A stretch of DNA of 64,000 nucleotides, taken from the NCBI RefSeq assembly GCF_021654115.1, contig NZ_JAIWJF010000009.1, forward strand, positions 62,001-126,000, read 5' to 3'. This document shows, in pieces, positions 1-64,000 of this stretch; within the stretch, counting starts at the first letter, position 1, and each line of letters starts with the position of its first letter. The stretch comes from Furfurilactobacillus milii (GTDB taxonomy: Bacteria > Bacillota > Bacilli > Lactobacillales > Lactobacillaceae). A program made the position numbers and the translations under genes. The notes below the pieces were generated by a model that was given only the letters and a program-made list of their open reading frames with translations, did no database searches and had not been told where the DNA came from.

Positions 1-614
1 TTCGCGTTACCATCTAAGCCAGGAATCCGGCCTTCCCCCTTTGGTGGGAATACGCCTTCTGGTTCAACCAAAATATCTTTGTGGTAAGCACCGTTAAATG
101 AACGAACAAGCTCCCGTGCCTGTTCCAGCATTGGCTCTTGATCATCACCGACCGGTACCGTTGTTGCCTTGAACGCTGTGATATCAGCCGTTTGACTCAC
201 TGGATACGTCAAGAAACCAGCGGGAATACTCTGGCCGAAACCTTTTTGACTGATTTCTGACTTGACGGTTGGGTTTCGTTCCAAACGAGCTAAGCTGACT
301 AAGTTTAAGTAGATCATGGTCAACTCGTTGAGGGCAGGAATCTGCGACTGAACTAAAATCGTCGACTTCTTCGGATCGATGCCAACGGCCAAGTAATCTA
401 GTGTCACTTCTGTCAGACTTTTACGGATTTTTTCTGGGTCACGCGCGTTATCTGTCAACGCCTGCATGTCAGCAATCATAATAAACGTTTCGTAATCACC
501 GGAATTTTGTAACGCAACCCGGTTTCTCAAAGATCCTACATAGTGACCAATGTGCAACTTGCCTGTTGGCCGGTCACCCGTTAAAATTATTTTTTTCTCA
601 TTTGCATTTGCCAT
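1..614 (-). CDS. trpS: Tryptophan--tRNA ligase, N-terminal part (cut by window start)
   Basis: Charges tRNA-Trp with tryptophan in the cytoplasm. About 204 N-terminal residues are visible. They begin [19 protein letters not shown] and contain the class I signature as [10 protein letters not shown], followed by the [15 protein letters not shown] and [17 protein letters not shown] segments typical of bacterial TrpRS. The KMSKS loop lies beyond the window. The start is the ATG at 612-614, with GGAG about 8 bases upstream. A tryptophan T-box leader directly precedes the gene, which supports the identification and predicts induction when tRNA-Trp is uncharged. Confidence 0.96.
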
Positions 615-639
615 ATTGGTCTCCTTTTTTCGTGCTGAC

Positions 640-892
640 GTTGGAAACAAAAACCGTCCCATGACGCCAACACAAATACTGTATTGTCATCATAGGACGG
701 TTACCCGCGGTGCCACCTATTTTGGATGCGTGGCGCGCAAACGCACACTACATCCCGCTTTATTAATGTCATTTAGTTGATTGACCCTGATAGCTAACTG
801 CCCACTTCGGTCGTGATGACTGGCTCTCAACATCTCAGTCTCGCTGTAGTTAGACCTACTCTACGGTTAGCGTGGTAAAACATGGTCAATAA
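640..892 (-). promoter_or_regulatory. T-box leader of trpS (Trp specifier)
   Basis: On the minus strand the leader carries the canonical T-box AGGTGGCACCGCGGG (complement of 706-720). A GC-rich hairpin with a T-run follows (651-702; arms AACCGTCC and GGGACGGTTTTTG), which is the terminator form. A plausible UGG specifier is at 802-804 in the context AAGTGGGCAG. The base of stem I can pair ATTGACC with GGTCAAT. T-box riboswitches sense uncharged tRNA, so uncharged tRNA-Trp should stabilise the antiterminator and allow trpS transcription. Confidence 0.93.
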
Positions 893-896
893 ATTA

Positions 897-925
897 ATTA
901 TAACGGCTTTCGTGAAGCCTGTCAA
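897..925 (-). promoter_or_regulatory. Sigma-A promoter of the trpS T-box transcript
   Basis: On the minus strand TTGACA (complement of 920-925) and TATAAT (complement of 897-902) are separated by 17 bases. Both hexamers match the consensus exactly, and transcription would start near 890, just ahead of the T-box leader. Confidence 0.85.
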
Positions 926-1060
926 AGCCCAGTCTCACAGTCACACAAACTGTAATTCAACATGATTGACACAAACCTTTTTCGCGCATAAAATGGTTTG
1001 CGTTTAGTTACCAACAATTTGGATGCACTTAGGCTTTTAATTCAAACCTTAGGTAAAATG

Positions 1061-1240
1061 TCTGCGTTCTGTCTGTCAGGGACGCCGTTTCATGGGACCG
1101 GACTTAGCCCCCAGAACGGTCTAAGCCCTCGACTTGAAGCCTCATAAACCCGAGTCTTCAAGCTCGTCCCGCAATCCTAAGTGGCCCAATCCGCCACCAA
1201 GGATTGCCTTCACGAAACTCTGTCCCTGACCGACTCCACT
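1061..1240 (-). repeat. Structured repeat copy 1, B-type, left half of pair 1
   Basis: A member of the 13-copy structured family described in the findings. Read on the minus strand, the closing stem P1 is GTCAGGGAC/GTCCCTGAC, P2 is GTTTCGTG/CATGAAAC, the P3 hairpin arms are GCAATCC/GGATTGC, and P4 has CTTGAAG/CTTCAAG. The conserved GGGACGAG, CGAGG and CCGGTCCCA segments are present. It lies 105 bases from copy 2, in the opposite orientation. There is no coding potential. Confidence 0.85.
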
Positions 1241-1345
1241 ACTGTTACAGTTGCCCGAGTTCAACACACTGTTACAAGTGCTCACTATTACCACAAAAGG
1301 TAATGACGGAACGTCGGCTCAGTGTATTGAGGCAACACAGCGGTC

Positions 1346-1534
1346 GCTGGAGGGCGATGGCCGTGAAAACCTGCCGTGAAGGTGTTGTTAGTGCGGCGGT
1401 TTAGGCCGGATTTACAACACGGACGCGCTTGAAGACGCGGTTTTCGGCTTCAAGGCGAGGTTGAAAGACTCCGATTTTAAGGAGGCTTGATCCGGTCCCA
1501 CAGCAGTTTTCACCACCACCAACCGGAAGCGGAC
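1346..1534 (+). repeat. Structured repeat copy 2, A-type, right half of pair 1
   Basis: A-type start AGCTGGAGGGCG-like (here GCTGGAGGGCG). P1 is GTGAAAAC/GTTTTCAC, P3 is GTGTTGT/ACAACAC and P4 is CTTGAAG/CTTCAAG. The single-stranded core GGCGAGGTTGAAAGACTCC and CCGGTCCCA follow, and the tail is AACCGGAAGCGGA. It ends 90 bases upstream of the helD start in the same orientation, so it could be in the helD 5' untranslated region. Confidence 0.85.
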
Positions 1535-1623
1535 TTTTAGTTTTAGATTGAACTATTTATTTTCATATGAGGTCTCAGGGCTTCATAAATAGACTTGTCA
1601 CTGATCACACGGAGGCTAATTAT

Positions 1624-3930
1624 TTGGATAACGAAGAACGACAGCATGAACAGCAGCGTGTAGATCAAGTCATGGACGAGATCAACCGCCAGTTGGTCGA
1701 CAATCAGCAACAATTTGAACGAGCACACCACGAAACTAGCGCCATTCAGAAAAACTATGCTGAAAACGCATCAGTCAACACGTTTGAAGTTGATGATGCA
1801 ATGGAAACCAATGCACAGCTGCAACAGCAACGACAATTAGTTTATCTGGCCGTGACTAACGAAGCGACCATTCGTCAACAACTCGACAATTTAAAACAAC
1901 TCAAAGAATCACCTTATTTCGGACGAATCGACATTCAGGATGCCGGCGAATCCAAACCGGAATCTTTATACATTGGGACGTTTTCACTCACCAACGAAGC
2001 TCAGGACTTTGTTGTCTACGATTGGCGGGCACCCATTTCCAGTATTTATTACAACGGTACACTCGGCAAAGTCGCCTACACGACACCAGCTGGCAAACAA
2101 ACGACAGATTTGAAGAAGAAACGACAATTCACCATTAAAGATGGTCAGATCAAAAACATGTTTGATACCAACGAAACGGTTGGTGACGAAATGTTGCAGG
2201 CTGTTTTAGGACAACAAAACGACGAAGTGATGCAAAACATCGTCGCTACCATTCAAAAAGAGCAAAACGATATTATTCGTGACACCCGCTCTGATTTATT
2301 GGTCGTTCAAGGAGTAGCCGGATCTGGTAAAACATCGGCCATTCTACAGCGGATCGCCTTTTTGCTCTATCACAGCCGTAACGGCGGTGATAGTGAACTG
2401 CAAGCCGATCAAATGATCCTCTTCTCCCCTAACCGTTTGTTCAGTCACTACATTTCAGAAGTGCTCCCTAGTTTAGGGGAACGTAATATGCGCCAGGTCA
2501 CCCTGGACGATTTTCTCACCCAGCGTTTGCAAGGCCTCAACGTTCAAACGTTATTTGAACGCTATGAATCAGATGCTGACAATACTAATCCAATGTTCCG
2601 GGATGTCCGTGACTATCTTGAAAGCACCGCGTTTGTTAAAGCTGTCACGGCTTATTGTAAACATGTGCCGACCCAGGACATTCGATTTAACGACATCCTC
2701 CTGGATGGTTCACTCTTCTTCACCAAAGAAGCGATTGCTGCTATTTACGCAGAACAACCAGAGACGATGAGTACGACTGGTAGAATTCTCGCCACCAAAA
2801 ACAGACTCATTAAAAAGCTCAAACGGCGAATCCGCACAGACTCAAAAGACGACTGGGTCGCCGAAGAACTCGATAATCTGGACACTGAGCACTATCACGA
2901 TTTGCTAGGTGAACGGGTTGGCCGATTCAAGGAGCTCGACGATGAAGTTGAGTTTGCTTCGCGAGAAATCGTTCGCAAACGCTACGAGCCAGTATATGAT
3001 GCATTATTCAATAATTACTTTCTCGATGTTTATCGCCAGTACGATCATTTTCTACAAACGGTAACACCCGCAAATGTTGACGCTGATCACTGGGACATGC
3101 ATGAACAAGATTTCGACACAAACATTGAATATCACCGCATCAGTTTAGATGACGCAGTGCCACTGCTGTATCTGCGAGATCTTATTACCAGCGGCGGTCA
3201 AAATCGTAGCATCGCCTATTTATTCATTGATGAAATGCAAGACTATTCGATGACACAAATGTGTTACTTCCGTCACGCATTTCCGAAAGCTAAGTTCACC
3301 CTTCTCGGGGATAGCGAGCAGGCCTTGTTCAATCGTATGCAGCGGCCACAAGAACTATTGGACAATCTTGCCCAAGCGTTTAATGCCAAACGGCCAAACT
3401 TAATCACGCTGAGCAGAAGCTATCGTTCCACCCTACCAATCACTAATTTCGCTAAAGGGTTGTTGCCAGATGGTGACCAAATTCAAGCGTTCAATCGTCC
3501 CGGCGACTTGCCGCGGATTTTATTGCGGTATAATGAACAGGATGCCATCAGTGCCACCAAGGAATTGGTACAAGCAGAACTCGATACGTATGGCACCGTC
3601 GCGATTTTGACGAAGGACGTTACCACCGCCCAGCAAGTCTACCGTGAGCTTCACCGTGACTTTCCAATCACCCTGCTAAATGATATGGACCGCACATTGC
3701 CCAAAGGGGTCATTGTACTACCCGTTTATTTAGCAAAGGGACTCGAGTTCGACTCCGTCATCGCCTACGATGTTTCAATCAGCAATTACCCAACCGACGA
3801 TGCCATCGGAATCCTTTACACGATTGCATCACGTGCGATGCACCACTTGTCATTAGTCACCGTTGGTGAAGCAAGTCCTGTCATTAGTCACGTGTCTCCC
3901 GAACTACTGTCCATTGAACATGAGTTATAA
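1624..3930 (+). CDS. helD: HelD-like UvrD-superfamily helicase
   Basis: A superfamily 1 ATP-dependent helicase of the HelD type. Known relatives bind RNA polymerase and release it from stalled complexes. Walker A is GVAGSGKTSA near residue 230, and DEMQDYS (Walker B, near residue 536) and GDSEQALF follow. A C-terminal helicase motif reads LAKGLEFDSVIAYD. The charged N-terminus (EERQHEQQRVDQVMDEI) resembles the HelD coiled-coil arm. I place the start at the TTG at 1624 because CGGAGG lies 8 bases before it; the in-frame ATG at 1567 has no ribosome site. This gives 768 residues, normal for the family. Repeat copy 2 lies just upstream. Confidence 0.9.
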   Translation: MDNEERQHEQQRVDQVMDEINRQLVDNQQQFERAHHETSAIQKNYAENASVNTFEVDDAMETNAQLQQQRQLVYLAVTNEATIRQQLDNLKQLKESPYFGRIDIQDAGESKPESLYIGTFSLTNEAQDFVVYDWRAPISSIYYNGTLGKVAYTTPAGKQTTDLKKKRQFTIKDGQIKNMFDTNETVGDEMLQAVLGQQNDEVMQNIVATIQKEQNDIIRDTRSDLLVVQGVAGSGKTSAILQRIAFLLYHSRNGGDSELQADQMILFSPNRLFSHYISEVLPSLGERNMRQVTLDDFLTQRLQGLNVQTLFERYESDADNTNPMFRDVRDYLESTAFVKAVTAYCKHVPTQDIRFNDILLDGSLFFTKEAIAAIYAEQPETMSTTGRILATKNRLIKKLKRRIRTDSKDDWVAEELDNLDTEHYHDLLGERVGRFKELDDEVEFASREIVRKRYEPVYDALFNNYFLDVYRQYDHFLQTVTPANVDADHWDMHEQDFDTNIEYHRISLDDAVPLLYLRDLITSGGQNRSIAYLFIDEMQDYSMTQMCYFRHAFPKAKFTLLGDSEQALFNRMQRPQELLDNLAQAFNAKRPNLITLSRSYRSTLPITNFAKGLLPDGDQIQAFNRPGDLPRILLRYNEQDAISATKELVQAELDTYGTVAILTKDVTTAQQVYRELHRDFPITLLNDMDRTLPKGVIVLPVYLAKGLEFDSVIAYDVSISNYPTDDAIGILYTIASRAMHHLSLVTVGEASPVISHVSPELLSIEHEL

Positions 3931-3979
3931 AATCCGTTTTAACTATTGATGAAATTGTCGTTCCAGAAAGAGGTCTCCC

Positions 3980-4453
3980 ATGAAATTAGACTTTTCCGTT
4001 GCCGTCCATAGCCTGCTTTATTTGGACGAAAGTCGGCCACGTAAAATCACGAGTGCTGAGCTCGCCAAGTCACTTCAACTGAATCCGGTGATGATCCGTA
4101 ACATCTTGTCCGTCTTGCATAAGCAAGGGTACATTGAAGGTTCTGTGGGGAAAAACGGTGGTTACCTTCTTCAACGGCCACTGTCCGATATGAATGTCGG
4201 CGAATTGTACGACCTCACCATTCCGCCGACCATCAGTTATGCCCGCTTTATTACCGGCGATTCTAAGGGATTAACCAAAAGTGACACGGATGCGACGGAT
4301 ATTTCAGCAAATATTGGCGAGACCCTCACGGATTTGTTTACCTTGGCGGATACCGATTATCGGAAGTTCTACCATCGCTTTACCATGACCGATCTAAAGA
4401 ACGATATGCATGACCATGGTTATTTCATCAATCTAGTTAACAAACAGAATTAA
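3980..4453 (+). CDS. Rrf2 family transcriptional regulator
   Basis: A 157-residue winged-helix protein. The N-terminus MKLDFSVAVHSLLYL and the segment KITSAELAKSLQLNPVMIRN form the Rrf2 helix-turn-helix, followed by the wing GYIEGSVGKNGGYLL. It contains no cysteine, so it cannot bind an Fe-S cluster as IscR or NsrR do; it belongs with the cluster-free members that sense redox or small molecules. AAAGAGG precedes the ATG by about 9 bases. It lies 49 bases after helD and may be co-transcribed. A strong terminator follows. The target is unknown. Confidence 0.87.
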   Translation: MKLDFSVAVHSLLYLDESRPRKITSAELAKSLQLNPVMIRNILSVLHKQGYIEGSVGKNGGYLLQRPLSDMNVGELYDLTIPPTISYARFITGDSKGLTKSDTDATDISANIGETLTDLFTLADTDYRKFYHRFTMTDLKNDMHDHGYFINLVNKQN

Positions 4454-4455
4454 AC

Positions 4456-4504
4456 AAAAGCAGCGCCACTAAACTTTCAATCTTAGTTTAGTGGCGCTGC
4501 TTTT
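4456..4504 (+). terminator. Rho-independent terminator after the Rrf2 gene
   Basis: A perfect stem GCAGCGCCACTAAA / TTTAGTGGCGCTGC flanked by an A-run and TTTT. It starts just after the Rrf2 stop codon. Confidence 0.92.
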
Positions 4505-4522
4505 GGTATTCATATCAATTTT

Positions 4523-4767
4523 GGTACGTTGCGCTGACCTGAAACGCCCGTCCTTGAAGCCTCAAACGCCGGCAGTACCGCATCGTACTCGTTACACTGC
4601 CTTGAAACGCCGTTCCATGAGGACCGGTTTCAACCCGCCAAGAACGCGGTTTTCTACCTCGATTCTGAGCCACAAACCGTCTCAGAAGTCGTCCCACACC
4701 ACTAAATGGCCAAAACCATGCCATTAAGTGGTGTCGACACGGAACTCTATTTCAAGTCAGCTCCACT
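4523..4767 (-). repeat. Structured repeat copy 3, B-type, left half of pair 2, with internal duplication
   Basis: Minus strand. P1 CTGACTTGAAA pairs with TTTCAGGTCAG. P2 is GTTCCGTG/CATGGAAC, P3 is ACACCAC/GTGGTGT with the conserved T-T mismatch, and P4 is TTCTGAG/CTCAGAA. The core AATCGAGGT and GCGGGTTGAAACCGGTCC is present. About 66 extra bases lie in the 3' part, where a GGCGTTTCAAGG-like segment occurs twice, so either copy could close P1. Confidence 0.85.
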
Positions 4768-4834
4768 CACATAACAGTTAAGAGGTTTTGCCGAATCATC
4801 AATGCTTAACTTCATGCTACTAAGCTTCTATGTC

Positions 4835-5028
4835 AGCTGAAGGGCGTCAACAGTGATACCGAGCCGTGAAAGTGGTGTTAATTCGAATGGGTCACTCGAA
4901 TTTACAGCACGGACGGTCGCAGAGACTCGGCTCCCCACGAGGCTCTGCGGCGAGGTGAAAGACTGCGGTTTGCAGGCTTGAACCGGTCCCACGGCGAGTG
5001 TGTCACTGTTGGAAACCGCAAGCGTCAG
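4835..5028 (+). repeat. Structured repeat copy 4, A-type, right half of pair 2
   Basis: Start AGCTGAAGGGCGTC. P1 is TCAACAGTGATAC/GTGTCACTGTTGG, P2 is GCCGTG/CACGGC, P3 is GTGGTGT/ACAGCAC, P4 is CGCAGAG/CTCTGCG and P5 is CTGC/GCAG. The core GGCGAGGTGAAAGAC and GCTTGAACCGGTCCCA is present, and the tail is AACCGCAAGCG. It is 67 bases from copy 3. Its 3' end is about 20 bases from the stop codon of the convergent antiporter gene. Confidence 0.88.
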
Positions 5029-5048
5029 TCAGCCTCTACACGCACTGA

Positions 5049-6227
5049 TTATTTGGTTGATGTGGGAACTGCTGTTGAATCGTCCTTGCTCAACGCCCAC
5101 CGCAACAATAGCGGTGCGGCCAATGTCGAAAAGACGATTACAAAAATCATGTCAACGTAAAGTCCGTTTGCTAACAAGTGGGCATCAAAGCCAATCTGTG
5201 CTGTAATTAAAGCCATTTCACCACGGGCAACCATCCCCGTACCAACAACCCGGCTGCCACTTTTTGAGAAGCCAGTTAAACGCGCACCAATCTCACCGCC
5301 CCACCATTTAGTGACAACAGCTAAAATTGTCATCAAGACAATAAACGGTAACGACGAAATGAAGTGTGCAAACGTCACGTTCAAACCAATACTAACGAAA
5401 AATACTGGTACAAAGAACGCGTTGCTGATTGGTTCAATGTGGTCGTCGATGACCTGCTTAACATGTGTTTGGGCCACGGCAATGCCAGCAAAGAATGCGC
5501 CAATCGCCCCGGACAAGCCAACAACCTCGGCTAAGTAGGCCATTCCCAAACAGATAACCACAGCTGTTACCGTGCGGGCAGTCGGAATCAATAGCCGCTC
5601 ACTAATGCGCATTAGCATCGGCGCAATCCATTTTACGAGCAAGTACGCCGCAACGAAGAAACCAACCTGGAACAAGAATTGAAGCCCCATATTAGTGTTG
5701 CCATGCTCGCCTGCGCCACCGCCAATCAGGGCAACCATCAAACTTAGCAACAGCACCCCGATAATATCGTCGGCGACGGCTGCACCAAGGATAGTCGCCC
5801 CGGCACGTGTGTCCAATGCGTGAAATTCACGTAACACCACCACAGAAATGCTAACCGACGTGGCAGAGAAAACCACGCCAATAAACAGCGCCTCCGTAAA
5901 GTGATAGCCAAACGCAAGGCTAACGCCACCCATTAAGACAACTGGCAGGATAACTCCACACACGGCCACCGCCAGCGCTGGGCGCAGCACCTTTCTTAAC
6001 TGGGCAAGATTACTCTCAAGCCCAGCCATAAACATCAGTAAAATGACCCCAATGTTAGCAAATACAGATAACGCACTGCTATTTTGGACCCAATTCAAAA
6101 CACCGGGACCAATAATGATCCCGATGAGGAGTTCGCCAATGACGGCCGGAATGCCGACCCGTGCGGAAAAGTGGCCAGCGATAGTTGTGGCAACAAGTAT
6201 TAAAATCAGCGTTCCAATAAACGCCAT
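5049..6227 (-). CDS. CPA2-type Na+(K+)/H+ antiporter
   Basis: A 392-residue membrane protein that exchanges Na+ or K+ for protons. It has about 12 hydrophobic segments and family motifs in IPAVIGELLIGIIIGPGVL near the N-terminus, LLMFMAGLESNLAQL, the GVVFSATSVSISVVVLRE region, ILGAAVADDIIGVLLL with the ion-binding acidic pair, and AIGAFFAGIAVAQT. There is no C-terminal TrkA-N domain, unlike full KefB/KefC, so a NapA-like antiporter fits best. GGAG lies about 8 bases before the ATG. It is 18 bases downstream of the oxidoreductase gene on the same strand and is probably in its operon. Confidence 0.9.
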   Translation of the reverse strand: MAFIGTLILILVATTIAGHFSARVGIPAVIGELLIGIIIGPGVLNWVQNSSALSVFANIGVILLMFMAGLESNLAQLRKVLRPALAVAVCGVILPVVLMGGVSLAFGYHFTEALFIGVVFSATSVSISVVVLREFHALDTRAGATILGAAVADDIIGVLLLSLMVALIGGGAGEHGNTNMGLQFLFQVGFFVAAYLLVKWIAPMLMRISERLLIPTARTVTAVVICLGMAYLAEVVGLSGAIGAFFAGIAVAQTHVKQVIDDHIEPISNAFFVPVFFVSIGLNVTFAHFISSLPFIVLMTILAVVTKWWGGEIGARLTGFSKSGSRVVGTGMVARGEMALITAQIGFDAHLLANGLYVDMIFVIVFSTLAAPLLLRWALSKDDSTAVPTSTK

Positions 6228-6245
6228 AGGCTGTACTCCTTTACT

Positions 6246-7580
6246 TTACAAGAGGTAATCAATATCTGAAGCAGGTGATGGGTAAGCCATAATCTGGTTT
6301 TCAAAGTCACCAGCCGTGGCATGCTGATTGATTAAAAATGTCAGATAATTAATCATTTCATCGGCAATACTACTCAAGACCGCCGCACCGACAAGTTGCT
6401 GTTTGTCATTCAACACAACCGTCACTTTAGCTACTGCATCGTGAATGCGGTTATAGGTGTACCAGTGCGTCATGTCGATTTTCTTCACCGTTAGTGATGA
6501 CTCTTTGGCCGCAGCCGTCACATCCACACCGACCTTGGCTAACTTCGGCATGCCAAAAACCAGCGTCGGAATGGCTGGATAACTAATTGGTGCATCCGCC
6601 TGCTGACCAGTCAACTGTCCGGCTAAGTAGCGTGCATCATAGCCAGCAACTGGGGTTAGCTTAGGTACTGTTCGTTTGGCAACAACATCGCCGAGCGCAT
6701 AAATATTTGGATTAGTAGTCTGCAAATGATCGTTCACCTGAACCCCATGAGCATCTGCCTCTACGCCGACAGCCGCCAGATTCAGCGTATCAACGTTAGC
6801 GACCCGACCTGTTGCACCAATCACGGCATCTGTCGTCAGCTGAAAATCGTGACCATCCGTCAACACCAAACCATCATCGGTTTTATCAATCTGAGCAACA
6901 TCAACGTTCTCATAAATATGAACGCCAGCCGTCTTTAACTGAGCAACTAAGTCGGCAACTAAATCTGCCGGAAAGGCGCGCAACGGTTTGTCATTGTGCA
7001 ATACGAGTGAAACGTCAGCACCAGCCGCATTAGCGATGTCAGCCAGCTCAAACGCGATGTAGCCGCCACCGATAAACGTTAGCCGACGTGGTAACTCGCG
7101 CATATTTAAAAAGTCAGTACTCGTCCCAACATATTTCGCACCGGGAATATCCAACCGTCGTGGCCGTTCCCCCGTTGCTAAGACCACTTTGTCAGCCGCA
7201 ACTTCTTCACTACCAACCATGACGTGACCATCATCAGCAAACTGTGCATGGCCCGTAAACGTCGTAATGGCAGCCTGCTTTAGGCCACTCAAAGTGCCAC
7301 TCGGAATACTGTCAGTATAGGCAAACTTATTGCGCATAAGGTCTGCCCAATTAATCGTCGGGTCGCCGTTCAGTCCTTGACCATTCATATGCTCAGCTGA
7401 CCGTTTAGCTTCGACAGCAGCTAATAAGATCTTTTTAGGATCACATCCGCGGTTCGGACACGTGCCTCCCCACAGATTTTCTTCTGCAATAGCAACTGTT
7501 TGACCAGCCCCCTTAAGGGCGTATGCCAAAGCTAAGCCGCCGGGGCCACCACCAATAATCAATGTTTCAACGTGTGTCAT
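6246..7580 (-). CDS. FAD-dependent pyridine nucleotide-disulfide oxidoreductase
   Basis: A 444-residue flavoenzyme of the glutathione reductase/dihydrolipoamide dehydrogenase class. The FAD-binding GGGPGGLALA is at residues 10-20. The redox-active pair GGTCPNRGCDPKK is near 38-50, the second dinucleotide fold is FIGGGYIAFELA, and IYALGDV is the FAD contact near residue 300. The usual C-terminal His-x4-Glu dimer motif is not obvious (the region reads INYLTFLINQHATAGDFE), so the substrate is uncertain. Lactobacillus homologues are annotated as glutathione reductases on weak grounds. TGGAGG lies about 8 bases before the ATG. It is followed closely by the antiporter gene. Confidence 0.88.
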   Translation of the reverse strand: MTHVETLIIGGGPGGLALAYALKGAGQTVAIAEENLWGGTCPNRGCDPKKILLAAVEAKRSAEHMNGQGLNGDPTINWADLMRNKFAYTDSIPSGTLSGLKQAAITTFTGHAQFADDGHVMVGSEEVAADKVVLATGERPRRLDIPGAKYVGTSTDFLNMRELPRRLTFIGGGYIAFELADIANAAGADVSLVLHNDKPLRAFPADLVADLVAQLKTAGVHIYENVDVAQIDKTDDGLVLTDGHDFQLTTDAVIGATGRVANVDTLNLAAVGVEADAHGVQVNDHLQTTNPNIYALGDVVAKRTVPKLTPVAGYDARYLAGQLTGQQADAPISYPAIPTLVFGMPKLAKVGVDVTAAAKESSLTVKKIDMTHWYTYNRIHDAVAKVTVVLNDKQQLVGAAVLSSIADEMINYLTFLINQHATAGDFENQIMAYPSPASDIDYLL

Positions 7581-7712
7581 AATCTACCTCCAGTCTTTCA
7601 AACATTCGCAACCAAAGTGTACCGATTTTTACGTCGAGACTAAAGTATTATGCTCTGTCTTAATTCTAACTGTGGGTCAAAACAAACTCGTATCAGCGTT
7701 GTGTCAATTAAC

Positions 7713-8375
7713 TTAGGCACCCGGATGAACGGCCAAGGTTTTATCCAGTTCACTGACCATGTACTTTTCTTCGGTCGCATCATCCCAGTCTCGCTCCGGA
7801 AATAAGATATAGCGATCAAAGAAGTAACTCCCTAAAATAGACAGCAAATAACGAAAAATAATTCGGAACGGCCAGTCAACGAGTTGCCCTCGATCCTGAG
7901 CCGCTTTGATAATTGTTTTAAACGAGTTCAAAAAACGCTCTGGGGCGATCGATAAGTACTGCTGACGCAGATCCGCGTTGTATAAAATTTCACTGAGAAA
8001 CACTTTCAATGCATCTTCGTTGTCTGAGGCAAATTTCATTCGGTTGCGGACAAAGAAAACAAAGAAGTCATGGATGTTATCCGTTTGTTCACGAATGGCC
8101 TCACTGGCTAATTCGTTTAACAAATCAGGCACGACCTCACGCACAATTGGATCCAAGGCCTCGCGTAAAATGTTGGCTTTAGACTTAAAGTGTTTGAACA
8201 TTGTGCCTTCAGACTGATGCGCTGCCTCAGCAATTTGACGCGTACTCGTGTTGGCGTAGCCCTGTTTTGCGAATAATTGGATGCTGACGATCAGAACATC
8301 CTTTTGTTTCTGCGTTAAGTTTTTATTTGCGTTCACTAAATCAGGAAATTCATCAAGGATTTTTTTATCTGCCAT
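7713..8375 (-). CDS. TetR/AcrR family transcriptional regulator
   Basis: About 220 residues. The N-terminal TetR helix-turn-helix reads LIVSIQLFAKQGYANTSTRQ, then IAEAAHQSEGTMFKHFKSKAN. The C-terminal ligand domain (VRNRMKFASDNEDALKVFLSEIL) is generic. The frame is open further upstream, but the start is placed at the ATG at 8375, with GGAAG 5 bases before it and a normal family length; an ATG at 8387 is the alternative. It may control the adjacent oxidoreductase/antiporter pair on the same strand, which is an inference from position. Repeat copy 5 lies about 110 bases upstream of the start. Confidence 0.88.
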   Translation of the reverse strand: MADKKILDEFPDLVNANKNLTQKQKDVLIVSIQLFAKQGYANTSTRQIAEAAHQSEGTMFKHFKSKANILREALDPIVREVVPDLLNELASEAIREQTDNIHDFFVFFVRNRMKFASDNEDALKVFLSEILYNADLRQQYLSIAPERFLNSFKTIIKAAQDRGQLVDWPFRIIFRYLLSILGSYFFDRYILFPERDWDDATEEKYMVSELDKTLAVHPGA

Positions 8376-8486
8376 TATTTCTTCCATCACTTTCCCAAAT
8401 TCACTACTGCTATCATAGCAGACCTCATGAGCTCCGAAAATGTCATTTTGGTTGGTTAAAGTATTTACACTTCTTGCGAACAGAAA

Positions 8487-8675
8487 CTTGCCGCTCCCGG
8501 TTGCCCGTTTTTGAAATCGTCTGTGGGACCGTCTCAAGCCCGCAGTTCACGGTCTTTCGCCTCGACTGGAAGCCACCTAAACCGTGTCTTCCAGACTGTC
8601 CTGTGTTGTAAATTCGCAAACCCACCGAATTAACAACACTATCACCGTCGATTTCAACACGGACGCCCTACCGCT
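8487..8675 (-). repeat. Structured repeat copy 5, A-type, left half of pair 3
   Basis: Minus strand, start AGCGGTAGGGCGTCC. P1 includes TTGAAATCG/CGATTTCAA plus an outer GTCCGT/ACGGGC helix. P3 is GTGTTGT/ACAACAC with TTAATTCG/CGAATTTA, and P4 is CTGGAAG/CTTCCAG. The core GTCGAGGCGAAAGAC and GGCTTGAGACGGTCCCA is present, and the tail is CAACCGGGAGCGGCAAG. It is paired with copy 6 across a 169-base spacer, with A and B positions reversed relative to pairs 1, 2 and 5. Confidence 0.87.
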
Positions 8676-8844
8676 CATATCCCAAAATCGTCGAACAAAC
8701 GTTGCATTATGTGACTGAACCATACAAAGATTAAATCCATGACATTTGAGCCTCAATTGCTAAGGAAAAGTTCACAACTGATGTGGTTAATTTGCAACAT
8801 TGACCCCGTTATCTTCTGAACATACGCAAGCACAAAAAATATCT

Positions 8845-9026
8845 AGTGGAGACGGTAAGAGGCAGAGTTCCGTGTCGACAACACTTAATGGCATGAAGTT
8901 GGCCATTTAGTGTTGTGGGACGACTTCTGAGACGATTTGTGGCTCAGAATCGAGGTCGAAAACCGCGTTCTTTGCGGGTTGAGACCGATCCCCACGGAAC
9001 GGCGTCTCTTACAGTCGCAACGGCAA
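8845..9026 (+). repeat. Structured repeat copy 6, B-type, right half of pair 3
   Basis: Start AGTGGAGACGG. P1 is GTAAGAG/CTCTTAC and P2 is the perfect 8-bp GTTCCGTG/CACGGAAC. P3 is ACAACAC/GTGTTGT with TTAATGGC/GCCATTTA, and P4 is TTCTGAG/CTCAGAA. P5 is CCGC/GCGG within the core AATCGAGGTCGAAAACC and GGGTTGAGACCGATCCC. The tail is TCGCAACGGCAAG. The outer ends of pair 3 (CTTGCCG and CGGCAAG) are inverted repeats. Confidence 0.87.
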
Positions 9027-9062
9027 GTTATCATCAATAAAAAATAATTTTTTGAATTGTTA

Positions 9063-9100
9063 CAAAAAATGACACGCCGCAAACGTGTCATCTATTTTTT
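9063..9100 (-). terminator. Bidirectional terminator after the small membrane protein gene
   Basis: Stem ATGACACG / CGTGTCAT with a 7-base loop, flanked by A-runs and T-runs on both strands. It is positioned to end transcription of the gene at 9142-9411. Confidence 0.85.
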
Positions 9101-9141
9101 ATTCAGTTAGATAAAACCATTAAAAATCAATCGTGAAACAC

Positions 9142-9411
9142 CTATGCTTGCTTAGCTGAATGAACGGATCGGTAGCCAAAGTAGAATTGAACAATGGCCA
9201 AGATAACCGCCAACCAGTTAACTGCTGCAAACCAACCGGACAAGCTTGCCACACTGGCTGCGCCATAATAAGCCCAGAACCCCCAGACAACCGCGACGAC
9301 ATTGATCCAGGCAAATGTCTTCATCAATGACTGATTGCTTGTTGCAAAGAATGTCCAGATGCAGTTAATGACGAACCAAACAGCTAAAATCCAAAATGAT
9401 GTTGCAAACAT
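9142..9411 (-). CDS. Small integral membrane protein, function unknown
   Basis: 89 residues, mostly hydrophobic, with three predicted membrane segments: FWILAVWFVINCIWTFF, TFAWINVVAVVWGFWAYYG and WFAAVNWLAVILAIVQFYFG. Tryptophan is frequent and the tail is short (YRSVHSAKQA). GAAGGG stands about 8 bases before the ATG and a terminator follows, so it looks like a single-gene unit. I do not recognise a named family. Such small polytopic proteins are common in lactobacilli but mostly uncharacterised. Confidence 0.78.
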   Translation of the reverse strand: MFATSFWILAVWFVINCIWTFFATSNQSLMKTFAWINVVAVVWGFWAYYGAASVASLSGWFAAVNWLAVILAIVQFYFGYRSVHSAKQA

Positions 9412-9540
9412 GATAATCCCTTCTTTGATTTTAATTGTCGAGCGAGTGATTACTCGCCTTTCTCAACAACATCATTGTAGCACCTTTCAATCCGGATACA
9501 ACCGTTTTGAAAGATATTTTTGCATTTATTTTTAACATTC

Positions 9541-9596
9541 AAAAAGCGACTCCCTATGAGCTTGCCACCGGCAATTGACACACATGAAGTCGCTTC
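9541..9596 (-). terminator. Terminator of the OpuC-type operon
   Basis: Stem AAGCGACT with its complement AGTCGCTT around a long GC-containing loop, with a T-run on the minus strand. It lies 17 bases after the ATPase stop codon. Confidence 0.7.
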
Positions 9597-9612
9597 ATTT
9601 CAGTCCAGTCAT

Positions 9613-10638
9613 TTAGTTATTTTCATCCTCATCGCGTTTACGCTGACTCAGATAATTGACGATGTTTTGCGCATTGATGAACCCTAATTGACGGTCACCA
9701 TCCACTACGCGCAAATACTCACAGTGGGCCAAATCGTCAAATGCTTCACCCAACGTTTTATCAGATGAGATGTCAATTGGCGCTGTGTGCCCGTCAGGCA
9801 ACGTTGCCACTGAAAAACCCATCATGACCATCTTACCTACGTACACGTCATACACGTTGTGCGCGACACTCTGGGAGAAGAAAGCTTCAACAAACTGATT
9901 GGCTGGGTGTTGAGCAATATTCGTAGGTGTATCCACTTGAAGAATTTTTCCCTCACTCATAACTGCAATGCGGTCACCTAGTTTAAGGGCTTCATCCATA
10001 TCGTGGGTCACAAATATAATCGTGTCGTGCCGCTTTGCATGGAGGTCCAATACTAGGTCCTGCAATTGTGTGCGTGAGATAGGATCCAAAGCTGAGAATG
10101 GCTCATCCATTAAGACAACTGGTGGTTCAGAAGCAATCGCCCGACAAATGCCAATCCGTTGTTGCTCACCACCCGATAATTCACTAGGCATCCGATCCCG
10201 GTATTTTTTCGGGTCCAAACCGACTTGATTCAGCAATCGATTAATCGTAGCATCAATCTCTTCACGTTTGACCCCCTTCATCTCGGGAATGACCGCAATA
10301 TTTTGAGCGACGGTCATTGTTGGAAATAGAGCAATTTGTTGAAGCACATAACCAATGTTCCACCGTAACTCTTGCAATCCGATATCCGTAATGTTTTCAT
10401 CCTTGATAAAAATCTTGCCACCACTCTGCGGCTGTAACTGATTAACCATTTTCAAAGTCGTGGTTTTACCGCTACCGGAGGTACCAACCAGGACAAATAA
10501 TTCGCCGGCGTTGATGGTTAAGTTCAAATCTGGAATCACGACATTGTCGTTAAAGGACTGCTGAACATGTTCAAACCGAATGATGGGTTCGCCGTCTTTC
10601 AGCTCATTGATGCTGTTTTCATCAACCGTAGTTGCCAT
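9613..10638 (-). CDS. opuCA: Osmoprotectant ABC transporter, ATP-binding subunit (OpuCA-like)
   Basis: 341-residue ATPase energising uptake of glycine betaine, carnitine or choline. Walker A is GTSGSGKTTT near residue 53, the signature is LSGGEQQRIGICRA, and Walker B is VVLMDEPFSALDP, with the family-typical DMDEALKLGDRIAVM. The C-terminal segment (KTLGEAFDDLAHCEYLRVVDGD) resembles a single CBS module, known in OpuCA/OpuA as an ionic-strength sensor. The start ATG overlaps the stop codon of the permease gene (TAATG), implying translational coupling. A terminator follows. The exact substrate cannot be read from sequence. Confidence 0.93.
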   Translation of the reverse strand: MATTVDENSINELKDGEPIIRFEHVQQSFNDNVVIPDLNLTINAGELFVLVGTSGSGKTTTLKMVNQLQPQSGGKIFIKDENITDIGLQELRWNIGYVLQQIALFPTMTVAQNIAVIPEMKGVKREEIDATINRLLNQVGLDPKKYRDRMPSELSGGEQQRIGICRAIASEPPVVLMDEPFSALDPISRTQLQDLVLDLHAKRHDTIIFVTHDMDEALKLGDRIAVMSEGKILQVDTPTNIAQHPANQFVEAFFSQSVAHNVYDVYVGKMVMMGFSVATLPDGHTAPIDISSDKTLGEAFDDLAHCEYLRVVDGDRQLGFINAQNIVNYLSQRKRDEDENN

Positions 10639-12170
10639 TATTTAGCATCTCCCTTCAGCAAGTGGTGGTTAACCAAGTATTGACGCGCCACTGTTTTAGC
10701 CGACTTCTTTTCGACATTAACTTCATAGTTCATTTCCTGCATATCCTTTTCAGAAATATGGCCTGCGAGCTTGTTCAAACTCTTTACAACGCCTGGATAC
10801 TTCTTAGCTAAGGATGTTTTCATCAACGGCGCACCTTGATAGGACGGGAAGAAATGTTTGTTATCCTTCAACGTCGTCAAATGATACTGTCGTAATTCAC
10901 TATCCGTCGAGTAAGCGTCGACGACATTGATGTTGCCGTTATGAATGGCCTCGTAGCGTAATTTTGGCTCCATTGACTGAGCTTTTAAATTCAGGCCATA
11001 GGTTTTATTCACACCCGGCAAACCATCTGGTCGATCAATGAATTCAAGCGTCATCCCTGGTTTCAGCTTATTTTCTACTGTCTGCAAATCACTAATTGTG
11101 TGAACATTCCAAGCCTTTGCGTCCTGCTCACGAATAGCTAGTGCAAACGTATTGTTGTAGGCCATTGGTTTCAAGTAGCTGAGTTTAAATTGTTGCTGCA
11201 TATTTTTTTGTGCTAATTGGTACGTTTGATTGGCCGTTAATCCCTTATCAGATTGTGGCTTTTTGACCAAACTTTCCAAAATAGTCCCCGAAAATTCCGG
11301 ATAAATATCGATTTGATTGTGGTTCAAGGCGTTAAACAGAAAGCTCGTTTTCCCGAAATTAGGCTTTAACGTAACGTGGACATGTTTGTTATCCTGCTCA
11401 ATCAAGTCTTTATACATATTAATTAAGATATCTGGTTCGGAGCCCAGCTTACCGGCAATCGTAATGTTATCAGCCGGTTGGCGGACGGCATTCGCGACAC
11501 CGACACCACCGATGCCAAGCAGCAAAACAACCAGACCACCGATTAGATAGCGTGGACGCATGTGTTGTAAACGATTGATGAGCCAGCTCAAAATAATCGC
11601 CAGCAGTGCCGAACTAATAGCTCCAATTAACGTCAATGCGGTGTCGTTACGGTCAATCCCCAACAGGATAAAGGTCCCTAAACCACCGGCACCAATCAAC
11701 GCTGCCAACGTTGCAGTCCCGATAATCATGACTAACGCTTGACGAACCCCGGAAATAATCACTGGGGCGGCGATTGGCAATTCAACCTTGAATAGCTTGC
11801 GTGTTTGCCCCATGCCAAACGCATCAGCAGCCTCTTCAATAGACGGATCAATGTCATCAATCCCGATATATGTATTCTGAAAGATCGGGAGCAACGCATA
11901 GATGACCAACGCAATGACCGCTGGGACAGTCCCAATCCCAACAATGGGAATCAGTAATCCCAATAATGCTAGTGAAGGGATGGTTTGCAACACGCCGGCG
12001 ATTTGCAACATGAATGCCGCAAATCGTTTGTGGTGTGTTGCCCAGATGGCCAATGGAATGGCAATGGCCATCGCAATCAGCAGTGACACCAGTGAAATCT
12101 CAATGTGTTGCCACAATGCAGTTAACAGTGCCGAACGCCGATCAACCAGCGTTTGAAAAAAAGCATCCAT
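10638..12170 (-). CDS. Osmoprotectant ABC transporter, fused permease and substrate-binding protein
   Basis: A 510-residue fusion. Residues 1 to about 215 form the membrane permease (DIEISLVSLL-like N-terminus, MQIAGVLQTIPSLALLGLL, and EAA loop ISGVRQALVMIIGTATLAALIGAGGLG). After a further membrane helix (YLIGGLVVLLLGIGGVGVANA), residues from about 227 form an extracellular OpuAC-type binding domain beginning ITIAGKLGSEPDILINMYKDL. Fusion of OpuCB and OpuCC functions is common in lactobacilli. The start is the ATG at 12170 with GAGGA 8-9 bases before it. The frame is open 25 codons upstream without a ribosome site. It is the first gene of a two-gene operon with the ATPase. Confidence 0.92.
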   Translation of the reverse strand: MDAFFQTLVDRRSALLTALWQHIEISLVSLLIAMAIAIPLAIWATHHKRFAAFMLQIAGVLQTIPSLALLGLLIPIVGIGTVPAVIALVIYALLPIFQNTYIGIDDIDPSIEEAADAFGMGQTRKLFKVELPIAAPVIISGVRQALVMIIGTATLAALIGAGGLGTFILLGIDRNDTALTLIGAISSALLAIILSWLINRLQHMRPRYLIGGLVVLLLGIGGVGVANAVRQPADNITIAGKLGSEPDILINMYKDLIEQDNKHVHVTLKPNFGKTSFLFNALNHNQIDIYPEFSGTILESLVKKPQSDKGLTANQTYQLAQKNMQQQFKLSYLKPMAYNNTFALAIREQDAKAWNVHTISDLQTVENKLKPGMTLEFIDRPDGLPGVNKTYGLNLKAQSMEPKLRYEAIHNGNINVVDAYSTDSELRQYHLTTLKDNKHFFPSYQGAPLMKTSLAKKYPGVVKSLNKLAGHISEKDMQEMNYEVNVEKKSAKTVARQYLVNHHLLKGDAK

Positions 12171-12286
12171 AAGTATAAGTCCTCGTTTTCCGATGTGAAA
12201 TTCTGTGCTTTCAAACTTCACAGCTCGTTCTGATAAACGCAACATTTACTTTACAAGTCGAACATACGTTTGTCAAACAATAAGAA

Positions 12287-12316
12287 AAAAGCACACTATT
12301 TATAGCGTGCTTAATT
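12287..12316 (-). terminator. Terminator of tyrS
   Basis: On the minus strand the arms AAGCACGCTAT and ATAGTGTGCTT are followed by TTTTT. The hairpin lies 59 bases beyond the tyrS stop codon. Confidence 0.85.
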
Positions 12317-12374
12317 ATAAACTTACTTATTTTCAAGACCCAAACAAAAGGCTTGTGAGAATGATTATTTCTTT

Positions 12375-13628
12375 TTAATCACTTACGCGAGCAAGGAAAT
12401 AGCGCTTCTTACCACGACGTACAATAACAAATTTGCCATCAAACATTGATTTTGGATCAACGTCTGCATCAACAGAAGTTTGTTTGTCACCATTAATAGT
12501 GATGGCGCCGTTTGTCACGTCTTCACGAGCTTGCCGCCGCGATTTTTCAATGCCACTGTCTGCTAAAAAGTCGACAATATTTTGAGTTGCACCGGTCGTT
12601 TCAACACTTGGGAAAGCCTTGAAGCCCTGTTCGATTTCGTCAGCGCTTAACTCCTTCACATCGCCTGAGAACAGTGCTTGCGTGATCTTTTCAGCCTGTT
12701 TCAAAGCTGCGTCACCGTGGACAAACTTAGTCACTTCTTCTGCCAAACGACGTTGTGCCGCCCGCTTCCAAGGTTCCTTCTTCACTTGTTCAGCCAGATC
12801 ATTAATTTCGTTTTCATCCAAGAACGTGAAGTACTTCAAGAATTTCACAACATCATTGTCGTCTTGGTTTAACCAAAATTGGTAGAATTCGTAAGGCGTT
12901 GTTTTTTCAGGATCAAGCCAAACGTTGCCACCTTCGGACTTACCAAACTTGGTCCCGTCAGCCTTCAACAACAGTGGAATCGTTAATGCAAAGACTGGTG
13001 TTTCTGGTCCTTCCACACGACGAATCAAGTCCAAACCAGCCGTGATGTTACCCCATTGGTCACCACCACCGATTTGCAATTGCACATCTTGTTCACGGTA
13101 CAAAGTTAAGTAATCGATAGATTGCAAAATCTGGTAAGTGAATTCAGTAAAGGAAATCCCCACTTCCAAACGGGAAGCAACAACTTCCTTGTTCAGCATC
13201 GTCTTGACGTTGAATAACTTACCGTAATCACGCAGGAAATCCAGCAATGATAGTTTGGACAACCAATCATAGTTATTAACCAACCGGAATTGGTCTTCCC
13301 CAAACAATTTAACCATTTGACCACGCAAGGCCTCTTGGTTGTGGTGCACTTGATCCATCGTTTGTAGGACCCGCTCAGACTTCTTCCCAGATGGATCACC
13401 AATAGAACCTGTTGCCCCACCGATCACGATCACTGGTTTGTGACCAGCCAACTGGAATCGTTTCAAAATCATAAACGGAATCAGGTGACCAATGTGCATC
13501 GAATCACCGGTTGGGTCAATCCCACAGTACAAGCCAATTGACTTCTTGTCGGTTAATTCACGTAAGCCCTCTTCATCACTGGTTTGGTTAATTGCGCCAC
13601 GCCATTTTAATTCATCAATAATATTCAT
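12375..13628 (-). CDS. tyrS: Tyrosine--tRNA ligase
   Basis: 417-residue class I aminoacyl-tRNA synthetase that charges tRNA-Tyr. The HIGH motif is DSMHIGHLIPF near residues 42-52, and the tyrosine pocket includes GLYCGIDPTGDS. GGDQWGNITAGLDLIRR and the KFGKSEGGNVW form of the KMSKS loop are present. The C-terminal S4-like RNA-binding domain runs SRRQAREDVTNGAITINGDK to the end. Length is normal. GGAGAA lies about 7 bases before the ATG. A T-box leader precedes it and a terminator follows, so it forms a single-gene unit regulated by uncharged tRNA-Tyr. Confidence 0.97.
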   Translation of the reverse strand: MNIIDELKWRGAINQTSDEEGLRELTDKKSIGLYCGIDPTGDSMHIGHLIPFMILKRFQLAGHKPVIVIGGATGSIGDPSGKKSERVLQTMDQVHHNQEALRGQMVKLFGEDQFRLVNNYDWLSKLSLLDFLRDYGKLFNVKTMLNKEVVASRLEVGISFTEFTYQILQSIDYLTLYREQDVQLQIGGGDQWGNITAGLDLIRRVEGPETPVFALTIPLLLKADGTKFGKSEGGNVWLDPEKTTPYEFYQFWLNQDDNDVVKFLKYFTFLDENEINDLAEQVKKEPWKRAAQRRLAEEVTKFVHGDAALKQAEKITQALFSGDVKELSADEIEQGFKAFPSVETTGATQNIVDFLADSGIEKSRRQAREDVTNGAITINGDKQTSVDADVDPKSMFDGKFVIVRRGKKRYFLARVSD

Positions 13629-13668
13629 TCCGTATTCTCCTTCTCATTTTTTCAGTCTATTAGGGCAC

Positions 13669-13932
13669 AAAAAAAGTCCCCATCACTGGCTAACATTAGC
13701 CAAGTTGACAAGGGACGAATTTATTCCGCGGTACCACCCAAGTTATTGCATCGCTGCAACCACTCTTCACCGGTATCGGGGTGCGCCGAGATAACAATCA
13801 CAAACGCTGTACTTCGCGTATTCAATATCACCGGTTCACACGACCGCCGGCTCTCTGGGGAGGAATTGAAGACACTACTCGGTTGTCAGTTTCGACACTA
13901 ACGACCACGTTTTCGTTATCAAATATTGTTGT
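13669..13932 (-). promoter_or_regulatory. T-box leader of tyrS
   Basis: Minus strand: T-box GGGTGGTACCGCGG (complement of 13726-13739), followed by the terminator hairpin with arms TCGTCCCTTGTCA and TGATGGGGACTTTTTTT (13669-13718). UAC triplets occur in the specifier region as GAATACGCG and AAGTACAGC. The first has the usual context but I cannot decide between them. It should raise tyrS expression when tRNA-Tyr is uncharged. Confidence 0.92.
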
Positions 13933-13933
13933 C

Positions 13934-13963
13934 ATTGTACTGACTGATTGGCGTTGATGTCAA
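13934..13963 (-). promoter_or_regulatory. Promoter of the tyrS T-box transcript
   Basis: Minus strand TTGACA (complement of 13958-13963) and TACAAT (complement of 13934-13939), with an 18-base spacer. Confidence 0.78.
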
Positions 13964-14000
13964 CCATGGATTTCAAAAAGGTTTGTCTTGTTTGGGAATG

Positions 14001-14154
14001 CTTCCGCTTCTGGTTGCTGATATTGAAACTCCGTTGTGAGGACCGGTCTTAGCCCGCGTTGCGGTCTTCAAGCTCGTCCGTGGCCTAAACCCAGCAAACC
14101 CACTGGGTTAACGCCACTTTCACAACTCCGCTTCAATATCAGTGCCCACCAGCT
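14001..14154 (-). repeat. Structured repeat copy 7, internally deleted, left half of pair 4
   Basis: Minus strand, start AGCTGGTGGGCACTG. P1 is the perfect CTGATATTGAA/TTCAATATCAG and P2 is GTTGTG/CACAAC, shaped like the B-type. P3 is GTGGCGTTAACCCAG with CTGGGTTTAGGCCAC. The 3' half of P4 and the conserved CGAGGTGAAAG linker are missing. The P5 hairpin CCGCAACGCGG, GACCGGTCC and the tail AACCAGAAGCGGAAG remain. Confidence 0.8.
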
Positions 14155-14300
14155 ACATTCAAGCAATAACAGACAAATTCTAGGTGCCAAATTAAATACA
14201 CTTTATCCAGTAATCATTCGATTGCGGACAAATGCAACAATCCGTGTGATAGCCGGCTAGAATCGGAAACTCACTTTTATTTTAGCGATGAACTAAACAG

Positions 14301-14494
14301 AGCTGCATGGCGTCAGCATTGGAACCAAGCCATGAAAATGTTGTTGATTCGGTGGTTTGCCGAATTTACAACATGGACGGTCGAAAAGACTCGCGGTCCT
14401 CACGAGGCTTTTCGACGAGGTGAAAGACTCCGAACTTAGGAGGCTCGAACCGGTCCCATGGCGGCGTTCCAATGCTGACAACCGCAAGCGGCAG
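14301..14494 (+). repeat. Structured repeat copy 8, A-type, right half of pair 4
   Basis: Start AGCTGCATGGCGTC. P1 is the perfect 14-bp GTCAGCATTGGAAC/GTTCCAATGCTGAC, P2 is GCCATG/CATGGC, P3 is ATGTTGT/ACAACAT, P4 is CGAAAAG/CTTTTCG and P5 is CTCC/GGAG. Each differs from copies 11 and 13 by changes on both sides of the stem. The tail ACAACCGCAAGCGGCAG ends 6 bases from the stop codon of the convergent gene at 14501. Confidence 0.9.
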
Positions 14495-14500
14495 TTAAAA

Positions 14501-14995
14501 CTATTTTACATAGAAAATATAGTCAAGCGTCGTCGGATTCTCTTCAGGCTGGAAGCGTTGTGGATCGTAGCGTTCGTATACATATTTCAGATTAGTCCAG
14601 TCGTCCTCCGTCATCATGTGACGGGTAACCAATTCTTGGTGTGCCGTTTCCATCGCGCGTTGACCAAACAGGTCGCCAGTGTCAGGATTGCCGTTAACCC
14701 ACGCAACTGCGGCAGAACTTTCTGGCACCGCAATGGCTTGGAAGCCTTCTGGCACCTTCTGACCCTTACGGAACCATTTGCCGATCCAGTAAGTTGTCTC
14801 GTCGCCGTCAATAACCAATAAACCGATTTTTGCTGGGTCTAATGGTTTGTTGATGGTTTCCAATTGTTTGAACTTATCCGTTGTTTCCCAGTCTAGCCAC
14901 GCATAGTTGTATGAACCATGTTCCTGCTTTTTGTATGGAAGTCCAAATAGTTGGCGAGCTGGTTCTGTAACTAAATTACGATGTGTAACTTTCAT
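14501..14995 (-). CDS. GyrI-like/effector-binding-like protein, tentative
   Basis: A 164-residue soluble protein with no signal peptide or membrane segment. Segments such as DPAKIGLLVIDGDETTYWIGKWFRKGQKVPEGFQAIAVPESSAAVAWVNG suggest a small-molecule binding fold of the GyrI/SOUL-like or AraC effector-binding type (family-level impression only). The C-terminus WTNLKYVYERYDPQRFQPEE is compatible. GGAGG lies about 7 bases before the ATG. It stands alone between a repeat pair and the glycosylase gene on the same strand. The function is unknown. Confidence 0.7.
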   Translation of the reverse strand: MKVTHRNLVTEPARQLFGLPYKKQEHGSYNYAWLDWETTDKFKQLETINKPLDPAKIGLLVIDGDETTYWIGKWFRKGQKVPEGFQAIAVPESSAAVAWVNGNPDTGDLFGQRAMETAHQELVTRHMMTEDDWTNLKYVYERYDPQRFQPEENPTTLDYIFYVK

Positions 14996-15038
14996 GTTAG
15001 TGCCTCCAGTAATAAATTTCGTTTGTCGTTCTTGCTAA

Positions 15039-15749
15039 CTAGCGAGTCGGCGTAATGATTGATGCCAACGTTCTGTGTTGACGATCCAACCGCCACAGAT
15101 ACGTGGCTGCACGGGCCGGCATTGTCGGATCAATTTGTTGGCAAACAACATTTGCAATCACCGCTGTTGCTGGTCGATGCAAATAATCGCCCAAAATACG
15201 CGCCAAGTGAACATCAAAAAGAGCCTTACTTTTATCCATCCCCGTTAGTGACTGCTTTAAGTCTAGCACGATAATCAGTGCTAATGCATTCACCTTTTTT
15301 GGTCCCATGCCATGAATAGGTGTCAAACGGGCTTCCAGCTCCTCGTAAGTAGTCGTTGAAATGAATTTTTCGGCATCGCCGTTTGCCTCCCTGTCCAAAG
15401 TTTGACCCAAACTGGCTAAGTTCTGCGCCATAGTTTTCGGAAAACGGTGCAATGCAGGCTTTGTTTCAATCGCCGTCAGTAATTCCGAGTGATGAGTAGC
15501 AAACCATGCGGCCGTCCAATTCTGTTTTCCAATCCGGTCCCGTAATCGTTTGGGCAGCTGCCAAGCTCTGGTTGCAGGCACAGATTGATCGACAATAACG
15601 CCACATAGTAAGGCAAATTTGTTCGTCAACAACCATTCGCTATCCTCTGACGACAAATCGAAATCACCCATAAATGTATCTGGCAGATTCGTCTGATAAT
15701 CACGTTGCAACATCATCACAGCCTGATCATCCAAGATAGGCGTGCGCAT
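15039..15749 (-). CDS. HhH-GPD-type DNA glycosylase-like protein
   Basis: 236 residues. The segment FALLCGVIVDQSVPATRAWQLPKRLRDRIG resembles the helical start of the endonuclease III/HhH-GPD fold. The helix-hairpin-helix reads LTPIHGMGPKKVNALALIIVLDL near residues 140-162, followed by an Asp-containing helix (FDVHLARILGDYL). No C-terminal four-cysteine cluster is present. The likely role is base-excision repair of damaged bases, but the substrate is not predictable. Its 5' end overlaps the 3' end of the DUF4931 gene by 23 bases, so the two form an operon. Confidence 0.78.
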   Translation of the reverse strand: MRTPILDDQAVMMLQRDYQTNLPDTFMGDFDLSSEDSEWLLTNKFALLCGVIVDQSVPATRAWQLPKRLRDRIGKQNWTAAWFATHHSELLTAIETKPALHRFPKTMAQNLASLGQTLDREANGDAEKFISTTTYEELEARLTPIHGMGPKKVNALALIIVLDLKQSLTGMDKSKALFDVHLARILGDYLHRPATAVIANVVCQQIDPTMPARAATYLWRLDRQHRTLASIITPTR

Positions 15750-16509
15750 GCGCTGTTACCTCCTGACCAATTTCAGCGATTCGGTCCGCTTGAAAAACTT
15801 GTGGCACTAAGTAACCCACGCTAAGTGGCGAAGCATTAAAACGCGGCACAACTTTGCAAACGATCCCACCATCCTGAACGTTATAGAAAAACAAATTGTA
15901 ACTATCACAGCGACCATGAAAATAATCCATCAAAATATAGTGCGTCAGCACGCGTACTGCTTGCGCCAAATCACCGGCTGCTTGAATATTCGGGATGCGT
16001 ACGTTAAATTCAAGAAATCCCAGCAATGGTTCGTTTGCCACGGCTAGCTGCGCTTCTCCCAACTTCAAAAATGTCTCGCCACCAAGGTTGGGCGGCGTTA
16101 CATGTGCGTAACCGTCCACCTTATCCAAGCCAATAATCTGCATGTGAGGATGCGCCAACGACCCGCCAGAGCGTGGTCCATAATTTTTATACATAATTAC
16201 AGACTTATATTGAGGGTCTCGTTGCAGCTCCGACCACTTACGTAAAGAGAAATTCATAATGTCCGCAGCTGTTGACTGATCATAGTTAGACCAATCGCCC
16301 AAATGATTGCTAGATTCAATGATAATTGTTTGTAACGAGTCGGCTAGCACCCGAAACTTATTTACGAGCCAAATGCGGTCCGCTTCCCGATCCAAAATGT
16401 TTGTCAAATGGGCAACGTCACAGAATGGGCATGCCGCGTTCTGGTGAACGATATTTTCCGGCTTGCCTTGTGCGACATGGGTAATAAACGAAAGTTGTTC
16501 CTGTGTCAT
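15727..16509 (-). CDS. DUF4931 / galactose-1-phosphate uridylyltransferase-like (HIT superfamily) protein
   Basis: 260 residues. The zinc-type motif NAACPFCDVAHL is near residues 22-33, and the HIT-like active-site sequence GGSLAHPHMQIIGL resembles the GalT nucleotidyl-transfer histidine motif HPHxQ. The function is unproven; a nucleotidyl-transferase or hydrolase activity on a nucleotide-sugar is plausible. The start is the ATG at 16509 because GGAGG lies 7 bases before it; an upstream in-frame extension lacks a ribosome site. It is the first gene of an operon with the overlapping glycosylase gene. Confidence 0.83.
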   Translation of the reverse strand: MTQEQLSFITHVAQGKPENIVHQNAACPFCDVAHLTNILDREADRIWLVNKFRVLADSLQTIIIESSNHLGDWSNYDQSTAADIMNFSLRKWSELQRDPQYKSVIMYKNYGPRSGGSLAHPHMQIIGLDKVDGYAHVTPPNLGGETFLKLGEAQLAVANEPLLGFLEFNVRIPNIQAAGDLAQAVRVLTHYILMDYFHGRCDSYNLFFYNVQDGGIVCKVVPRFNASPLSVGYLVPQVFQADRIAEIGQEVTAHAHAYLG

Positions 16510-16632
16510 GTGTTTCCTCCACATCAACTTATCAAAGTGAATTATTACGTTATTATACCGCGATTTCATCACACGTAATATTGATTGAGCTTGACCTTCA
16601 CTGTCACAAATGACCAAACGTGCTACACTGAA

Positions 16633-17211
16633 ATGATGAAAAATGACAATGCACAAACACAAGCAGTTCTTGATATTATCCAGCATACGCCGACGTTAAT
16701 GACCATCCTCCATGTCATTGCCGCTCAGCATCTTGTTCAAGGCGCGTTGGCGGCGGGGAGCATCCGCAACACGGTGTGGCAGGTTTTGAGTCATCAACCA
16801 GTCCAACTGTCATCTGATATTGATGTCGTATTCTTCGATCCCAAACGGCCCTACGAAGATAACCTCGCGATTCAGAATCAGTTAAAAGCGCATTTGCCTC
16901 AATATGAGTGGCAGGTCAAAAACGAAGTGTACATGAACACTCACAACTTTACTGATGCGCCACCGTTTACTTCCGTCGAAGATGCCATCGGCCATTTTGT
17001 CGAAACACCCACCTGCGTCGGTGCCTATCTCGACGAAGCCGACCAACTTCGTTTGATTGCACCACACGGTGTGGCGGACCTGCTAAATTTCATCTGTCGT
17101 CCAATACAAGCCTACCAGCAAGACGCCGCACACATGGCGATTTTTAATCAACGAATGGCCCAAAAACAGTGGCAACAAAAATGGCCACGGCTCGTCATTT
17201 CAACCCACTAA
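16633..17211 (+). CDS. Nucleotidyltransferase family protein (DUF925-type)
   Basis: About 192 residues. The nucleotidyltransferase signature reads LAAGSIRNTVWQVL followed by LSSDIDVVFFDPKRPYEDN, giving the two metal-binding aspartates of the Pol-beta-like fold. The middle includes TPTCVGAYLDEADQLRLIAPHGVADLLN. Members of this family have no established substrate. The start at ATG 16633 is chosen by fit to the family; no convincing ribosome site is visible and a TTG 16 codons upstream is also open. It is divergent from the DUF4931 gene. Confidence 0.82.
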   Translation: MMKNDNAQTQAVLDIIQHTPTLMTILHVIAAQHLVQGALAAGSIRNTVWQVLSHQPVQLSSDIDVVFFDPKRPYEDNLAIQNQLKAHLPQYEWQVKNEVYMNTHNFTDAPPFTSVEDAIGHFVETPTCVGAYLDEADQLRLIAPHGVADLLNFICRPIQAYQQDAAHMAIFNQRMAQKQWQQKWPRLVISTH

Positions 17212-17402
17212 AGCCACCACACTAACAAGCACACTATTTTATCTCCGTTTGCAACCATGCTACACTGACGATAATCGAGCTCGTTTAACAGATTTACCAA
17301 CCAAACGTCTAAAAACGGGCAAAGTTTGCATTTCGAAACAGGCTTTGATGCCGTTTCATAGAGTGTCGTTCTATGCTTACAGTGAACGTGAGGTGATTTC
17401 AC

Positions 17403-17621
17403 ATGCAACTCGTACTCGTTAATCGTCAAACAAAAGTTAAAAAGATTATCAATGACTGTGAATCCATTGCCCTAATCGATGCTGATCAACAAACGCATCT
17501 CCCCCAATACTACGTGCCAAATGCACGGCAGCAACTTGGTGCCGTTGCGTTTGTGCTCACCCGAACACGGCAGGAACCGTGCACCTTTAAAACCAGTCAG
17601 TGGGAAATTCGGCTTGATTAG
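17403..17621 (+). CDS. Conserved small hypothetical protein
   Basis: 72 residues, soluble, beginning MQLVLVNRQTKVKKIINDCE. There is no membrane segment or recognisable motif. GAGGTG lies 9-10 bases before the ATG and a strong terminator follows, which supports real expression. About 190 bases separate it from the nucleotidyltransferase gene, so it probably has its own promoter. The family is unknown to me. Confidence 0.68.
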   Translation: MQLVLVNRQTKVKKIINDCESIALIDADQQTHLPQYYVPNARQQLGAVAFVLTRTRQEPCTFKTSQWEIRLD

Positions 17622-17637
17622 CCCGACCAATACACAC

Positions 17638-17700
17638 TAAAAGACCCATCATCGCAGCTGTAGCAATTCGTTACAGGCCAACGATGATGGGTCTTTTAAT
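17638..17700. terminator. Bidirectional terminator
   Basis: Arms TAAAAGACCCATCATCG and CGATGATGGGTCTTTTA around a ~27-base loop. It serves the small plus-strand gene and the convergent giant surface-protein gene. Confidence 0.9.
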
Positions 17701-17716
17701 GTTCAATAATACTATT

Positions 17717-20700
17717 CTAGTGTTTCAATGAATCGTGCTTACGACGAAGACCAAACCAACCAATCAGCGTCGTTAAACCAAGAATACCTAACAGTGCTTC
17801 AAGTTCACTTGCTTCGTTGGTGTCCGGTAAGTGCCGGCCAACATACTGTGGATCAACAGGTGATGAGGCCTGGTTGCCATTAGTCAGCTGACCATTGTAG
17901 CCACGTGCACCGTTGACTCCGGTTGTAGCCACACGAGTACCAGTCGTTGATGACTGACCGTTACCCATTTTGCCATTGGCTGACAATTGGTCATTGCTCA
18001 AACCACCATTTGTAGACGAGGAACCGCCCATTGCTGACGGGTCTGAACTACTGTTATGCCCGGTTGGGTCACCAGCCGTCTTTGGAGGTAGCAACGCCTT
18101 TAGCTGAGCTTCAATGTCAGCAGCCTGCGCAGCCAAGCTATCCGCAAACTCGCGTAACTTATTTGCTTGATCCAACGCCTGACTAGCAGCATCCGAATAC
18201 TTCTTAGCGAGCGTTGGGTCATTTGCTGCCAATGCTTGCTTAGCAAGCTCTTCATCCTCAGCAGCTTGTTTGGCCAACGAATCAGCTGCACTAGCAGCAC
18301 TATTAGCTTGGTTAACTAAGGATTGGGCTTTGTTTTCAAGTGATGACTGACCCTGACTGTGTGCCTGGTTAGCCAAACTTGCTAACCGTTCAGCATCACT
18401 TTGAGCAGTAGAAGCTTCACTAGCGGCCTTTGACGCGGCGGAGGCAGCCTCACTAGCCGCAACACTGGCATCATGGTGGTCTTTGTTAACCGCTTTGTTA
18501 ATATCTTCAAACGTTGCATCAACCCGGCTTCTGAACTGAGCCGCAGCAGCGCTCAAACCAGCAAGCACTGATTGCGCACTCTGAGCTTCTGAAGCAAACT
18601 GACTGGCCGTCTTCGGATCATTCAGTTTGGCGGCGCTCAACGCACTGGACTCAGCAGCACTGGCCAATAAGTTTTCAGAAGCAGCAGCCGATTCAGTACT
18701 GTTCAACTGGCTCATCAATGAATTAGCTTCACTGGCAAGTGATTGAACGGTGCTATTTTGTTGATCCGTTGCAGCCTGACTAGCAGCCACCGTCGCACTT
18801 TGCTGTGTCGACTGAGTTGCGCTGGTAACTGCACTCTTAGCCTGATCAGCAGACGTAGCCGCACTGGTAGCAGCACTACCGTATGAACTAGCGGCCGTGG
18901 AATCGATGCTAACTGCTTTGTTGATGGCAGAGTTCGTCTGGTTAACCTGTCCCAATAAGGTATTTGCAGAAGCTGTCGCATTAGCGGCAACTTTTTCAGC
19001 ACTTTCAGCCGATGCCTTATCAGATGCTGCGGTAACGCTGTCATTTGTGGATGCTGCTGTGGAAGCAGCATCCGCATAGCTCTTAGCTAATGAGGCAGCA
19101 GACTTTGCGATAGAATTCTGATTGTTTAAAGCAGTCATTGAACCTTGGTTCTGCTTATCCATTGACTGCACGTCACTATTGGTCAAATCCGTCTTAGCAG
19201 CGCTGGTTGCCCCTGCTTCTGCAGTGCCTGCACTCGTCGTTGACGAATTCGTAGCACTCGCATTGGAGTTAGCTGTGGAAGCTGCAGCGCTGGCACTTGC
19301 GGCGGCTTCGGAGGCAGCCAAAGAATCAGCTTTTACTTTAGCGGCAATTGAACCGTTCAAATCCTGCAAAACCTTTTCGGCAGATGCAGCAGTGCTTGCT
19401 GCTTTAGAAGCAACTTTTTCAGCTGATACTGCAGAGGCGGCAGCTTCCGAAGCTCCCTTAGCGTCATTCAACGCAGCATCTGAAATTGCTGCCTTGGCAT
19501 AGTAGCTTGCACCACTAGCCACTGCAGCTGCTGAAGCGGCCGTTGACTGTGCAGCAGCTGCTGACGTGGCCCAATTTTGAACAGTCGTATCAGATTTATC
19601 AGTGGATGCGGCACTCTGCGCTGACGTATTCGCATCACTGGCAGTCTTAGATGCATCGGAGGCCGTCTTGTTATAACCTGATGCATTATCTGCAGCGTCA
19701 CTGGCGGTTTTAGCCGAAGCGGCAGCAGCCACACTATCATTGTGTACCGTCTTAGTTAAGTCCGCTAAGCCAGCTGCTACAATCGGTGCAAGACTAGCAA
19801 TACTCGTGGCAACACCGCCCACAGACGACTGCATCTTTTCTGCACTATCCGCGTAATCACTCGCTAATTTGACATCATTGCTCAATGCAGCATTACTAGC
19901 ATCCGCAGAGTATTCTGACGCCGCCTTATTCAGGCTTTGCATCTCTGAAACCGCACTTGCCAGTGACGATTGCAACGACTGCAAACTCTTCATGCTTGAT
20001 TGAACTTTATCATTCCTAGTATCAGATGCACCTAGATTTGCTAAACTACTTTGCGCTGCGGAATTTGCATTTGCACTAGCCGTCGAATCAACAGTATTGG
20101 CAACACTGTTGACAGCACTATAGGCACTCGCCGCCGAAGCAGCATAGTTTAATGCCGCAATTGAGTCTGTTTTGACTGCGTTAGACATCGCCGTATATGC
20201 AGACGAAGCTTGATCCCGCGAATTATCAAGGATGTTTTGCACACCTGCCATAGCTTTATCCATTGATAGTGCTTGACTACCTAATTTTTGTGCAGTCACA
20301 GCATCATTACTAGCTGCCGCGTTAGAAGCTGCTGAAATCAAACTCTGTGTTGCCAAAGCTGCTGAGGCCAGTGCCTCGGAGGCATTAGAAGCATACGCTG
20401 AAGCTGCTGCTAATTTCTTCTTATAATTCTGGACTGAATCATTTTTGAGATCAGTAGCCGCTAATGATGTTCCTTCACTCGCGTACTGACTAATACTGTC
20501 CACACTTGAAGTCATTGAAGATGCACGATTATTAATATCCTGATTAGCCGTCTCAACTGAAGTTACTTGTTGGGAAGCCATTGTGCTATCAATGACAAGC
20601 TGTTTAGCTGCCAGATTAACAACGGAATTAGCAGTTGATTCCATTTCATTCGCAGATGCTACATACTGGGAAAATACTCCACTAAGGTAAGCCGCACCAT

Positions 20701-23179
20701 TGTATCCAAAGTAACTGGCGGTAGTGGCATTATTTTGAGCAGCAGCAGATAATGCATTGTTAACCATGTATGGATAAGTACTACCATATTCATTAGATGC
20801 GTCCGTATAATATTTATTTGCGGCAGTTAGAATTCCTTCCATGAGCGCCAAGGAACTGGAGATACTATCATTCGAAAGCAGGGCTGGCTCAGCACTAATC
20901 AATGAATTGGTCTGATCAACGTATTCGCTAACTGCCTTCGCCTGATCGCTAATAGTCTTTAGTGTACCAGATGCATACAACTGTGTGTTAACCACAGACT
21001 GAGCGGCTTGACTAGCTGCAGTACTATCCGAGGTGACCAAACTTTTTACATTGGCGTACGCTGACGTAGTAGCACTGGCCAATGAATTAGCCTGGCTGGT
21101 ATACTCTAGGGCAAGTTTGTTTTGTGCGGTAGCCTGATCCGCAAAGCCCTTGGCAGCAGCTTGATCATACAGAACCGCAGCACTAGCAGCTTGACTGGCG
21201 TAATTTGAAGCTGCCTCACTAGCGGCTTGCGCTTGTGAAATGAGTTTATTTGCCTGAGCGCCATTAGCAGCGGCGGCTTTGTTATCACCTACAACAGTAT
21301 CATTATGCACATCTGTATTCGCAATTCCTTCAATCATAGAAACATTGCTTTGCGTTTGTGTGTTAGCAGCTGTAACCTTTGGAATTTCACCGGCTGCATT
21401 TTGAGCCTCACCAGCTGCACTATTGGCTGCATTTTGAGCAGCCGTACTGTCAGCGTCAACCCAGCTCTGAATGTTGTTCAAACCTTGTTTGGCGTTGGCC
21501 AAAGCTAATGCTGTTTTATCTGCCAACGTCGTAGCCTTTGCAGCCTGTTCTGAAGCTACACCTGCCCACCTTGCCAGGCCAGCAGTATTGTTAGCAAGGC
21601 TAGCAACGTTGGCAAAAGTTTCGGCTAAAGCCGCACTGTTTGCAGCCGTTTCAGCTTCAGTGCTGTCCGTGGCAGCTGTTGCAACATCGGCCTGAATTGA
21701 ATTATTAGCAGCTGTTACACTGCTGTTCTGTAAGTCTTTACCACTTAAGTTAGCGGCGCTCTGGGCAACGTTAGCAAGATCTGTCCGAGAAGTATTTTGT
21801 TGAGTCGCTGCATCATTTGCCTGCGTCGCATACGCACCTGCAGCCGCATAGTTATCAGTCTCAGCTTGACTACCAACTTTGCCAATCAAATTAGTGATTG
21901 TTGAAAGCTGTGTTTCCACCTTAGCTTTCGCGGTCTCTGCAGCAGTTTGCTGAGCCTTTGCCTGATCAGCAAACCCATTAGCTGCTGTTGTATCACCTGC
22001 TGTTTCGGCAGATGCGGCTTTAGCTGCTAAAGCTTGAGCTGACTCAAAGGCAGCAGCTGCATCATTTGCAGCAGTTTTAGCCGCTGCCTGAGCCGCTGTG
22101 GCTGATGCAACTAGTCCATTAACGTTACCCGAATTGACGTCGGTAGCGGCTGCATTTTTAACACTTGTTAAAGCATCATTAACGGTCGTCAAGGCCTCAT
22201 TGGCACTGGTAGCAGCGTTGCTAGCCGCTGTGACAGCCGCATTAGCCGCTGCCGTATATTCACTAGATGGTGCCGCAGTGGTTGCGTTAGTCGTACCTGT
22301 AGTATCAGTTGTCGTTCCAGTAGTGCCATTAGTCGTCCCTGTTGTCGCGTCCATGCGAACGATTTCAGCAGGCTGGCTAGTGGCGGCCAAGGAAGACTTG
22401 AGTGTATTCAATTCATCATTAGTGATTGCAGCGGCAACGCTGACCACCGTCAAACTTTGTGAAGCCGTACTAGTCTGATCACTGGTTGTAGAAGCCACCG
22501 TTGTCTGTTTCGTGTCTGTTGAGTCAGCGACGGTTTTGTCAGTCGTGGCAGTGGTTGTTGGGGCTACTGCGTTGGTCTTAACAGAAGCAGTCTCTGTTTG
22601 ACTGGCTGAACTAGCTGGTTTAGCGCTAACAGTAGAGCTGGCAGAGGTTGCTGTACTCGTAGCATCACTTAGTGTTGCCCGAGAGCCTAATGTAGCTGGG
22701 TTAATCAGTGTATTCGTCACCGAACCCGGTGTCTGCGCTGGCGCAGAAGCTGGCACAGTCTCACTGCTTACGTTGCTGAGGGTGGCACGAGAAGTCAATT
22801 CTGAGTCGGTCGTTTTACTCGATTGACTAGCCGTTGCATCACTCTTAGCAGTCTCAGAAGAAACAGAGGTAGCAACTGATGTTTGACTACCACTCTGTTC
22901 ACTTTGGGCACTTGCTTGACTAGTTGTTTGCGTCTGACTGGTTGCAGTCGAAAGGACCGCCGAGCCAGCAGATATCGTATTAGTGGCTGACGCAGAACCG
23001 GCTTGCGTTTGAACTGTCGTCGGTGTCTGATCGGCATGCACGTCATCCTGAGTCATTGCCTCGACTAGCCCAAAGGTCAGCAAAGTTAAGCCCGCAAAAA
23101 GCCACTGCTTACCAGCCTTATACATCTTATAATGTTGCTTTTGTGTGTCGGGAATACGACCTAGGCGATTTTCAGTCAT
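17717..23179 (-). CDS. Giant Ala/Ser-rich sortase-anchored surface protein with KxYKxGKxW signal
   Basis: 1820 residues. The N-terminus carries the KxYKxGKxW signal (HYKMYKAGKQWLFAGLTLLTFG), known to direct SecA2/Sec export of serine-rich adhesins. A Ser/Thr-rich stretch (to about residue 290) follows, then a very long Ala/Ser/Asn-rich region. This contains about eight imperfect repeats of roughly 100-120 residues, each with a block like V..DS.AA..AA (VDADSTAAQNAAN, VTSDSTAASQAAQ, VKADSLAASEAAA). It is predicted to be a helical, rod-like stalk. The C-terminus has HLPDTNEASE, a hydrophobic segment and RRKHDSLKH, which is a wall-sorting signal with Asn in place of the Gly of LPxTG. GGAGG is 12 bases before this ATG; an in-frame TTG three codons earlier is an alternative start. 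It is a likely adhesin or glycosylated stalk. Confidence 0.93.
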   Translation of the reverse strand: MTENRLGRIPDTQKQHYKMYKAGKQWLFAGLTLLTFGLVEAMTQDDVHADQTPTTVQTQAGSASATNTISAGSAVLSTATSQTQTTSQASAQSEQSGSQTSVATSVSSETAKSDATASQSSKTTDSELTSRATLSNVSSETVPASAPAQTPGSVTNTLINPATLGSRATLSDATSTATSASSTVSAKPASSASQTETASVKTNAVAPTTTATTDKTVADSTDTKQTTVASTTSDQTSTASQSLTVVSVAAAITNDELNTLKSSLAATSQPAEIVRMDATTGTTNGTTGTTTDTTGTTNATTAAPSSEYTAAANAAVTAASNAATSANEALTTVNDALTSVKNAAATDVNSGNVNGLVASATAAQAAAKTAANDAAAAFESAQALAAKAASAETAGDTTAANGFADQAKAQQTAAETAKAKVETQLSTITNLIGKVGSQAETDNYAAAGAYATQANDAATQQNTSRTDLANVAQSAANLSGKDLQNSSVTAANNSIQADVATAATDSTEAETAANSAALAETFANVASLANNTAGLARWAGVASEQAAKATTLADKTALALANAKQGLNNIQSWVDADSTAAQNAANSAAGEAQNAAGEIPKVTAANTQTQSNVSMIEGIANTDVHNDTVVGDNKAAAANGAQANKLISQAQAASEAASNYASQAASAAVLYDQAAAKGFADQATAQNKLALEYTSQANSLASATTSAYANVKSLVTSDSTAASQAAQSVVNTQLYASGTLKTISDQAKAVSEYVDQTNSLISAEPALLSNDSISSSLALMEGILTAANKYYTDASNEYGSTYPYMVNNALSAAAQNNATTASYFGYNGAAYLSGVFSQYVASANEMESTANSVVNLAAKQLVIDSTMASQQVTSVETANQDINNRASSMTSSVDSISQYASEGTSLAATDLKNDSVQNYKKKLAAASAYASNASEALASAALATQSLISAASNAAASNDAVTAQKLGSQALSMDKAMAGVQNILDNSRDQASSAYTAMSNAVKTDSIAALNYAASAASAYSAVNSVANTVDSTASANANSAAQSSLANLGASDTRNDKVQSSMKSLQSLQSSLASAVSEMQSLNKAASEYSADASNAALSNDVKLASDYADSAEKMQSSVGGVATSIASLAPIVAAGLADLTKTVHNDSVAAAASAKTASDAADNASGYNKTASDASKTASDANTSAQSAASTDKSDTTVQNWATSAAAAQSTAASAAAVASGASYYAKAAISDAALNDAKGASEAAASAVSAEKVASKAASTAASAEKVLQDLNGSIAAKVKADSLAASEAAASASAAASTANSNASATNSSTTSAGTAEAGATSAAKTDLTNSDVQSMDKQNQGSMTALNNQNSIAKSAASLAKSYADAASTAASTNDSVTAASDKASAESAEKVAANATASANTLLGQVNQTNSAINKAVSIDSTAASSYGSAATSAATSADQAKSAVTSATQSTQQSATVAASQAATDQQNSTVQSLASEANSLMSQLNSTESAAASENLLASAAESSALSAAKLNDPKTASQFASEAQSAQSVLAGLSAAAAQFRSRVDATFEDINKAVNKDHHDASVAASEAASAASKAASEASTAQSDAERLASLANQAHSQGQSSLENKAQSLVNQANSAASAADSLAKQAAEDEELAKQALAANDPTLAKKYSDAASQALDQANKLREFADSLAAQAADIEAQLKALLPPKTAGDPTGHNSSSDPSAMGGSSSTNGGLSNDQLSANGKMGNGQSSTTGTRVATTGVNGARGYNGQLTNGNQASSPVDPQYVGRHLPDTNEASELEALLGILGLTTLIGWFGLRRKHDSLKH

Positions 23180-23552
23180 TTTTAGCAATAACCTCCCACT
23201 ATCTTTTGACTAAATTAACAGCGATACAATTGAACATTTAAAACTCAAAAATGTAATTTAGTTATATCTATTAAATGATTATAGTCATCGTCGATTATTA
23301 ATGTAAAGTAATTGTGTTTCGCCTGTTCTAGCGCTGTTTTGAAGAAAAAACAATTGTGCGCAATACAGTTAATTAACGTCCTTAATAAACGCCGCTAGAT
23401 TGGGCTTTGTTACGATATTGAGATGCTTTACTGAATAACAAGTTTTAGCCAGTAAAATATCTAGTAAATTGACAGTCGTTTTTGTCAATTATATTCTTAA
23501 CATTTCCTTAATATTTACCGATTATAAATTCTATTCGTCGCTCTTTACGTAC
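23180..23552. other. AT-rich upstream region of the giant surface gene
   Basis: About 370 bases without a gene. It is strongly AT-rich and must hold the promoter of the surface-protein gene, but I see no hexamer pair good enough to call and no obvious repeat or coding remnant. Confidence 0.5.
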
Positions 23553-23600
23553 AAAAAAGCGTGTCTCATTATGGAAAAATCCATAGCGAGACACGCTTTT
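23553..23600 (-). terminator. Terminator of the 73-residue protein gene
   Basis: Arms AAAAGCGTGTCTC and GAGACACGCTTTT around a loop that itself pairs TGGA with TCCA. It is flanked by T-runs on both strands. Confidence 0.9.
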
Positions 23601-23619
23601 AGTCACATTTACGTATGTT

Positions 23620-23841
23620 TTAATGCTTGTATAAATACGTAAATGTGCCATCTTCATTCTTTTTAAACGTAAATTCATGATCCTGAGTATCTTTTGCTCG
23701 CCAGCGCGTTACACCATAGTGAACAGTATCAGAATCTTGCAAACGGGAAACGACGCCACCAACTAGCTCACGGTCATCACTAAATGATCCCCTGAGCACC
23801 CCTTTTAATACCGGTAAAAAGTCTTCTACATTAGTTATCAT
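23620..23841 (-). CDS. Small hypothetical protein
   Basis: 73 residues, acidic and soluble: MITNVEDFLPVLKGVLRGSF at the N-terminus and a beta-rich C-terminus (YGVTRWRAKDTQDHEFTFKK). GAGGAAG lies about 10 bases before the ATG and a strong terminator follows the stop, so it is a credible single-gene unit. There is no signal peptide despite the surface-protein neighbours. No family is recognised. Confidence 0.7.
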   Translation of the reverse strand: MITNVEDFLPVLKGVLRGSFSDDRELVGGVVSRLQDSDTVHYGVTRWRAKDTQDHEFTFKKNEDGTFTYLYKH

Positions 23842-23978
23842 GACGGGTCACTTCCTCATCTCTTACTGTATCAATAGTGTAACAAATAAGGGCGAGTGTG
23901 TGAACGCTTTCACGAAAATAAAATTATTAATTCTTCATTATCAGTATGTCAATTCGTAAAGTTACTGACGCCAACTAA

Positions 23979-25013
23979 TCAGTGGCGCCGCCGGATGAGC
24001 GCCCATGCCAGCACACCGGCTAAAACAGTAGCCCCGCTTCCGGCTACGATAGCAACATTACGCCACGTATTATCCGGCTTCACTTCAACGGACGACCGGT
24101 TTAAATGCTTGGCTTTTTGTGCTGTGACCTTGAAATTCTTGCTAAACTGCCACCGTCGCTTCTGCGCGACTGCGGTAATCGTTAGTGTATAACGACCAGC
24201 GCTTAATGGTCGGTTCTTCAACCATACTGGAAACTGCATCACCGCATTGGGTGCCAACTGATAACCAACTTGCTTGGTTGTATACAACGCTGTCTGACTG
24301 CCAGCCTTTTTAACCTCACCCGTTACTTTCAGCTGATTAACAAAAGTAGCAGTCTCGTTGTGAATGGCGCCGCTGACAACATTACGTGCATTCACTTGCT
24401 TAGGTTTCACCGTTCCTAATGACAGTTTGGGCGATACCTTGTTCACACTGTTATGCAAAACAATGGCGACCACAAACTGATAGCGATTTTGAATCGCCAC
24501 TGCCTGTTGCTTATTTGACGGTGATGTCGCGTCATCGGCGTCTGCATCACTCAGCGTCAGTCCACCTGCTAATTGCCCATCAAAATGATGTTTCGGCATA
24601 GCTACCTGCATCCGCACTTGGTCATCCCCATTTGGATCAATCGTGATCGGCTTGGCGGGCAGTTTCACTACTTTAGCAAAATAGGCTGGAACGCTGTCAT
24701 CCAGTCGTTCATTATTCTTTCCATACTCCACCACCCCATTTAGGTTCGTTGTGGCCTGCGCTAGGCCAGTTCTCAAATGTAGTGGTGTTTTCTTATTGTT
24801 ATGAATGTTGACGACCAGTGTCGTTTGTTCACTAGGTCCCATTTTAAGATCAAAGTACGTTACTTTTTGATTCACCTGTTGAGTCGGCAAAACGGGCTGT
24901 ACCGAAAAGGCCAGCCCGTCTGCCGAGACGTGAATGCCAAGCAACAGGGTCGTCAACGCAACGAATAGCCCTAATAGCCACCGCCACCGTTTGCCGATTC
25001 TCTTTTGCGTCAT
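23979..25013 (-). CDS. WxL-protein binding protein (DUF916 plus DUF3324)
   Basis: 344 residues. The signal peptide is KRWRWLLGLFVALTTLLLGI with cleavage near HVSA-DG. The extracellular DUF916-like half (LAFSVQPVLPTQQVNQKVTYFDLKMGPSEQ) and the DUF3324-like half (VVAIVLHNSVNKVSPKLSLG to FKVTAQK) follow. The C-terminus has a membrane helix NVAIVAGSGATVLAGVLAWAL and a basic tail RRRH. Proteins of this layout anchor or assemble WxL proteins on the peptidoglycan. GGGAG lies 8 bases before the chosen ATG. It is the last gene of the WxL operon. Confidence 0.92.
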   Translation of the reverse strand: MTQKRIGKRWRWLLGLFVALTTLLLGIHVSADGLAFSVQPVLPTQQVNQKVTYFDLKMGPSEQTTLVVNIHNNKKTPLHLRTGLAQATTNLNGVVEYGKNNERLDDSVPAYFAKVVKLPAKPITIDPNGDDQVRMQVAMPKHHFDGQLAGGLTLSDADADDATSPSNKQQAVAIQNRYQFVVAIVLHNSVNKVSPKLSLGTVKPKQVNARNVVSGAIHNETATFVNQLKVTGEVKKAGSQTALYTTKQVGYQLAPNAVMQFPVWLKNRPLSAGRYTLTITAVAQKRRWQFSKNFKVTAQKAKHLNRSSVEVKPDNTWRNVAIVAGSGATVLAGVLAWALIRRRH

Positions 25014-25047
25014 TTCATTCACTCCCAAATATTAACTTTCATCTTCA

Positions 25048-25836
25048 CTAGTTACCTTGATCGGCATTAACTGCCCCCTGAGCCCCACCCGGAACCGTCG
25101 TCGGGGTTGGGGAATTTGGGTTACTACCATTAGTTGGAATATCCTCTAGTGACCAGTTCAAACTGGTTGTATAAACATCTTCTTCGGGATATGCACCAGT
25201 TGGCACCGTCAACTTAACGCCAGGGTTGTCCTTCGTGCCCCAAGCGTCCGTCCACAGACCATAACCACTGCCAGCTAAAGCATTCATGACAACAGCTTGA
25301 TTACCTGGTAACAGGGCCTGGTCTGTGACACTAACCTCATTAACTGATAGACCTAAACCACTACCAGCTCGTGAATTCGTCAAACTAATTTGAGCGCCGG
25401 TTAATTCTTTTTGAGATTTGGCACTCTGCAATTGACCTTGTTCAGTCACTTTGAGTGTCCAGCCCTTTGGATCGCCGGCCCGCTTATCGGTTACCTGAGC
25501 AAAGTTGGCTGTTTTATTAGCATTATCCATTGAGGCAATATACGTTTGCTTGGCTGGTGAAATCTTGTGGGCGCCAAAGTCAAAGTTTGAAACATAGTCC
25601 AGGGTTAAGGCACCCGTGTTACCAGTACCAGGGTTACTACCATCGCCAGGTTTGGACGGGTTATCTGGGTCAACCGGTGTTTCAGGTGTTTGGTCATCCT
25701 GTGTAAATGCAACGGTTGCTCGGGTAGTTGCCGTCGATGTTTGTGCGGCCATCGCAACGGTCGGCACTGACATGCCAAGACCAGCTGCAGCAAGGCCAAG
25801 CGCGGAAAAGAGTTTAATTTTTGTTGATAATGACAT
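25048..25836 (-). CDS. WxL domain surface protein
   Basis: 262 residues. The signal peptide SLSTKIKLFSALGLAAAGLG ends near AMA-AQT. A Pro/Gly-rich spacer (TPETPVDPDNPSKPGDG) leads into a C-terminal WxL domain with the two hallmark motifs: GWTLKVTEQG (W-T-L) in the middle and SLNWSLEDIP (W-S-L) near the end. WxL domains bind peptidoglycan non-covalently. AAGGAG lies about 8 bases before the ATG. It lies between the long WxL protein and the WxL-binding protein genes with gaps of 44 and 34 bases, so one operon is likely. Confidence 0.93.
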   Translation of the reverse strand: MSLSTKIKLFSALGLAAAGLGMSVPTVAMAAQTSTATTRATVAFTQDDQTPETPVDPDNPSKPGDGSNPGTGNTGALTLDYVSNFDFGAHKISPAKQTYIASMDNANKTANFAQVTDKRAGDPKGWTLKVTEQGQLQSAKSQKELTGAQISLTNSRAGSGLGLSVNEVSVTDQALLPGNQAVVMNALAGSGYGLWTDAWGTKDNPGVKLTVPTGAYPEEDVYTTSLNWSLEDIPTNGSNPNSPTPTTVPGGAQGAVNADQGN

Positions 25837-25880
25837 ATTAATGCTCCTTCTTCTCGTTATTTTTATTTGGTTCAAGTAAT

Positions 25881-27506
25881 TTAATTATTTGCGACACCAT
25901 CTGTCACATGCCACGTCACACTGCCTGAATAGGCCTCACCTCCCTCGGTGCCAGTCGGGACTTCTAGAAACAAGCCGGTCTGGGCATCCCAATGTTGTGA
26001 AATATTCGTTACTGCTGTATATAAGTGATAATCGACGTCATGAATAACCTCGCTAGGATAGTCTCCTTGGGTAGCGACCAAAACTTGATGATTGTTGACT
26101 GGTAGATCTCTGCCTTGCCGCACATAATGCATGGCATCCTGTAACACATCGCGTTCTGGATCGGATAATTGCTGTGACTGATCCGCCGATACCGTTAGTG
26201 TCCACGATCTTGTTCCCTCGCGATTGTCGACAACACTTAATGTGTTAGCGCCAATTTCATCACTATTGACCGGTAAGATTCGTGCTGGCAACTTTTGTCC
26301 CCAAACCTTTTCCGCATCTAATGGCTCATCAGTCGGGTTAAACGTAACCGTGTGTGGTGCGGCAATGGATAACGTAGTAGCCGGTTTATTGGGGACATCT
26401 AGAGACAGCACATAATGCAGTGGGTCACTAAAATTATTACTTTCGTCACCAATACGAATGTTGAAACCGGACAGTTGATCACTATATTGCGGCATATATT
26501 GAGCTGGAATAGTTACGGTAATCTTTTGACGATTAGTGGCTGTGGCGACCGTAACTTCATCAACTGCTTGATATTTACCCGACCATAATTCTAGATAGAC
26601 CAAGTAGCGCCCCGCCGTAGGTACCGTCAAGAATATCGGTAATGCCAACGAGCCACCCGTGTAGTGAACGTAATTGCCAGCAAGCGGATCACCATAATCA
26701 ATCACCGGCGCGCGATTATCGTCAACCGCCCGTGTTTGCGACGAAGTCTTAGCGTGATGGTCGCTAGGTTGTGGTGTTGATTGGGCTTGAGTAGACGATG
26801 AAGCTGTTGATGTTTGAGTCGTTGACTGTTGAACACTGCTCTTATCAAAATTTGCAGCGTTCTTTGATTTTGCTTCATCATCTTGAACAACCTTCAAACT
26901 TGAAATGCTCGAGCTTCCTGTTAACGTACCAGTCGACAATGTACCGGCGCCAGCGGTCTCAGTTGGCGGTAATTGAACGTGCGATTGGTCTTTATTACTG
27001 TTAACTTCACTGCCTTTAACACCAGTTTGCGACTCACTCTTTGCCGTCGTACTGGTCTCATCACTATCACTCGAAGTTGTGGCATTGGCACTTTGAGTCG
27101 ACATTACTGATATCTCCTGAACGGCCAATTGATGCTGCTGGCTATCAAACACCTGAATCGCGCCAGCGCCTGGCGTTAATGTTTTAACAGCAATCGTCCA
27201 ACGTTGCGTTTGGTGCGCAGAAAGTGTCAGTGTGGTTTGTGTTAACTGCTCATGCCAACTTAAGGATGCAGTCGTTTCGTCACCAGTATCAGCGATGAGT
27301 GAAGATGGCAATCTTAACGTTATCGTGGCATTTTGGTCCGTATCATTTTCCGTAACAAACTGAACTTTTTGCGGATTAACTTGAGCACCTGTCGTAAACG
27401 TCACAACCGGACCACTAGCCGCATTTATTCGGCGACTGGGTGTGATAAACAACATCACGATGATCAACAACATACTAATTACACTTAGGCGACGCCAACG
27501 TATCAT
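25881..27506 (-). CDS. Large WxL-type surface protein with DUF916-like N-terminus
   Basis: 541 residues. The signal segment is LSVISMLLIIVMLFITPSRR. An immunoglobulin-like N-terminal part follows, then a Ser/Thr/Gln-rich linker (about residues 145-265), a second beta-rich part (YLVYLELWSGKYQAVDEVT), and a C-terminal WxL-like domain with SWTLTVSADQ (W-T-L) and VTWHVTDG, where the second motif reads W-H-V. It is probably the first gene of the three-gene WxL operon. The variant second motif may mean altered wall binding. The family is clear, but the ligand is unknown. Confidence 0.88.
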   Translation of the reverse strand: MIRWRRLSVISMLLIIVMLFITPSRRINAASGPVVTFTTGAQVNPQKVQFVTENDTDQNATITLRLPSSLIADTGDETTASLSWHEQLTQTTLTLSAHQTQRWTIAVKTLTPGAGAIQVFDSQQHQLAVQEISVMSTQSANATTSSDSDETSTTAKSESQTGVKGSEVNSNKDQSHVQLPPTETAGAGTLSTGTLTGSSSISSLKVVQDDEAKSKNAANFDKSSVQQSTTQTSTASSSTQAQSTPQPSDHHAKTSSQTRAVDDNRAPVIDYGDPLAGNYVHYTGGSLALPIFLTVPTAGRYLVYLELWSGKYQAVDEVTVATATNRQKITVTIPAQYMPQYSDQLSGFNIRIGDESNNFSDPLHYVLSLDVPNKPATTLSIAAPHTVTFNPTDEPLDAEKVWGQKLPARILPVNSDEIGANTLSVVDNREGTRSWTLTVSADQSQQLSDPERDVLQDAMHYVRQGRDLPVNNHQVLVATQGDYPSEVIHDVDYHLYTAVTNISQHWDAQTGLFLEVPTGTEGGEAYSGSVTWHVTDGVANN

Positions 27507-27714
27507 CTGTGCATGACTCCTTTCGCTTTATTGAATGGTTAAATTGTACTGGTTAATGGCATTAACAAACCGTCAACTTTGACTAACGTGATTTCATAAA
27601 TGGGCAATTTGATTTTAGTCAGCTAACAAACTTACTGGCGTCGGTGGCACACTAGTCAATATTCTGACTGCTACCGACTATGAAACCTATTCATTTTGAA
27701 ATCATTGGCGACGT
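27507..27714. other. Promoter region of the WxL operon
   Basis: About 200 AT-rich bases between the WxL operon and the terminator of the upstream regulator gene. No coding sequence is seen and no promoter is confidently assigned. An Mga-type regulator could bind here, but I see no clear inverted repeat. Confidence 0.4.
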
Positions 27715-27753
27715 AAAAAAGTTAAATTCCCACATATGGGAATTTAACTTTTT
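27715..27753 (-). terminator. Terminator of the first Mga-type regulator gene
   Basis: Arms AAAAAAGTTAAATTCCCA and TGGGAATTTAACTTTTTT, nearly perfect, with A/T-runs on both sides. It lies 32 bases after the regulator stop codon. Confidence 0.92.
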
Positions 27754-27784
27754 TAACTTAACTGTGGCAGTCATCAATTAGTGT

Positions 27785-29227
27785 TTAACCCGCGATCATT
27801 TGTTGCAAAATAGCTTTTAAATCATTCTCGTTCCCCAACGCTGAAATCTCGTAGCAACTTTGATTCTGTTTAATTGTTTGACGATTTTGTTCGTTCATGA
27901 CAATTAAATCGTAATGATGACGCTCATCGTAAAGTTCCCAAGCGACTTGAACAGCCGGCTCCAGTACATTAATTAGCCGTTTGGCAAATAATGCTGTCAG
28001 CTCCCGACTAGTGCCAAGTGCCAAACCAATATGACGCGTTGGCCGTGTGGTCGAAGTCAGTAAAGCGTAAAAAGGCAATAGATATTGCGATAGATAACGC
28101 CAGTGATCGTCGATAATACGGTGAATCGTGCCAGTCGTCGTTTCCAGCAACGTCGCTTTCAGTCGCGCCATCGCGACCGCCCCATTGCATGGCATGTTCA
28201 CGGCTAACGCATGGTCAAAACTCAGATCATCAAAGTGATCAATACTGCCAATCCCAATCATGGGAACCACCAGCAAACTAAATAACTGTGCCACGCTAAT
28301 GTGCACGATCTGTTGAATATCCTGAACATGAGCAAAATGTAACTGAATGCGGCGCAAGTTGTCATATAGCTCTCGATTTTGTGACCGGGTAATGCCAATC
28401 CAATCATCCAACTGTGTATCCGCGATGACCGCCCCACAATGAAGCAGTAGAAACAGCGTTAAGTTTTCCCGTTCACTGTCTGTCAATTGCAGCGCCGTTC
28501 GATCGACAACTGCCTTCAGTTTGGTTCCGTCGGTCAGCTGTTCATCTAGCGCAGAGACTTGGTCACTGAATTGGGCGAAGTTGACCTGAACGTGGTCCAT
28601 TACCGATAACCACTGAGTTAATCGGTCCGTCATTGACTCGTCAATTCTGAGACCACTTTCTGTCAGCCGTTTGATCAACTCATCGTGATTGACTGCCTGC
28701 TTTGGCGTGACATGCAACTCACGAAACAGTTTGTAGTAAAACCACGTCACCTGAAACAGTGTCCCCTTCAATTCGCCACGATAAATCGTCAAGCCAAATT
28801 CCTTAAGGAGACCATTCGCCTTGGTCACCTTACGCGCCGTTGTTTTCTCACTCAGGTGCAGTTCGTTAGCCAACTGCCACGCTTGAAAATGAAACTCGTG
28901 CTGATAGAGATACAGATAAATCTGATACATATCCGACCGCAACACCTGGCGGTCAAACATTAAGCCGTCCAGCGTCATTTTTCCCTGCATGGCAAACATC
29001 ACGTGTGTTTGGTCAAACGTCAACGTCAATGCGCCATCATCAATATCTGGCCTAAGATCTTCCATGATCTTTTGTAAATGACGACTTAACGTTGCTGGCG
29101 ATAAGCCGAGCGTTTTCATGAGCTTGGCTCGATTCGTTTGACCATCCGCTAGATAAATGCTCTCAAGGATTCGATAAGCTTGACGATCACCCTGATTCAA
29201 TAATTCAGTTCGATCCACCTTGTTCAC
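27785..29227 (-). CDS. Mga-type helix-turn-helix transcriptional regulator
   Basis: 480 residues. Two N-terminal winged helix-turn-helix units are visible: GDRQAYRILESIYLADGQTN with LGLSPATLSRHLQKI, and FQAWQLANELHLSEKTTARKV near residues 120-140. A long helical middle region and a C-terminal EIIB-like part (QVAWELYDERHHYDLIVMNEQ) follow, as in Mga/AtxA-type regulators that respond to sugar-phosphotransferase status. It lies between the WxL operon and another WxL gene on the same strand and is the obvious candidate to control them, which is inference. It is 30% larger than simple HTH regulators and normal for Mga. Confidence 0.88.
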   Translation of the reverse strand: MNKVDRTELLNQGDRQAYRILESIYLADGQTNRAKLMKTLGLSPATLSRHLQKIMEDLRPDIDDGALTLTFDQTHVMFAMQGKMTLDGLMFDRQVLRSDMYQIYLYLYQHEFHFQAWQLANELHLSEKTTARKVTKANGLLKEFGLTIYRGELKGTLFQVTWFYYKLFRELHVTPKQAVNHDELIKRLTESGLRIDESMTDRLTQWLSVMDHVQVNFAQFSDQVSALDEQLTDGTKLKAVVDRTALQLTDSERENLTLFLLLHCGAVIADTQLDDWIGITRSQNRELYDNLRRIQLHFAHVQDIQQIVHISVAQLFSLLVVPMIGIGSIDHFDDLSFDHALAVNMPCNGAVAMARLKATLLETTTGTIHRIIDDHWRYLSQYLLPFYALLTSTTRPTRHIGLALGTSRELTALFAKRLINVLEPAVQVAWELYDERHHYDLIVMNEQNRQTIKQNQSCYEISALGNENDLKAILQQMIAG

Positions 29228-29328
29228 TTCCTTAACTCAATCAACTCACATCGGCTCAACACCCGTCCGTTCAACATAAAAGACACACCCACACGAATGC
29301 GCGAGTGTGCCTAGGCTAAAATGGGGGC

Positions 29329-30480
29329 TTATTGATTTGGCACGCCAGCTGTCAACGTCCATGTAATGGTGGTACTGTACGTCTCGCCACCGCCAATACC
29401 ATACGGCACTTCTAGAAAAAGGCCATTGTTACGATTCCAGTGTCCCGAAATGTTTGTTTGCCGACCACGGGCCACATTATTGGCATCATTGACGGTTTCA
29501 CTAGTGTAATCATTACTCGTTGCCACCAGTGCTGAGGTGCCTTCAATGGGCTGATGCTTGCCATTACGCGCATAGAATAATGCATTGGTGAGTGGCTCAT
29601 GATCTGCTCCAGTGAGTGGCTGTACTGCTGTCGCCGTCAAGGTCCAGTTTTGCTTTTTGGAATAAGTGTCCAACACCGCCAACCGATTGTCGCCAACGCC
29701 GTTTTGACCAATTCCTTGTGGTCCCTCAATCGCTGCTGGTAATTGATGGCCCCAAGCTTCGTCGACGGTCAATTTATCCTGGCCCTGATTAAAATTGATA
29801 TTGCCAGGCGCCACCACTTTCAGCGCGCCATTCTGCTCGCCAGAAACGTTTGATAACAGAATTAAATTAATTAACCCCGTTTGATGACCAGATTCATCCG
29901 TCGCAAATAAAGACACGGTATGAATCGAGTTATCACGCGGAATGACGTTTGCGGGAATAACAAAATTAACCGGCTGTTGTGCACCTGTCTTGGTGAACGT
30001 TTGTCGACCTACCCACTGATTGATTCCCCACCAGAACATCACGTAAAAGTTAACCGTCCCGGTTCTGGGAATATCCAGGAGCATTGGTACCGTGACATCA
30101 TTGCCGTTAAACGTGATTGGGTTGTGGGACACCGGCTTCATGTTAAACGAAATTGGCAGACCGGGGCTCACTGCGGCACGACTTGTCGCCGCATTTTTGT
30201 CCATGACTGCTGATCGATCTTGATTAGCCATCGACATGCTGCTGCCATTAATGGCAGAACTGCTCGCTTCTGAATCATCGCTGGACGCTTGGCTTGCCAC
30301 ATTGACTGGCAAACGTGACTCCATTTCAGATTGCGACACTTGCATTTGCTGACTGCTAGCCTGTTGATCACTTGATTGAGAATCAGCAACCGGTGCCGCT
30401 AAGCCTGGATTGGACAATAAGGCTAAACCGGCTATAAAAGTCACTAACGCTCTCACCAGCCGCTGTTTGTTACTGGTCAT
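29329..30480 (-). CDS. WxL domain surface protein
   Basis: 383 residues. The signal peptide QRLVRALVTFIAGLALLSNP ends near GLA-APV. A Ser/Gln-rich segment (residues 30-105) follows, then a beta-rich region (FYVMFWWGINQWVGRQTF). The C-terminal WxL domain has QNWTLTATAV (W-T-L) and TITWTLTAGV (W-T-L). Its layout matches the 541-residue WxL protein of the neighbouring operon, so the two are probably paralogues. The ATG at 30480 is chosen because GGGGGAGAGG lies just upstream; the in-frame extension to 30606 is not a signal sequence. It has no WxL-binding partner of its own nearby. Confidence 0.9.
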   Translation of the reverse strand: MTSNKQRLVRALVTFIAGLALLSNPGLAAPVADSQSSDQQASSQQMQVSQSEMESRLPVNVASQASSDDSEASSSAINGSSMSMANQDRSAVMDKNAATSRAAVSPGLPISFNMKPVSHNPITFNGNDVTVPMLLDIPRTGTVNFYVMFWWGINQWVGRQTFTKTGAQQPVNFVIPANVIPRDNSIHTVSLFATDESGHQTGLINLILLSNVSGEQNGALKVVAPGNINFNQGQDKLTVDEAWGHQLPAAIEGPQGIGQNGVGDNRLAVLDTYSKKQNWTLTATAVQPLTGADHEPLTNALFYARNGKHQPIEGTSALVATSNDYTSETVNDANNVARGRQTNISGHWNRNNGLFLEVPYGIGGGETYSTTITWTLTAGVPNQ

Positions 30481-30831
30481 GTCATCCTCTCCCCCTAACG
30501 CGAAACATCGGCTAACGTTATTCACGTTGCTTATTTTATCGGAAAGACATTCTTTTTCGCGCTCATTTTTGGTTCTTGAGACGACCATTAATGAGTGAAA
30601 AAACAAGTTTGCCCAGCAATCATCAGGCCCCTTTCGGTCAGTATTTCAATCAAAAAAAGCAAGCCACAAAGGTCTGCCTTTCATCCATAATTTAATGTCA
30701 ATAAACACTGTTATATCGGGAAAAATAGCCTTTCAAACAGTTGTCACCATACATAGCGTCGTTCACTAATTGAGCAAACGTTTGAGCCAACGATGCCGCT
30801 ATTGATCAATCGTGTTTTTCTAATAATTCCT
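30481..30831. other. Intergenic region upstream of the third WxL gene
   Basis: About 350 bases without a gene. A weak hairpin followed by a T-run on the minus strand lies near 30648-30680 (GCAGACC/GGCTTGC, one mismatch) and may terminate the second Mga gene. Nothing else is recognisable. Confidence 0.4.
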
Positions 30832-32253
30832 TTAACCGTGCGCGATTCGCCGATAATCCCGTTCCGTCCCCAACTCTGTAATCTTCTCAACTGGCATGTC
30901 AGTTAAGCTTGAAACCGTCGCAGCGGTTCGTTCATTCATAACAACAAGATCAAATGACAGCCCAGCCTGATAATCACTGATGGTCACCGCTAACGTTTGC
31001 GTCAAAACATCCATTAACGCCCGTTTGGCAAACTGTGTCACCGTTGTTGAAAAGCCTAACGCCAGCCCAACATGCAGGGGTACTCGCCGTGATTGAACCA
31101 CTAAGTAAGGCCACAAACGGCGCTCAATATACAGCCAGTGACGGCGAACAAATTGATTGATCCAAGCGCTTTCCGTGTGTGTCAGTTGATACTGAACGCG
31201 GTCAAACGCTCGCCAATCAGTACTTCGGAAAAAAGTTTTCGTGAAATAATGGAAGCTGACATCATCGAAGATTTGCACGTCGCCGACAGTCACCATTGGC
31301 ACAATGAAAATGCCGGCAAGTCGTTGTCCTGTGAGCATCTCTGGTAACGGTGCGCCCAACCACGCTTCACTTAATGCCTGCTTACAGGCAGTCACCAATT
31401 TCACTAACCTAATGATCGATGTTTCTTTGGTCGACAGCAAAGACTGCCACATCTGATCTGTAAACATAAACTCACTGTGTAACAAGATGAACAGCAACAT
31501 CGCCTGACGCTTTGCTGCCGGCCATTCAGATTCTTTTTGCAAACACTCAAAAATTGGTGTGTGCCGCATAAATCGTTGACTATTTAGTGGCGCTTCACGG
31601 CGATATGACCACTGATTATTCACACTATGTTGCACAATGGCTAACCAGTCTTGAAGCCGATCAACCATATGGTCATCTAAACGAAAACCTTCATTATAGA
31701 GCCAGCCCTTCATCAAATCGAAATCATCGCTGGCAGGCAGGCGTTCGCCAATTGTTCGCCAAAAATTAAAATAGAAGAATTGCAACTGAGTTAAGTCGCC
31801 AACCAGCTGTCCGTTTATCACCCTCAGATCAAATGGCGCTAGCAACCCGTTAAGCGCTTTTAACTTGCGATATAGTGACGCTTCGCTCACGTGCATAACG
31901 TTCATCAATTGAGGCGCTCGGAAACGCAGTCCGTGTTGATATAAAAATTTAAGTAATACCACGTTATCGGCCGTCTGCAATTGCTGTTTGACAAGTAAGT
32001 CATCAATTGTGACCGTTCCTAACAACTGGAAAATCACTTTAGTGCCGTTGACCTCAAAACGAACTTTTTTGCTGCTTGTCCACGGTGACAGATCATGCAC
32101 TAAGCCGGTCAAATAACGTTTAACACTGGACAATGGCGTCTGGAGCCGCTGACTGATTCCTGCTAGCGTACTCTCCCCATTCTCCAGATACACGTCCAAA
32201 ATAATGCGGTATGCTAACCGGTCACGTTTGTTCAGTAAATCTTCTTTATACAT
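30832..32253 (-). CDS. Second Mga-type helix-turn-helix transcriptional regulator
   Basis: 473 residues with the same architecture as the regulator at 27785-29227. The N-terminal helix-turn-helix is RDRLAYRIILDVYLENGEST with LQTPLSSVKRYLTGL. A second follows as FRAPQLMNVMHVSEASLYRKL, then helical domains and a C-terminal part with FDLVVMNERTAATVSSL. The two share phrases such as HVGLALG(F)STTVTQFAKR versus HIGLALGTSRELTALFAKR, so they arose by duplication. The ATG at 32253 has GGAGGG about 8 bases upstream. It precedes the WxL gene at 29329-30480 on the same strand. Confidence 0.87.
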   Translation of the reverse strand: MYKEDLLNKRDRLAYRIILDVYLENGESTLAGISQRLQTPLSSVKRYLTGLVHDLSPWTSSKKVRFEVNGTKVIFQLLGTVTIDDLLVKQQLQTADNVVLLKFLYQHGLRFRAPQLMNVMHVSEASLYRKLKALNGLLAPFDLRVINGQLVGDLTQLQFFYFNFWRTIGERLPASDDFDLMKGWLYNEGFRLDDHMVDRLQDWLAIVQHSVNNQWSYRREAPLNSQRFMRHTPIFECLQKESEWPAAKRQAMLLFILLHSEFMFTDQMWQSLLSTKETSIIRLVKLVTACKQALSEAWLGAPLPEMLTGQRLAGIFIVPMVTVGDVQIFDDVSFHYFTKTFFRSTDWRAFDRVQYQLTHTESAWINQFVRRHWLYIERRLWPYLVVQSRRVPLHVGLALGFSTTVTQFAKRALMDVLTQTLAVTISDYQAGLSFDLVVMNERTAATVSSLTDMPVEKITELGTERDYRRIAHG

Positions 32254-32452
32254 CCTGCTCCCTCCAAGTGCGCCCAGCTTATCACAGCCCAGCGTTTTCA
32301 AACGGAAACAAGTGGTTGATGTCACCAATAGTGGAACACTTTCTTAAACCTTTACTGTTCGTCAACTCAACTAACCGGTTGTTCTTCTTTTAAAGGATTT
32401 GTGTCTACAAGATGTTTGCAAAAACTTTTTCGAAACAGCTAATAAGGATGTG

Positions 32453-32644
32453 AGCTGAAGGGCGTCCGCGTTGAACCCGACTGTGAAAAGGTTGTTAATT
32501 CGGTGGTCTATCCGAATTTACAACCGAGGACGGTCACTGAGACTCGACGGGTTCACGAGGCTCGGTGACGAGGTGAAAGACCGCGAACTTCGGGCTTGAA
32601 CCGGTCCCACAGGAGGGTTCAAAAGCGGACAACCGTAGGCGGAA
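32453..32644 (+). repeat. Structured repeat copy 9, A-type, solitary
   Basis: Start AGCTGAAGGGCGTCC. P1 is built of GTCCGC/GCGGAC and TTGAACCC/GGGTTCAA, P2 is CTGTG/CACAG, P3 is GGTTGT/ACAACC with TTAATTCGG/CCGAATTTA, and P4 is CACTGAG/CTCGGTG. The core GACGAGGTGAAAGACCGC and GGGCTTGAACCGGTCCCA is present, and the tail is ACAACCGTAGGCGGAA. No partner copy is found on its left side. Confidence 0.88.
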
Positions 32645-32663
32645 ACATTGCTCCTAAATAAAA

Positions 32664-32699
32664 AATCACTCACCAACAGCAATGTAGGTAAGTGACTAA
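32664..32699 (-). terminator. Terminator of the BCCT transporter gene
   Basis: Minus strand arms TTAGTCACTTACC and GGTGAGTGATTTTTT (one mismatch) around a 12-base loop, followed by a T-run. It lies 14 bases after the transporter stop codon. Confidence 0.85.
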
Positions 32700-32712
32700 G
32701 AAAATATCAATA

Positions 32713-34380
32713 TTATTGTTCAGATAAACGTTGACGCATCCATTCACGCCGCTCGTTGGCCGGTGCGACCAAGTTTGCACGTTGAACAGAAGGATCCGTC
32801 ATGACGGACTGATAAATGGAATGCAGCAATAATAATGCCACAAAGATCAACGGGAATCCCGCAATCGTACAAATAGCTTGCACGGTTTCAAAGCCACCCA
32901 CTAGCACAATTCCCAGTGAGAAAACAATGAAGATAATTACCCAGGCCATCCGGTTCCAACGCGTTGGTTGTTCAGTACCTGAAAGTTTCAGGCTGGTGAA
33001 CGAAGATACGATAAAGGCCGAAGAAGAAATGGTCGTTGCCAAAAAGACGAAACATGATAGACAGAACATCACTAACATAACCATCTTCATCGGTAACGTT
33101 TGAATCAACGCTGCCAATACTGATGCCTGACCCTGTGTGTTCAAGATGTGAACTAGGTTAACCGTGCCAGTTTGTTGTAACCATAATGCGTAGCCACCTA
33201 AGACCGCGTAGAAGCTTAAACAACCACCGACACCGTACGTTAACATGCCGACAATCACCTGACGGATCGTTTTACCGCGAGAAATACGGGCGATAAACAA
33301 ACCCATGACAGGCATGTAAGACAACCACCAGCCCCAGTAGAACATGGTTTGGTGTTGCGCAAAACTGTTGACACCAGGATTAGCTTTGTTAAACGACATT
33401 GCGGTAAAGTGTTGCACCATCAGGGCCAACGTTTGCCCCTCGCCGCCAATCAGTTTCATGGTAGGACCGACCAGCAAAACGATAATTAAGAATCCAATCG
33501 CAAGGTAAATGTGCCATGCTGATAGTTTCTTAATTCCTTTATTTAAACCGGCGTAAACAGTCAGTGCGAATAAAATAAACAAAACAACGAATAAGGCCAA
33601 TTTCAAATAAATGTTATCTGGCACACCGGTGATGGTGCTCAGAACTTTGGCAATGACAGGAATTTCCATCCCAATGGATGAGCCAATCCCACCCATAATC
33701 CCAAAGACAACCAGAAAGTCGATCAGTTGACGCAAGACGTGACGTGTCCGGCCAGGTCCCTGTAACAACGGAATCGCCGCACTCAAACGTTGAACATGCT
33801 TGCCCTTAACGTGCATCGTGTAGGCAATCGCAATGGTAGCAGTGGCGAAAATCATCCAGGCCATTGGACCCCAGTTAAATTCACCAACAACATTTGCATA
33901 AACGTAAGCTGCAGATGAGAATGGCTTGGCACCAAAGGCTGGGTGTTGCAGGTATTGTAACGGGTCGGTAGCACTCAACATTAAAATGCTGGCGTCAATC
34001 CCTGTTGCAAACACCATGCTCCCCCACTGGAAGCCGTTGTAGTCAGCCTTAACACCAGGCTTACCCAACTTGATGCGCCCGTATTTAGACATCACTAACG
34101 CCATGAAGAAAATGAAGTTAATGACGTAAATCAAGACGTACAACCATTCTGTTTTCGTCGTGAGAAATGACAAGACCGCGTTCATCGTTTGCTGAACGGC
34201 TGAGCCACCAATGATTAACACCAGGGACACGATTCCAAACAGAATCATGGTTGGTACAAAGACAGCTCGATCGACATTCTGACGCTTTAAAATAATAATC
34301 CTCCTAAGTTTTGGGTGAGCGTGAGCAGGCACTTTAAGCACCTGCGAGCGCGATATGGCTGTGTGGCAGTTTCCCACCAC
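32713..34380 (-). CDS. BCCT family betaine/carnitine/choline transporter
   Basis: A secondary transporter importing a quaternary-ammonium compound with Na+ or H+. About 12 membrane helices are present. The family-typical segments are WLYVLIYVINFIFFMALVMSKYGRIKLG, FATGIDASILMLSATDPL, EFNWGPMAWMIFATATIAIAY and MFYWGWWLSYMPVMGLFIARISRGKT (the Trp-rich BCCT signature). The true start is unclear. The open frame begins at GTG 34380, but the strongest ribosome site (AGGAGG near 34300) precedes only AUU codons at 34291-34299, immediately before the family-like LKRQNVDRAVFVP. The coordinates give the longest frame. Together with OpuC it marks osmoprotectant uptake. Confidence 0.9.
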   Translation of the reverse strand: MVGNCHTAISRSQVLKVPAHAHPKLRRIIILKRQNVDRAVFVPTMILFGIVSLVLIIGGSAVQQTMNAVLSFLTTKTEWLYVLIYVINFIFFMALVMSKYGRIKLGKPGVKADYNGFQWGSMVFATGIDASILMLSATDPLQYLQHPAFGAKPFSSAAYVYANVVGEFNWGPMAWMIFATATIAIAYTMHVKGKHVQRLSAAIPLLQGPGRTRHVLRQLIDFLVVFGIMGGIGSSIGMEIPVIAKVLSTITGVPDNIYLKLALFVVLFILFALTVYAGLNKGIKKLSAWHIYLAIGFLIIVLLVGPTMKLIGGEGQTLALMVQHFTAMSFNKANPGVNSFAQHQTMFYWGWWLSYMPVMGLFIARISRGKTIRQVIVGMLTYGVGGCLSFYAVLGGYALWLQQTGTVNLVHILNTQGQASVLAALIQTLPMKMVMLVMFCLSCFVFLATTISSSAFIVSSFTSLKLSGTEQPTRWNRMAWVIIFIVFSLGIVLVGGFETVQAICTIAGFPLIFVALLLLHSIYQSVMTDPSVQRANLVAPANERREWMRQRLSEQ

Positions 34381-34422
34381 AACACTCGCCTATTTTTACA
34401 AATCTAAAATTCTTTTCCACAC

Positions 34423-34474
34423 AAAAACGCTGTGCACCGACACCGAAGTGAACCACCTGCACAGCGTTAAAAAT
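34423..34474 (-). terminator. Terminator of the acetyltransferase gene
   Basis: Perfect arms AACGCTGTGCA and TGCACAGCGTT, A/T-runs on both strands, and a ~23-base loop. It is 64 bases beyond the stop codon. Confidence 0.85.
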
Positions 34475-34537
34475 TGGCTAACGCCGAATATACAAATGAA
34501 CGTCAGTCCTCACAGTCACCTGCCAGGATTGATCACT

Positions 34538-35146
34538 CTAAACTTTTTGTGTGTTTAATTCTGCCGCTTCAACTGAAGATTTAGCCTCAGGCACACGTTT
34601 GATAATTCTTGCTGGATTCCCAGCAATGACAACATTGTCACCGAAACTCTTCGTGACAACTGATCCGGCACCAACGACCACATTGTTCCCCAGCGTAACA
34701 CCTGGCAACACGGTCACGTGACCGCCAAACCAAGCACTATCGCCAATAGTAATCGGGGCACCAAGTTCGACATCCGCATTCCGCTCTTCAGGCGTTAACG
34801 GATGGATTGGCGTGTAAAGCCCAACGTCTGGGCCAAAATAACAATGACTCCCAATGGTAATGGGACACGTATCCAAAAAGGTATTGTCATAATTGGCGTA
34901 AAAATGATCCCCAATGTGAATGTTCCAGCCGTAGTCAAAACGGAAGTTGCTTTCCACAAAGAAGTGCGGGCCACTGTCTGCCAACAAATCCTGAAAACCG
35001 TGGTTACGTTTGTCATTGTCCGGTTCTGCATTTAACGTCTGCAATTGCTGACGGATTTCCACTCGGCGGGCAATCAGTTCAGAATCAAACTGATTGTAAT
35101 TTTCGCCGGCAGTCATGATTTCGCGTTGTGTTTTCATTGCTTTCAT
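34538..35146 (-). CDS. Maltose/galactoside O-acetyltransferase family (left-handed beta-helix)
   Basis: About 202 residues. The N-terminal Mac domain (MKTQREIMTAGENYNQFDSE) precedes the hexapeptide-repeat left-handed beta helix: HIGDHFYANYDNTF, CPITIGSHCYFGPDVGLYTPIHP with the likely catalytic His, then PITIGDSAWFGGHVTVLPGVTLGNNVVVGAGSVVTKSF. It transfers acetyl from acetyl-CoA to a sugar hydroxyl. No clear ribosome site precedes ATG 35146 or ATG 35137; the latter gives the usual family N-terminus. It appears monocistronic. Confidence 0.92.
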   Translation of the reverse strand: MKAMKTQREIMTAGENYNQFDSELIARRVEIRQQLQTLNAEPDNDKRNHGFQDLLADSGPHFFVESNFRFDYGWNIHIGDHFYANYDNTFLDTCPITIGSHCYFGPDVGLYTPIHPLTPEERNADVELGAPITIGDSAWFGGHVTVLPGVTLGNNVVVGAGSVVTKSFGDNVVIAGNPARIIKRVPEAKSSVEAAELNTQKV

Positions 35147-35195
35147 GTGTATAACGCTAGCACTAATTCCGTTTTCATGCAAAAGCCGACAATCT

Positions 35196-35240
35196 AAAAA
35201 TGCCCGTCTAACCGCATTAGTAAGCGGCTAGCAGGCAATT
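35196..35240 (-). terminator. Terminator of the SPFH gene
   Basis: Minus strand arms TGCCTGCTAGCCGC and GCGGTTAGACGGGCA, with G-T pairs, followed by TTTTT. Confidence 0.85.
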
Positions 35241-35378
35241 AAATTTGTTTTTGAAACCTAACTTTTTCATTCAAATTAACATATTTTGATTATTGAATAA
35301 TCAGACTTTTATTTATGAATTAGTGCCATTTTTAACCAACGTAACCTCATTGATTGGACCGTACTTGTACAGTTCAAG

Positions 35379-36197
35379 CTAATTGTTTGCGCCTTTTTCT
35401 AACAGTTTGCCCACAATCGGCAATTTGCCGAACTGATCGGCCCCGTCGTTTGGCACCACAATCGTGTTCGCATTGGAATTAGCTAGCTGTGAAAAGGCGT
35501 TGATTGACTGGTTCTGGAAGTACTTGTCATCTGCGTTTGCTAACCCAGCTTGGACAGTGTCAATCCGGTAACGTTCAGCATCGGCGCGAGTCCGTGTGGC
35601 GGTGGCCTCTGCAGAAGCAGTGGCCATTAATGCATCGTTTTTAGCCTTATTCGTCAATTGAATCGAGCGGGCTTCCCCTTCAGCCTGAGCAATGGCGGCC
35701 ACTTTTTCACGGTCAGCAGTCAGCTGTTTGTCCATCGCGGCCTGAATGGCCTTAGATGGTGTCAGTTCGTCAATGTTGATCCGATCGACATTAATGCCGT
35801 AAGTGTTCGTTAAATCACCAATAGCTAACGTCAATTCCTGGTTGATTTTAGCAGTGGAACCCAGCGCCTCATTCAAATCCATGCGGCCAATAATGTCCCG
35901 CAAATGACCACGCACGAGTTGTGCCATTGATTCTACAGAATCCGTGTTTTCATATTGGTATTTAACTGCGTCAGTGACATGGAAGTTAAGCGTCAGACTG
36001 GCCGACACGTCCGCATTATCCTTCGTGATAATGGAGTAGTTAGGCAGTGCTAACGGTTCCATCGCCAAACTGACGTTGCGAATCTTTTGGAAAAATGGCA
36101 GATAAAAATGTAGTCCTGACTCTACGCTATGACCGTAACGTCCCAACGTTTCAACTAATCCCTGATTATTTTGAGGTACAATTTTAAATCCAAGCAT
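35379..36197 (-). CDS. SPFH/Band 7 (stomatin-like) protein
   Basis: 272 residues. The SPFH domain begins at FKIVPQNNQGLVETLGRYGHSVESGLHF, continues FHVTDAVKYQYENTDSVESM, and has RMDLNEALGSTAKINQELTLAI. A helical tail rich in Ala/Glu/Arg (AAIAQAEGEARSIQLTNKAK) forms the oligomerisation coiled coil. Unlike many relatives it lacks an N-terminal membrane helix, so association would be peripheral. Family members scaffold membrane microdomains and regulate proteases. GGGGGAAA lies about 6 bases before the ATG. It appears to be a single-gene unit. Confidence 0.9.
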   Translation of the reverse strand: MLGFKIVPQNNQGLVETLGRYGHSVESGLHFYLPFFQKIRNVSLAMEPLALPNYSIITKDNADVSASLTLNFHVTDAVKYQYENTDSVESMAQLVRGHLRDIIGRMDLNEALGSTAKINQELTLAIGDLTNTYGINVDRINIDELTPSKAIQAAMDKQLTADREKVAAIAQAEGEARSIQLTNKAKNDALMATASAEATATRTRADAERYRIDTVQAGLANADDKYFQNQSINAFSQLANSNANTIVVPNDGADQFGKLPIVGKLLEKGANN

Positions 36198-36301
36198 AAT
36201 AATTTCCCCCTTCAATGTGCTGAGTTTAGTCAGCGTTGTCCTAGTTTCGACATCTCTTTGTTTTCAACATCTAAAGCTGTAATCCTGAAAAAACTGGCAA
36301 C

Positions 36302-36637
36302 CTACGTGATTTTTTTCAACGTTAGAATATTGCCATTACTTTCCAATACGGTGTAGCTTGCCTTGGCATCCACTGGATCGTTGTTCTCAATCAAAAAGCG
36401 ATAGTAAATCCCCGACAACTCTACTAATCCATTCTTTTGATTCAACTGTTTCCCCGCAATTGCTTGGCCAATAATTTGACGATGTTCAAACGTGGTCTGT
36501 TTTGCACTGGCTGCAAGGATGGTCACAATGTGGGCATTTACACTCCGATTTTCACGATCAGCCGCTGCAGCCAAACGGTCATACAAATCTTCATCGAGTC
36601 GTAGCAAGAACCGTTTTTCCTTCGGTTTATCCGCCAT
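36302..36637 (-). CDS. Arc-type ribbon-helix-helix DNA-binding protein
   Basis: 111 residues. The N-terminal 45 match the ribbon-helix-helix fold: KRFLLRLDEDLYDRLAAAAD followed by RENRSVNAHIVTIL. The C-terminal 60 residues (LVELSGIYYRFLIENNDPVD) form an unknown beta-rich domain that could sense a ligand or partner. GAAAGGGG is 7 bases before the ATG. Two inverted repeats lie just upstream and suggest autoregulation. It resembles an antitoxin by DNA-binding half, but no toxin gene adjoins it. Confidence 0.82.
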   Translation of the reverse strand: MADKPKEKRFLLRLDEDLYDRLAAAADRENRSVNAHIVTILAASAKQTTFEHRQIIGQAIAGKQLNQKNGLVELSGIYYRFLIENNDPVDAKASYTVLESNGNILTLKKIT

Positions 36638-36652
36638 CGTTTCGCCCCTTTC

Positions 36653-36690
36653 AATATCGATTCAATATTAATTTGATATCATGGTGATAT
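36653..36690. promoter_or_regulatory. Candidate autoregulatory operators of the ribbon-helix-helix gene
   Basis: Two inverted repeats just upstream of the ribosome site. AATATCGATTCAATATT (36653-36669) has 5-bp arms, and ATATCATGGTGATAT (36676-36690) is a perfect 6-bp inverted repeat with a 3-base centre. They share ATAT half-sites. Ribbon-helix-helix proteins commonly bind such tandem operators, but binding here is an inference. Confidence 0.5.
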
Positions 36691-36837
36691 TGTAATGCCA
36701 TTCAAATAAAAGTTCAAGCTAATACACCTATAAATAGTTACAAAATGCTAAAGATTATCATGCTCCTTAGTCGATCCGCACTGAAACGCCTATATTAAAG
36801 GCTTCAAAAAATCGGTTTTTACAAGGAGTCTTTCACT

Positions 36838-37266
36838 ATGGATATTCGTTCAGCAAATTTAGAAGATGTTATCGCCTTAATGTCACTTAATTCACGTGCC
36901 TTAGGTTATTCAACTGATGAGGCAACCACCGTACAGGCCTTAAAACGCGTTCTCAAACAGCACGACATTTTGTTGGTCGCTGAAGACCACCAGCACGTTG
37001 TCGGCTACGTACATGCCACCGCTTACCAAACACTTTATTTCGCACCATTACTAAACATCCTTGGCCTAGCTGTGTCACCCGAAGCTCAACATCAAGGCAT
37101 CGGTCAACAGCTCATGCAGCATCTTGAACAACTAGGCAAACAGAATGGGTATGCCGGCATTCGTTTAAATTCAAATACTAAGCGAATCGATGCCCATCAA
37201 TTTTATGAACACCTTGGTTATATCAGCAACAAAACGCAAAAACGCTTCTTTAAGGCCTTAAATTGA
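36838..37266 (+). CDS. GNAT family N-acetyltransferase
   Basis: 142 residues with the GNAT fold. The N-terminus MDIRSANLEDVIALMSLNS is typical. VVGYVHATAY is the central strand, LGLAVSPEAQHQGIGQQLMQ carries the acetyl-CoA pyrophosphate loop (Q-x-x-G-I-G), and IRLNSNTKRIDAHQFYEHLGY is the C-terminal part. The substrate is unknown. AAGGAG lies 9 bases before the ATG. It is divergent from the ribbon-helix-helix gene and followed by repeat pair 5. Confidence 0.92.
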   Translation: MDIRSANLEDVIALMSLNSRALGYSTDEATTVQALKRVLKQHDILLVAEDHQHVVGYVHATAYQTLYFAPLLNILGLAVSPEAQHQGIGQQLMQHLEQLGKQNGYAGIRLNSNTKRIDAHQFYEHLGYISNKTQKRFFKALN

Positions 37267-37388
37267 CGCCTTTGGGACGTTGCTCGTTACGTTTGTTAAT
37301 TATCATAAATGGATGGAGCAATTTGTTGGCAGTTTCAGCTGATTACGATTAGTTTATTCATAACTAAAGGCTGCACTAGCACAACATT

Positions 37389-37573
37389 TTATGCCGCTAC
37401 GCCGAACAGAGACGACGTTCTGTGAGGACTGGTCTCAACCCGCAAAAACCGCGGTTTTCCACCTCGATTCTGAGCCACAGACCGTCTCAGAAATCGTCCC
37501 ACAACACTAAATGGCCAACCCCCATGCCCATTAAGTGTTGTCGACACCGAACTTTGTCTCTGTTCGGCTGCAC
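37389..37573 (-). repeat. Structured repeat copy 10, B-type, left half of pair 5
   Basis: Minus strand, start AGTGCAGCC. P1 is the perfect 13-bp GCCGAACAGAGAC/GTCTCTGTTCGGC and P2 includes GTTC/GAAC. P3 is ACAACAC/GTGTTGT with the T-T mismatch, and P4 is TTCTGAG/CTCAGAA. The core AATCGAGGTGGAAAACCGC and GCGGGTTGAGACCAGTCC is present, and the tail is GCGTAGCGGCATAA. The spacer to copy 11 is 68 bases. Confidence 0.88.
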
Positions 37574-37641
37574 TCATGTAACATTTAGCTGTTTACTGGT
37601 AGCTTACAGAACCAGCTGATGAAGCAAAGAACAGCTACATG

Positions 37642-37836
37642 AGCTGGAGGGCGTCAACATTGATACCGAACCGTGAAAGTGGTGTTAATTCGAGAGAACT
37701 ATTCGAATTTACACCACGGACGGGCGCAAAGACTCGGCTCCTCACGAGGCTTTACGGCGAGGCGAGAAACTCCGGCTTTCAGGAGGTTCGAACCGGTCCC
37801 ACGGCGAGCGTGTCAATGTTGACAACCGCAAGCGCC
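37642..37836 (+). repeat. Structured repeat copy 11, A-type, right half of pair 5
   Basis: Start AGCTGGAGGGCGTC. P1 is the 14-bp GTCAACATTGATAC/GTGTCAATGTTGAC (one G-T), P2 is CCGTG/CACGG, P3 is GTGGTGT/ACACCAC with TTAATTCG/CGAATTTA, P4 is CGCAAAG/CTTTACG, and P5 is CTCC near AGGAG. The tail is ACAACCGCAAGCGCCA. It ends 67 bases upstream of the ABC transporter start, in the same orientation. Confidence 0.9.
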
Positions 37837-37903
37837 ATATCCATCACACATAACGTTTGCACACCAACAGCCTTTAGTTGATGATCATACTGGAGGTGTC
37901 CAC

Positions 37904-39676
37904 ATGGCACAGTCAACGGAAAAAGTCACACTCAGCAACATGTTCAGGTTCGTCTTCGGCCAAGTCCTCAACCGAAAATGGCTGTTAATCCTAAACATCG
38001 TCGCGCTGACAGTCATTTCATTATTGGAATTCGTCATCCCCCAATACACGCAATACATCATTGATCACGTCATCCCCAAACACGACATTGGCCTCCTAAC
38101 CGAAGTGGTTCTCGGCTTATTGGCAACAGCAATTGTTCTTGGGGTGTTGTCGTATGTATCAACGTATTACATGGGCGTCATGAGCCAAGGCGCAATCACA
38201 AACTTACGCACCGAACTTTATCAGTCCACCCTCCAGCTAGACACCCAATTTTTTGAATCTAGTAAAACCGGGGATTTGATGGTGCGTTTGACTAGCGATA
38301 TTAACAACCTACAAAGCTTAATTTCAGCAAACATGCTGTCGATGATTGGCAGCATTATCACCTTTATTTTCGTCTGGATTTATATTTTTATCCTCAATTG
38401 GCAAATGGCGATTGCCATCACGATAACCTTTCCCTTTATGTTTTTGATCTACCGTATTTTTCGCAATCGCATCCATAACGCGTTTCGAGCTGCTCGTGCT
38501 TCGCAAGCACAGATGTCGAATCAAATGCAGAATACGTTAACACAAATCGACCTCATCAAAAGCTACACCAATGAAGAATTTGAGGAACGGCGGTTTGGCA
38601 CGTTTGCTAACCAAAACAAACAAGACATGATTCGAGCGACGCAAAACCAAGCCCTCTTTTCACCACTCATTGATTTTGTGAATTATCTTGGTACGGCCAT
38701 CATCCTCGCATTTGGTGCTTACTTTGTTATTCACCATCAGCTAACTGTGGGGCAACTTGTCGCTTACTTGGCTTACATTGGCATGCTTCAAGGACCGATT
38801 CGCGCCTTCACTCAAATTCTGAATCAACTACAGCAATCGTTAGTTTCTTATGGGCGTGTGATGGACATCATGGCGTTGCGACCAATTATTGTCGATCAGC
38901 CAAACGCAGTGCCGTTTCCAGCAATGACTACAGGCGTGCAACTGAAAGATGTTTCATTTACCTATCCGGAGTCAGATCAACCAATTACCGGTGAGATTCC
39001 GGCAGCCGTCAGTCATGTCAGCTTCAACATTCCGTTTGGCAAAACAACGGCACTTGTCGGTCACTCCGGTTCAGGTAAAACTACCCTGACAAAACTGATT
39101 GACCATTTATACAATCTTGATGCCGGTGACATTTTGTTCGATGGCCGTCCCATTAGCCAAATCCAATTACAGTCACTGCGCGAAAATATTGCCATCGTTT
39201 CCCAAGACATCTACATGCTAGATGGCAGCATCCGCGATAACGTCCGCTACGGCCGTAGCAACGCCACCGATGATGAAATTTGGCAAGTAATTGAAATGGC
39301 CGACATTGCAGACTTCGTTCACGGTCTCCCACAGGGGCTGGATACGCAAATTGGCGAACGCGGCGTCAAACTGTCTGGTGGTCAAAAGCAGCGCTTGTCA
39401 ATTGCCCGCGCTTTGTTGAAAAATGCCCAACTCGTCATTTTAGACGAAGCCACAGCCAGTTTGGATAACGAATCTGAAAAGACGATTCAGCATGCGCTTG
39501 AAAACTTGATGCAGTCGCGAACTTCTCTCGTCATCGCCCACCGACTTTCAACCATCCATAATGCGAACCAGATTATCGTGATGGATCATGGTCAGGTGGT
39601 GGAACGAGGCACGCATACCGAGCTGCTTGCGGCAAACGGTCCTTACGCCAAACTTTACAATGCACAGTTCAACTGA
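37904..39676 (+). CDS. ABC exporter half-transporter (fused membrane and ATPase domains)
   Basis: 590 residues. Six membrane helices lie in residues 1-320 (RKWLLILNIVALTVISLLEF to VAYLAYIGMLQGPIRAF). The ATPase follows with Walker A ALVGHSGSGKTTLTKL, the Q-loop IAIVSQDIYMLDGSI, the signature KLSGGQKQRLSIARALL, and Walker B LVILDEATASLD with the catalytic Glu. It acts as a homodimer or heterodimer; no partner half-transporter adjoins, so a BmrA/LmrA-like homodimer is likely. The substrate (drug or lipid) is unknown. TGGAGG is 7 bases before the ATG. Repeat copy 11 lies directly upstream. Confidence 0.93.
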   Translation: MAQSTEKVTLSNMFRFVFGQVLNRKWLLILNIVALTVISLLEFVIPQYTQYIIDHVIPKHDIGLLTEVVLGLLATAIVLGVLSYVSTYYMGVMSQGAITNLRTELYQSTLQLDTQFFESSKTGDLMVRLTSDINNLQSLISANMLSMIGSIITFIFVWIYIFILNWQMAIAITITFPFMFLIYRIFRNRIHNAFRAARASQAQMSNQMQNTLTQIDLIKSYTNEEFEERRFGTFANQNKQDMIRATQNQALFSPLIDFVNYLGTAIILAFGAYFVIHHQLTVGQLVAYLAYIGMLQGPIRAFTQILNQLQQSLVSYGRVMDIMALRPIIVDQPNAVPFPAMTTGVQLKDVSFTYPESDQPITGEIPAAVSHVSFNIPFGKTTALVGHSGSGKTTLTKLIDHLYNLDAGDILFDGRPISQIQLQSLRENIAIVSQDIYMLDGSIRDNVRYGRSNATDDEIWQVIEMADIADFVHGLPQGLDTQIGERGVKLSGGQKQRLSIARALLKNAQLVILDEATASLDNESEKTIQHALENLMQSRTSLVIAHRLSTIHNANQIIVMDHGQVVERGTHTELLAANGPYAKLYNAQFN

Positions 39677-39703
39677 TTCTGTCTGCTACGGTCAAAAGAC
39701 AGC

Positions 39704-39761
39704 AAAAAGGACTCCGATAAGAATTCCTCAACGTAATGAAGAATTCTATCGGAGTCTTTTC
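39704..39761. terminator. Bidirectional terminator
   Basis: Arms AAAAAGGACTCCGATA(A)GAATTC and GAATTCTATCGGAGTCTTTT around a 14-base loop. It is shared by the ABC exporter gene and the convergent glycerol dehydrogenase gene. Confidence 0.9.
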
Positions 39762-39775
39762 GTTTGGACAAAACT

Positions 39776-40888
39776 TTATTTGTTAACGTGATGTGCTTGA
39801 TAGTAACGACTGTATGCATCGACACCCTTCATCGCTTCGACAACATCAGATGCCTCAACGGTAAATGGCATCTGCACCATAGTGTCGTTTGGTGCCGTGG
39901 ATAACTGACCAACCTGCATCAACTCTTCATCACTGACATCGGGAATCTTCAAATCAGCAAACGTGGTTGGCAGACCCAATTCGAGATCGAACTTCAAAAA
40001 TTTATCAAACCGTTCCTGGTCTGCACCTTCGAGATAGAGTTGCGTTAATGTCCCAAACGCAACCTTTTCACCATGAGTTAAGTCATGAATTGGACCATTT
40101 AAGGCAGTTAAACCATTATGGATGGCATGTGCAGCAGCCAGACCGCCACTTTCAAAACCAACGCCACTCATCAGTGTATTGGCTTCGACAATCTTTTCCA
40201 AAGCTTTTGATGCTGTGTGATTATCGACTGAGGCAACAGCCTGCGTGCCATAAGCAAACAACGTTTCCTCACACTTGGACGCAATCGCGTTACCAACCAT
40301 CGTTTGTTTGGCACCCAACATTGTGCTGCCAGCGCCACGCGCCACCGCTTGGGCTTCCACATTAGTTGCCAGTGCATCAGCAATACCAGATGTCAGCATC
40401 CGTACCGGTGCATTGGCGATAATCTTGGTATCAACGAGCACTAAATCAGGATTCTGCGCGTAAAAACGGTAAGCGGAAAAGGTACCCTCGTCCGTATACA
40501 GCACGGAGAGTCGTGAACATGGCGCATCTGTCGAGGCCAACGTTGGTAAGATGGCAACTTTAACGCGGAGATTGTCAGCAATCGCCTTAGCGCTGTCCAA
40601 TGCTTTTCCGCCGCCAAGACCGATAACTAGGTCAGCACCAAATTCTTTGCCAATTTCGGTCACCCGGTCAATTTCGCCAACTGACGACTCACCGTTAAAC
40701 GGCACGTACTCCACGTTGACGTCATTATCTTTCAAGTAGTCAACGTATTTCTGACCAGCAATCTTGTACGCCGTCGAACCGGCCAATAACAATGCTTTAC
40801 GGCCCAAACGGGTAATGTATGAAGCACTATCAAATAACACATTTTTGCCCTGAACATATGTTGCAGGACTGCCAAAAACACTCATCAT
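39776..40888 (-). CDS. gldA: Glycerol dehydrogenase family, NAD-dependent
   Basis: 370 residues. It oxidises glycerol to dihydroxyacetone using NAD+ (or reduces related ketones) with a bound zinc. The nucleotide loop GADLVIGLGGGKALDSAKA is near residues 82-100. The TLASTDAPCSRLSVLY segment and the zinc ligands in DALATNVEAQA, AAHAIHNGL and DLTHGEKVAFGT are present. GGAG lies 9 bases before the first of two adjacent ATGs. It appears monocistronic, ended by a shared terminator. The substrate is assigned by family only. Confidence 0.93.
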   Translation of the reverse strand: MMSVFGSPATYVQGKNVLFDSASYITRLGRKALLLAGSTAYKIAGQKYVDYLKDNDVNVEYVPFNGESSVGEIDRVTEIGKEFGADLVIGLGGGKALDSAKAIADNLRVKVAILPTLASTDAPCSRLSVLYTDEGTFSAYRFYAQNPDLVLVDTKIIANAPVRMLTSGIADALATNVEAQAVARGAGSTMLGAKQTMVGNAIASKCEETLFAYGTQAVASVDNHTASKALEKIVEANTLMSGVGFESGGLAAAHAIHNGLTALNGPIHDLTHGEKVAFGTLTQLYLEGADQERFDKFLKFDLELGLPTTFADLKIPDVSDEELMQVGQLSTAPNDTMVQMPFTVEASDVVEAMKGVDAYSRYYQAHHVNK

Positions 40889-40983
40889 AATGTGTAAACT
40901 CCTTTGCGATTTTACTTACAAAGTCAGAATACACTTAATCTGTTGAGCCCTGCAACTTTGTCTAAAATAAACTCACAAATGAG

Positions 40984-41343
40984 CTAAGCAACCGAATTAT
41001 CGACCTGCCGAACTTTCTCTAGCACCTCATCAAGCTGGTTAACCGCAACTTCGTAATCCGGCATTTGATTCTCGCACTGTTCGTCGAATTGTTCCAAACC
41101 ACCGATAGCAAACGGATATTCGAATTGATAAACGGCTTGATAAGCGCTAACAAAATCCTTCCTCAGTTTGCCACTGTCCGTTCCATCAAATTGCAGTGCC
41201 AGGTCAATCGTTCTGAAGTCGGTATAAGCCAGTTCAAATTGAATGGCCCACGCCCGAATGAAATTGTGGCCTGCTTGAATATAAGTAAAATGATCGTTTG
41301 CCGTCGCCATTAAGCGATTGACTGAATCCTGAACATCTACCAT
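40984..41343 (-). CDS. Hypothetical protein
   Basis: 119 residues, acidic, all-alpha by appearance: ATANDHFTYIQAGHNFIRAW, FELAYTDFRTIDLALQF and a Glu/Gln-rich C-terminal helix (NQLDEVLEKVRQVDNSVA). There are no membrane segments and one cysteine. AAGGAG lies 10 bases before the ATG, so it is credible as a gene. It lies between glycerol dehydrogenase and an isochorismatase-like gene on the same strand. I do not recognise a family. Confidence 0.65.
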   Translation of the reverse strand: MVDVQDSVNRLMATANDHFTYIQAGHNFIRAWAIQFELAYTDFRTIDLALQFDGTDSGKLRKDFVSAYQAVYQFEYPFAIGGLEQFDEQCENQMPDYEVAVNQLDEVLEKVRQVDNSVA

Positions 41344-41397
41344 GTTTGTCGCTCTCCTTACTATGAGTGGCCTTCCGCCACCCTAACTGAATCATCG

Positions 41398-42018
41398 TTA
41401 ACTTAATTTTAAAAATGCACCAATATCAAACAGGCTTTGCGTAAATCCCGGAACAGTATCCGGGCGGTTCCAGTCACGTTGCAGTTCACAAGCCAATTGC
41501 GCAATTGTCACGGGTTGAGCACCCTTAGCAGTCATTCGTGCAATTGCCGTTTCATGAGCCACGGTGGATGTACCGCCCACCGCATCAACAACCGGAAATA
41601 CGTCATAGCCTTCTTTTAACGCATCCAATACCGGAAAGGTCAAACACGCTTCAGTCCACAGTGCCGCGATGATAATCTGATGTTTGCCCGTCGCCTTAAT
41701 TGCCCGGTTAAAATCAGCATCTTCCCATGCATTAATAGATGTTCGGTCGTAACTGGGCACATTTGGCAACAATGTCTTCAGTTGTGGAATTGTATCCTGA
41801 TTACGTCCCGTTTGAACGTTGACGGTGGATAAGATCGTTGGAATCTTGAAGTTGTTAATTAACGATTGTGTCGCCACAATATTACGAATTAGCTGAGCGC
41901 GATCCATTGAATTAACCGAATTGATTTGGGTCGGCTGAAAATCAACCAACGCAAACACACTGTTCTCCGGATTGAGTAATTCATCATCAGTTGCAGAACG
42001 CTTTGCCATACTAGTCAT
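41398..42018 (-). CDS. Isochorismatase-family cysteine hydrolase (YcaC-like)
   Basis: 206 residues. The catalytic Asp is in FALVDFQPTQINSV near residue 27, a Lys is expected mid-protein (NRAIKATGKHQIIIAAL), and the nucleophile Cys is in ALWTEACLTFPVLDALKEGYDV, the isochorismatase-family signature. Members hydrolyse amides or related compounds, and many close relatives have no known substrate. GAAAGGAAG lies about 10 bases before the ATG. The gene is preceded by a terminator of the cupin operon, so it is transcribed on its own. Confidence 0.9.
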   Translation of the reverse strand: MTSMAKRSATDDELLNPENSVFALVDFQPTQINSVNSMDRAQLIRNIVATQSLINNFKIPTILSTVNVQTGRNQDTIPQLKTLLPNVPSYDRTSINAWEDADFNRAIKATGKHQIIIAALWTEACLTFPVLDALKEGYDVFPVVDAVGGTSTVAHETAIARMTAKGAQPVTIAQLACELQRDWNRPDTVPGFTQSLFDIGAFLKLS

Positions 42019-42283
42019 ATTGACATTCTTCCTTTCATTCCTCCGTTTGAAATCGATCAGTAGCCTAAAATTATAACTACTAATTGACTTAAAAAATAAG
42101 CCAATTAATGTAAATCAGCGAACATAACTGCTCGGTTGCTTTGGCAAGTTGGCTAACTTAATTAAATAGGGCTGGAAATGGTCAAAATGCGGTGTGGGAC
42201 GAGGAAAATGGGAGCGCAAACTGATTTTTGTAGATCTTTTTTCATAGCGTAAACACGAGGTCAAGGCTCAAAAGTCTGGGCAC
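42019..42283. other. Intergenic region without a gene
   Basis: About 265 bases upstream of the isochorismatase-like gene. It is AT-rich, with no coding sequence, no member of the structured repeat family and no confident promoter pair. Confidence 0.4.
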
Positions 42284-42334
42284 AAAAAATGAATATTGCA
42301 CAGGCATAATCACCTGCACAACATTCATTTTTAA
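42284..42334 (-). terminator. Terminator of the CMD-cupin operon
   Basis: Outer arms AAAAATGAAT/ATTCATTTTT continue into TTGCACAGG/CCTGCACAA (with wobble). It lies 33 bases after the cupin stop codon and works in both directions. Confidence 0.9.
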
Positions 42335-42366
42335 CTATCATTCATATTTTTATTTGATCCTGCCGA

Positions 42367-42783
42367 TTAATCTTTTGACAATGCATCGTACGCCGCATCA
42401 TTGACCGGTTCCAGCCACTCAGACGTCCCTGTGGTAATGGCGACGTGGCTAAACCAGCTGTCCTTCGTCGCACCGTGCCAATGCTTAACGCCATCGTGAA
42501 TGGTAACAACATCGCCTGAATGCAGTAGTTGTGCTGGTTGACCATCCTCCTGATACCAACCTTCACCACTAGTAACAAGCAAGATCTGATAACCATTGTG
42601 ATGAATATGCCAATCGTTGCGGCATCCCGGTTCAAACGTCACATTGCCAACGTTCACATTGACATTATCGTCTGCACTAACCAATTTTTTTAAGTAGCTT
42701 TGACCGATAAAATACTTCGCATAGACTTCATTTTTATCACCTTGGCCAAAAACATTTTGTATCTCAAATTTTTCGTTTGCCAT
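42367..42783 (-). CDS. Cupin domain protein
   Basis: 138 residues forming a single cupin barrel. Motif 1 is CRNDWHIHHNGYQILLVTSGEG with metal ligands His-x-His, and motif 2 is LHSGDVVTIHDGVKHWHGATK with the last His. It probably binds a divalent metal. Cupins paired with carboxymuconolactone decarboxylase-like proteins are frequent in lactic acid bacteria and have no proven substrate. Its ATG overlaps the preceding gene's stop (TAATG) with GAGGAG upstream, giving a coupled two-gene operon. A MerR-type operator precedes the operon. Confidence 0.93.
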   Translation of the reverse strand: MANEKFEIQNVFGQGDKNEVYAKYFIGQSYLKKLVSADDNVNVNVGNVTFEPGCRNDWHIHHNGYQILLVTSGEGWYQEDGQPAQLLHSGDVVTIHDGVKHWHGATKDSWFSHVAITTGTSEWLEPVNDAAYDALSKD

Positions 42784-43121
42784 TACTTATGTGTCTCCTC
42801 TTCATCTGACCAAATTTCCTTAACTCGGTTAAATGCCGACCATGCCTTAGGCCACCCAGCGTAAAATGCAAGGTGGGTAATTTCAGCAACAATCTCGTCT
42901 TTTGTAATGCCGTTTTGTTTGCCAATTCTTAAATGAGCTTCCAACTGTTCTGTATTGCCGGCCGAAATAATGCTAGCAATCGTAATTAAGGAACGGTCAT
43001 GAGCAGACAAAGCGTCTTCTTTGGACCAAACTTCACCAAATAAAACGTCATCATTTAAAGCGGCAAACTGTGGGGCAAAATCACCCAACTGTTTACGACC
43101 TGCTGTTTGTTTTTTAGCCAT
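42783..43121 (-). CDS. Carboxymuconolactone decarboxylase family (AhpD-like) protein
   Basis: 112 residues with the CMD fold: FAALNDDVLFGEVWSKEDAL, DRSLITIASIISAGNTEQLEAHLRIGKQNGIT and ITHLAFYAGWPKAW. The CxxC of true AhpD is absent: the helix reads ISAGNTEQLEAH, so a thiol peroxidase-partner role is excluded. The conserved EAHLR and FYAGWP motifs match gamma-carboxymuconolactone decarboxylase-like proteins. The start at 43121 has GAGGAGG 9 bases upstream. It is the first gene of an operon with the cupin. Confidence 0.92.
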   Translation of the reverse strand: MAKKQTAGRKQLGDFAPQFAALNDDVLFGEVWSKEDALSAHDRSLITIASIISAGNTEQLEAHLRIGKQNGITKDEIVAEITHLAFYAGWPKAWSAFNRVKEIWSDEEETHK

Positions 43122-43178
43122 GTTAAGTTCCTCCTCGATTAAAAACATAGTGATTAACGTGATTGAATTCATTAAAAC

Positions 43179-43198
43179 ACTTAAAGTACACTTTAAGT
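43179..43198. promoter_or_regulatory. MerR-type operator of the CMD-cupin operon
   Basis: Perfect inverted repeat ACTTAAAG-TACA-CTTTAAGT, 58 bases upstream of the CMD start. The core TTAAAG-N4-CTTTAA is repeated ahead of the MerR gene at 44033-44056. Confidence 0.7.
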
Positions 43199-43227
43199 AA
43201 AGACCTAAATTCCATAAAAACTAAAAA

Positions 43228-43266
43228 GAGCGGTCTAACAGGTACGTAACCTGCTAGGCCGCTCTA
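43228..43266. terminator. Bidirectional terminator-like hairpin
   Basis: Arms AGAGCGGTCTAACAGG and CCTGCTAGGCCGCTCT (one mismatch/wobble), flanked by AAAA on the left. It could end minus-strand transcription from the MerR gene after reading through repeat copy 12. Confidence 0.75.
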
Positions 43267-43372
43267 AATCAAAATTATAGAAAATCGTAATGAACACATT
43301 GCTGGGAACAAGCATTATAGAAATGACTGTGATTAATCGTCTTTTCGTTGATTATGAAAGTCCACCTATATT

Positions 43373-43544
43373 AGCTCGAGGGCGTCCTCATTGGCACCGA
43401 ACCGTGAAGATATTGTTAATCCGGACGGTCAAAAAGACTCGGCTCTTCACGAGGCTTTACGGCGAGGTGAAAGACTCCGAACCTCAGGATGCTCGAACCG
43501 GTCCCACGGTGAGCATATCAATGGGGGGCAACCGCAAGCGGCAT
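43373..43544 (+). repeat. Structured repeat copy 12, A-type, solitary and decayed
   Basis: Start AGCTCGAGGGCGTCC. P1 survives only with a bulge and wobble pairs, P2 is ACCGTG/CACGGT, and P3 is mostly deleted (GATATTGTTAATCC runs straight into GGACGG). P4 and the core GGCGAGGTGAAAGACTCC and GCTCGAACCGGTCCCA remain, and the tail is GCAACCGCAAGCGGCA. Its end is 14 bases from the stop codon of the convergent MerR gene. Confidence 0.85.
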
Positions 43545-43557
43545 TCACCGCTATCAT

Positions 43558-44001
43558 TTATTCCTCGTGATTCAAACTGGCAAGGTAATTGGCAAAACCT
43601 TCGTTATCACTAATATGCCCGTCTACTTTTCCCTGATACCAATCGATCTTGTCGCTTAAGATTGTCATGCTATGCTGCAACTCCTCAAACTCCTGAAGGA
43701 AACCACGCCGTACATTCTTCAATAACTGCAACCGTTTGGTGATCGTTGCATCGCCTTCGGCACGCCAAGCCACATACTGTTTCAACTGGTCGATAGTCAT
43801 TCCCGTACCCTTCAAGTGCAACAGAAACTTGATCCAGTCCGTATCTGCATCCGTATAATAACGCAACCCGTTGTCCGAACGATGTGGTTTGACCAAACCC
43901 TCCTTTTCATAATAACGAAGCGTTGGGCCCGACAACCCGGTTTTAGCTGCAAATTCACCGATTCGATAGCGTTTTTCTGTTGCAACTGTCTTTGTCGCCA
44001 T
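43558..44001 (-). CDS. MerR family transcriptional regulator
   Basis: 147 residues. The N-terminal MerR helix-turn-helix with wing reads YRIGEFAAKTGLSGPTLRYYEKEGLVKPHR followed by GLRYYTDADTDWIKFLLHLK. A dimerisation helix and a short tail lacking metal-binding cysteines follow, so it is of the NmlR/AdhR-like aldehyde or stress type rather than a metal sensor. The start at 44001 has AGGAGG 8 bases upstream. An inverted repeat matching the one before the CMD-cupin operon precedes its own gene, so it probably regulates both. Confidence 0.92.
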   Translation of the reverse strand: MATKTVATEKRYRIGEFAAKTGLSGPTLRYYEKEGLVKPHRSDNGLRYYTDADTDWIKFLLHLKGTGMTIDQLKQYVAWRAEGDATITKRLQLLKNVRRGFLQEFEELQHSMTILSDKIDWYQGKVDGHISDNEGFANYLASLNHEE

Positions 44002-44032
44002 TAACAATGCCTCCTAGAGGTTAATATTTACA

Positions 44033-44056
44033 TTAGTTAAAGCCAACTTTAACTAA
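44033..44056. promoter_or_regulatory. MerR-type operator of the MerR gene
   Basis: Perfect 10-bp inverted repeat TTAGTTAAAG-CCAA-CTTTAACTAA, 32 bases upstream of the MerR start codon. It shares the TTAAAG-N4-CTTTAA core with the site at 43179-43198. Confidence 0.7.
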
Positions 44057-44092
44057 TTGCTCGCAGTCTTGTCCACTATTGTGTCAAAGAAA

Positions 44093-44416
44093 TCAGCCAT
44101 TGGCACCAAATAAGTTCAAAATCACGACGCCAATTAGAATGAAACCGATCCCAATCACATTAGCCAAATTAACTGGTTCCTTCCAAAACAAGACGGCCAC
44201 TAACGTTGACAACACCACACCGATGCCAGCCCACAATGCGTAGGCAATGTTGAGATCCACTGTTTTCATGCACACCGCCAGAAAGTAAAAGCAGGTACCA
44301 TAGGCAATTAAAGCCCCTAAACTGGGCCATACTAATGTAAATCCAGATGATGCCTTCAATAAATTTGTGCCAATCAATTCACCAACAATGGCTAAAGCCA
44401 GATATACGTACCCCAT
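44093..44416 (-). CDS. Small multidrug resistance (SMR) family efflux protein
   Basis: 107 residues, four membrane helices. The essential Glu is in the first helix (LALAIVGELIGTNLLKAS). WPSLGALIAYGTCFYFLAVCMKTVDLNIAYALWAGIGVVLSTLVAVLFWKEP covers helices 2-3 with the conserved AYALWAGIG motif, and NVIGIGFILIGVVILNL is helix 4. It acts as a dimer to export lipophilic cations by proton exchange. The start at 44416 follows GGGGTGG by 5 bases. It is a single gene beside the MerR gene and could be its target, but no matching operator is seen at its start. Confidence 0.93.
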   Translation of the reverse strand: MGYVYLALAIVGELIGTNLLKASSGFTLVWPSLGALIAYGTCFYFLAVCMKTVDLNIAYALWAGIGVVLSTLVAVLFWKEPVNLANVIGIGFILIGVVILNLFGANG

Positions 44417-44479
44417 TGTGACCACCCCATAAAAATTCTCTCGGCCTTCATAATGTCGCTAAAAAAAGCCGATGTAAAG

Positions 44480-44510
44480 CAAAAAGCCACCCGCAACGAG
44501 GGTGGCCTCC
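44480..44510 (-). terminator. Terminator of the DUF1003 gene
   Basis: Minus strand arms GCCACCC and GGGTGGC around a 6-base loop, followed by TTTTTG. It lies 64 bases beyond the stop codon. Confidence 0.85.
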
Positions 44511-44573
44511 TGATAAATTTTTGGTCCGATTTAAGCATTAATCAATTGTGGTTTTGTCTTCCCAATCATCACG

Positions 44574-45455
44574 TTATTTATCCACATGAAGTGAACCGTG
44601 ATCTGATTGTTTGTGACTCTGCTCATTATGTGAAACCGATTGTGGCGAATCCATTTGCCGACGTGCCGGTTGAGACGATTTCTGTTGTTTCGGTTGCTTA
44701 CCTTCTTGATCATTAATGTGATCATCGAAGTAAGTTTGCAACCGCCGTAGTTCATTAACCTGCGATTCAATCGAACCCAACATCTCTGTTTGAATCTTCT
44801 GAATCTGCAACATGTTCGGCTGATCCTGTTGAATCATGTGGTCAACCTTGGAGTGCAATACCCGAATTTCCTCTTCGGACTTTTGGTTAACATGATAATC
44901 GTTAGCCGATTCCATCCGGTCATACTCTGCTGACCGGTTTTGACTCATCATAATGAGTGGTGCCTGAATTGCGGCAACCATACTCAAGAACAAGTTCAAA
45001 AGAATAAACGGATAAGGATCGAAGTGCGCACCAAATAGGTGTAATGAATTAACAGTAATCCACAATAACATAATGAGAACAAAGGAAATAATAAAAGGCC
45101 AGCTACCCCCGAAGTGGGCAACAGCATCCGCAACCCGCTGACCAACTGTTAGTGAGTGTTCCAATTGCTGACGGACATCAACCACCTGATAGGTATCTTT
45201 TTGAAGTACCCGTGTAAGCTTTTGGTTCAGCTTATGATTCTGGCGATAGTCCTTCGCAATCATCTGATCCATCTTTAATAAACGGTAGTGGACCAAATGC
45301 TCACTACAGATAAAATCTTGGTTTGTCGCCTTTGGAAAGTCGAGACGAATCAACGCCCTCAACGGACCATCCAAATCTCCTAGGAAAACACCGTCTACGA
45401 GATCATATTCTTTATGATCAACGAGACAGTAAACCGTGCCGTTAAATTCTTGCAT
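44574..45455 (-). CDS. DUF1003 membrane protein
   Basis: 293 residues. A soluble N-terminal part (CLVDHKEYDLVDGVFLGDL, LIRLDFPKATNQDFICSEH) precedes the DUF1003 core with two membrane helices: GGSWPFIISFVLIMLLWITVN and DPYPFILLNLFLSMVAAIQAPLIMMSQNRS. A long charged C-terminal tail rich in Gln/His/Ser follows (QEGKQPKQQKSSQPARR). The function of DUF1003 is not established. CTGAGGTG precedes the ATG by about 10 bases. A promoter and a possible 37-residue leader peptide lie upstream in the same transcript. Confidence 0.9.
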   Translation of the reverse strand: MQEFNGTVYCLVDHKEYDLVDGVFLGDLDGPLRALIRLDFPKATNQDFICSEHLVHYRLLKMDQMIAKDYRQNHKLNQKLTRVLQKDTYQVVDVRQQLEHSLTVGQRVADAVAHFGGSWPFIISFVLIMLLWITVNSLHLFGAHFDPYPFILLNLFLSMVAAIQAPLIMMSQNRSAEYDRMESANDYHVNQKSEEEIRVLHSKVDHMIQQDQPNMLQIQKIQTEMLGSIESQVNELRRLQTYFDDHINDQEGKQPKQQKSSQPARRQMDSPQSVSHNEQSHKQSDHGSLHVDK

Positions 45456-45479
45456 TAGACTAAAACACCTCAGTAAATG

Positions 45480-45593
45480 CTAAATTTCACGTGCGGCAAA
45501 GTTCACAGCATGGGTTAAATATCCAGTTATGAATTGCGAACACGCGGGACCGTCATCACTCGTTGAACATATATGATAATCTGCGTCTGACAT
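45480..45593 (-). CDS. Putative 37-residue leader peptide ahead of DUF1003
   Basis: A small open frame encoding MSDADYHICSTSDDGPACSQ and then FITGYLTHAVNFAAREI. GGCAGGTGGG stands 4 bases before the ATG. It lies inside the 5' untranslated region between the promoter (45643-45672) and DUF1003, ending 24 bases before that start. It is acidic with two cysteines and no membrane segment. It could be a true small protein or a regulatory uORF. Only its position and ribosome site support it. Confidence 0.45.
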   Translation of the reverse strand: MSDADYHICSTSDDGPACSQFITGYLTHAVNFAAREI

Positions 45594-45642
45594 AAAACCC
45601 ACCTGCCTTTCCTAGGTTGACCTGAGTTATCGCTACAAACCC

Positions 45643-45672
45643 ATTATAGGGGACACGCCCAAAAAAGTTCAA
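45643..45672 (-). promoter_or_regulatory. Promoter of the DUF1003 transcript
   Basis: Minus strand TTGAAC (complement of 45667-45672) and TATAAT (complement of 45643-45648), 18-base spacer. Confidence 0.7.
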
Positions 45673-45741
45673 GCGAACCTACCCATTTCTGAGCGTTTTT
45701 TAATTAAGTAAGATAATTATGTTATAGTTACCTAACTTTTA

Positions 45742-47031
45742 CTATTTGATGGTCATTGCATAGCCTGGCTTTAAGGTGTCATGAACAGCCTGATAACCCG
45801 CTTGTTGATAGTAAACAGTTGCCATTTTTCGCAAGTCATACGAACGCTGATCCAATTGGTCTTGACTTGGTGTTGCGTATCCGTTGCTCATCGTCAAACC
45901 CATGATGTTAGCCAGCTTGCTCGTCTGCGCAGTCTCGTCATGTAATGAATAAAAACTGACATCGTTGCCTGCAATATTGGCAATAAACATATCATCCATG
46001 GCTTTAGCCACTGGACTGTAGCTGTTAAACATAATGATTGGATGACCGTTGTTAGCGATCCAATGATAATAAAACGTTGCACCACCAGTGCTATTCTTGG
46101 TAGCAAATAAAGTTGCCGGATCCTGACCTTCCATGGCCCAATATGCCATGAATGTTAGACTAGCCTGATCTGCTTCCGATAACTGTTTCATCGTCGCGTT
46201 ATCGGCAGGTTTGGCCTTTACCACATCTGCAATTGGCGTGGATGGCATTGGCAGGTCATCATCCGTAGCATCATTGCTATTTGAACTCTCCGCAGCGTCG
46301 CTAGCTGCTGAGCTTGACGACGGTGATGAAGAACTATCACCTGAATCATCATAGCTTGTCTCATCACTGCTAGACCCGCTAGTCGCTGAATTTGTTTCAA
46401 TCGGTTGGGTGATTGAATGGCTCGTTTCAAACGGACTAGTTGCCCGCGGAATTGCCTTAGTGACGGCGCCTAGACCCAGCCAGAGTGAAATGATTAGCAA
46501 TCCAATAAGTAACAAACGCCGCAGACCAAACAACTGGCGCCGCATGACTGCAGGGATTGCGTAAATATCATGAGCCGATTCATTTGCCTCTGCAACTTGA
46601 ACTTCGTCCACTCGTTTCAGCAGCAAAAAGCGCAGTAATGATGCGCCTAAGACACTAAAGATCATCAAGACTAAGGCCACGTTTCGTGTCGACGTGTGGT
46701 CACTGAGAAACCAGTTCATTGCCGCCCGGCCGTTTGGAAACGTCGTATACAGGTTGAACTGCTCACACAAGGCCCACAAGGCCATGAAACCGGCCAGCAC
46801 AAACAGCCCAATCATTATCCGCCGAAGGTACATCACGTGTTGGCGACGATAAATCGTCCGTACATAAAAGCGTTGTGCACCGGCAATTTGAGTCGGCGTC
46901 GCCATCTTATCCGCCGTTTGGTGCCAACGAACTAAGCGACGTTTGACTAGCCAAAGAGTGGTAGCCACCGCGGCTAGGCCCAGCACAACAATCACTAAAA
47001 TAATTAACCATATTACCTGCCACACTTCCAC
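45742..47031 (-). CDS. Membrane protein with Ser-rich linker and extracellular domain, unknown
   Basis: About 429 residues. Four hydrophobic segments: VIWLIILVIVVLGLAAVATT, IMIGLFVLAGFMALWALCE, NVALVLMIFSVLGASLLRFL and LLLIGLLIISLWLGLGAVTK. A Ser/Asp-rich linker (SDETSYDDSGDSSSS) and an extracellular C-terminal domain of about 160 residues (SLTFMAYWAMEGQDPATLFA) follow. The start is taken at GTG 47031 because AAAGGAAG lies 5 bases before it; the longer frame to ATG 47058 has no ribosome site. The C-terminal domain recalls DUF4767-like lipoproteins of lactobacilli, which is a weak impression. The function is unknown. Confidence 0.75.
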   Translation of the reverse strand: MEVWQVIWLIILVIVVLGLAAVATTLWLVKRRLVRWHQTADKMATPTQIAGAQRFYVRTIYRRQHVMYLRRIMIGLFVLAGFMALWALCEQFNLYTTFPNGRAAMNWFLSDHTSTRNVALVLMIFSVLGASLLRFLLLKRVDEVQVAEANESAHDIYAIPAVMRRQLFGLRRLLLIGLLIISLWLGLGAVTKAIPRATSPFETSHSITQPIETNSATSGSSSDETSYDDSGDSSSSPSSSSAASDAAESSNSNDATDDDLPMPSTPIADVVKAKPADNATMKQLSEADQASLTFMAYWAMEGQDPATLFATKNSTGGATFYYHWIANNGHPIIMFNSYSPVAKAMDDMFIANIAGNDVSFYSLHDETAQTSKLANIMGLTMSNGYATPSQDQLDQRSYDLRKMATVYYQQAGYQAVHDTLKPGYAMTIK

Positions 47032-47069
47032 ACGGGCACTTCCTTTTTCGAAATTCATTTTTTAGGCAA

Positions 47070-47106
47070 AGAAAAGCGTTCATCCCAATTTGAAATGAAC
47101 GCTCTA
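47070..47106 (-). terminator. Terminator of the 41-residue protein gene
   Basis: Arms AGCGTTCAT and ATGAACGCT, 13-base loop, with TTTTC on the minus strand. It begins 18 bases after the small gene's stop codon. Confidence 0.85.
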
Positions 47107-47123
47107 AAACTTATCATAATTGG

Positions 47124-47249
47124 TTATAGTTCGGTTGTTTCTTTAACTGTTGTGTCAGTGTTCGACATGCGGCGTGCAAGCTTCACATCACAAACAACTA
47201 ACCCAACGGTTGTAACAGCTAATAATCCAATTGCTAACAAGGTTTCCAT
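47124..47249 (-). CDS. Small single-pass membrane protein (41 residues)
   Basis: It encodes METLLAIGLLAVTTVGLVVC followed by DVKLARRMSNTDTTVKETTEL: one N-terminal membrane helix and a short polar cytoplasmic or external tail. GAGGGTG lies 6 bases before the ATG and a clear terminator follows, so it is a complete one-gene unit despite its size. The family is unknown. Such proteins often bind and modulate larger membrane complexes, but nothing here shows which. Confidence 0.68.
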   Translation of the reverse strand: METLLAIGLLAVTTVGLVVCDVKLARRMSNTDTTVKETTEL

Positions 47250-47341
47250 AATAATCACCCTCGCTTTGTCAGTAATTTTGTATGAGTATATCATGCTTTA
47301 GGTCAAACACCTAATGTTTTGCACAAACATTTTGAATCCGT

Positions 47342-47668
47342 TTACATAACCGCTCTTAATATCGCTAACGACACAACTCCGACGAGCACAATCCACAGCA
47401 GGCTTTTAGTAATAACAGCCGTAATCACAGTGGGAACCGACGCAAACAAGTTTTCATAGTTCACACTCGGCAAATGACCCAGATGTTGCGTAAACAAATT
47501 TGTTACCCACAGCGCAGTCATAATCGTGATGGGCACGAAACTCAGTAATTCGACCACTAACGGCGGCAAACTATGATTTTTTAAAAGCACAAAGGGCAAC
47601 GTTCGTGATAACAAGGTCACAATGCCACAGCCGACAATGGTTAAAAGTACATAACTAGTAGAAAGCAT
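47342..47668 (-). CDS. azlD: AzlD-type branched-chain amino acid export subunit
   Basis: 108 residues with three to four membrane helices (YVLLTIVGCGIVTLLSRTLP, LLSFVPITIMTALWVTNLF, VPTVITAVITKSLLWIVLV), the RTLPFVLL motif and family length of AzlD. With AzlC it forms an exporter for branched-chain amino acids or analogues. The start overlaps the azlC 3' end by 14 bases, showing translational coupling. Confidence 0.92.
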   Translation of the reverse strand: MLSTSYVLLTIVGCGIVTLLSRTLPFVLLKNHSLPPLVVELLSFVPITIMTALWVTNLFTQHLGHLPSVNYENLFASVPTVITAVITKSLLWIVLVGVVSLAILRAVM

Positions 47669-48374
47669 GTTTGATAACCACCCCCGTCGCACAGCCTAAC
47701 AGCGTGCCCACAACAAGCAACAGATTCCCTGGAATGAAAATAAGCCCCAAATAAATAATGACTGCTTCAGCCAGAATCACGATCAGTTGCAGTGACTTAG
47801 CCAATGAACGATCCGCGATAACTTGCAAATACAGTAACCCGATAAACATGGCGACTAATGCGAAATCTAGACCGAGTCGCTCTGGATGGGCAACCAATTG
47901 CCCCAGCAGCGCGCCGACACCTGACGCGATCATCCATGTAAAGTAAGCAATTAAATTAGCAGTATTAAACCACTCAAATGACATTTTGTGTTCTGTATAA
48001 TTCACCTTATTCATGCTCAACGCGAAACTTTCATCGGTCAATAACGCGCCAATGAAAATATTGCGCCACATGCTATCTTTTTTGAAATAAGGTGCAACTA
48101 CCGTACTCATTAAGATCATCCGCGCGTTTACCAAAAAAACGGCGACCATGATTGACACCACCGGATTATGAGATACCAGCATGCTCACCATGATAAATTG
48201 GGCGGATCCAGCATATGTAATGGCGGACATCAACACCACCATGAGCACACTCAAACCCACGGACTGACTCACCACGCCAAACGCTAAGCCAATGCCAATA
48301 TAACCAAACACAGTTGGCAACGTATCCTTAATTGCTGTTCTTATATCGAGCTCATCTGTCATGAAGCTAATCAC
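47655..48374 (-). CDS. azlC: AzlC-type branched-chain amino acid export permease
   Basis: 239 residues with about five to six membrane helices. The N-terminal motif AIKDTLPTVFGYIGIGLAFGVVSQSVG and AITYAGSAQFIMVSMLVSHNP are characteristic of AzlC, followed by LTDESFALSMNKVNY. The start is GTG 48374, next to AAAGGA; ATG 48362 is an alternative. It is the first gene of azlCD. Confidence 0.93.
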   Translation of the reverse strand: MISFMTDELDIRTAIKDTLPTVFGYIGIGLAFGVVSQSVGLSVLMVVLMSAITYAGSAQFIMVSMLVSHNPVVSIMVAVFLVNARMILMSTVVAPYFKKDSMWRNIFIGALLTDESFALSMNKVNYTEHKMSFEWFNTANLIAYFTWMIASGVGALLGQLVAHPERLGLDFALVAMFIGLLYLQVIADRSLAKSLQLIVILAEAVIIYLGLIFIPGNLLLVVGTLLGCATGVVIKHAFY

Positions 48375-48398
48375 ATTCCTTTACGTTCATTTATAAGC

Positions 48399-48956
48399 TT
48401 AGAATTCTGGCCAGTCTTGGTGATCAGCCATCCATGCTGACCCCATAATGCCGTATTCATATTGGTCAAACCACTTGCCATCTTGATAAAGGCCCTCGCG
48501 GTTCACAACTTCACGTTTGAATCCAACACGTTCATAGGTGTGCACGGCCGCCGCGTTATTGCTGTTCACACCCAAACGAACTTTGTACAATCCCATTTCA
48601 AAGAAGGCATAGGCTAACATACAATTAATTGCGTCAGTACCGTATCCATGACCACGTTCAGCCGGATCAACGATGCCAATTCCCAATTCACCCACCTGGT
48701 TTTTCAACTGAATCTCGTCTAACTCAACCCAACCAACTGGGCTGTCATCAGAAAGTTTACGAACAAACAGCATCATGCGATCTGGTTCATTATTAGCCAT
48801 CATTTTAACGAAAAAATCGTGAGATCGAACTTTTGCTAAATCCCACTCACTGCTCCGTGCAAATGCACCAGCCCACTGATGTTGCTGAAAGTAATCTGCA
48901 TCACCCTCCTGCGCCTCAGCGAGTCTGACCAGCCTGCCTCTTAATACATCTTTCAT
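48399..48956 (-). CDS. GNAT family N-acetyltransferase (RimJ/RimL-like)
   Basis: 185 residues. The N-terminus LRGRLVRLAEAQEGDADYFQ, the acetyl-CoA loop GIVDPAERGHGYGTDAINCM and the C-terminal signature VRLGVNSNNAAAVHTYERVGFKRE are typical of ribosomal-protein-type acetyltransferases. It is a close paralogue of the next gene upstream (shared RGHGYGTDA/QGHGYGTDA and HTYERVGFKRE/HIYERVGFKRE). GGAGG lies 8 bases before the ATG and it overlaps the preceding stop (ATGA). It is the third gene of a coupled ASCH-GNAT-GNAT operon. Confidence 0.93.
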   Translation of the reverse strand: MKDVLRGRLVRLAEAQEGDADYFQQHQWAGAFARSSEWDLAKVRSHDFFVKMMANNEPDRMMLFVRKLSDDSPVGWVELDEIQLKNQVGELGIGIVDPAERGHGYGTDAINCMLAYAFFEMGLYKVRLGVNSNNAAAVHTYERVGFKREVVNREGLYQDGKWFDQYEYGIMGSAWMADHQDWPEF

Positions 48957-49510
48957 TTTGTTGCCTCCGTTAGCGCACGCCATTCCGTTTGCAAAATTCC
49001 GTAACTGTACCGGTCAATTCGTTGGCCATCTTGATATAATGCGCCAACATTGACCCCCTCACGTTTAAAGCCAACCCGTTCATAAATGTGGATGGCCCCG
49101 GCGTTATTGCCATTGACTTCTAAATGAACCCGGTGCATGTTCAACTCGTCAAACGCAAACTTCAAAATAATCTGCAACGCATCCGTGCCATAACCGTGAC
49201 CCTGCTGGCTTTCCACGATGGCGATGCCCACTTCTGCACCACGATTCTTCAGTTGAACATCCCCAAGTGAGATCCAGCCAACCGTCGCTTCCGTATCGTT
49301 GGCCCGCACCACATACACGAACTCATCGGTGCCCCAGTGTTCACCCTTAAGATCTTCTTTATAGTCCTCTGGCAGCCATACTCGTGACATGTCCATGCTC
49401 AGTTGTCTGAACCAGCCATCAGTCCACTGTTCTTGCGCAAATAATTCTGTATCGCCCTGGCGCAATTCGGTTAAATGAACCAACTTTCCACTCATAAAAT
49501 TACTCATCAT
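48953..49510 (-). CDS. GNAT family N-acetyltransferase (RimJ/RimL-like)
   Basis: 185 residues, paralogous to the downstream GNAT. Motifs are LVHLTELRQGDTELFAQEQW, the acetyl-CoA loop IVESQQGHGYGTDALQIILK and VHLEVNGNNAGAIHIYERVG. The substrate is unknown. The start ATG overlaps the ASCH gene stop (ATGATGA arrangement) with GGAGG upstream, and its own stop overlaps the next start. Tandem duplication within the operon is clear. Confidence 0.93.
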   Translation of the reverse strand: MMSNFMSGKLVHLTELRQGDTELFAQEQWTDGWFRQLSMDMSRVWLPEDYKEDLKGEHWGTDEFVYVVRANDTEATVGWISLGDVQLKNRGAEVGIAIVESQQGHGYGTDALQIILKFAFDELNMHRVHLEVNGNNAGAIHIYERVGFKREGVNVGALYQDGQRIDRYSYGILQTEWRALTEATK

Positions 49511-49992
49511 TCGTTTGCCTCCAGATTGTCTGCCAAGCTTGCCTGCGTTGCCCTTAGTTCAAACACTTCACAGCTCATTAATAACCGATTACTAAACTGA
49601 TAGTGGTCCTGGGCACCTTCTTCACGAAAGAACGCCTCGTGAACCCGGCGCCAATATGCTAACGTACGATCACCCTCACCTTCATGATAGGCATGTTCCG
49701 CGGATACCTGCTGATAAGGCATTATCTCCGAAACGACATTCTGAATAATCGCGACTGGCTGATTGTCACCGTTTAAAATTATGTCATAGTCACCAACTTG
49801 CGTGACCGCTTCACCCTCAATAAAAGCGGATGTCGTCGCCGTCTTTTTACCTTTAACCACTAAGTCGGCTAATTCGTTTGCCATTGATGTTGTCATCCCA
49901 AACGACCATGCTTCCGGTTGTGGTAGTTGCCGACCAATTGACTGACAGTATGCTTGCCAGAATCTTTTCACTGCCGTATTAGTTTGCTTCAT
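49507..49992 (-). CDS. ASCH domain protein
   Basis: 161 residues. VKRFWQAYCQSIGRQLPQPEAWSFG, then ANELADLVVKGKKTATTSAF and the beta-barrel part VGDYDIILNGDNQPVAIIQN followed by HAYHEGEGDRTLAYWRRVHE match the ASCH fold, related to PUA domains and expected to bind RNA or modified nucleotides. The start ATG at 49992 has GGAGGA 8 bases upstream; the open frame further upstream runs into the leader repeats. It is the first gene of an operon with two acetyltransferases. The unusual tandem leader at 50060-50575 precedes it. Confidence 0.88.
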   Translation of the reverse strand: MKQTNTAVKRFWQAYCQSIGRQLPQPEAWSFGMTTSMANELADLVVKGKKTATTSAFIEGEAVTQVGDYDIILNGDNQPVAIIQNVVSEIMPYQQVSAEHAYHEGEGDRTLAYWRRVHEAFFREEGAQDHYQFSNRLLMSCEVFELRATQASLADNLEANE

Positions 49993-50094
49993 GAGTAAGT
50001 CCTCCATTGTTGGAATGTCGATATGGTGAATGCTTTTAGAAAATCCGCAGTCCTTGCTCAACTTCTCCTAGGGCTTCGGCATCACTCTATAAAA

Positions 50095-50123
50095 AAAGCA
50101 CCCGGCTGCTTGCCGAGTGCATA
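50095..50123 (-). terminator. Terminator within the tandem leader
   Basis: Minus strand GCACTCGGC/GCCGGGTGC (with a G-T pair) followed by seven T. It lies 28 bases after the stop of the small frame and about 110 bases before the ASCH start, so it could act as an attenuator. Confidence 0.85.
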
Positions 50124-50150
50124 ACCACCATGACGACATTCAGTCCTACG

Positions 50151-50249
50151 TTAACGTTTAAAAAAGTGCACACTGGTCCCCTTAAACGCAGATACATACG
50201 AAATTGTAAATGCATTTGCAAACCAGTTAGCAAACGTTAATGCAGACAT
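50151..50249 (-). CDS. Putative 32-residue peptide in the tandem leader
   Basis: It encodes MSALTFANWFANAFTISYVS followed by AFKGTSVHFFKR. GGGAGG lies about 9 bases before the ATG and a T-run terminator follows the stop, so the layout is that of a complete tiny gene. It is aromatic and amphipathic with a basic C-terminus. It could be a secreted or toxic peptide, or a leader peptide. No family is recognised. Confidence 0.5.
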   Translation of the reverse strand: MSALTFANWFANAFTISYVSAFKGTSVHFFKR

Positions 50250-50642
50250 TGCAATGTCCTCCCTCACATAATTTACCGAAAATTGCTTGAACCTTACCGA
50301 GCTTCGGCATCACTCTTCTAAACGTGCACCTTACTTCTGAATCCTGTGCATAAGCCACAAGTCAAAGCGTTCGGAAAACCACCGAATCATTCGCCTTGTT
50401 TCTTATTGCTCGGATTCAACCCGAAGTAAGGCATCACTCTTCTAAAACGTGCACCTGTCGCTCAAGGCCCTGTGCATAACCCAAAGCTGTCATCCTACAA
50501 GCAAAGTGCGCTTGCACGCTGCCACCTTTACGTTATTGCTCGAACCTTACCGAGCTTCGGCATCACTCTTAAATTATAAACAGTTTAGCATTCTCATTAG
50601 TTTCTAAGCAAGTTGTTTTTTACTTTTCTAAAAACAGTAAAA

Positions 50643-50811
50643 AAGAAGCTGTGACACAAGTCCGATTTGAGAACGAGCATTAACGTAAGATTGACCTGTT
50701 CCCGAACTTTGGGAATAGGTCAATTTTGGGTTAAGCGGAATTCTCAGGACTTTGGAGCGCGATATTGCTCGTATTATTCGTCCCCAAAATAAACTTATGT
50801 CATAACCTCTT
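50643..50811 (-). repeat. Long imperfect palindrome (hairpin element)
   Basis: Outer arms AAGCTGTGACACAAGT and ACTTATGTCATAACCTC pair with several G-T pairs. Inner segments ACGAGCA and TGCTCGT also pair, and the centre holds a 13-bp hairpin TTGACCTGTTCCC/GGGAATAGGTCAA (50691-50723). It lies between the csoR stop and the tandem leader. It is probably a palindromic intergenic repeat that also ends transcription. It is unrelated in sequence to the 13-copy family. Confidence 0.7.
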
Positions 50812-50836
50812 AAGACACAATATATTCAACTCTGCT

Positions 50837-51130
50837 TTAACGCGTCTTCATCATCAGATCCAATGACTTCTGCAGTGAAGCAGCTTCCTCACTATCAGCA
50901 GCAACGCCCATTTTTTCAACTGTTTGGCGGATGTTTTCAGCGACCACTAATTTCATCGCCTTATCCACACTGGAACGAACGGCAGCCAGCTGAACCAAAA
51001 TATCCTGACATTCACGGCCTTCATCCATCATGCGCAACACGCCGTCCATTTGACCACGCGAACGCTTTAAACGATTGGTAATTTGCTTGCTGGCCACCGT
51101 CTTTTGGGCTGCGTTTGGCACATTCATCAT
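50837..51130 (-). CDS. CsoR/RcnR/FrmR-family (DUF156) transcriptional repressor
   Basis: 97 residues, all-helical. The family core NRLKRSRGQMDGVLRMMDEGRECQDILVQLAAVRSSVDKAMKL contains the first ligand Cys. The usual His and second Cys of CsoR (pattern H-x3-C) are replaced: the region reads LVVAENIRQTVEKMG. Copper binding as in CsoR is therefore unlikely; a thiol, persulfide or aldehyde sensor with one Cys is possible. GGAGG lies about 10 bases before the ATG. A G/C-tract inverted repeat at 51161-51180 is a likely operator. The nitroreductase and thioredoxin genes lie upstream on the same strand. Confidence 0.9.
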   Translation of the reverse strand: MMNVPNAAQKTVASKQITNRLKRSRGQMDGVLRMMDEGRECQDILVQLAAVRSSVDKAMKLVVAENIRQTVEKMGVAADSEEAASLQKSLDLMMKTR

Positions 51131-51160
51131 GAGCAAAAACCTCCAAATTAATTTCATCCA

Positions 51161-51180
51161 TTATACCCCACTAGGGATAA
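51161..51180. promoter_or_regulatory. Candidate CsoR-family operator
   Basis: TTATACCCCACTAGGGATAA: a C-tract and a G-tract in an AT-flanked imperfect palindrome, 30 bases before the repressor start. CsoR-family operators have this form. A related ATACCCCCATAT lies ahead of the thioredoxin gene near 52297-52308. Confidence 0.55.
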
Positions 51181-51218
51181 TGTTTGCTAATCAAAAGGTT
51201 CCCGTTCATTGAAACCGG

Positions 51219-51881
51219 CTACTTTGCAATGTGAACAAAATCAGCCAATGCTAACCGTCCTGGCGCAACCTTATTGATTTTATCATCTACTTTGGCGTGT
51301 CCTAAAGCCACGCCCATGACGATTTCTTGATCACTTGGAATATTTAATGCTGACCGTAACACATCGGGATATGCGATCAACGCATACGCTGGCATACTGT
51401 CCACACCACGATCCGTGGCACTGAGCATCAACGTTTGCGCAAACGACCCCGTGTCAAACAATGAATACCCCGTGGCGTTGTTCGGAACGGTAAAATACAT
51501 AACTACGGGCGCATTGAACAAGTTGGCGGCTGCTTGTGTTGTCTGTTCTTCAACATCCGTTGGCGTGTCAGCAATTGTTTCCGCCATTTTTTCGTTCCAA
51601 TCGGCCATTGCTTGCTGGCTACGTGAGGACCATTGCCCACGGTGAGCAATTGCCAAGTCAGGCGTGCCATTCTGACCGGCCAGTACGCGTTGTTGATTAA
51701 CCGCACGAATTTGGGCCAGTGTATCGCCAGTAGCAACGTAAACTGACCACGGCTGAGAGTTAGCCCACGAAGGCGCCTGACTGGCATCCTCAATAATTGC
51801 CTTAATGGTGTCTAAATCAATGGGCCGATCACTAAAATCTCGAACTGAATGACGACCATAGATTGCTGAACGTGTTTCCAT
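51219..51881 (-). CDS. Nitroreductase family protein
   Basis: 220 residues, FMN-dependent oxidoreductase fold. The N-terminal FMN-contact motif RHSVRDFSDRPIDLDTIKAI and QAPSWANSQPWSVYVATGD match, as do MLSATDRGVDSMPAYAL and VMGVALGHAKVDDKINK. It reduces nitro compounds, quinones or flavins with NAD(P)H. AAAGGAG lies 7-8 bases before the ATG. It lies between the CsoR-like gene and thioredoxin on the same strand; shared redox-stress control is plausible but not shown. Confidence 0.93.
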   Translation of the reverse strand: METRSAIYGRHSVRDFSDRPIDLDTIKAIIEDASQAPSWANSQPWSVYVATGDTLAQIRAVNQQRVLAGQNGTPDLAIAHRGQWSSRSQQAMADWNEKMAETIADTPTDVEEQTTQAAANLFNAPVVMYFTVPNNATGYSLFDTGSFAQTLMLSATDRGVDSMPAYALIAYPDVLRSALNIPSDQEIVMGVALGHAKVDDKINKVAPGRLALADFVHIAK

Positions 51882-51931
51882 TTTTAAAGCTCCTTTGTCA
51901 CCTTTAAATTAACGAATTACATCATTCGTTA

Positions 51932-52249
51932 TTATTCTGTCAAATACTTTTCTAACTGCGCTTTCAACAGTGGCTCTGGCCGGAAACCGACCAACTGATC
52001 GATAACTTTGCCATCCTTCTTAACAACTAGCGTCGGAATTCCTTGAATCCCAAACGCTGCTTGAACCTGCTGATTTTCGTCAACATCCATCGATGTAAAT
52101 TTCACTTTGCCGTCATATTGTTCCGCCAGATTATTGATTACTGGCTTCAGCATCTGACACGGTGGGCACCACGTTGCTGAAAAATCTGTAATAACAAGTC
52201 CCTTGTCTGTTTCCTGATTAAATGTTTGATCACTAATTTCTGTCACCAT
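51932..52249 (-). CDS. trxA: Thioredoxin with WCPPC active site
   Basis: 105 residues, the full thioredoxin fold. VITDFSATWCPPCQMLKPVI carries the redox pair as WCPPC rather than the usual WCGPC, DVDENQQVQAAFGIQGIPTLVVKKDG has the conserved cis-Pro, and LVGFRPEPLLKAQLEKYL is the final helix. The Pro-for-Gly change in the active site is known to shift redox potential in thioredoxin-like proteins. GGAGG is 9-10 bases before the ATG. It is probably transcribed from its own promoter near 52300. Confidence 0.94.
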   Translation of the reverse strand: MVTEISDQTFNQETDKGLVITDFSATWCPPCQMLKPVINNLAEQYDGKVKFTSMDVDENQQVQAAFGIQGIPTLVVKKDGKVIDQLVGFRPEPLLKAQLEKYLTE

Positions 52250-52384
52250 GTTAAGCGGCCTCCGTTTGCTTACTTTAAATAAGAACGGTTATTAATATAC
52301 CCCCATATGTATTTTACGTCAACTACAACGCTTATCTTCCGTAAAAGTTGTTTTAACATCATTGATAACATGGTTTAATTGCCT

Positions 52385-52428
52385 AAAAACGACGGTAACA
52401 TGCCCGCTGGGGTAATTACCGTCGTTTC
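52385..52428 (-). terminator. Terminator overlapping the NUDIX stop codon
   Basis: Arms AAACGACGGTAA and TTACCGTCGTTT with T-runs in both directions. The 5' arm on the minus strand includes the end of the NUDIX coding sequence. Confidence 0.9.
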
Positions 52429-52940
52429 TGAAGTGCTAACCAATTAAGCGCTTTTTGTAACTGCTTGTTTGTATTCGCAATACCTTGTTGCTGTAACTTG
52501 TCCACCGCCCGTTCTGGAGAAAACAAAGCGATCTGAGCAACTTCGGCGATCTGTGGTTTCACAGCTGACAATTTGAACGCTCCGCGAAAGGCAAACCAGT
52601 CCTCCACCCAATCCGATCCTCGAAAACTATCGTGCCAGTTTAAATCGACCAACGATGTCAGTCCCAATTCTTCATCTATTTCTCGCTTAATTGCTGTTAA
52701 TGCTGATTCTCCACGCAAAGCAGAACCGCCAGCAGAACAATCCCACGCTCCGGGATGATTCAGTTTGCTCAAACTTCGTTGTTGCAGCAATACCGCCCCA
52801 TCTTGGTCAAAGATAAACGCATTAACGACAAGGTGGTAACGTCCAGCAGGCACGCGGTCACGACGTTGCTGTTTGCCAACGATATTTCCACGCTCGTCAT
52901 ACTGGTCCCACCATTCATCAACCGTATCCGTCGTTTTCAT
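52416..52940 (-). CDS. NUDIX hydrolase (YfcD/isopentenyl-diphosphate-isomerase-like)
   Basis: 174 residues. The N-terminal DEWWDQYDERGNIVGKQQR is typical of the YfcD-like group. The NUDIX box spans GGSALRGESALTAIKREIDEELG with the GG-x5-E-x7-REIxEELG pattern. WHDSFRGSDWVEDWFAFRG completes the domain. It hydrolyses a nucleoside-diphosphate-linked compound; the substrate is unknown. The start ATG at 52940 has AAAGGA about 8 bases upstream. A terminator overlaps its stop. Confidence 0.92.
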   Translation of the reverse strand: MKTTDTVDEWWDQYDERGNIVGKQQRRDRVPAGRYHLVVNAFIFDQDGAVLLQQRSLSKLNHPGAWDCSAGGSALRGESALTAIKREIDEELGLTSLVDLNWHDSFRGSDWVEDWFAFRGAFKLSAVKPQIAEVAQIALFSPERAVDKLQQQGIANTNKQLQKALNWLALQKRR

Positions 52941-53076
52941 ACAAACATTCCTTTCCAAAACTATTTATAGCCTGTGATTTTTGCTAAAGTTCTGTAAAAT
53001 GGGACATAGTCACAATTATTTTACGTCGGCAATACCTACATAACCATCACGAATTATCTTTCTAGAGGGAAGTTTT

Positions 53077-54255
53077 ATGAAATCAGAAACAACTCACCAC
53101 ATCACCATCCCCACGCAAGTTGCAGAACATTTGAATGTCAAACCGGGTGACAAACTGCAATTGACGCTGCCGGATGACGACAACGAACAGGTTACCATTC
53201 GTCCGGACAAACCAGCGCGTGAACATCAGACATTGCCAACTCGGTGGTTTCTGTTGCCGTCCATCTTAGCCAGTGTCTTATTCTTCGCCTATCTGTCAAA
53301 CCAAGGGATCAATCAAATCGCACTAGCCGGCACTAATTCTATCGCGAGCGCCGTTATTATCTTGGGGATTGTTAGCGGTTCATTATCATTCTTATTTTTC
53401 TACTTTAAACAAAAACGTGACATCCAGCGATGGTTGACTGGATCACTTTATTGGCGCAGCTTCCCGACCATTTGGCTGTCGTTCATGATCATCTTAACGA
53501 CCTGTTTGTTGGGTTTCTTCTGGTTTGCCGGCATTTTGTTCAAGGGCGCGACGTTTGATCAATTTACGTCGACGTTCATGTTCTTCCTATTCATCAGTCT
53601 AATTAACTACCTGATGATCCTGTCGGTCTCAGCGTTATCAATAACCATGATTTTTTCCTTATTGGTGTCGGTCATAGTCGCTGGTGTGTTGTCGTCAATG
53701 ATCACCAACAGTAACAAACGGTGGTGGGAGCATAACATCAGCTTCCTGGGCACAGAAAAAGCAGCTTACAGTTGGCAATTCAACCTGACCTTAATTGTTT
53801 CTGCATTGCTGACGGTCGCGTTGGTCGATTTCATTTTTTCCAGTCTGCGCAAGCAATTCGGTAGCAGCAAACGCATGTTGACACTACGCATCTTATTAAC
53901 GTTAACTGCTATTTGCCTGGGCGGTGCCGGTGCGTTTGCTAACAACGGTCGTGGTCTAATGCACGAACTTCATGACCAAACAGCCAGTTTCCTAGTCTAT
54001 TTCATGATCATTACGATCGTCGCTATCCGTTATTTACTACCCAAAGTGACACCAGAGTTTCTGACATTATCGTACATCATTGGCGGCTTACTAGTTGTGA
54101 CGACAATTCTCTTTCAGCCAGTAGGCTACCTGTCCCTCACCGCTTACGAGTTGGTTGCCTTCATCATGTCGTTTAGCTGGATGTTATTACTACTACAAAC
54201 ATTGCAACGCATGCTGGTTCACGACCAACGCACGTTTACTGTCACAATCGAATAG
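53077..54255 (+). CDS. Fusion of AbrB/SpoVT-like N-terminus to a polytopic membrane protein
   Basis: 392 residues. Residues 1-50 form an AbrB/MazE-type swapped-hairpin module: HHITIPTQVAEHLNVKPGDK followed by LQLTLPDDDNEQVTIRP. The rest is a membrane domain with about nine hydrophobic segments: WFLLPSILASVLFFAYL, SIASAVIILGIVSGSLSFLFF, FPTIWLSFMIILTTCLLGFFW and others to FIMSFSWMLLLLQTLQ. AGAGGGAAG lies about 6 bases before the ATG. It could be a membrane-tethered regulator. I know of uncharacterised Lactobacillus proteins with this layout, but no function. Confidence 0.82.
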   Translation: MKSETTHHITIPTQVAEHLNVKPGDKLQLTLPDDDNEQVTIRPDKPAREHQTLPTRWFLLPSILASVLFFAYLSNQGINQIALAGTNSIASAVIILGIVSGSLSFLFFYFKQKRDIQRWLTGSLYWRSFPTIWLSFMIILTTCLLGFFWFAGILFKGATFDQFTSTFMFFLFISLINYLMILSVSALSITMIFSLLVSVIVAGVLSSMITNSNKRWWEHNISFLGTEKAAYSWQFNLTLIVSALLTVALVDFIFSSLRKQFGSSKRMLTLRILLTLTAICLGGAGAFANNGRGLMHELHDQTASFLVYFMIITIVAIRYLLPKVTPEFLTLSYIIGGLLVVTTILFQPVGYLSLTAYELVAFIMSFSWMLLLLQTLQRMLVHDQRTFTVTIE

Positions 54256-54279
54256 CTAAACAAAGCTCTTGAATCACAC

Positions 54280-54302
54280 AACCATCTGCGCAGGTGGTTT
54301 TA
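54280..54302 (+). terminator. Terminator after the AbrB-membrane gene
   Basis: Arms AACCATCTG and CAGGTGGTT with a 2-4 base loop, followed by TTTT. It lies 25 bases after the stop codon. Confidence 0.8.
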
Positions 54303-54346
54303 TGTTTCGCATGTTTTCGCGCTCAATCCTGTCTAAAGACATTAAT

Positions 54347-54399
54347 AAAATGAGCAATGTAGATAAGCAGTCGCCGCCTATCTACGTTGCTCATTTTAT
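54347..54399. terminator. Bidirectional terminator
   Basis: Arms AAAATGAGCAATGTAGATA and TATCTACGTTGCTCATTTT (one G-T) around a 14-base loop. It serves the convergent wall-protein gene. Confidence 0.92.
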
Positions 54400-54444
54400 G
54401 TTGCTTAAGTCTTTTCCAATTCTAAAAACTATGGTTCACACTTG

Positions 54445-57400
54445 TCAATTGTCGCGTTTCTTTTTCAACCGGCTTGTAATACTAGCAACTGATGTCAACC
54501 ACCCTACTAACAACATCATCCAAGCGGCCAATGGAACACCACTTTCACCTGTATGAGGCAGTTTATTCTGGTTAGCCTCTTTTCCTTTTCGTGAGTAAGA
54601 ATCGACTTGATTACCAGCCTTGCTGCTGATATTAAGTATGGTTGGCGTCTTAGTAATTGTCGCTGAACTAGACGTTGCAGCGTCTGCAAATGGTGTGCAA
54701 GCATACGTTTTTTCGATTTTCCCAACTGTAGCGCTCAGCACCTTGCCCGGAATTGGTGTAATGGTGAATGTTCCATTGACTACTGTAATGTCGTAATTCG
54801 GGTTATCCGTTGCGTTTGCCAGCACTGTAATAGGGTAAGTACCGGCCTCTTCACCGACCGTTCGGCTTAATTGATAAGTCGGTTGTACGCCTGTAGCCGG
54901 TTGCCCTGTCACGGTCACCGTCAACTTTGGATCTGTTTGACCAGCAACTTTGTTGTTATCAATAGCAGTCACCGTAACCGGAGCTTTGTTGATCAGTACT
55001 GTACCGGCCGTTACATTAGCCTCGGTCAGTGATGTACCAGGATTGGCTGCTAAAATTTTAGCAATCCCGCTCGCACTTAATGTCACTGTGTATTGGCCCA
55101 CTTCTGGTTTAACATTAGTCCAATCGAAGTCATTATGGTCAAGGGTTAAATTTTTCACACCGGTCGTATCTGTGATCGTAACCGTCGGTAAAGCGCTGAA
55201 ATTAAGAGTGCCATCATACGTTTTTTCAATTTTCCCAACGGTAGCGCTAAGCTCTTTAGTCGGAATTGACGAAATGCTGAAAGTGCCACTGATTACTGTA
55301 ACATCATAGTTTGCATTATCCGTTGTAACCATCGTAATTGTAATGGGGTATGTTCCTACGGCTTCACCGGCGTTTCGACTCATTTGATAGGTCAGCTGAA
55401 CACCAGCTGCTGGTTGACCTGTCACTGAAGAAGTTAATTTCGGATCAGTCTGCCCAACAACTTTGCTACTGTCATTGGCCTTAATTGTAACCGGGGCCTT
55501 GGTAATGGTTAACGTTGTGTTCGTCAAATTTGCCGTAGTAATTGTATAATTTGGATTTACCGCCTGTAATTTGGCCAGGCCTGTCGCACTGAGTTTAACG
55601 GGATACTGGCCGACATTTTGGCTGGTCATCCCTGATAAATCGAAGTCACTGGCAGTCCATGTTGGTGCAAGTAATCCTTCAGATAGCTTAACGCCGTATA
55701 TGGTCGGATCTGTTTTTGAATCGCCATCGTAGACTTTTGAGGCGGACATTAATTCAATTTTAGATTCGGTATTGGGGGTTATAGTAACTGAACCAGTTTT
55801 TGTCGTAACTGTGTAGTTTAAATTATCGTCTGATTTTGCCGTTACATTGGTCGTGTATTTTCCGACGTTAACATTAGTCGGAACATCTTCAACTGTGAAA
55901 TTAAGCGGCGTTCCCGCAGCAGGCTTACCATCAACAGTAGCATCAAACTTTCCCGTGTACGGCTTACCATCATACATCTTGGAAACTGTTGGGGCTGTGA
56001 TGGTTACTGGAACAGGCAGAATGGCCATTTGGCCTGCTTTAAAAGAAGTCACGTTATAATTTGGATTGCTTTTTCTAAAAGATTCTTGAGCTGCTAGTGT
56101 CATATTAACTGGTGCGTAACCCACACTAGAAAAGATGGGCGTTCCGTCTTTAGAAAGAACCCCTGCCAATAAGCCACTTGGCTTTTGGGTTCCAACATTT
56201 GGGTTCGTGAATCCGGAAAAGTCAAATTGGGCCAAAAAATCCATAATTTGCTTACGTGTTTTCGGACCATATACCGGATCAGCCAGCATCTTTTCAAGAT
56301 CGGACTTGCTAACCCCATTAATATCAGGGTGTTCTTTTAGAAATTGAAAAAATAAAGAACTCATGTCTGTATTTGGCATTTTAAATGACATATCACTATC
56401 GTTCATTAAAACATCAGGTTCATGTGTGATTGAAATCCACTCACGTGCCCCGTTGAGACTCGCAAACTCCCCAGCTTTTGGGAAGCCAATCGTCGCTGAT
56501 CCCACGGCATCAGCGGCTGGTTGCGTAAAACTATCCACCCCCGCATCTATTAAATTGTCAAGTGTGATCTTAGTCGTTCCGTCATAAACTTTCAACATCG
56601 TGTTACTAACCGTTACCGTTATATTAAGCGGGGTGATGGTAAATGTACCGGCTTTTATATTGTTTGCCGTAATCGTTTGACTTGGATTAGCGGATTGCAA
56701 TTTTTGGAGCCCTTGTTCGCTCAACCTGATGGGATATGTGCCGACATCCTGACTTGTCACACCAGTAAAATCGTCCTCAGTTAAATCAGGCATGTACATC
56801 AATTCAGTCGGTGTTACTGAGACTTTCACTAGGTCATCGGTGCCTGAGTTGTTATCGTATTTTTTCGATGCATTGCCTAAAATCACCTTGATTGTTTCAT
56901 TGTCTGGATAATCTAAAATACCATCTTTGACTGACAATTGAAGGTTACTTATACCGCTATTTTCCAGCACTTGTTTAGCTGCATTGATTTGACCTTGAAT
57001 AACACCATTCGGCAACGTTACGTTTAAACTATTTAGCCCGTCATAGGTAATCAAACTATTGTCGGGTAGCTGCATTTTTAATCGTTCAACGTTGGGCACA
57101 TTTTTCTGCTGATCAATTGTTTGAACAGCATTGGAACTCACGTCTGTGTTTTCTTTTGTAGGTGCCTTATCAGCCATGACTATACTGCTTGCCAGTTGCG
57201 CCGCAGATTCGATACTTGCCTGACTATCAATTTTAATAGGTGACGCTTGTGATTTTGCATTTGATATCGCCACTTGGGAGCTCACGACCGAGTCAGCCAC
57301 ATTTGCATCACGTTCATCAGAATTAACATTGGCATTAGCAGGTTGTGGTTCATTTGTGTCGATAAAATTTTGTGTGCTGCTTGTTTTATTAGTGTTCGTG

Positions 57401-57888
57401 TCCTTAATAGAGCTTACATCTGAACTTGAGGCCACTGATTGAATTGCCTCACTTGAAGTGGCCATTGCTGATTGAACCGACTCTGTCGAAGCACTAGTGG
57501 TTCCAACACCACTGCCAAAGCTACCATTACCTAGCTTTCCAATCGATTCAGAAATATCTGCATTCTTAGAAGGCGTATTACTCGAGTTAGCTGTTGATGC
57601 CTGCTGTGTAGTATTTGAACTGGCTGTTACTGATTGAACGGTTCCCGTTGAACTATTAGAGGTTCCAAGAACGACTCTGTCAGCACTATTTTGGGTTGTG
57701 TTGGTGGAACCAACGTCAGACTTTTGTACAGTCGTGCTCGGCAGTGTATCAGCACGTACCACTTCACCATTAAATAAGCCTACGCTCACACCGAACGTGA
57801 TAATCCCCGAAAATAACCATACTTTACCCGCTTTATACATCCGATAGTGTTCTTTGAAGTTCTGTCCTTCAATCTTCGATTTTTGCAT
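54445..57888 (-). CDS. MBG-repeat LPxTG surface protein with KxYKxGKxW signal
   Basis: 1147 residues. The KxYKxGKxW signal is HYRMYKAGKVWLFSGIITFG. A Ser/Thr/Asn-rich region follows (to about residue 250), then several MBG-type immunoglobulin-like repeats (each near 80-90 residues) with the recurrent V(Y)DG motif: LKVYDGTTK, SKMYDGKPY, SKVYDGDSK, EKTYDGTLN. Two near-identical KVxGQTDPKL modules are present. The C-terminus has LPHTGESG, a membrane segment and KKKRDN for sortase anchoring. The last repeat breaks off in frame (EKTYACTPF). The ATG at 57888 has GGGG and AAGG just upstream. It is likely an adhesin or mucus-binding-type protein. Confidence 0.93.
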   Translation of the reverse strand: MQKSKIEGQNFKEHYRMYKAGKVWLFSGIITFGVSVGLFNGEVVRADTLPSTTVQKSDVGSTNTTQNSADRVVLGTSNSSTGTVQSVTASSNTTQQASTANSSNTPSKNADISESIGKLGNGSFGSGVGTTSASTESVQSAMATSSEAIQSVASSSDVSSIKDTNTNKTSSTQNFIDTNEPQPANANVNSDERDANVADSVVSSQVAISNAKSQASPIKIDSQASIESAAQLASSIVMADKAPTKENTDVSSNAVQTIDQQKNVPNVERLKMQLPDNSLITYDGLNSLNVTLPNGVIQGQINAAKQVLENSGISNLQLSVKDGILDYPDNETIKVILGNASKKYDNNSGTDDLVKVSVTPTELMYMPDLTEDDFTGVTSQDVGTYPIRLSEQGLQKLQSANPSQTITANNIKAGTFTITPLNITVTVSNTMLKVYDGTTKITLDNLIDAGVDSFTQPAADAVGSATIGFPKAGEFASLNGAREWISITHEPDVLMNDSDMSFKMPNTDMSSLFFQFLKEHPDINGVSKSDLEKMLADPVYGPKTRKQIMDFLAQFDFSGFTNPNVGTQKPSGLLAGVLSKDGTPIFSSVGYAPVNMTLAAQESFRKSNPNYNVTSFKAGQMAILPVPVTITAPTVSKMYDGKPYTGKFDATVDGKPAAGTPLNFTVEDVPTNVNVGKYTTNVTAKSDDNLNYTVTTKTGSVTITPNTESKIELMSASKVYDGDSKTDPTIYGVKLSEGLLAPTWTASDFDLSGMTSQNVGQYPVKLSATGLAKLQAVNPNYTITTANLTNTTLTITKAPVTIKANDSSKVVGQTDPKLTSSVTGQPAAGVQLTYQMSRNAGEAVGTYPITITMVTTDNANYDVTVISGTFSISSIPTKELSATVGKIEKTYDGTLNFSALPTVTITDTTGVKNLTLDHNDFDWTNVKPEVGQYTVTLSASGIAKILAANPGTSLTEANVTAGTVLINKAPVTVTAIDNNKVAGQTDPKLTVTVTGQPATGVQPTYQLSRTVGEEAGTYPITVLANATDNPNYDITVVNGTFTITPIPGKVLSATVGKIEKTYACTPFADAATSSSATITKTPTILNISSKAGNQVDSYSRKGKEANQNKLPHTGESGVPLAAWMMLLVGWLTSVASITSRLKKKRDN

Positions 57889-58127
57889 GCCTTTACCCCT
57901 TCCTGGCAAATCAAAAACTGGTCTTCCATATGTTCCTATTATGGCAATTTTGTTTTGCGTTTAAAATATGCATATTTGCAACGGAAATCTAAGGATGTCA
58001 ATGAAGATCTTTACGTGATTGCATACTAGTTGTTGAACTCCGCCATAGATACATTAGTATCCTGAAACTATAATTGTTATAAAGCAGATTTGTTCTGCCA
58101 GATCATCAAGTGCGCAGAATACAAAAG
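57889..58127. other. Upstream region of the MBG surface gene
   Basis: About 240 AT-rich bases that must include the promoter of the wall-protein gene. No coding sequence or repeat is recognised. Confidence 0.4.
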
Positions 58128-58166
58128 AAGAGCGCTAAACTGCTAACCTGCAGTTTAGCGCTCTTG
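58128..58166. terminator. Bidirectional terminator
   Basis: Arms AAGAGCGCTAAACTG and CAGTTTAGCGCTCTT, perfect 15 bp, 8-base loop. It ends minus-strand transcription of the region containing the small remnant frame and the LacI gene. Confidence 0.88.
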
Positions 58167-58308
58167 TCTTTGTGAAATGTGATCTATAAATGGTTTAAAC
58201 CAGTACTGTGCATCAACAAATAACTATCATACATCTGAAATTTTTAAGCTTTTTTAGACAAAACAAAAGTGAAAGACAGAATATAGAAAATTCATAGCCA
58301 ATTTAAAT

Positions 58309-58425
58309 TTAATCCGCCAAGGCCAAAACTTGTTTTTCATTCAGCACGCCGTCGTCTTTTTGAATACTGCATTTGCGTATAGGAACGTCCCATGGTCGTC
58401 CACAGTCATCGGGAAGAAAGTTCAT
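58309..58425 (-). pseudogene. Possible gene remnant or small protein (38 residues)
   Basis: It encodes MNFLPDDCGRPWDVPIRKCS followed by IQKDDGVLNEKQVLALAD. The composition is protein-like, but there is no ribosome site before the ATG and the frame closes a few codons further upstream. It could be the 3' end of a truncated gene or chance. No family is recognised. Confidence 0.22.
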
Positions 58426-58572
58426 AATCGGTGATTGCTCAACACATCACAGCCATCGAATCAACCTGATTGACCATTCAATTTTCTGATACACGTGTGT
58501 GTCAGTAGCAACGTATTTTTCAAAAGTCTCGACAATCAAACGTTGCAATTGCACCAGATACGAGTGTGGATA

Positions 58573-58761
58573 TCTGAAGGGCGTCAACATAGGAACCAAG
58601 CCGTGAAGGTACTGTTAATTCGTGGTTTTCGAATTTACAGTACGGACGGTCGCAAAGACGCGGGGGCTTCACGCGGCTTGGCGGCGAGGTGAAAGACGAT
58701 GGGCTTCCGGCTTGAACCGGTCCCACGGCGGCGTTCCTATGTTGACAACCGTAAGCGACAG
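58573..58761 (+). repeat. Structured repeat copy 13, A-type, solitary
   Basis: Start TCTGAAGGGCGTC. P1 is the perfect 14-bp GTCAACATAGGAAC/GTTCCTATGTTGAC, P2 is GCCGTG/CACGGC, P3 is GTACTGT/ACAGTAC with TTAATTCG/CGAATTTA, and P4 is CGCAAAG/CTTGGCG. The core GGCGAGGTGAAAGAC and GCTTGAACCGGTCCCA is present, and the tail is ACAACCGTAAGCGACAG. It ends 21 bases from the stop codon of the convergent LacI-family gene. Confidence 0.9.
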
Positions 58762-58782
58762 TACTCACATACAACTGCACGA

Positions 58783-59736
58783 TTATTCATCAATATCGAT
58801 GAACGTAGAAGCAACTGGTCGTTGAGCAACGTGGTCACTGACAGCTAGTTCAAAGGCCCTGCGACCAACTTCGTTAAAGTGATGGTCAATCGTCGGAATG
58901 TGGAGCAAAGTGCTAGATAACTGATGTTCCTGCCCCATCAAGCCTGGGACAGCAAGTCCACGATCCAAATAGCATTGCCGCGCATTAGCCACGATATCGT
59001 CACCATTGCCAAAAATAAAATCTGGCCGTAAATCATGATCAATGTAATATTGAGCCGAATCATAACCGTCCTGATTATTAACTACACTTGTCCGCACTAA
59101 TTCAGGACGTGGCAACTCATGAAAGACATCCTTGTAGGCTTCGATCATCGCCTGACTAGTCGCACTCAACGCATATTCGCGGCTGAGCAACATCCCAACT
59201 TTTTTGTACCCGTGCGCCTTAATCCATTCAAACGCTGTCTCATAAGTAGAATTGCGTTCGGTAAAGGCAGCTGATAGCGGCAAGTCGCCCGGATCCTCGC
59301 AACAAACGATGCGCCCCATTTTTGTATGCGCATCATCACGTGCAAGTTCACTTAACGGAACACCTCGAGAGGTAAAAATGACCGCATCAAAAGCACGTTG
59401 TCGCAACTGTTCCAGATAGTGGCGTTCCACCCGCTCATCATATTTTGAAGGCAACAGCACCACACGATACCCCGCTGCAAATGCCGCCTCCATCACACCA
59501 TTCGTAATTTGAGTAAAGTATGGATGCTGACTGTGTGGCAGTACAACGCCAATATTATGAGTCTTGCCAGTACTCAAATCGCGGGCGACAGCATTAGGAA
59601 CGTAATCTAAATCCCGCATCACCTGTTCAACGCGTTGCCGAACCTCGTCCGTGACATATTTACGATGGTTGATTACCCGCGACACTGTTGATACTGAGTA
59701 ACCACTTGCCTTAGCAATATCATGAATATTCGCCAC
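58783..59736 (-). CDS. LacI family transcriptional regulator
   Basis: 317 residues. The N-terminal LacI helix-turn-helix and hinge read IHDIAKASGYSVSTVSRVINHRKYVTDEVRQRVEQVMRDLDYVPNAVARDLSTGKT. The sugar-binding-like domain starts at NIGVVLPHSQHPYFTQITNGVMEAA and includes DFIFGNGDDIVANARQCYLDRGL. The start is GTG 59736 with GGAGGTGA 8 bases upstream. The PTS IIA and phosphatase genes lie immediately upstream on the same strand, so regulation of a sugar-related function is likely. The effector is unknown. Confidence 0.93.
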   Translation of the reverse strand: MANIHDIAKASGYSVSTVSRVINHRKYVTDEVRQRVEQVMRDLDYVPNAVARDLSTGKTHNIGVVLPHSQHPYFTQITNGVMEAAFAAGYRVVLLPSKYDERVERHYLEQLRQRAFDAVIFTSRGVPLSELARDDAHTKMGRIVCCEDPGDLPLSAAFTERNSTYETAFEWIKAHGYKKVGMLLSREYALSATSQAMIEAYKDVFHELPRPELVRTSVVNNQDGYDSAQYYIDHDLRPDFIFGNGDDIVANARQCYLDRGLAVPGLMGQEHQLSSTLLHIPTIDHHFNEVGRRAFELAVSDHVAQRPVASTFIDIDE

Positions 59737-59808
59737 CGTCTGTCACCTCCCGCTTATTAATGGCTTTAGCATAGCAAACTTTCGGCCAGCATGTTAGCAG
59801 CAATTAGA

Positions 59809-60624
59809 TCACGATTCAACCAACAGTTGACGAATGCCGTACGCAACGCCATTTTCGTTATTGCTTAGCGTCACCCGCTCACCAACAGCTTTGATTTCCG
59901 GTAACGCATTGCCCATCACGATTGCATGACCGACACTTTCAAACATGGGTAGATCATTATGACCGTCGCCGAAAGCAACCAGTTCGTTGGCCTGCAAACG
60001 CTCCTGTTGACGGATAAACGCAATGCCTGTAGATTTACGTGCCCGTCTGCTCGTCACTTCGACAAACGTTCGGCCAGATTGCTGAATCGCTACAGTCGGT
60101 AACTGCATGGCACGCAGATACGCTTGTAAACGGGTTAATTCGTTGGGATCACGGGTAATCATCATAATTTTAAATAAACGAAGATCAGGCTGTTCAATCA
60201 GTTTGCTAAACGGCACCAGCGTTGGCGTTTGGTGCTTAATGTGGCGTTCCAATTCAATACCAGCGTCAATTCGTTCTGCATACCAAGCGTTCATGCTATA
60301 GCAACTGACACTGACGTTTGGAAATCGGCGTGTGACTTGGTGTAAAATCTGTTGGGCATCCATTGCGGGAATGCTACTGGCCTGAATTGGTATCAAACGA
60401 TGCCCCTGCATTTTGAAAATCAGACCACCGTTAAACGCAATTTGTGGTGCCGTCAATTTCAATGCGTTAATAACCGTCATCATTTCCATCGGTGCTCGCG
60501 CAGAGACTAATGTGAATGGAATATGACTATGTTCGATGGCCATTTTATTGGCCGGACTCATATTGCCATCACGATCCAACAACGTACCGTCCATATCGGA
60601 AAAAATGTGTTTAATGTGTCCCAT
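59809..60624 (-). CDS. Cof-type HAD-superfamily phosphatase
   Basis: 271 residues. HAD motif I is IFSDMDGTLLDRDGNM with the nucleophile Asp, motif II is TLVSARAP, and motif IV is GDGHNDLPMFESVGHAIVMGNA. A large type IIB cap lies between. Members dephosphorylate sugar phosphates or flavin/PLP-type phosphates. AAGGAG lies 9-10 bases before the ATG, and it is 27 bases downstream of the PTS IIA gene, implying an operon. Confidence 0.93.
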   Translation of the reverse strand: MGHIKHIFSDMDGTLLDRDGNMSPANKMAIEHSHIPFTLVSARAPMEMMTVINALKLTAPQIAFNGGLIFKMQGHRLIPIQASSIPAMDAQQILHQVTRRFPNVSVSCYSMNAWYAERIDAGIELERHIKHQTPTLVPFSKLIEQPDLRLFKIMMITRDPNELTRLQAYLRAMQLPTVAIQQSGRTFVEVTSRRARKSTGIAFIRQQERLQANELVAFGDGHNDLPMFESVGHAIVMGNALPEIKAVGERVTLSNNENGVAYGIRQLLVES

Positions 60625-60651
60625 TCATGCCCACTCCTTGATCATTTATGA

Positions 60652-61119
60652 TTAAGCAAAAACCGTTACCGGCAACCAATTGTTGACAATATTTACAAGC
60701 CCGTTCGCATCCTGTTTGCTTGCCGTTATTGCCGCAACATCGGCTGGCTGCGTCATATGTTTGGCGAAACTATCCAGTACATCGTGGTAATCCTCTTGGT
60801 GTTCATTGCGTGGCATAATCAGAGCAATCACTGTATCAACTGAATGGGCCGGCGCTTCGCCCCAAATGATTGGTTCTGCGAACGTAAACGCCAGCACTGT
60901 GGGGTTCTCGATACCCGAAGCATTCGCGTGTGGCATTGCGATATCCCCCATGGCACTAGTGGACATGGCCTCGCGAACGATCAAACCGCTCTTCAGCTCC
61001 TGCTCATCTACCCCTAATTTATCTGCGGCTGTCTGTGCAATCAGCTTCAACGCTACAATTTCATTGTTATCTGCTAATTCAACGTCAGTATAAACATTTT
61101 CTTGGAATAATTTCATCAT
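60652..61119 (-). CDS. PTS EIIA protein, fructose/mannitol type
   Basis: 155 residues forming the type 2 EIIA fold. LKSGLIVREAMSTSAMGDIAMPHA carries the phosphoryl-accepting His, followed by NPTVLAFTFAEPIIWGE and IALIMPRNEHQEDYHDVLDSFAKHM. It relays phosphate from HPr to an EIIB domain. No EIIB or EIIC is nearby, so it is an orphan that either serves a distant permease or acts in regulation. GGAGG lies 7-8 bases before the ATG pair. It is the first gene of an operon with the Cof phosphatase, beside a LacI regulator. Confidence 0.92.
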   Translation of the reverse strand: MMKLFQENVYTDVELADNNEIVALKLIAQTAADKLGVDEQELKSGLIVREAMSTSAMGDIAMPHANASGIENPTVLAFTFAEPIIWGEAPAHSVDTVIALIMPRNEHQEDYHDVLDSFAKHMTQPADVAAITASKQDANGLVNIVNNWLPVTVFA

Positions 61120-61208
61120 TGTCGCCCTCCACTACGTTTATTGATTAGATTTCATTTACAAACGCAGTGTATTCTCTGAAACGGGTTTTAGGTCAAGCAG
61201 AAAATGCA

Positions 61209-61253
61209 AAAAAATACGCAATTTCGGTTTCAGACCAAAATTGCGTTTTTTTC
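61209..61253. terminator. Bidirectional terminator
   Basis: Arms AAAAATACGCAATTT and AAATTGCGTTTTTTT around a 12-14 base loop, 6 bases beyond the EcfT stop codon. Confidence 0.9.
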
Positions 61254-61258
61254 AAAAC

Positions 61259-62095
61259 TTATTCAAATGGATTCCAGAATCGGCCACCATTGACTTTAAA
61301 TAGCGCAATGCCGACGAGCACAATCAACACGATTATAATCAAAGCCAAGTAGTCGTTTCGTTTGAAAGGTTGTGCCATGTACCACGTTCGTTTTTTATTA
61401 TGCCCAAACCGACGCAGTTCCATGGCCTGACTGATGATTTCGATCCGGTCTAAGCTGGAAAGAATCAACGGCATAATAATCTGGATCGCCCCCTTAGCCC
61501 GTGTCATGAGCTTGGCCTTTCGTGAAATTTCATAACCACGAGCTTGTTGAGCCAGGCTGATGGTTCGGTAATCATTTTGAACGTCCGGAATGTATCGCAG
61601 CGCAATGGCTACTGAATAACTGATCCGGTAGGAAACACCAATTTTATTCAAACTGGCCGCAAATTCACTCGGATTCGTCGTCATCAGAAAAATCAACGCC
61701 AGCGGCACGGCAAAAATGTATTTCAATAACAAATTAAATTCATAAAAAAGTTGTTCCCAAGACAAATTGAAGTAATGATCTGGGCTACCTAATATCATAT
61801 GATGCGTACCATAAATGGTAATTCCATAACTTGGCGCAAAAACATAGACCATAACCAGATTCAAAATGGCAAACGCAACGATCACCTGCAAAACAAAGGC
61901 GACTTCATGGTACTTAATCTTAGAAAAATGAAACAGAATTAATGATATTAACAAAACGCCAAGTAGAAACCGCGTATCGTATGTCACCATACCGATAATC
62001 GACAAGGCAACGAAACCAATCAATTTTGTACTGCCACTCAACCGGTTCAGAAACGTATCGCGGGCCGTGTACCCAATTAACAGCTGACTATTCAT
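61259..62095 (-). CDS. ECF transporter transmembrane component (EcfT)
   Basis: 278 residues with about five to six membrane helices: FVALSIIGMVTYDTRFLLGVLLISLILF, FVLQVIVAFAILNLVMVYVF, LKYIFAVPLALIFLMTT and YLALIIIVLIVLVGIALF. The coupling motifs SLAQQARGYEI and SQAMELRRFGHN are forms of the Ala-Arg-Gly signatures that bind the ATPases. It scaffolds an S component for vitamin or related uptake. The start ATG at 62095 overlaps the ATPase gene by 8 bases, with GGAGG upstream. Confidence 0.92.
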   Translation of the reverse strand: MNSQLLIGYTARDTFLNRLSGSTKLIGFVALSIIGMVTYDTRFLLGVLLISLILFHFSKIKYHEVAFVLQVIVAFAILNLVMVYVFAPSYGITIYGTHHMILGSPDHYFNLSWEQLFYEFNLLLKYIFAVPLALIFLMTTNPSEFAASLNKIGVSYRISYSVAIALRYIPDVQNDYRTISLAQQARGYEISRKAKLMTRAKGAIQIIMPLILSSLDRIEIISQAMELRRFGHNKKRTWYMAQPFKRNDYLALIIIVLIVLVGIALFKVNGGRFWNPFE

Positions 62096-63800
62096 GGCTG
62101 CGTGCCTCCCGTTCCGTTTGAACAAACTTAGCGACAAAATCTAGTGCTGACGGTAAGTGGTATCGTTCGGCCAACGTAAACAAACTTGTTTTAGCTAACG
62201 CGGCCTTTTCAATTACTGCCTCATTTGTCAACACATCGGCTGGTCGTGCATCCATCAACACACCGCCATCAGCTAACACAACTGCGCGTTGCGTATATTC
62301 CAACATCAGGTGCATGTCATGCGTAATTAACATAATCGTCACTTGATGCTCACGGTTCAGTGTCTCGAGGAAATTCATCATCTCGGTATAATGCCGCAAA
62401 TCCTGACCAGCCGTTGGTTCATCAAGAATAATCATCTCCGGATTCAATACCAGAATGGCGGCAATGGTCACTCGTTTCTTCTGACCAAAGCTGAGCGCTG
62501 ATATTGGCCAGTGACGAAATTCGTATAAACCACAAACTTTGAGCGTATCGCTGACCCGACGCTCAACCTCCTCGTCAGTCAAGCCACGCAAACGCAAGCC
62601 CGCAGCAACTTCATCAAAAATCATCGCTTTGGAAATCATCTGGTTTGGATCCTGCAGGATATAACCGATATGATCCGCACGTTCCTTGACAGACAGTTGC
62701 GTTAAATCCTGACCCTTAAGTTTCATTTCACCATCATCTAACTTAAGAAAACCAGTAATGAGGTTACTCAACGTTGATTTACCCGTGCCGTTACGGCCGA
62801 CTAGGCTCAACATATCACCACGATTAATGGTTAAGTTCAGACCATGGATAATTGGCTGATTGCGATTGTAACTAAAGTTCAGATTCTTCAATGTTAGTAA
62901 TGGCTCTGTCGGCAAAGGAGGTTCTTGCAACGAAACCCCTGCAGTCCATCTCTGAAGAGCTGATTCGATATTGTCCCCGGCAACGGTTTTAACAGAATCA
63001 ATGTTGTCACAGTCGGCTAGTTTAACACCTGCAAGTTGGAGTGCACTCAAATAAAGCGGTTCACGTAAGCCTAACTGTTGCATCAACGAATCTTTTAGGA
63101 TGGCAGATGGTTTGTCATTTCCGACAATTTCGCCATCTTTAAGGACAACTAGCTGGTCAATTGGCCGTTGGAGCACGTCTTCCAGCCGGTGCTCAATAAT
63201 CACGACAGTCAAATTCTGCTGCCGTGCTAAATGATCAATTAGCTCAATTGAAGCCTTTCCAGACGCTGGGTCCAGGCTGGCCAGTGGTTCATCAAACAAC
63301 AGGATGTTGCTTTCATCAATCAACACGCCGGCCATCGCCACCCGCTGTTTTTGACCGCCAGAAATCCCTTGCGGAGAATGATCTAATAGTGGTTTAAGAT
63401 CCAGTCGTTCGGCCCACTTCTTCGTGGCAGCCCTCATTTCCGTTTGACTCCGTTCGTCATTTTCGAGGGAAAAAGCGATATCCTCCTTCACCGACAAACC
63501 GACAAACTGACTGTCCGGGTCCTGTAACACCGTGCCCACACTAAAGGACAGTTCAAAAATTGAGCTGTCCTTAATATCGTGACCGGCCACTGTAGCCGAA
63601 CCGGTTATTTCACCAGGATATGATTGCGGAATCAAGCCGTTAATGCAACGGCCTAACGTCGACTTTCCTGATCCGGATGGACCAGCTAGTAACACCTTCT
63701 CACCTGGAAAAATGTCTAAATTAATATGCTTCAATGTTGGTTCCGATTGACTGTCGTACTGAAAGCCAAAATCTTTAAACGAAATGATTGGTTCAACCAT
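62088..63800 (-). CDS. ECF transporter duplicated ATPase (YkoD-like)
   Basis: 570 residues with two complete ABC ATPase domains. The first has Walker A LAGPSGSGKSTLGRCI, signature GISGGQKQRVAMAGVL and Walker B ILLFDEPLASLDP. The second has SLVGRNGTGKSTLSNLI, ALSFGQKKRVTIAAIL and MIILDEPTAGQD. The fusion of both energy-coupling ATPases is typical of the operons linked to the UPF0397 S component. The start is ATG 63800, 3 bases after the S-component stop. It powers uptake of a still uncertain substrate. Confidence 0.94.
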   Translation of the reverse strand: MVEPIISFKDFGFQYDSQSEPTLKHINLDIFPGEKVLLAGPSGSGKSTLGRCINGLIPQSYPGEITGSATVAGHDIKDSSIFELSFSVGTVLQDPDSQFVGLSVKEDIAFSLENDERSQTEMRAATKKWAERLDLKPLLDHSPQGISGGQKQRVAMAGVLIDESNILLFDEPLASLDPASGKASIELIDHLARQQNLTVVIIEHRLEDVLQRPIDQLVVLKDGEIVGNDKPSAILKDSLMQQLGLREPLYLSALQLAGVKLADCDNIDSVKTVAGDNIESALQRWTAGVSLQEPPLPTEPLLTLKNLNFSYNRNQPIIHGLNLTINRGDMLSLVGRNGTGKSTLSNLITGFLKLDDGEMKLKGQDLTQLSVKERADHIGYILQDPNQMISKAMIFDEVAAGLRLRGLTDEEVERRVSDTLKVCGLYEFRHWPISALSFGQKKRVTIAAILVLNPEMIILDEPTAGQDLRHYTEMMNFLETLNREHQVTIMLITHDMHLMLEYTQRAVVLADGGVLMDARPADVLTNEAVIEKAALAKTSLFTLAERYHLPSALDFVAKFVQTEREARSHE

Positions 63801-63803
63801 GAA

Positions 63804-64000
63804 TTACTTTTCCTTTTTCAAACTGCCATGCTGGGCACGAGTCCGTGAGTACAACACAATCAAGATGGTTCCGATGATGGCAACAGACACACTGTTAACA
63901 ATCCATGAAGTAACCCCTTGAAGATATACTTTTGCCGCTGGTTCATGATAAACCAATACGTCGCCAGTTGGCGCAATCAACACCCATGCGACAAAATTAA
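63804..64000 (-). CDS. ECF transporter S component, UPF0397-like, C-terminal part (cut by window end)
   Basis: The last 65 residues are visible: [20 protein letters not shown], then [20 protein letters not shown], a final membrane segment [15 protein letters not shown] and a basic tail. The [20 protein letters not shown] segment matches the pattern IAPxxDIxIYxEPAxKVFxQG that I recall for UPF0397 proteins. These are substrate-binding membrane subunits of ECF transporters with undetermined ligand. It is the first gene of the S-A-T operon. Confidence 0.82.

Follow-up and report, generated by a model that had tools for sequence, protein, structure and literature searches.

The BOX elements of Streptococcus pneumoniae are modular hairpin repeats that lie near genes and vary in the number of their internal units. 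GTAG-tagged REP sequences are dispersed palindromes of 20-40 nt found in unidirectional and convergent gaps near gene 3' ends, where they often provide a TAG stop codon; their stems show complementary changes and G-T pairs, and they are thought to be mobilised by a RAYT tyrosine transposase (PMC3733652). The nearest described cases in related bacteria are Efa-1/EFAR and the bcr repeats. Efa-1 of Enterococcus faecalis is 163 bp long, occurs in 65 copies and consists of a pair of adjacent stem-loops (PMC2267715), and bcr1-bcr18 of the Bacillus cereus group are short intergenic repeats with RNA structure that are partly transcribed in UTRs and operon gaps (PMC3446304).

The element described here belongs to a large and apparently undescribed family of dispersed repeats with tens to hundreds of copies in lactic acid bacteria. 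Like the GTAG REPs it lies at gene 3' ends and often gives the stop codon; unlike them it measures 125-140 nt, has several helices with a fixed bulge and internal loop, forms head-to-tail arrays and is not accompanied by a Y1 (RAYT) transposase in either of two genomes searched (G000 and G049). It shares with EFAR/Efa-1, for which the 2007 EFAR paper reportedly noted insertion at terminators, that it is a structured intergenic repeat in the Lactobacillales, but judged by the description of EFAR (adjacent stem-loops, L-shaped, one species) it is set apart as a single hairpin present in several families. Unlike bcr1-bcr18, which are confined to one species group, it occurs across an order and keeps to the sense strand at stop codons, and unlike BOX, which by its description repeats an internal module within one hairpin, each of its units is a complete hairpin. 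The family is thus REP/MITE-like in behaviour, differs from REP in size and in the transposase, and is absent from Rfam.

The locus was found in a window of 64,000 nucleotides of Furfurilactobacillus milii, to which all coordinates refer. The initial annotation had read the region as a tandem structured leader of four units ahead of an ASCH-GNAT-GNAT operon, each unit marked by AGAGTGATGCC. All four copies of this motif are exact and on the minus strand as it had placed them (50559-50569, 50430-50440, 50306-50316 and 50078-50088, with spacings of 129, 124 and 228), and at up to one mismatch the window holds five matches compared with 0.7 expected. The units are not equal. Only U1 (50441-50571, minus strand; cmsearch 130-139 bits; MFE -49.4 kcal/mol, z -3.8) and U2 (50317-50440, minus strand; stem variant TTACTTC/GAAGTAA; 105.6 bits; MFE -48.2 kcal/mol, z -6.0) are complete; U1 is a hairpin element of about 130 nt with the long-range stems S1 and S2, a bulge, a GAGCAATAAC/GTTATGCACAG internal loop and an apical helix. 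The other two are truncations that retain roughly the first 36 nt of a unit: U3 (50282-50316, minus strand) comprises only the first ~35 nt, with a BLAST match of 97% to the first 36 nt of U1, and U4 (50052-50088, minus strand; ~37 nt) lies just upstream of the ASCH gene. What had appeared as a 228-nt third unit is made up of a truncated copy, then a 32-codon ORF (50151-50249, minus strand; MSALTFANWFANAFTISYVSAFKGTSVHFFKR, with GGGAGG upstream) and the intrinsic terminator that closes the small-ORF unit (GCACTCGGC...GCCGGGTGC followed by T7; 50091-50120, minus strand). A TATAAT at 50573-50578 (minus strand), unchanged in F. rossiae, F. milii C5 and sp. UBA11204, is a candidate -10 box that would put the start site at the first bases of U1. 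The minus-strand order is therefore TATAAT, U1, U2, truncated U3, small ORF, terminator, truncated U4 and ASCH. A fifth, complete element (50643-50775, plus strand; 70.1 bits) sits in the terminator of a CsoR-family gene and is antisense to its neighbour.

The ASCH-domain gene (49507-49992, minus strand; Pfam ASCH E=2.4e-21) is followed by two GNAT acetyltransferase genes (48953-49510 and 48399-48983, both minus strand). Its true start is most likely the ATG at 49992 behind GGAGG, since the alignment with orthologues begins at residue 22 of the longer ORF. The 184-aa TTG-started version of this ORF, which extends to 50061, is over-extended, and its segment 49992-50061 (minus strand) runs into the truncated U4.

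The element, about 125-140 nt long, folds into one long hairpin of rigid geometry. On the sense strand an AGAGUG...GCACGUUU foot (AGAGUG/CACGUUU) leads into a stem of some 8 bp, which a 4-nt bulge near CGGUU separates from a 7-bp stem; beyond these lie a GA/ACA internal loop around GCA-UAAC/GUUA-UGC and a long apical helix. RNAalifold applied to 52 units returned such a single hairpin, unbranched (0 branch points), and the model built on this fold (R1) matched other genera. From 69 diverse copies a structure of 41 pairs was obtained and a second model (R2) was built. In this alignment 91.6% of cells pair, 37 of the 41 pairs have changed on both sides, and the covariation score was 0.654 compared with 0.188 for shuffled alignments and 0.08-0.14 (maximum 0.135) for slid partners; the scored alignment had been fitted to a simplified form of this structure, which favours it, and a plain MAFFT alignment agrees (0.524 compared with 0.200). 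The sequences of the stems vary almost freely among copies while pairing is retained. The stem proposed to close the whole of U2 is accordingly real and proved to be a general rule across the family, in which the long-range helices covary. In contrast, the local GCTCG/CGAGC hairpin noted after the motif is not the conserved structure: it shows no double changes and covaries no better than shuffles. TTATGCAC, taken for the end of a unit, makes up the 3' strand of the central internal loop, some 25-30 nt before the unit ends. Its third occurrence (50117-50124) adjoins the terminator and lies outside any unit.

Of 116 copies, most of them from Furfurilactobacillus, 115 give a more stable fold on the sense strand than on its complement (mean -14.7 kcal/mol); in a distant genome this holds for 43 of 57 copies (mean -4.5). 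In stem S2, placed with anchors that carry no pairing information, G-T mismatches outnumber A-C mismatches by 83 to 34. Given that the copies are related, these counts are not independent and overstate significance, and the loops may supply part of the energy difference. The better folding of the sense strand and the excess of G-T argue for a role of the sense strand in single-stranded form. Two further observations concern the structure. At the orthologous sites L029, L046, L065 and L089 the lower stems are conserved and the entire apical helix differs among some of the copies while still being well paired, suggesting that apical modules may be exchanged between dispersed copies. Many copies in genome G003 (L195-L214) end in GTTTGCGAAGCAAAC, which gives an extra small hairpin right after the element foot.

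A BLAST search of the region against its own genome found 39 places, mostly full or partial copies of the unit, which stand singly or form head-to-tail arrays whose last copy is usually truncated, and about 40 copies score well with model R2 in this genome. At a threshold of 1e-7 the Lactobacillaceae gave matches in 178 of 330 genomes and in 24 of 40 genera; in the Lactobacillales 55 of 295 genomes matched (1e-4), and at the class level only 8 of 348 did. At the phylum level the own genome stood alone among 299, with none of the 298 others matching. The per-genome counts of these wide scans are lower bounds, as about 10 candidates were scored in each; when 150 candidates were scored, two complete genomes held at least 138 (G049) and at least 131 copies. 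In a 480-kb set there were 71 matches and none between 35 and 51 bits, so that real copies and noise are well separated. A strict pattern of the loops searched in 84,980 species genomes was found essentially only in Furfurilactobacillus (F. rossiae, F. milii and sp. UBA11204), and four further matches were not element-like. The unit had no match in phage, plasmid and viral collections, and no Rfam family matched the element at gathering or relaxed thresholds, in line with the earlier statement that it matches no known riboswitch or attenuator. The open-access literature contained analogues and no description of the element family; an older paper under closed access may exist.

The location of the copies was examined in the own genome, where strong copies are nearly all downstream of a gene on the same strand, many at about -9 to +8 nt from its stop codon, and in other genera, where placement relative to the upstream gene is the same and the downstream gene has either orientation. 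An unbiased sample was taken from 415 contiguous kb of one complete genome, with genes called by a simple ORF finder, so that a few assignments are possibly wrong. This stretch contains 57 copies, which fill about one-eighth of its intergenic space (~7.4 of 58.9 kb). Of the 57 copies, 53 share the strand of the upstream gene, and 41 of these 53 start between -39 and +8 nt of the stop codon. Sixteen start exactly at -4, and in these the element's own TAG is therefore the stop of the gene. Copies occur in 17 of 49 convergent, 28 of 137 codirectional and 1 of 57 divergent gaps, and the codirectional gaps hold 30 sense copies and 1 antisense copy. Together these counts tie the element to gene 3' ends and not to leaders. 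The idea that the element substitutes for a terminator was rejected, since canonical terminators are equally common in codirectional gaps with and without it (8/28 and 35/109). U1 is an exception to the 3'-end rule, as it begins at the candidate promoter about 265 nt past the upstream gene. In genome G783 (Bacilli; L181, 1-1338) a sense copy begins 2 nt past the 23S rRNA match and before the 5S rRNA, where there is no stop codon.

Comparison with F. rossiae and F. milii records, whose flanking sequences at orthologous sites mostly share 94-98% identity with the window genome, showed gain and loss of whole units. The lengths of orthologous arrays differ in multiples of about 126 nt; at three Furfurilactobacillus sites, for example, they are 419/169/546/418, 311/443/424/318/189 and 41 against 292 nt. 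Neither F. rossiae nor F. milii C5 has the plus-strand copy at 50643-50775, and in both the CsoR-family terminator is intact; in this single comparison of an occupied and an empty site the copy replaces part of the terminator and leaves no clear target-site duplication. Terminal inverted repeats of the MITE type are present, in that the AAAGAGUG/CACGUUU ends pair as helix 1. The small-ORF protein is 100% identical in F. rossiae and F. milii C5 and 91% in sp. UBA11204, and its DNA is present in 5 of 6 Furfurilactobacillus genomes (one partial) and was not found in searches outside this genus. The 3' half of the ORF is nearly invariant as DNA, sp. UBA11204 included, and may also be an RNA signal. 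In F. milii FUA3583 (L086 and L098, left of the ASCH array) another sequence, which from a reading of its frames resembles the end of an IS30-type transposase, takes the place of the promoter, U1-U3 and the 5' half of the small ORF, and because of this replacement the block seems dispensable.

The reading of the region as a leader of tandem riboswitches or attenuators that controls the ASCH-GNAT-GNAT operon is largely refuted, and we regard it as highly unlikely. It drew on tandem structured units with conserved loops and on a terminator and TATAAT box close by, and the block of promoter, U1, U2, U3 and small ORF is indeed kept in the same order in F. rossiae and also in sp. UBA11204, where ASCH is only 62% identical. 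However, the order of units, ORF and terminator means that ASCH is not the first gene past the full units and that the terminator belongs to the small ORF, contrary to the annotation in which ASCH was the first gene controlled; this terminator cuts the full units off from ASCH, and the T-run assigned to the end of the unit nearest the operon in fact precedes the nearest copy, which lies downstream of it. We infer from this arrangement that U1-U3 would form the 5' part of the small-ORF transcript and would do no sensing for ASCH. Immediately ahead of ASCH there are 0 full units in the window, 1 each in F. rossiae and F. milii C5, and 2 in F. milii FUA3583, a count that varies among close relatives, and the local hairpin lacks covariation. 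A riboswitch or attenuator would be expected in the 5' leaders of one recurring set of genes; the neighbours here are diverse and the bias is towards the upstream gene. The search for homologues with a covariance model that had been suggested recovered the element across relatives, and conservation in relatives was confirmed by the matches in the Lactobacillaceae, while the genomic copies were found to adjoin unrelated genes. The units are thus real, conserved, tandem and structured, but not a leader for this operon: given some 40 copies beside unrelated genes and the tie to 3' ends, the window copies are two full and two truncated members of a dispersed family and not an ASCH-specific switch.

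Two other explanations place the function of the structure in the element's own DNA or spread. That it acts as DNA, either as a single-stranded hairpin for a recombinase in the manner of attC or as a protein-binding palindrome, is in our view improbable. Bulged bases and variable stems recall folded recombination sites, the AAC/GTT arms with a bulge are what we take to be an attC-like feature, and whole units come and go; yet a double-stranded palindrome is strand-symmetric, which does not fit the excess of G-T over A-C and the better folding of the sense strand, there are no gene cassettes between units, and orientation tracks the upstream gene in both gene orientations within one region. An integron attC site was rejected outright on account of the extra stems outside the arms and the missing cassettes. 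A purely selfish miniature mobile element, the structure of which serves its own mobilisation and the sense 3'-end copies of which are tolerated or targeted (e.g. beside terminator stems), is somewhat unlikely and is supported by presence and absence at one orthologous site, by changes by whole units, by truncated copies and by the copy directly after the 23S rRNA. Several copies lie right behind terminator T-runs and one within the CsoR-family terminator. Tolerance alone would, however, hardly produce a 30:1 sense bias and a sharp peak at the stop codon, nor is it in keeping with compensatory change that maintains sense-strand pairing across an order. Two kinds of mobilising enzyme were also searched for: no Y1 transposase was found in G000 or in G049 with its many copies, and no reverse transcriptase (RVT_1) in five of six copy-bearing genomes (G000, G003, G049, G062 and G153). 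Mobilisation of the REP/RAYT kind and of the group II intron or retron-like kind were rejected on these grounds.

The element is a structured, strand-specific and gene-end-associated repeat family with turnover of units. We lean towards the view that it is an order-wide family of non-coding, non-autonomous dispersed elements, a mobile-derived hairpin that acts at the RNA level at gene 3' ends. The relevant strand would be the one transcribed with the upstream gene, on which each copy folds as a long hairpin. Copies would have spread by a copying route that needs no present-day Y1 transposase or reverse transcriptase, and head-to-tail arrays would afterwards gain and lose whole units. In the mRNA the hairpin would begin at the stop codon, which it would frequently provide, and by analogy with what has been proposed for REP it could act on the upstream cistron after transcription, either by blocking 3' exonucleases or by serving as a site of processing. 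Unit number varies freely among close relatives, and this speaks against tight regulation by the element. A more specific proposal is an undescribed, functional class of structured RNAs of the Lactobacillales: 3'-UTR hairpins, present by the hundred in some genomes, that would control how stable the cistron is whose stop codon they abut, or how it is processed, through a host protein reading the conserved bulge and internal loop. This proposal is tentative and on balance unlikely.

If the element does act in mRNA it would constitute a genome-wide post-transcriptional layer in these lactic acid bacteria, and if it is selfish it would be a mobile element that comes to lie at the 3' ends of genes in a single orientation and has no known enzyme. 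In both cases it offers a simple marker for typing strains and gives rise to spurious leader and attenuator annotation.
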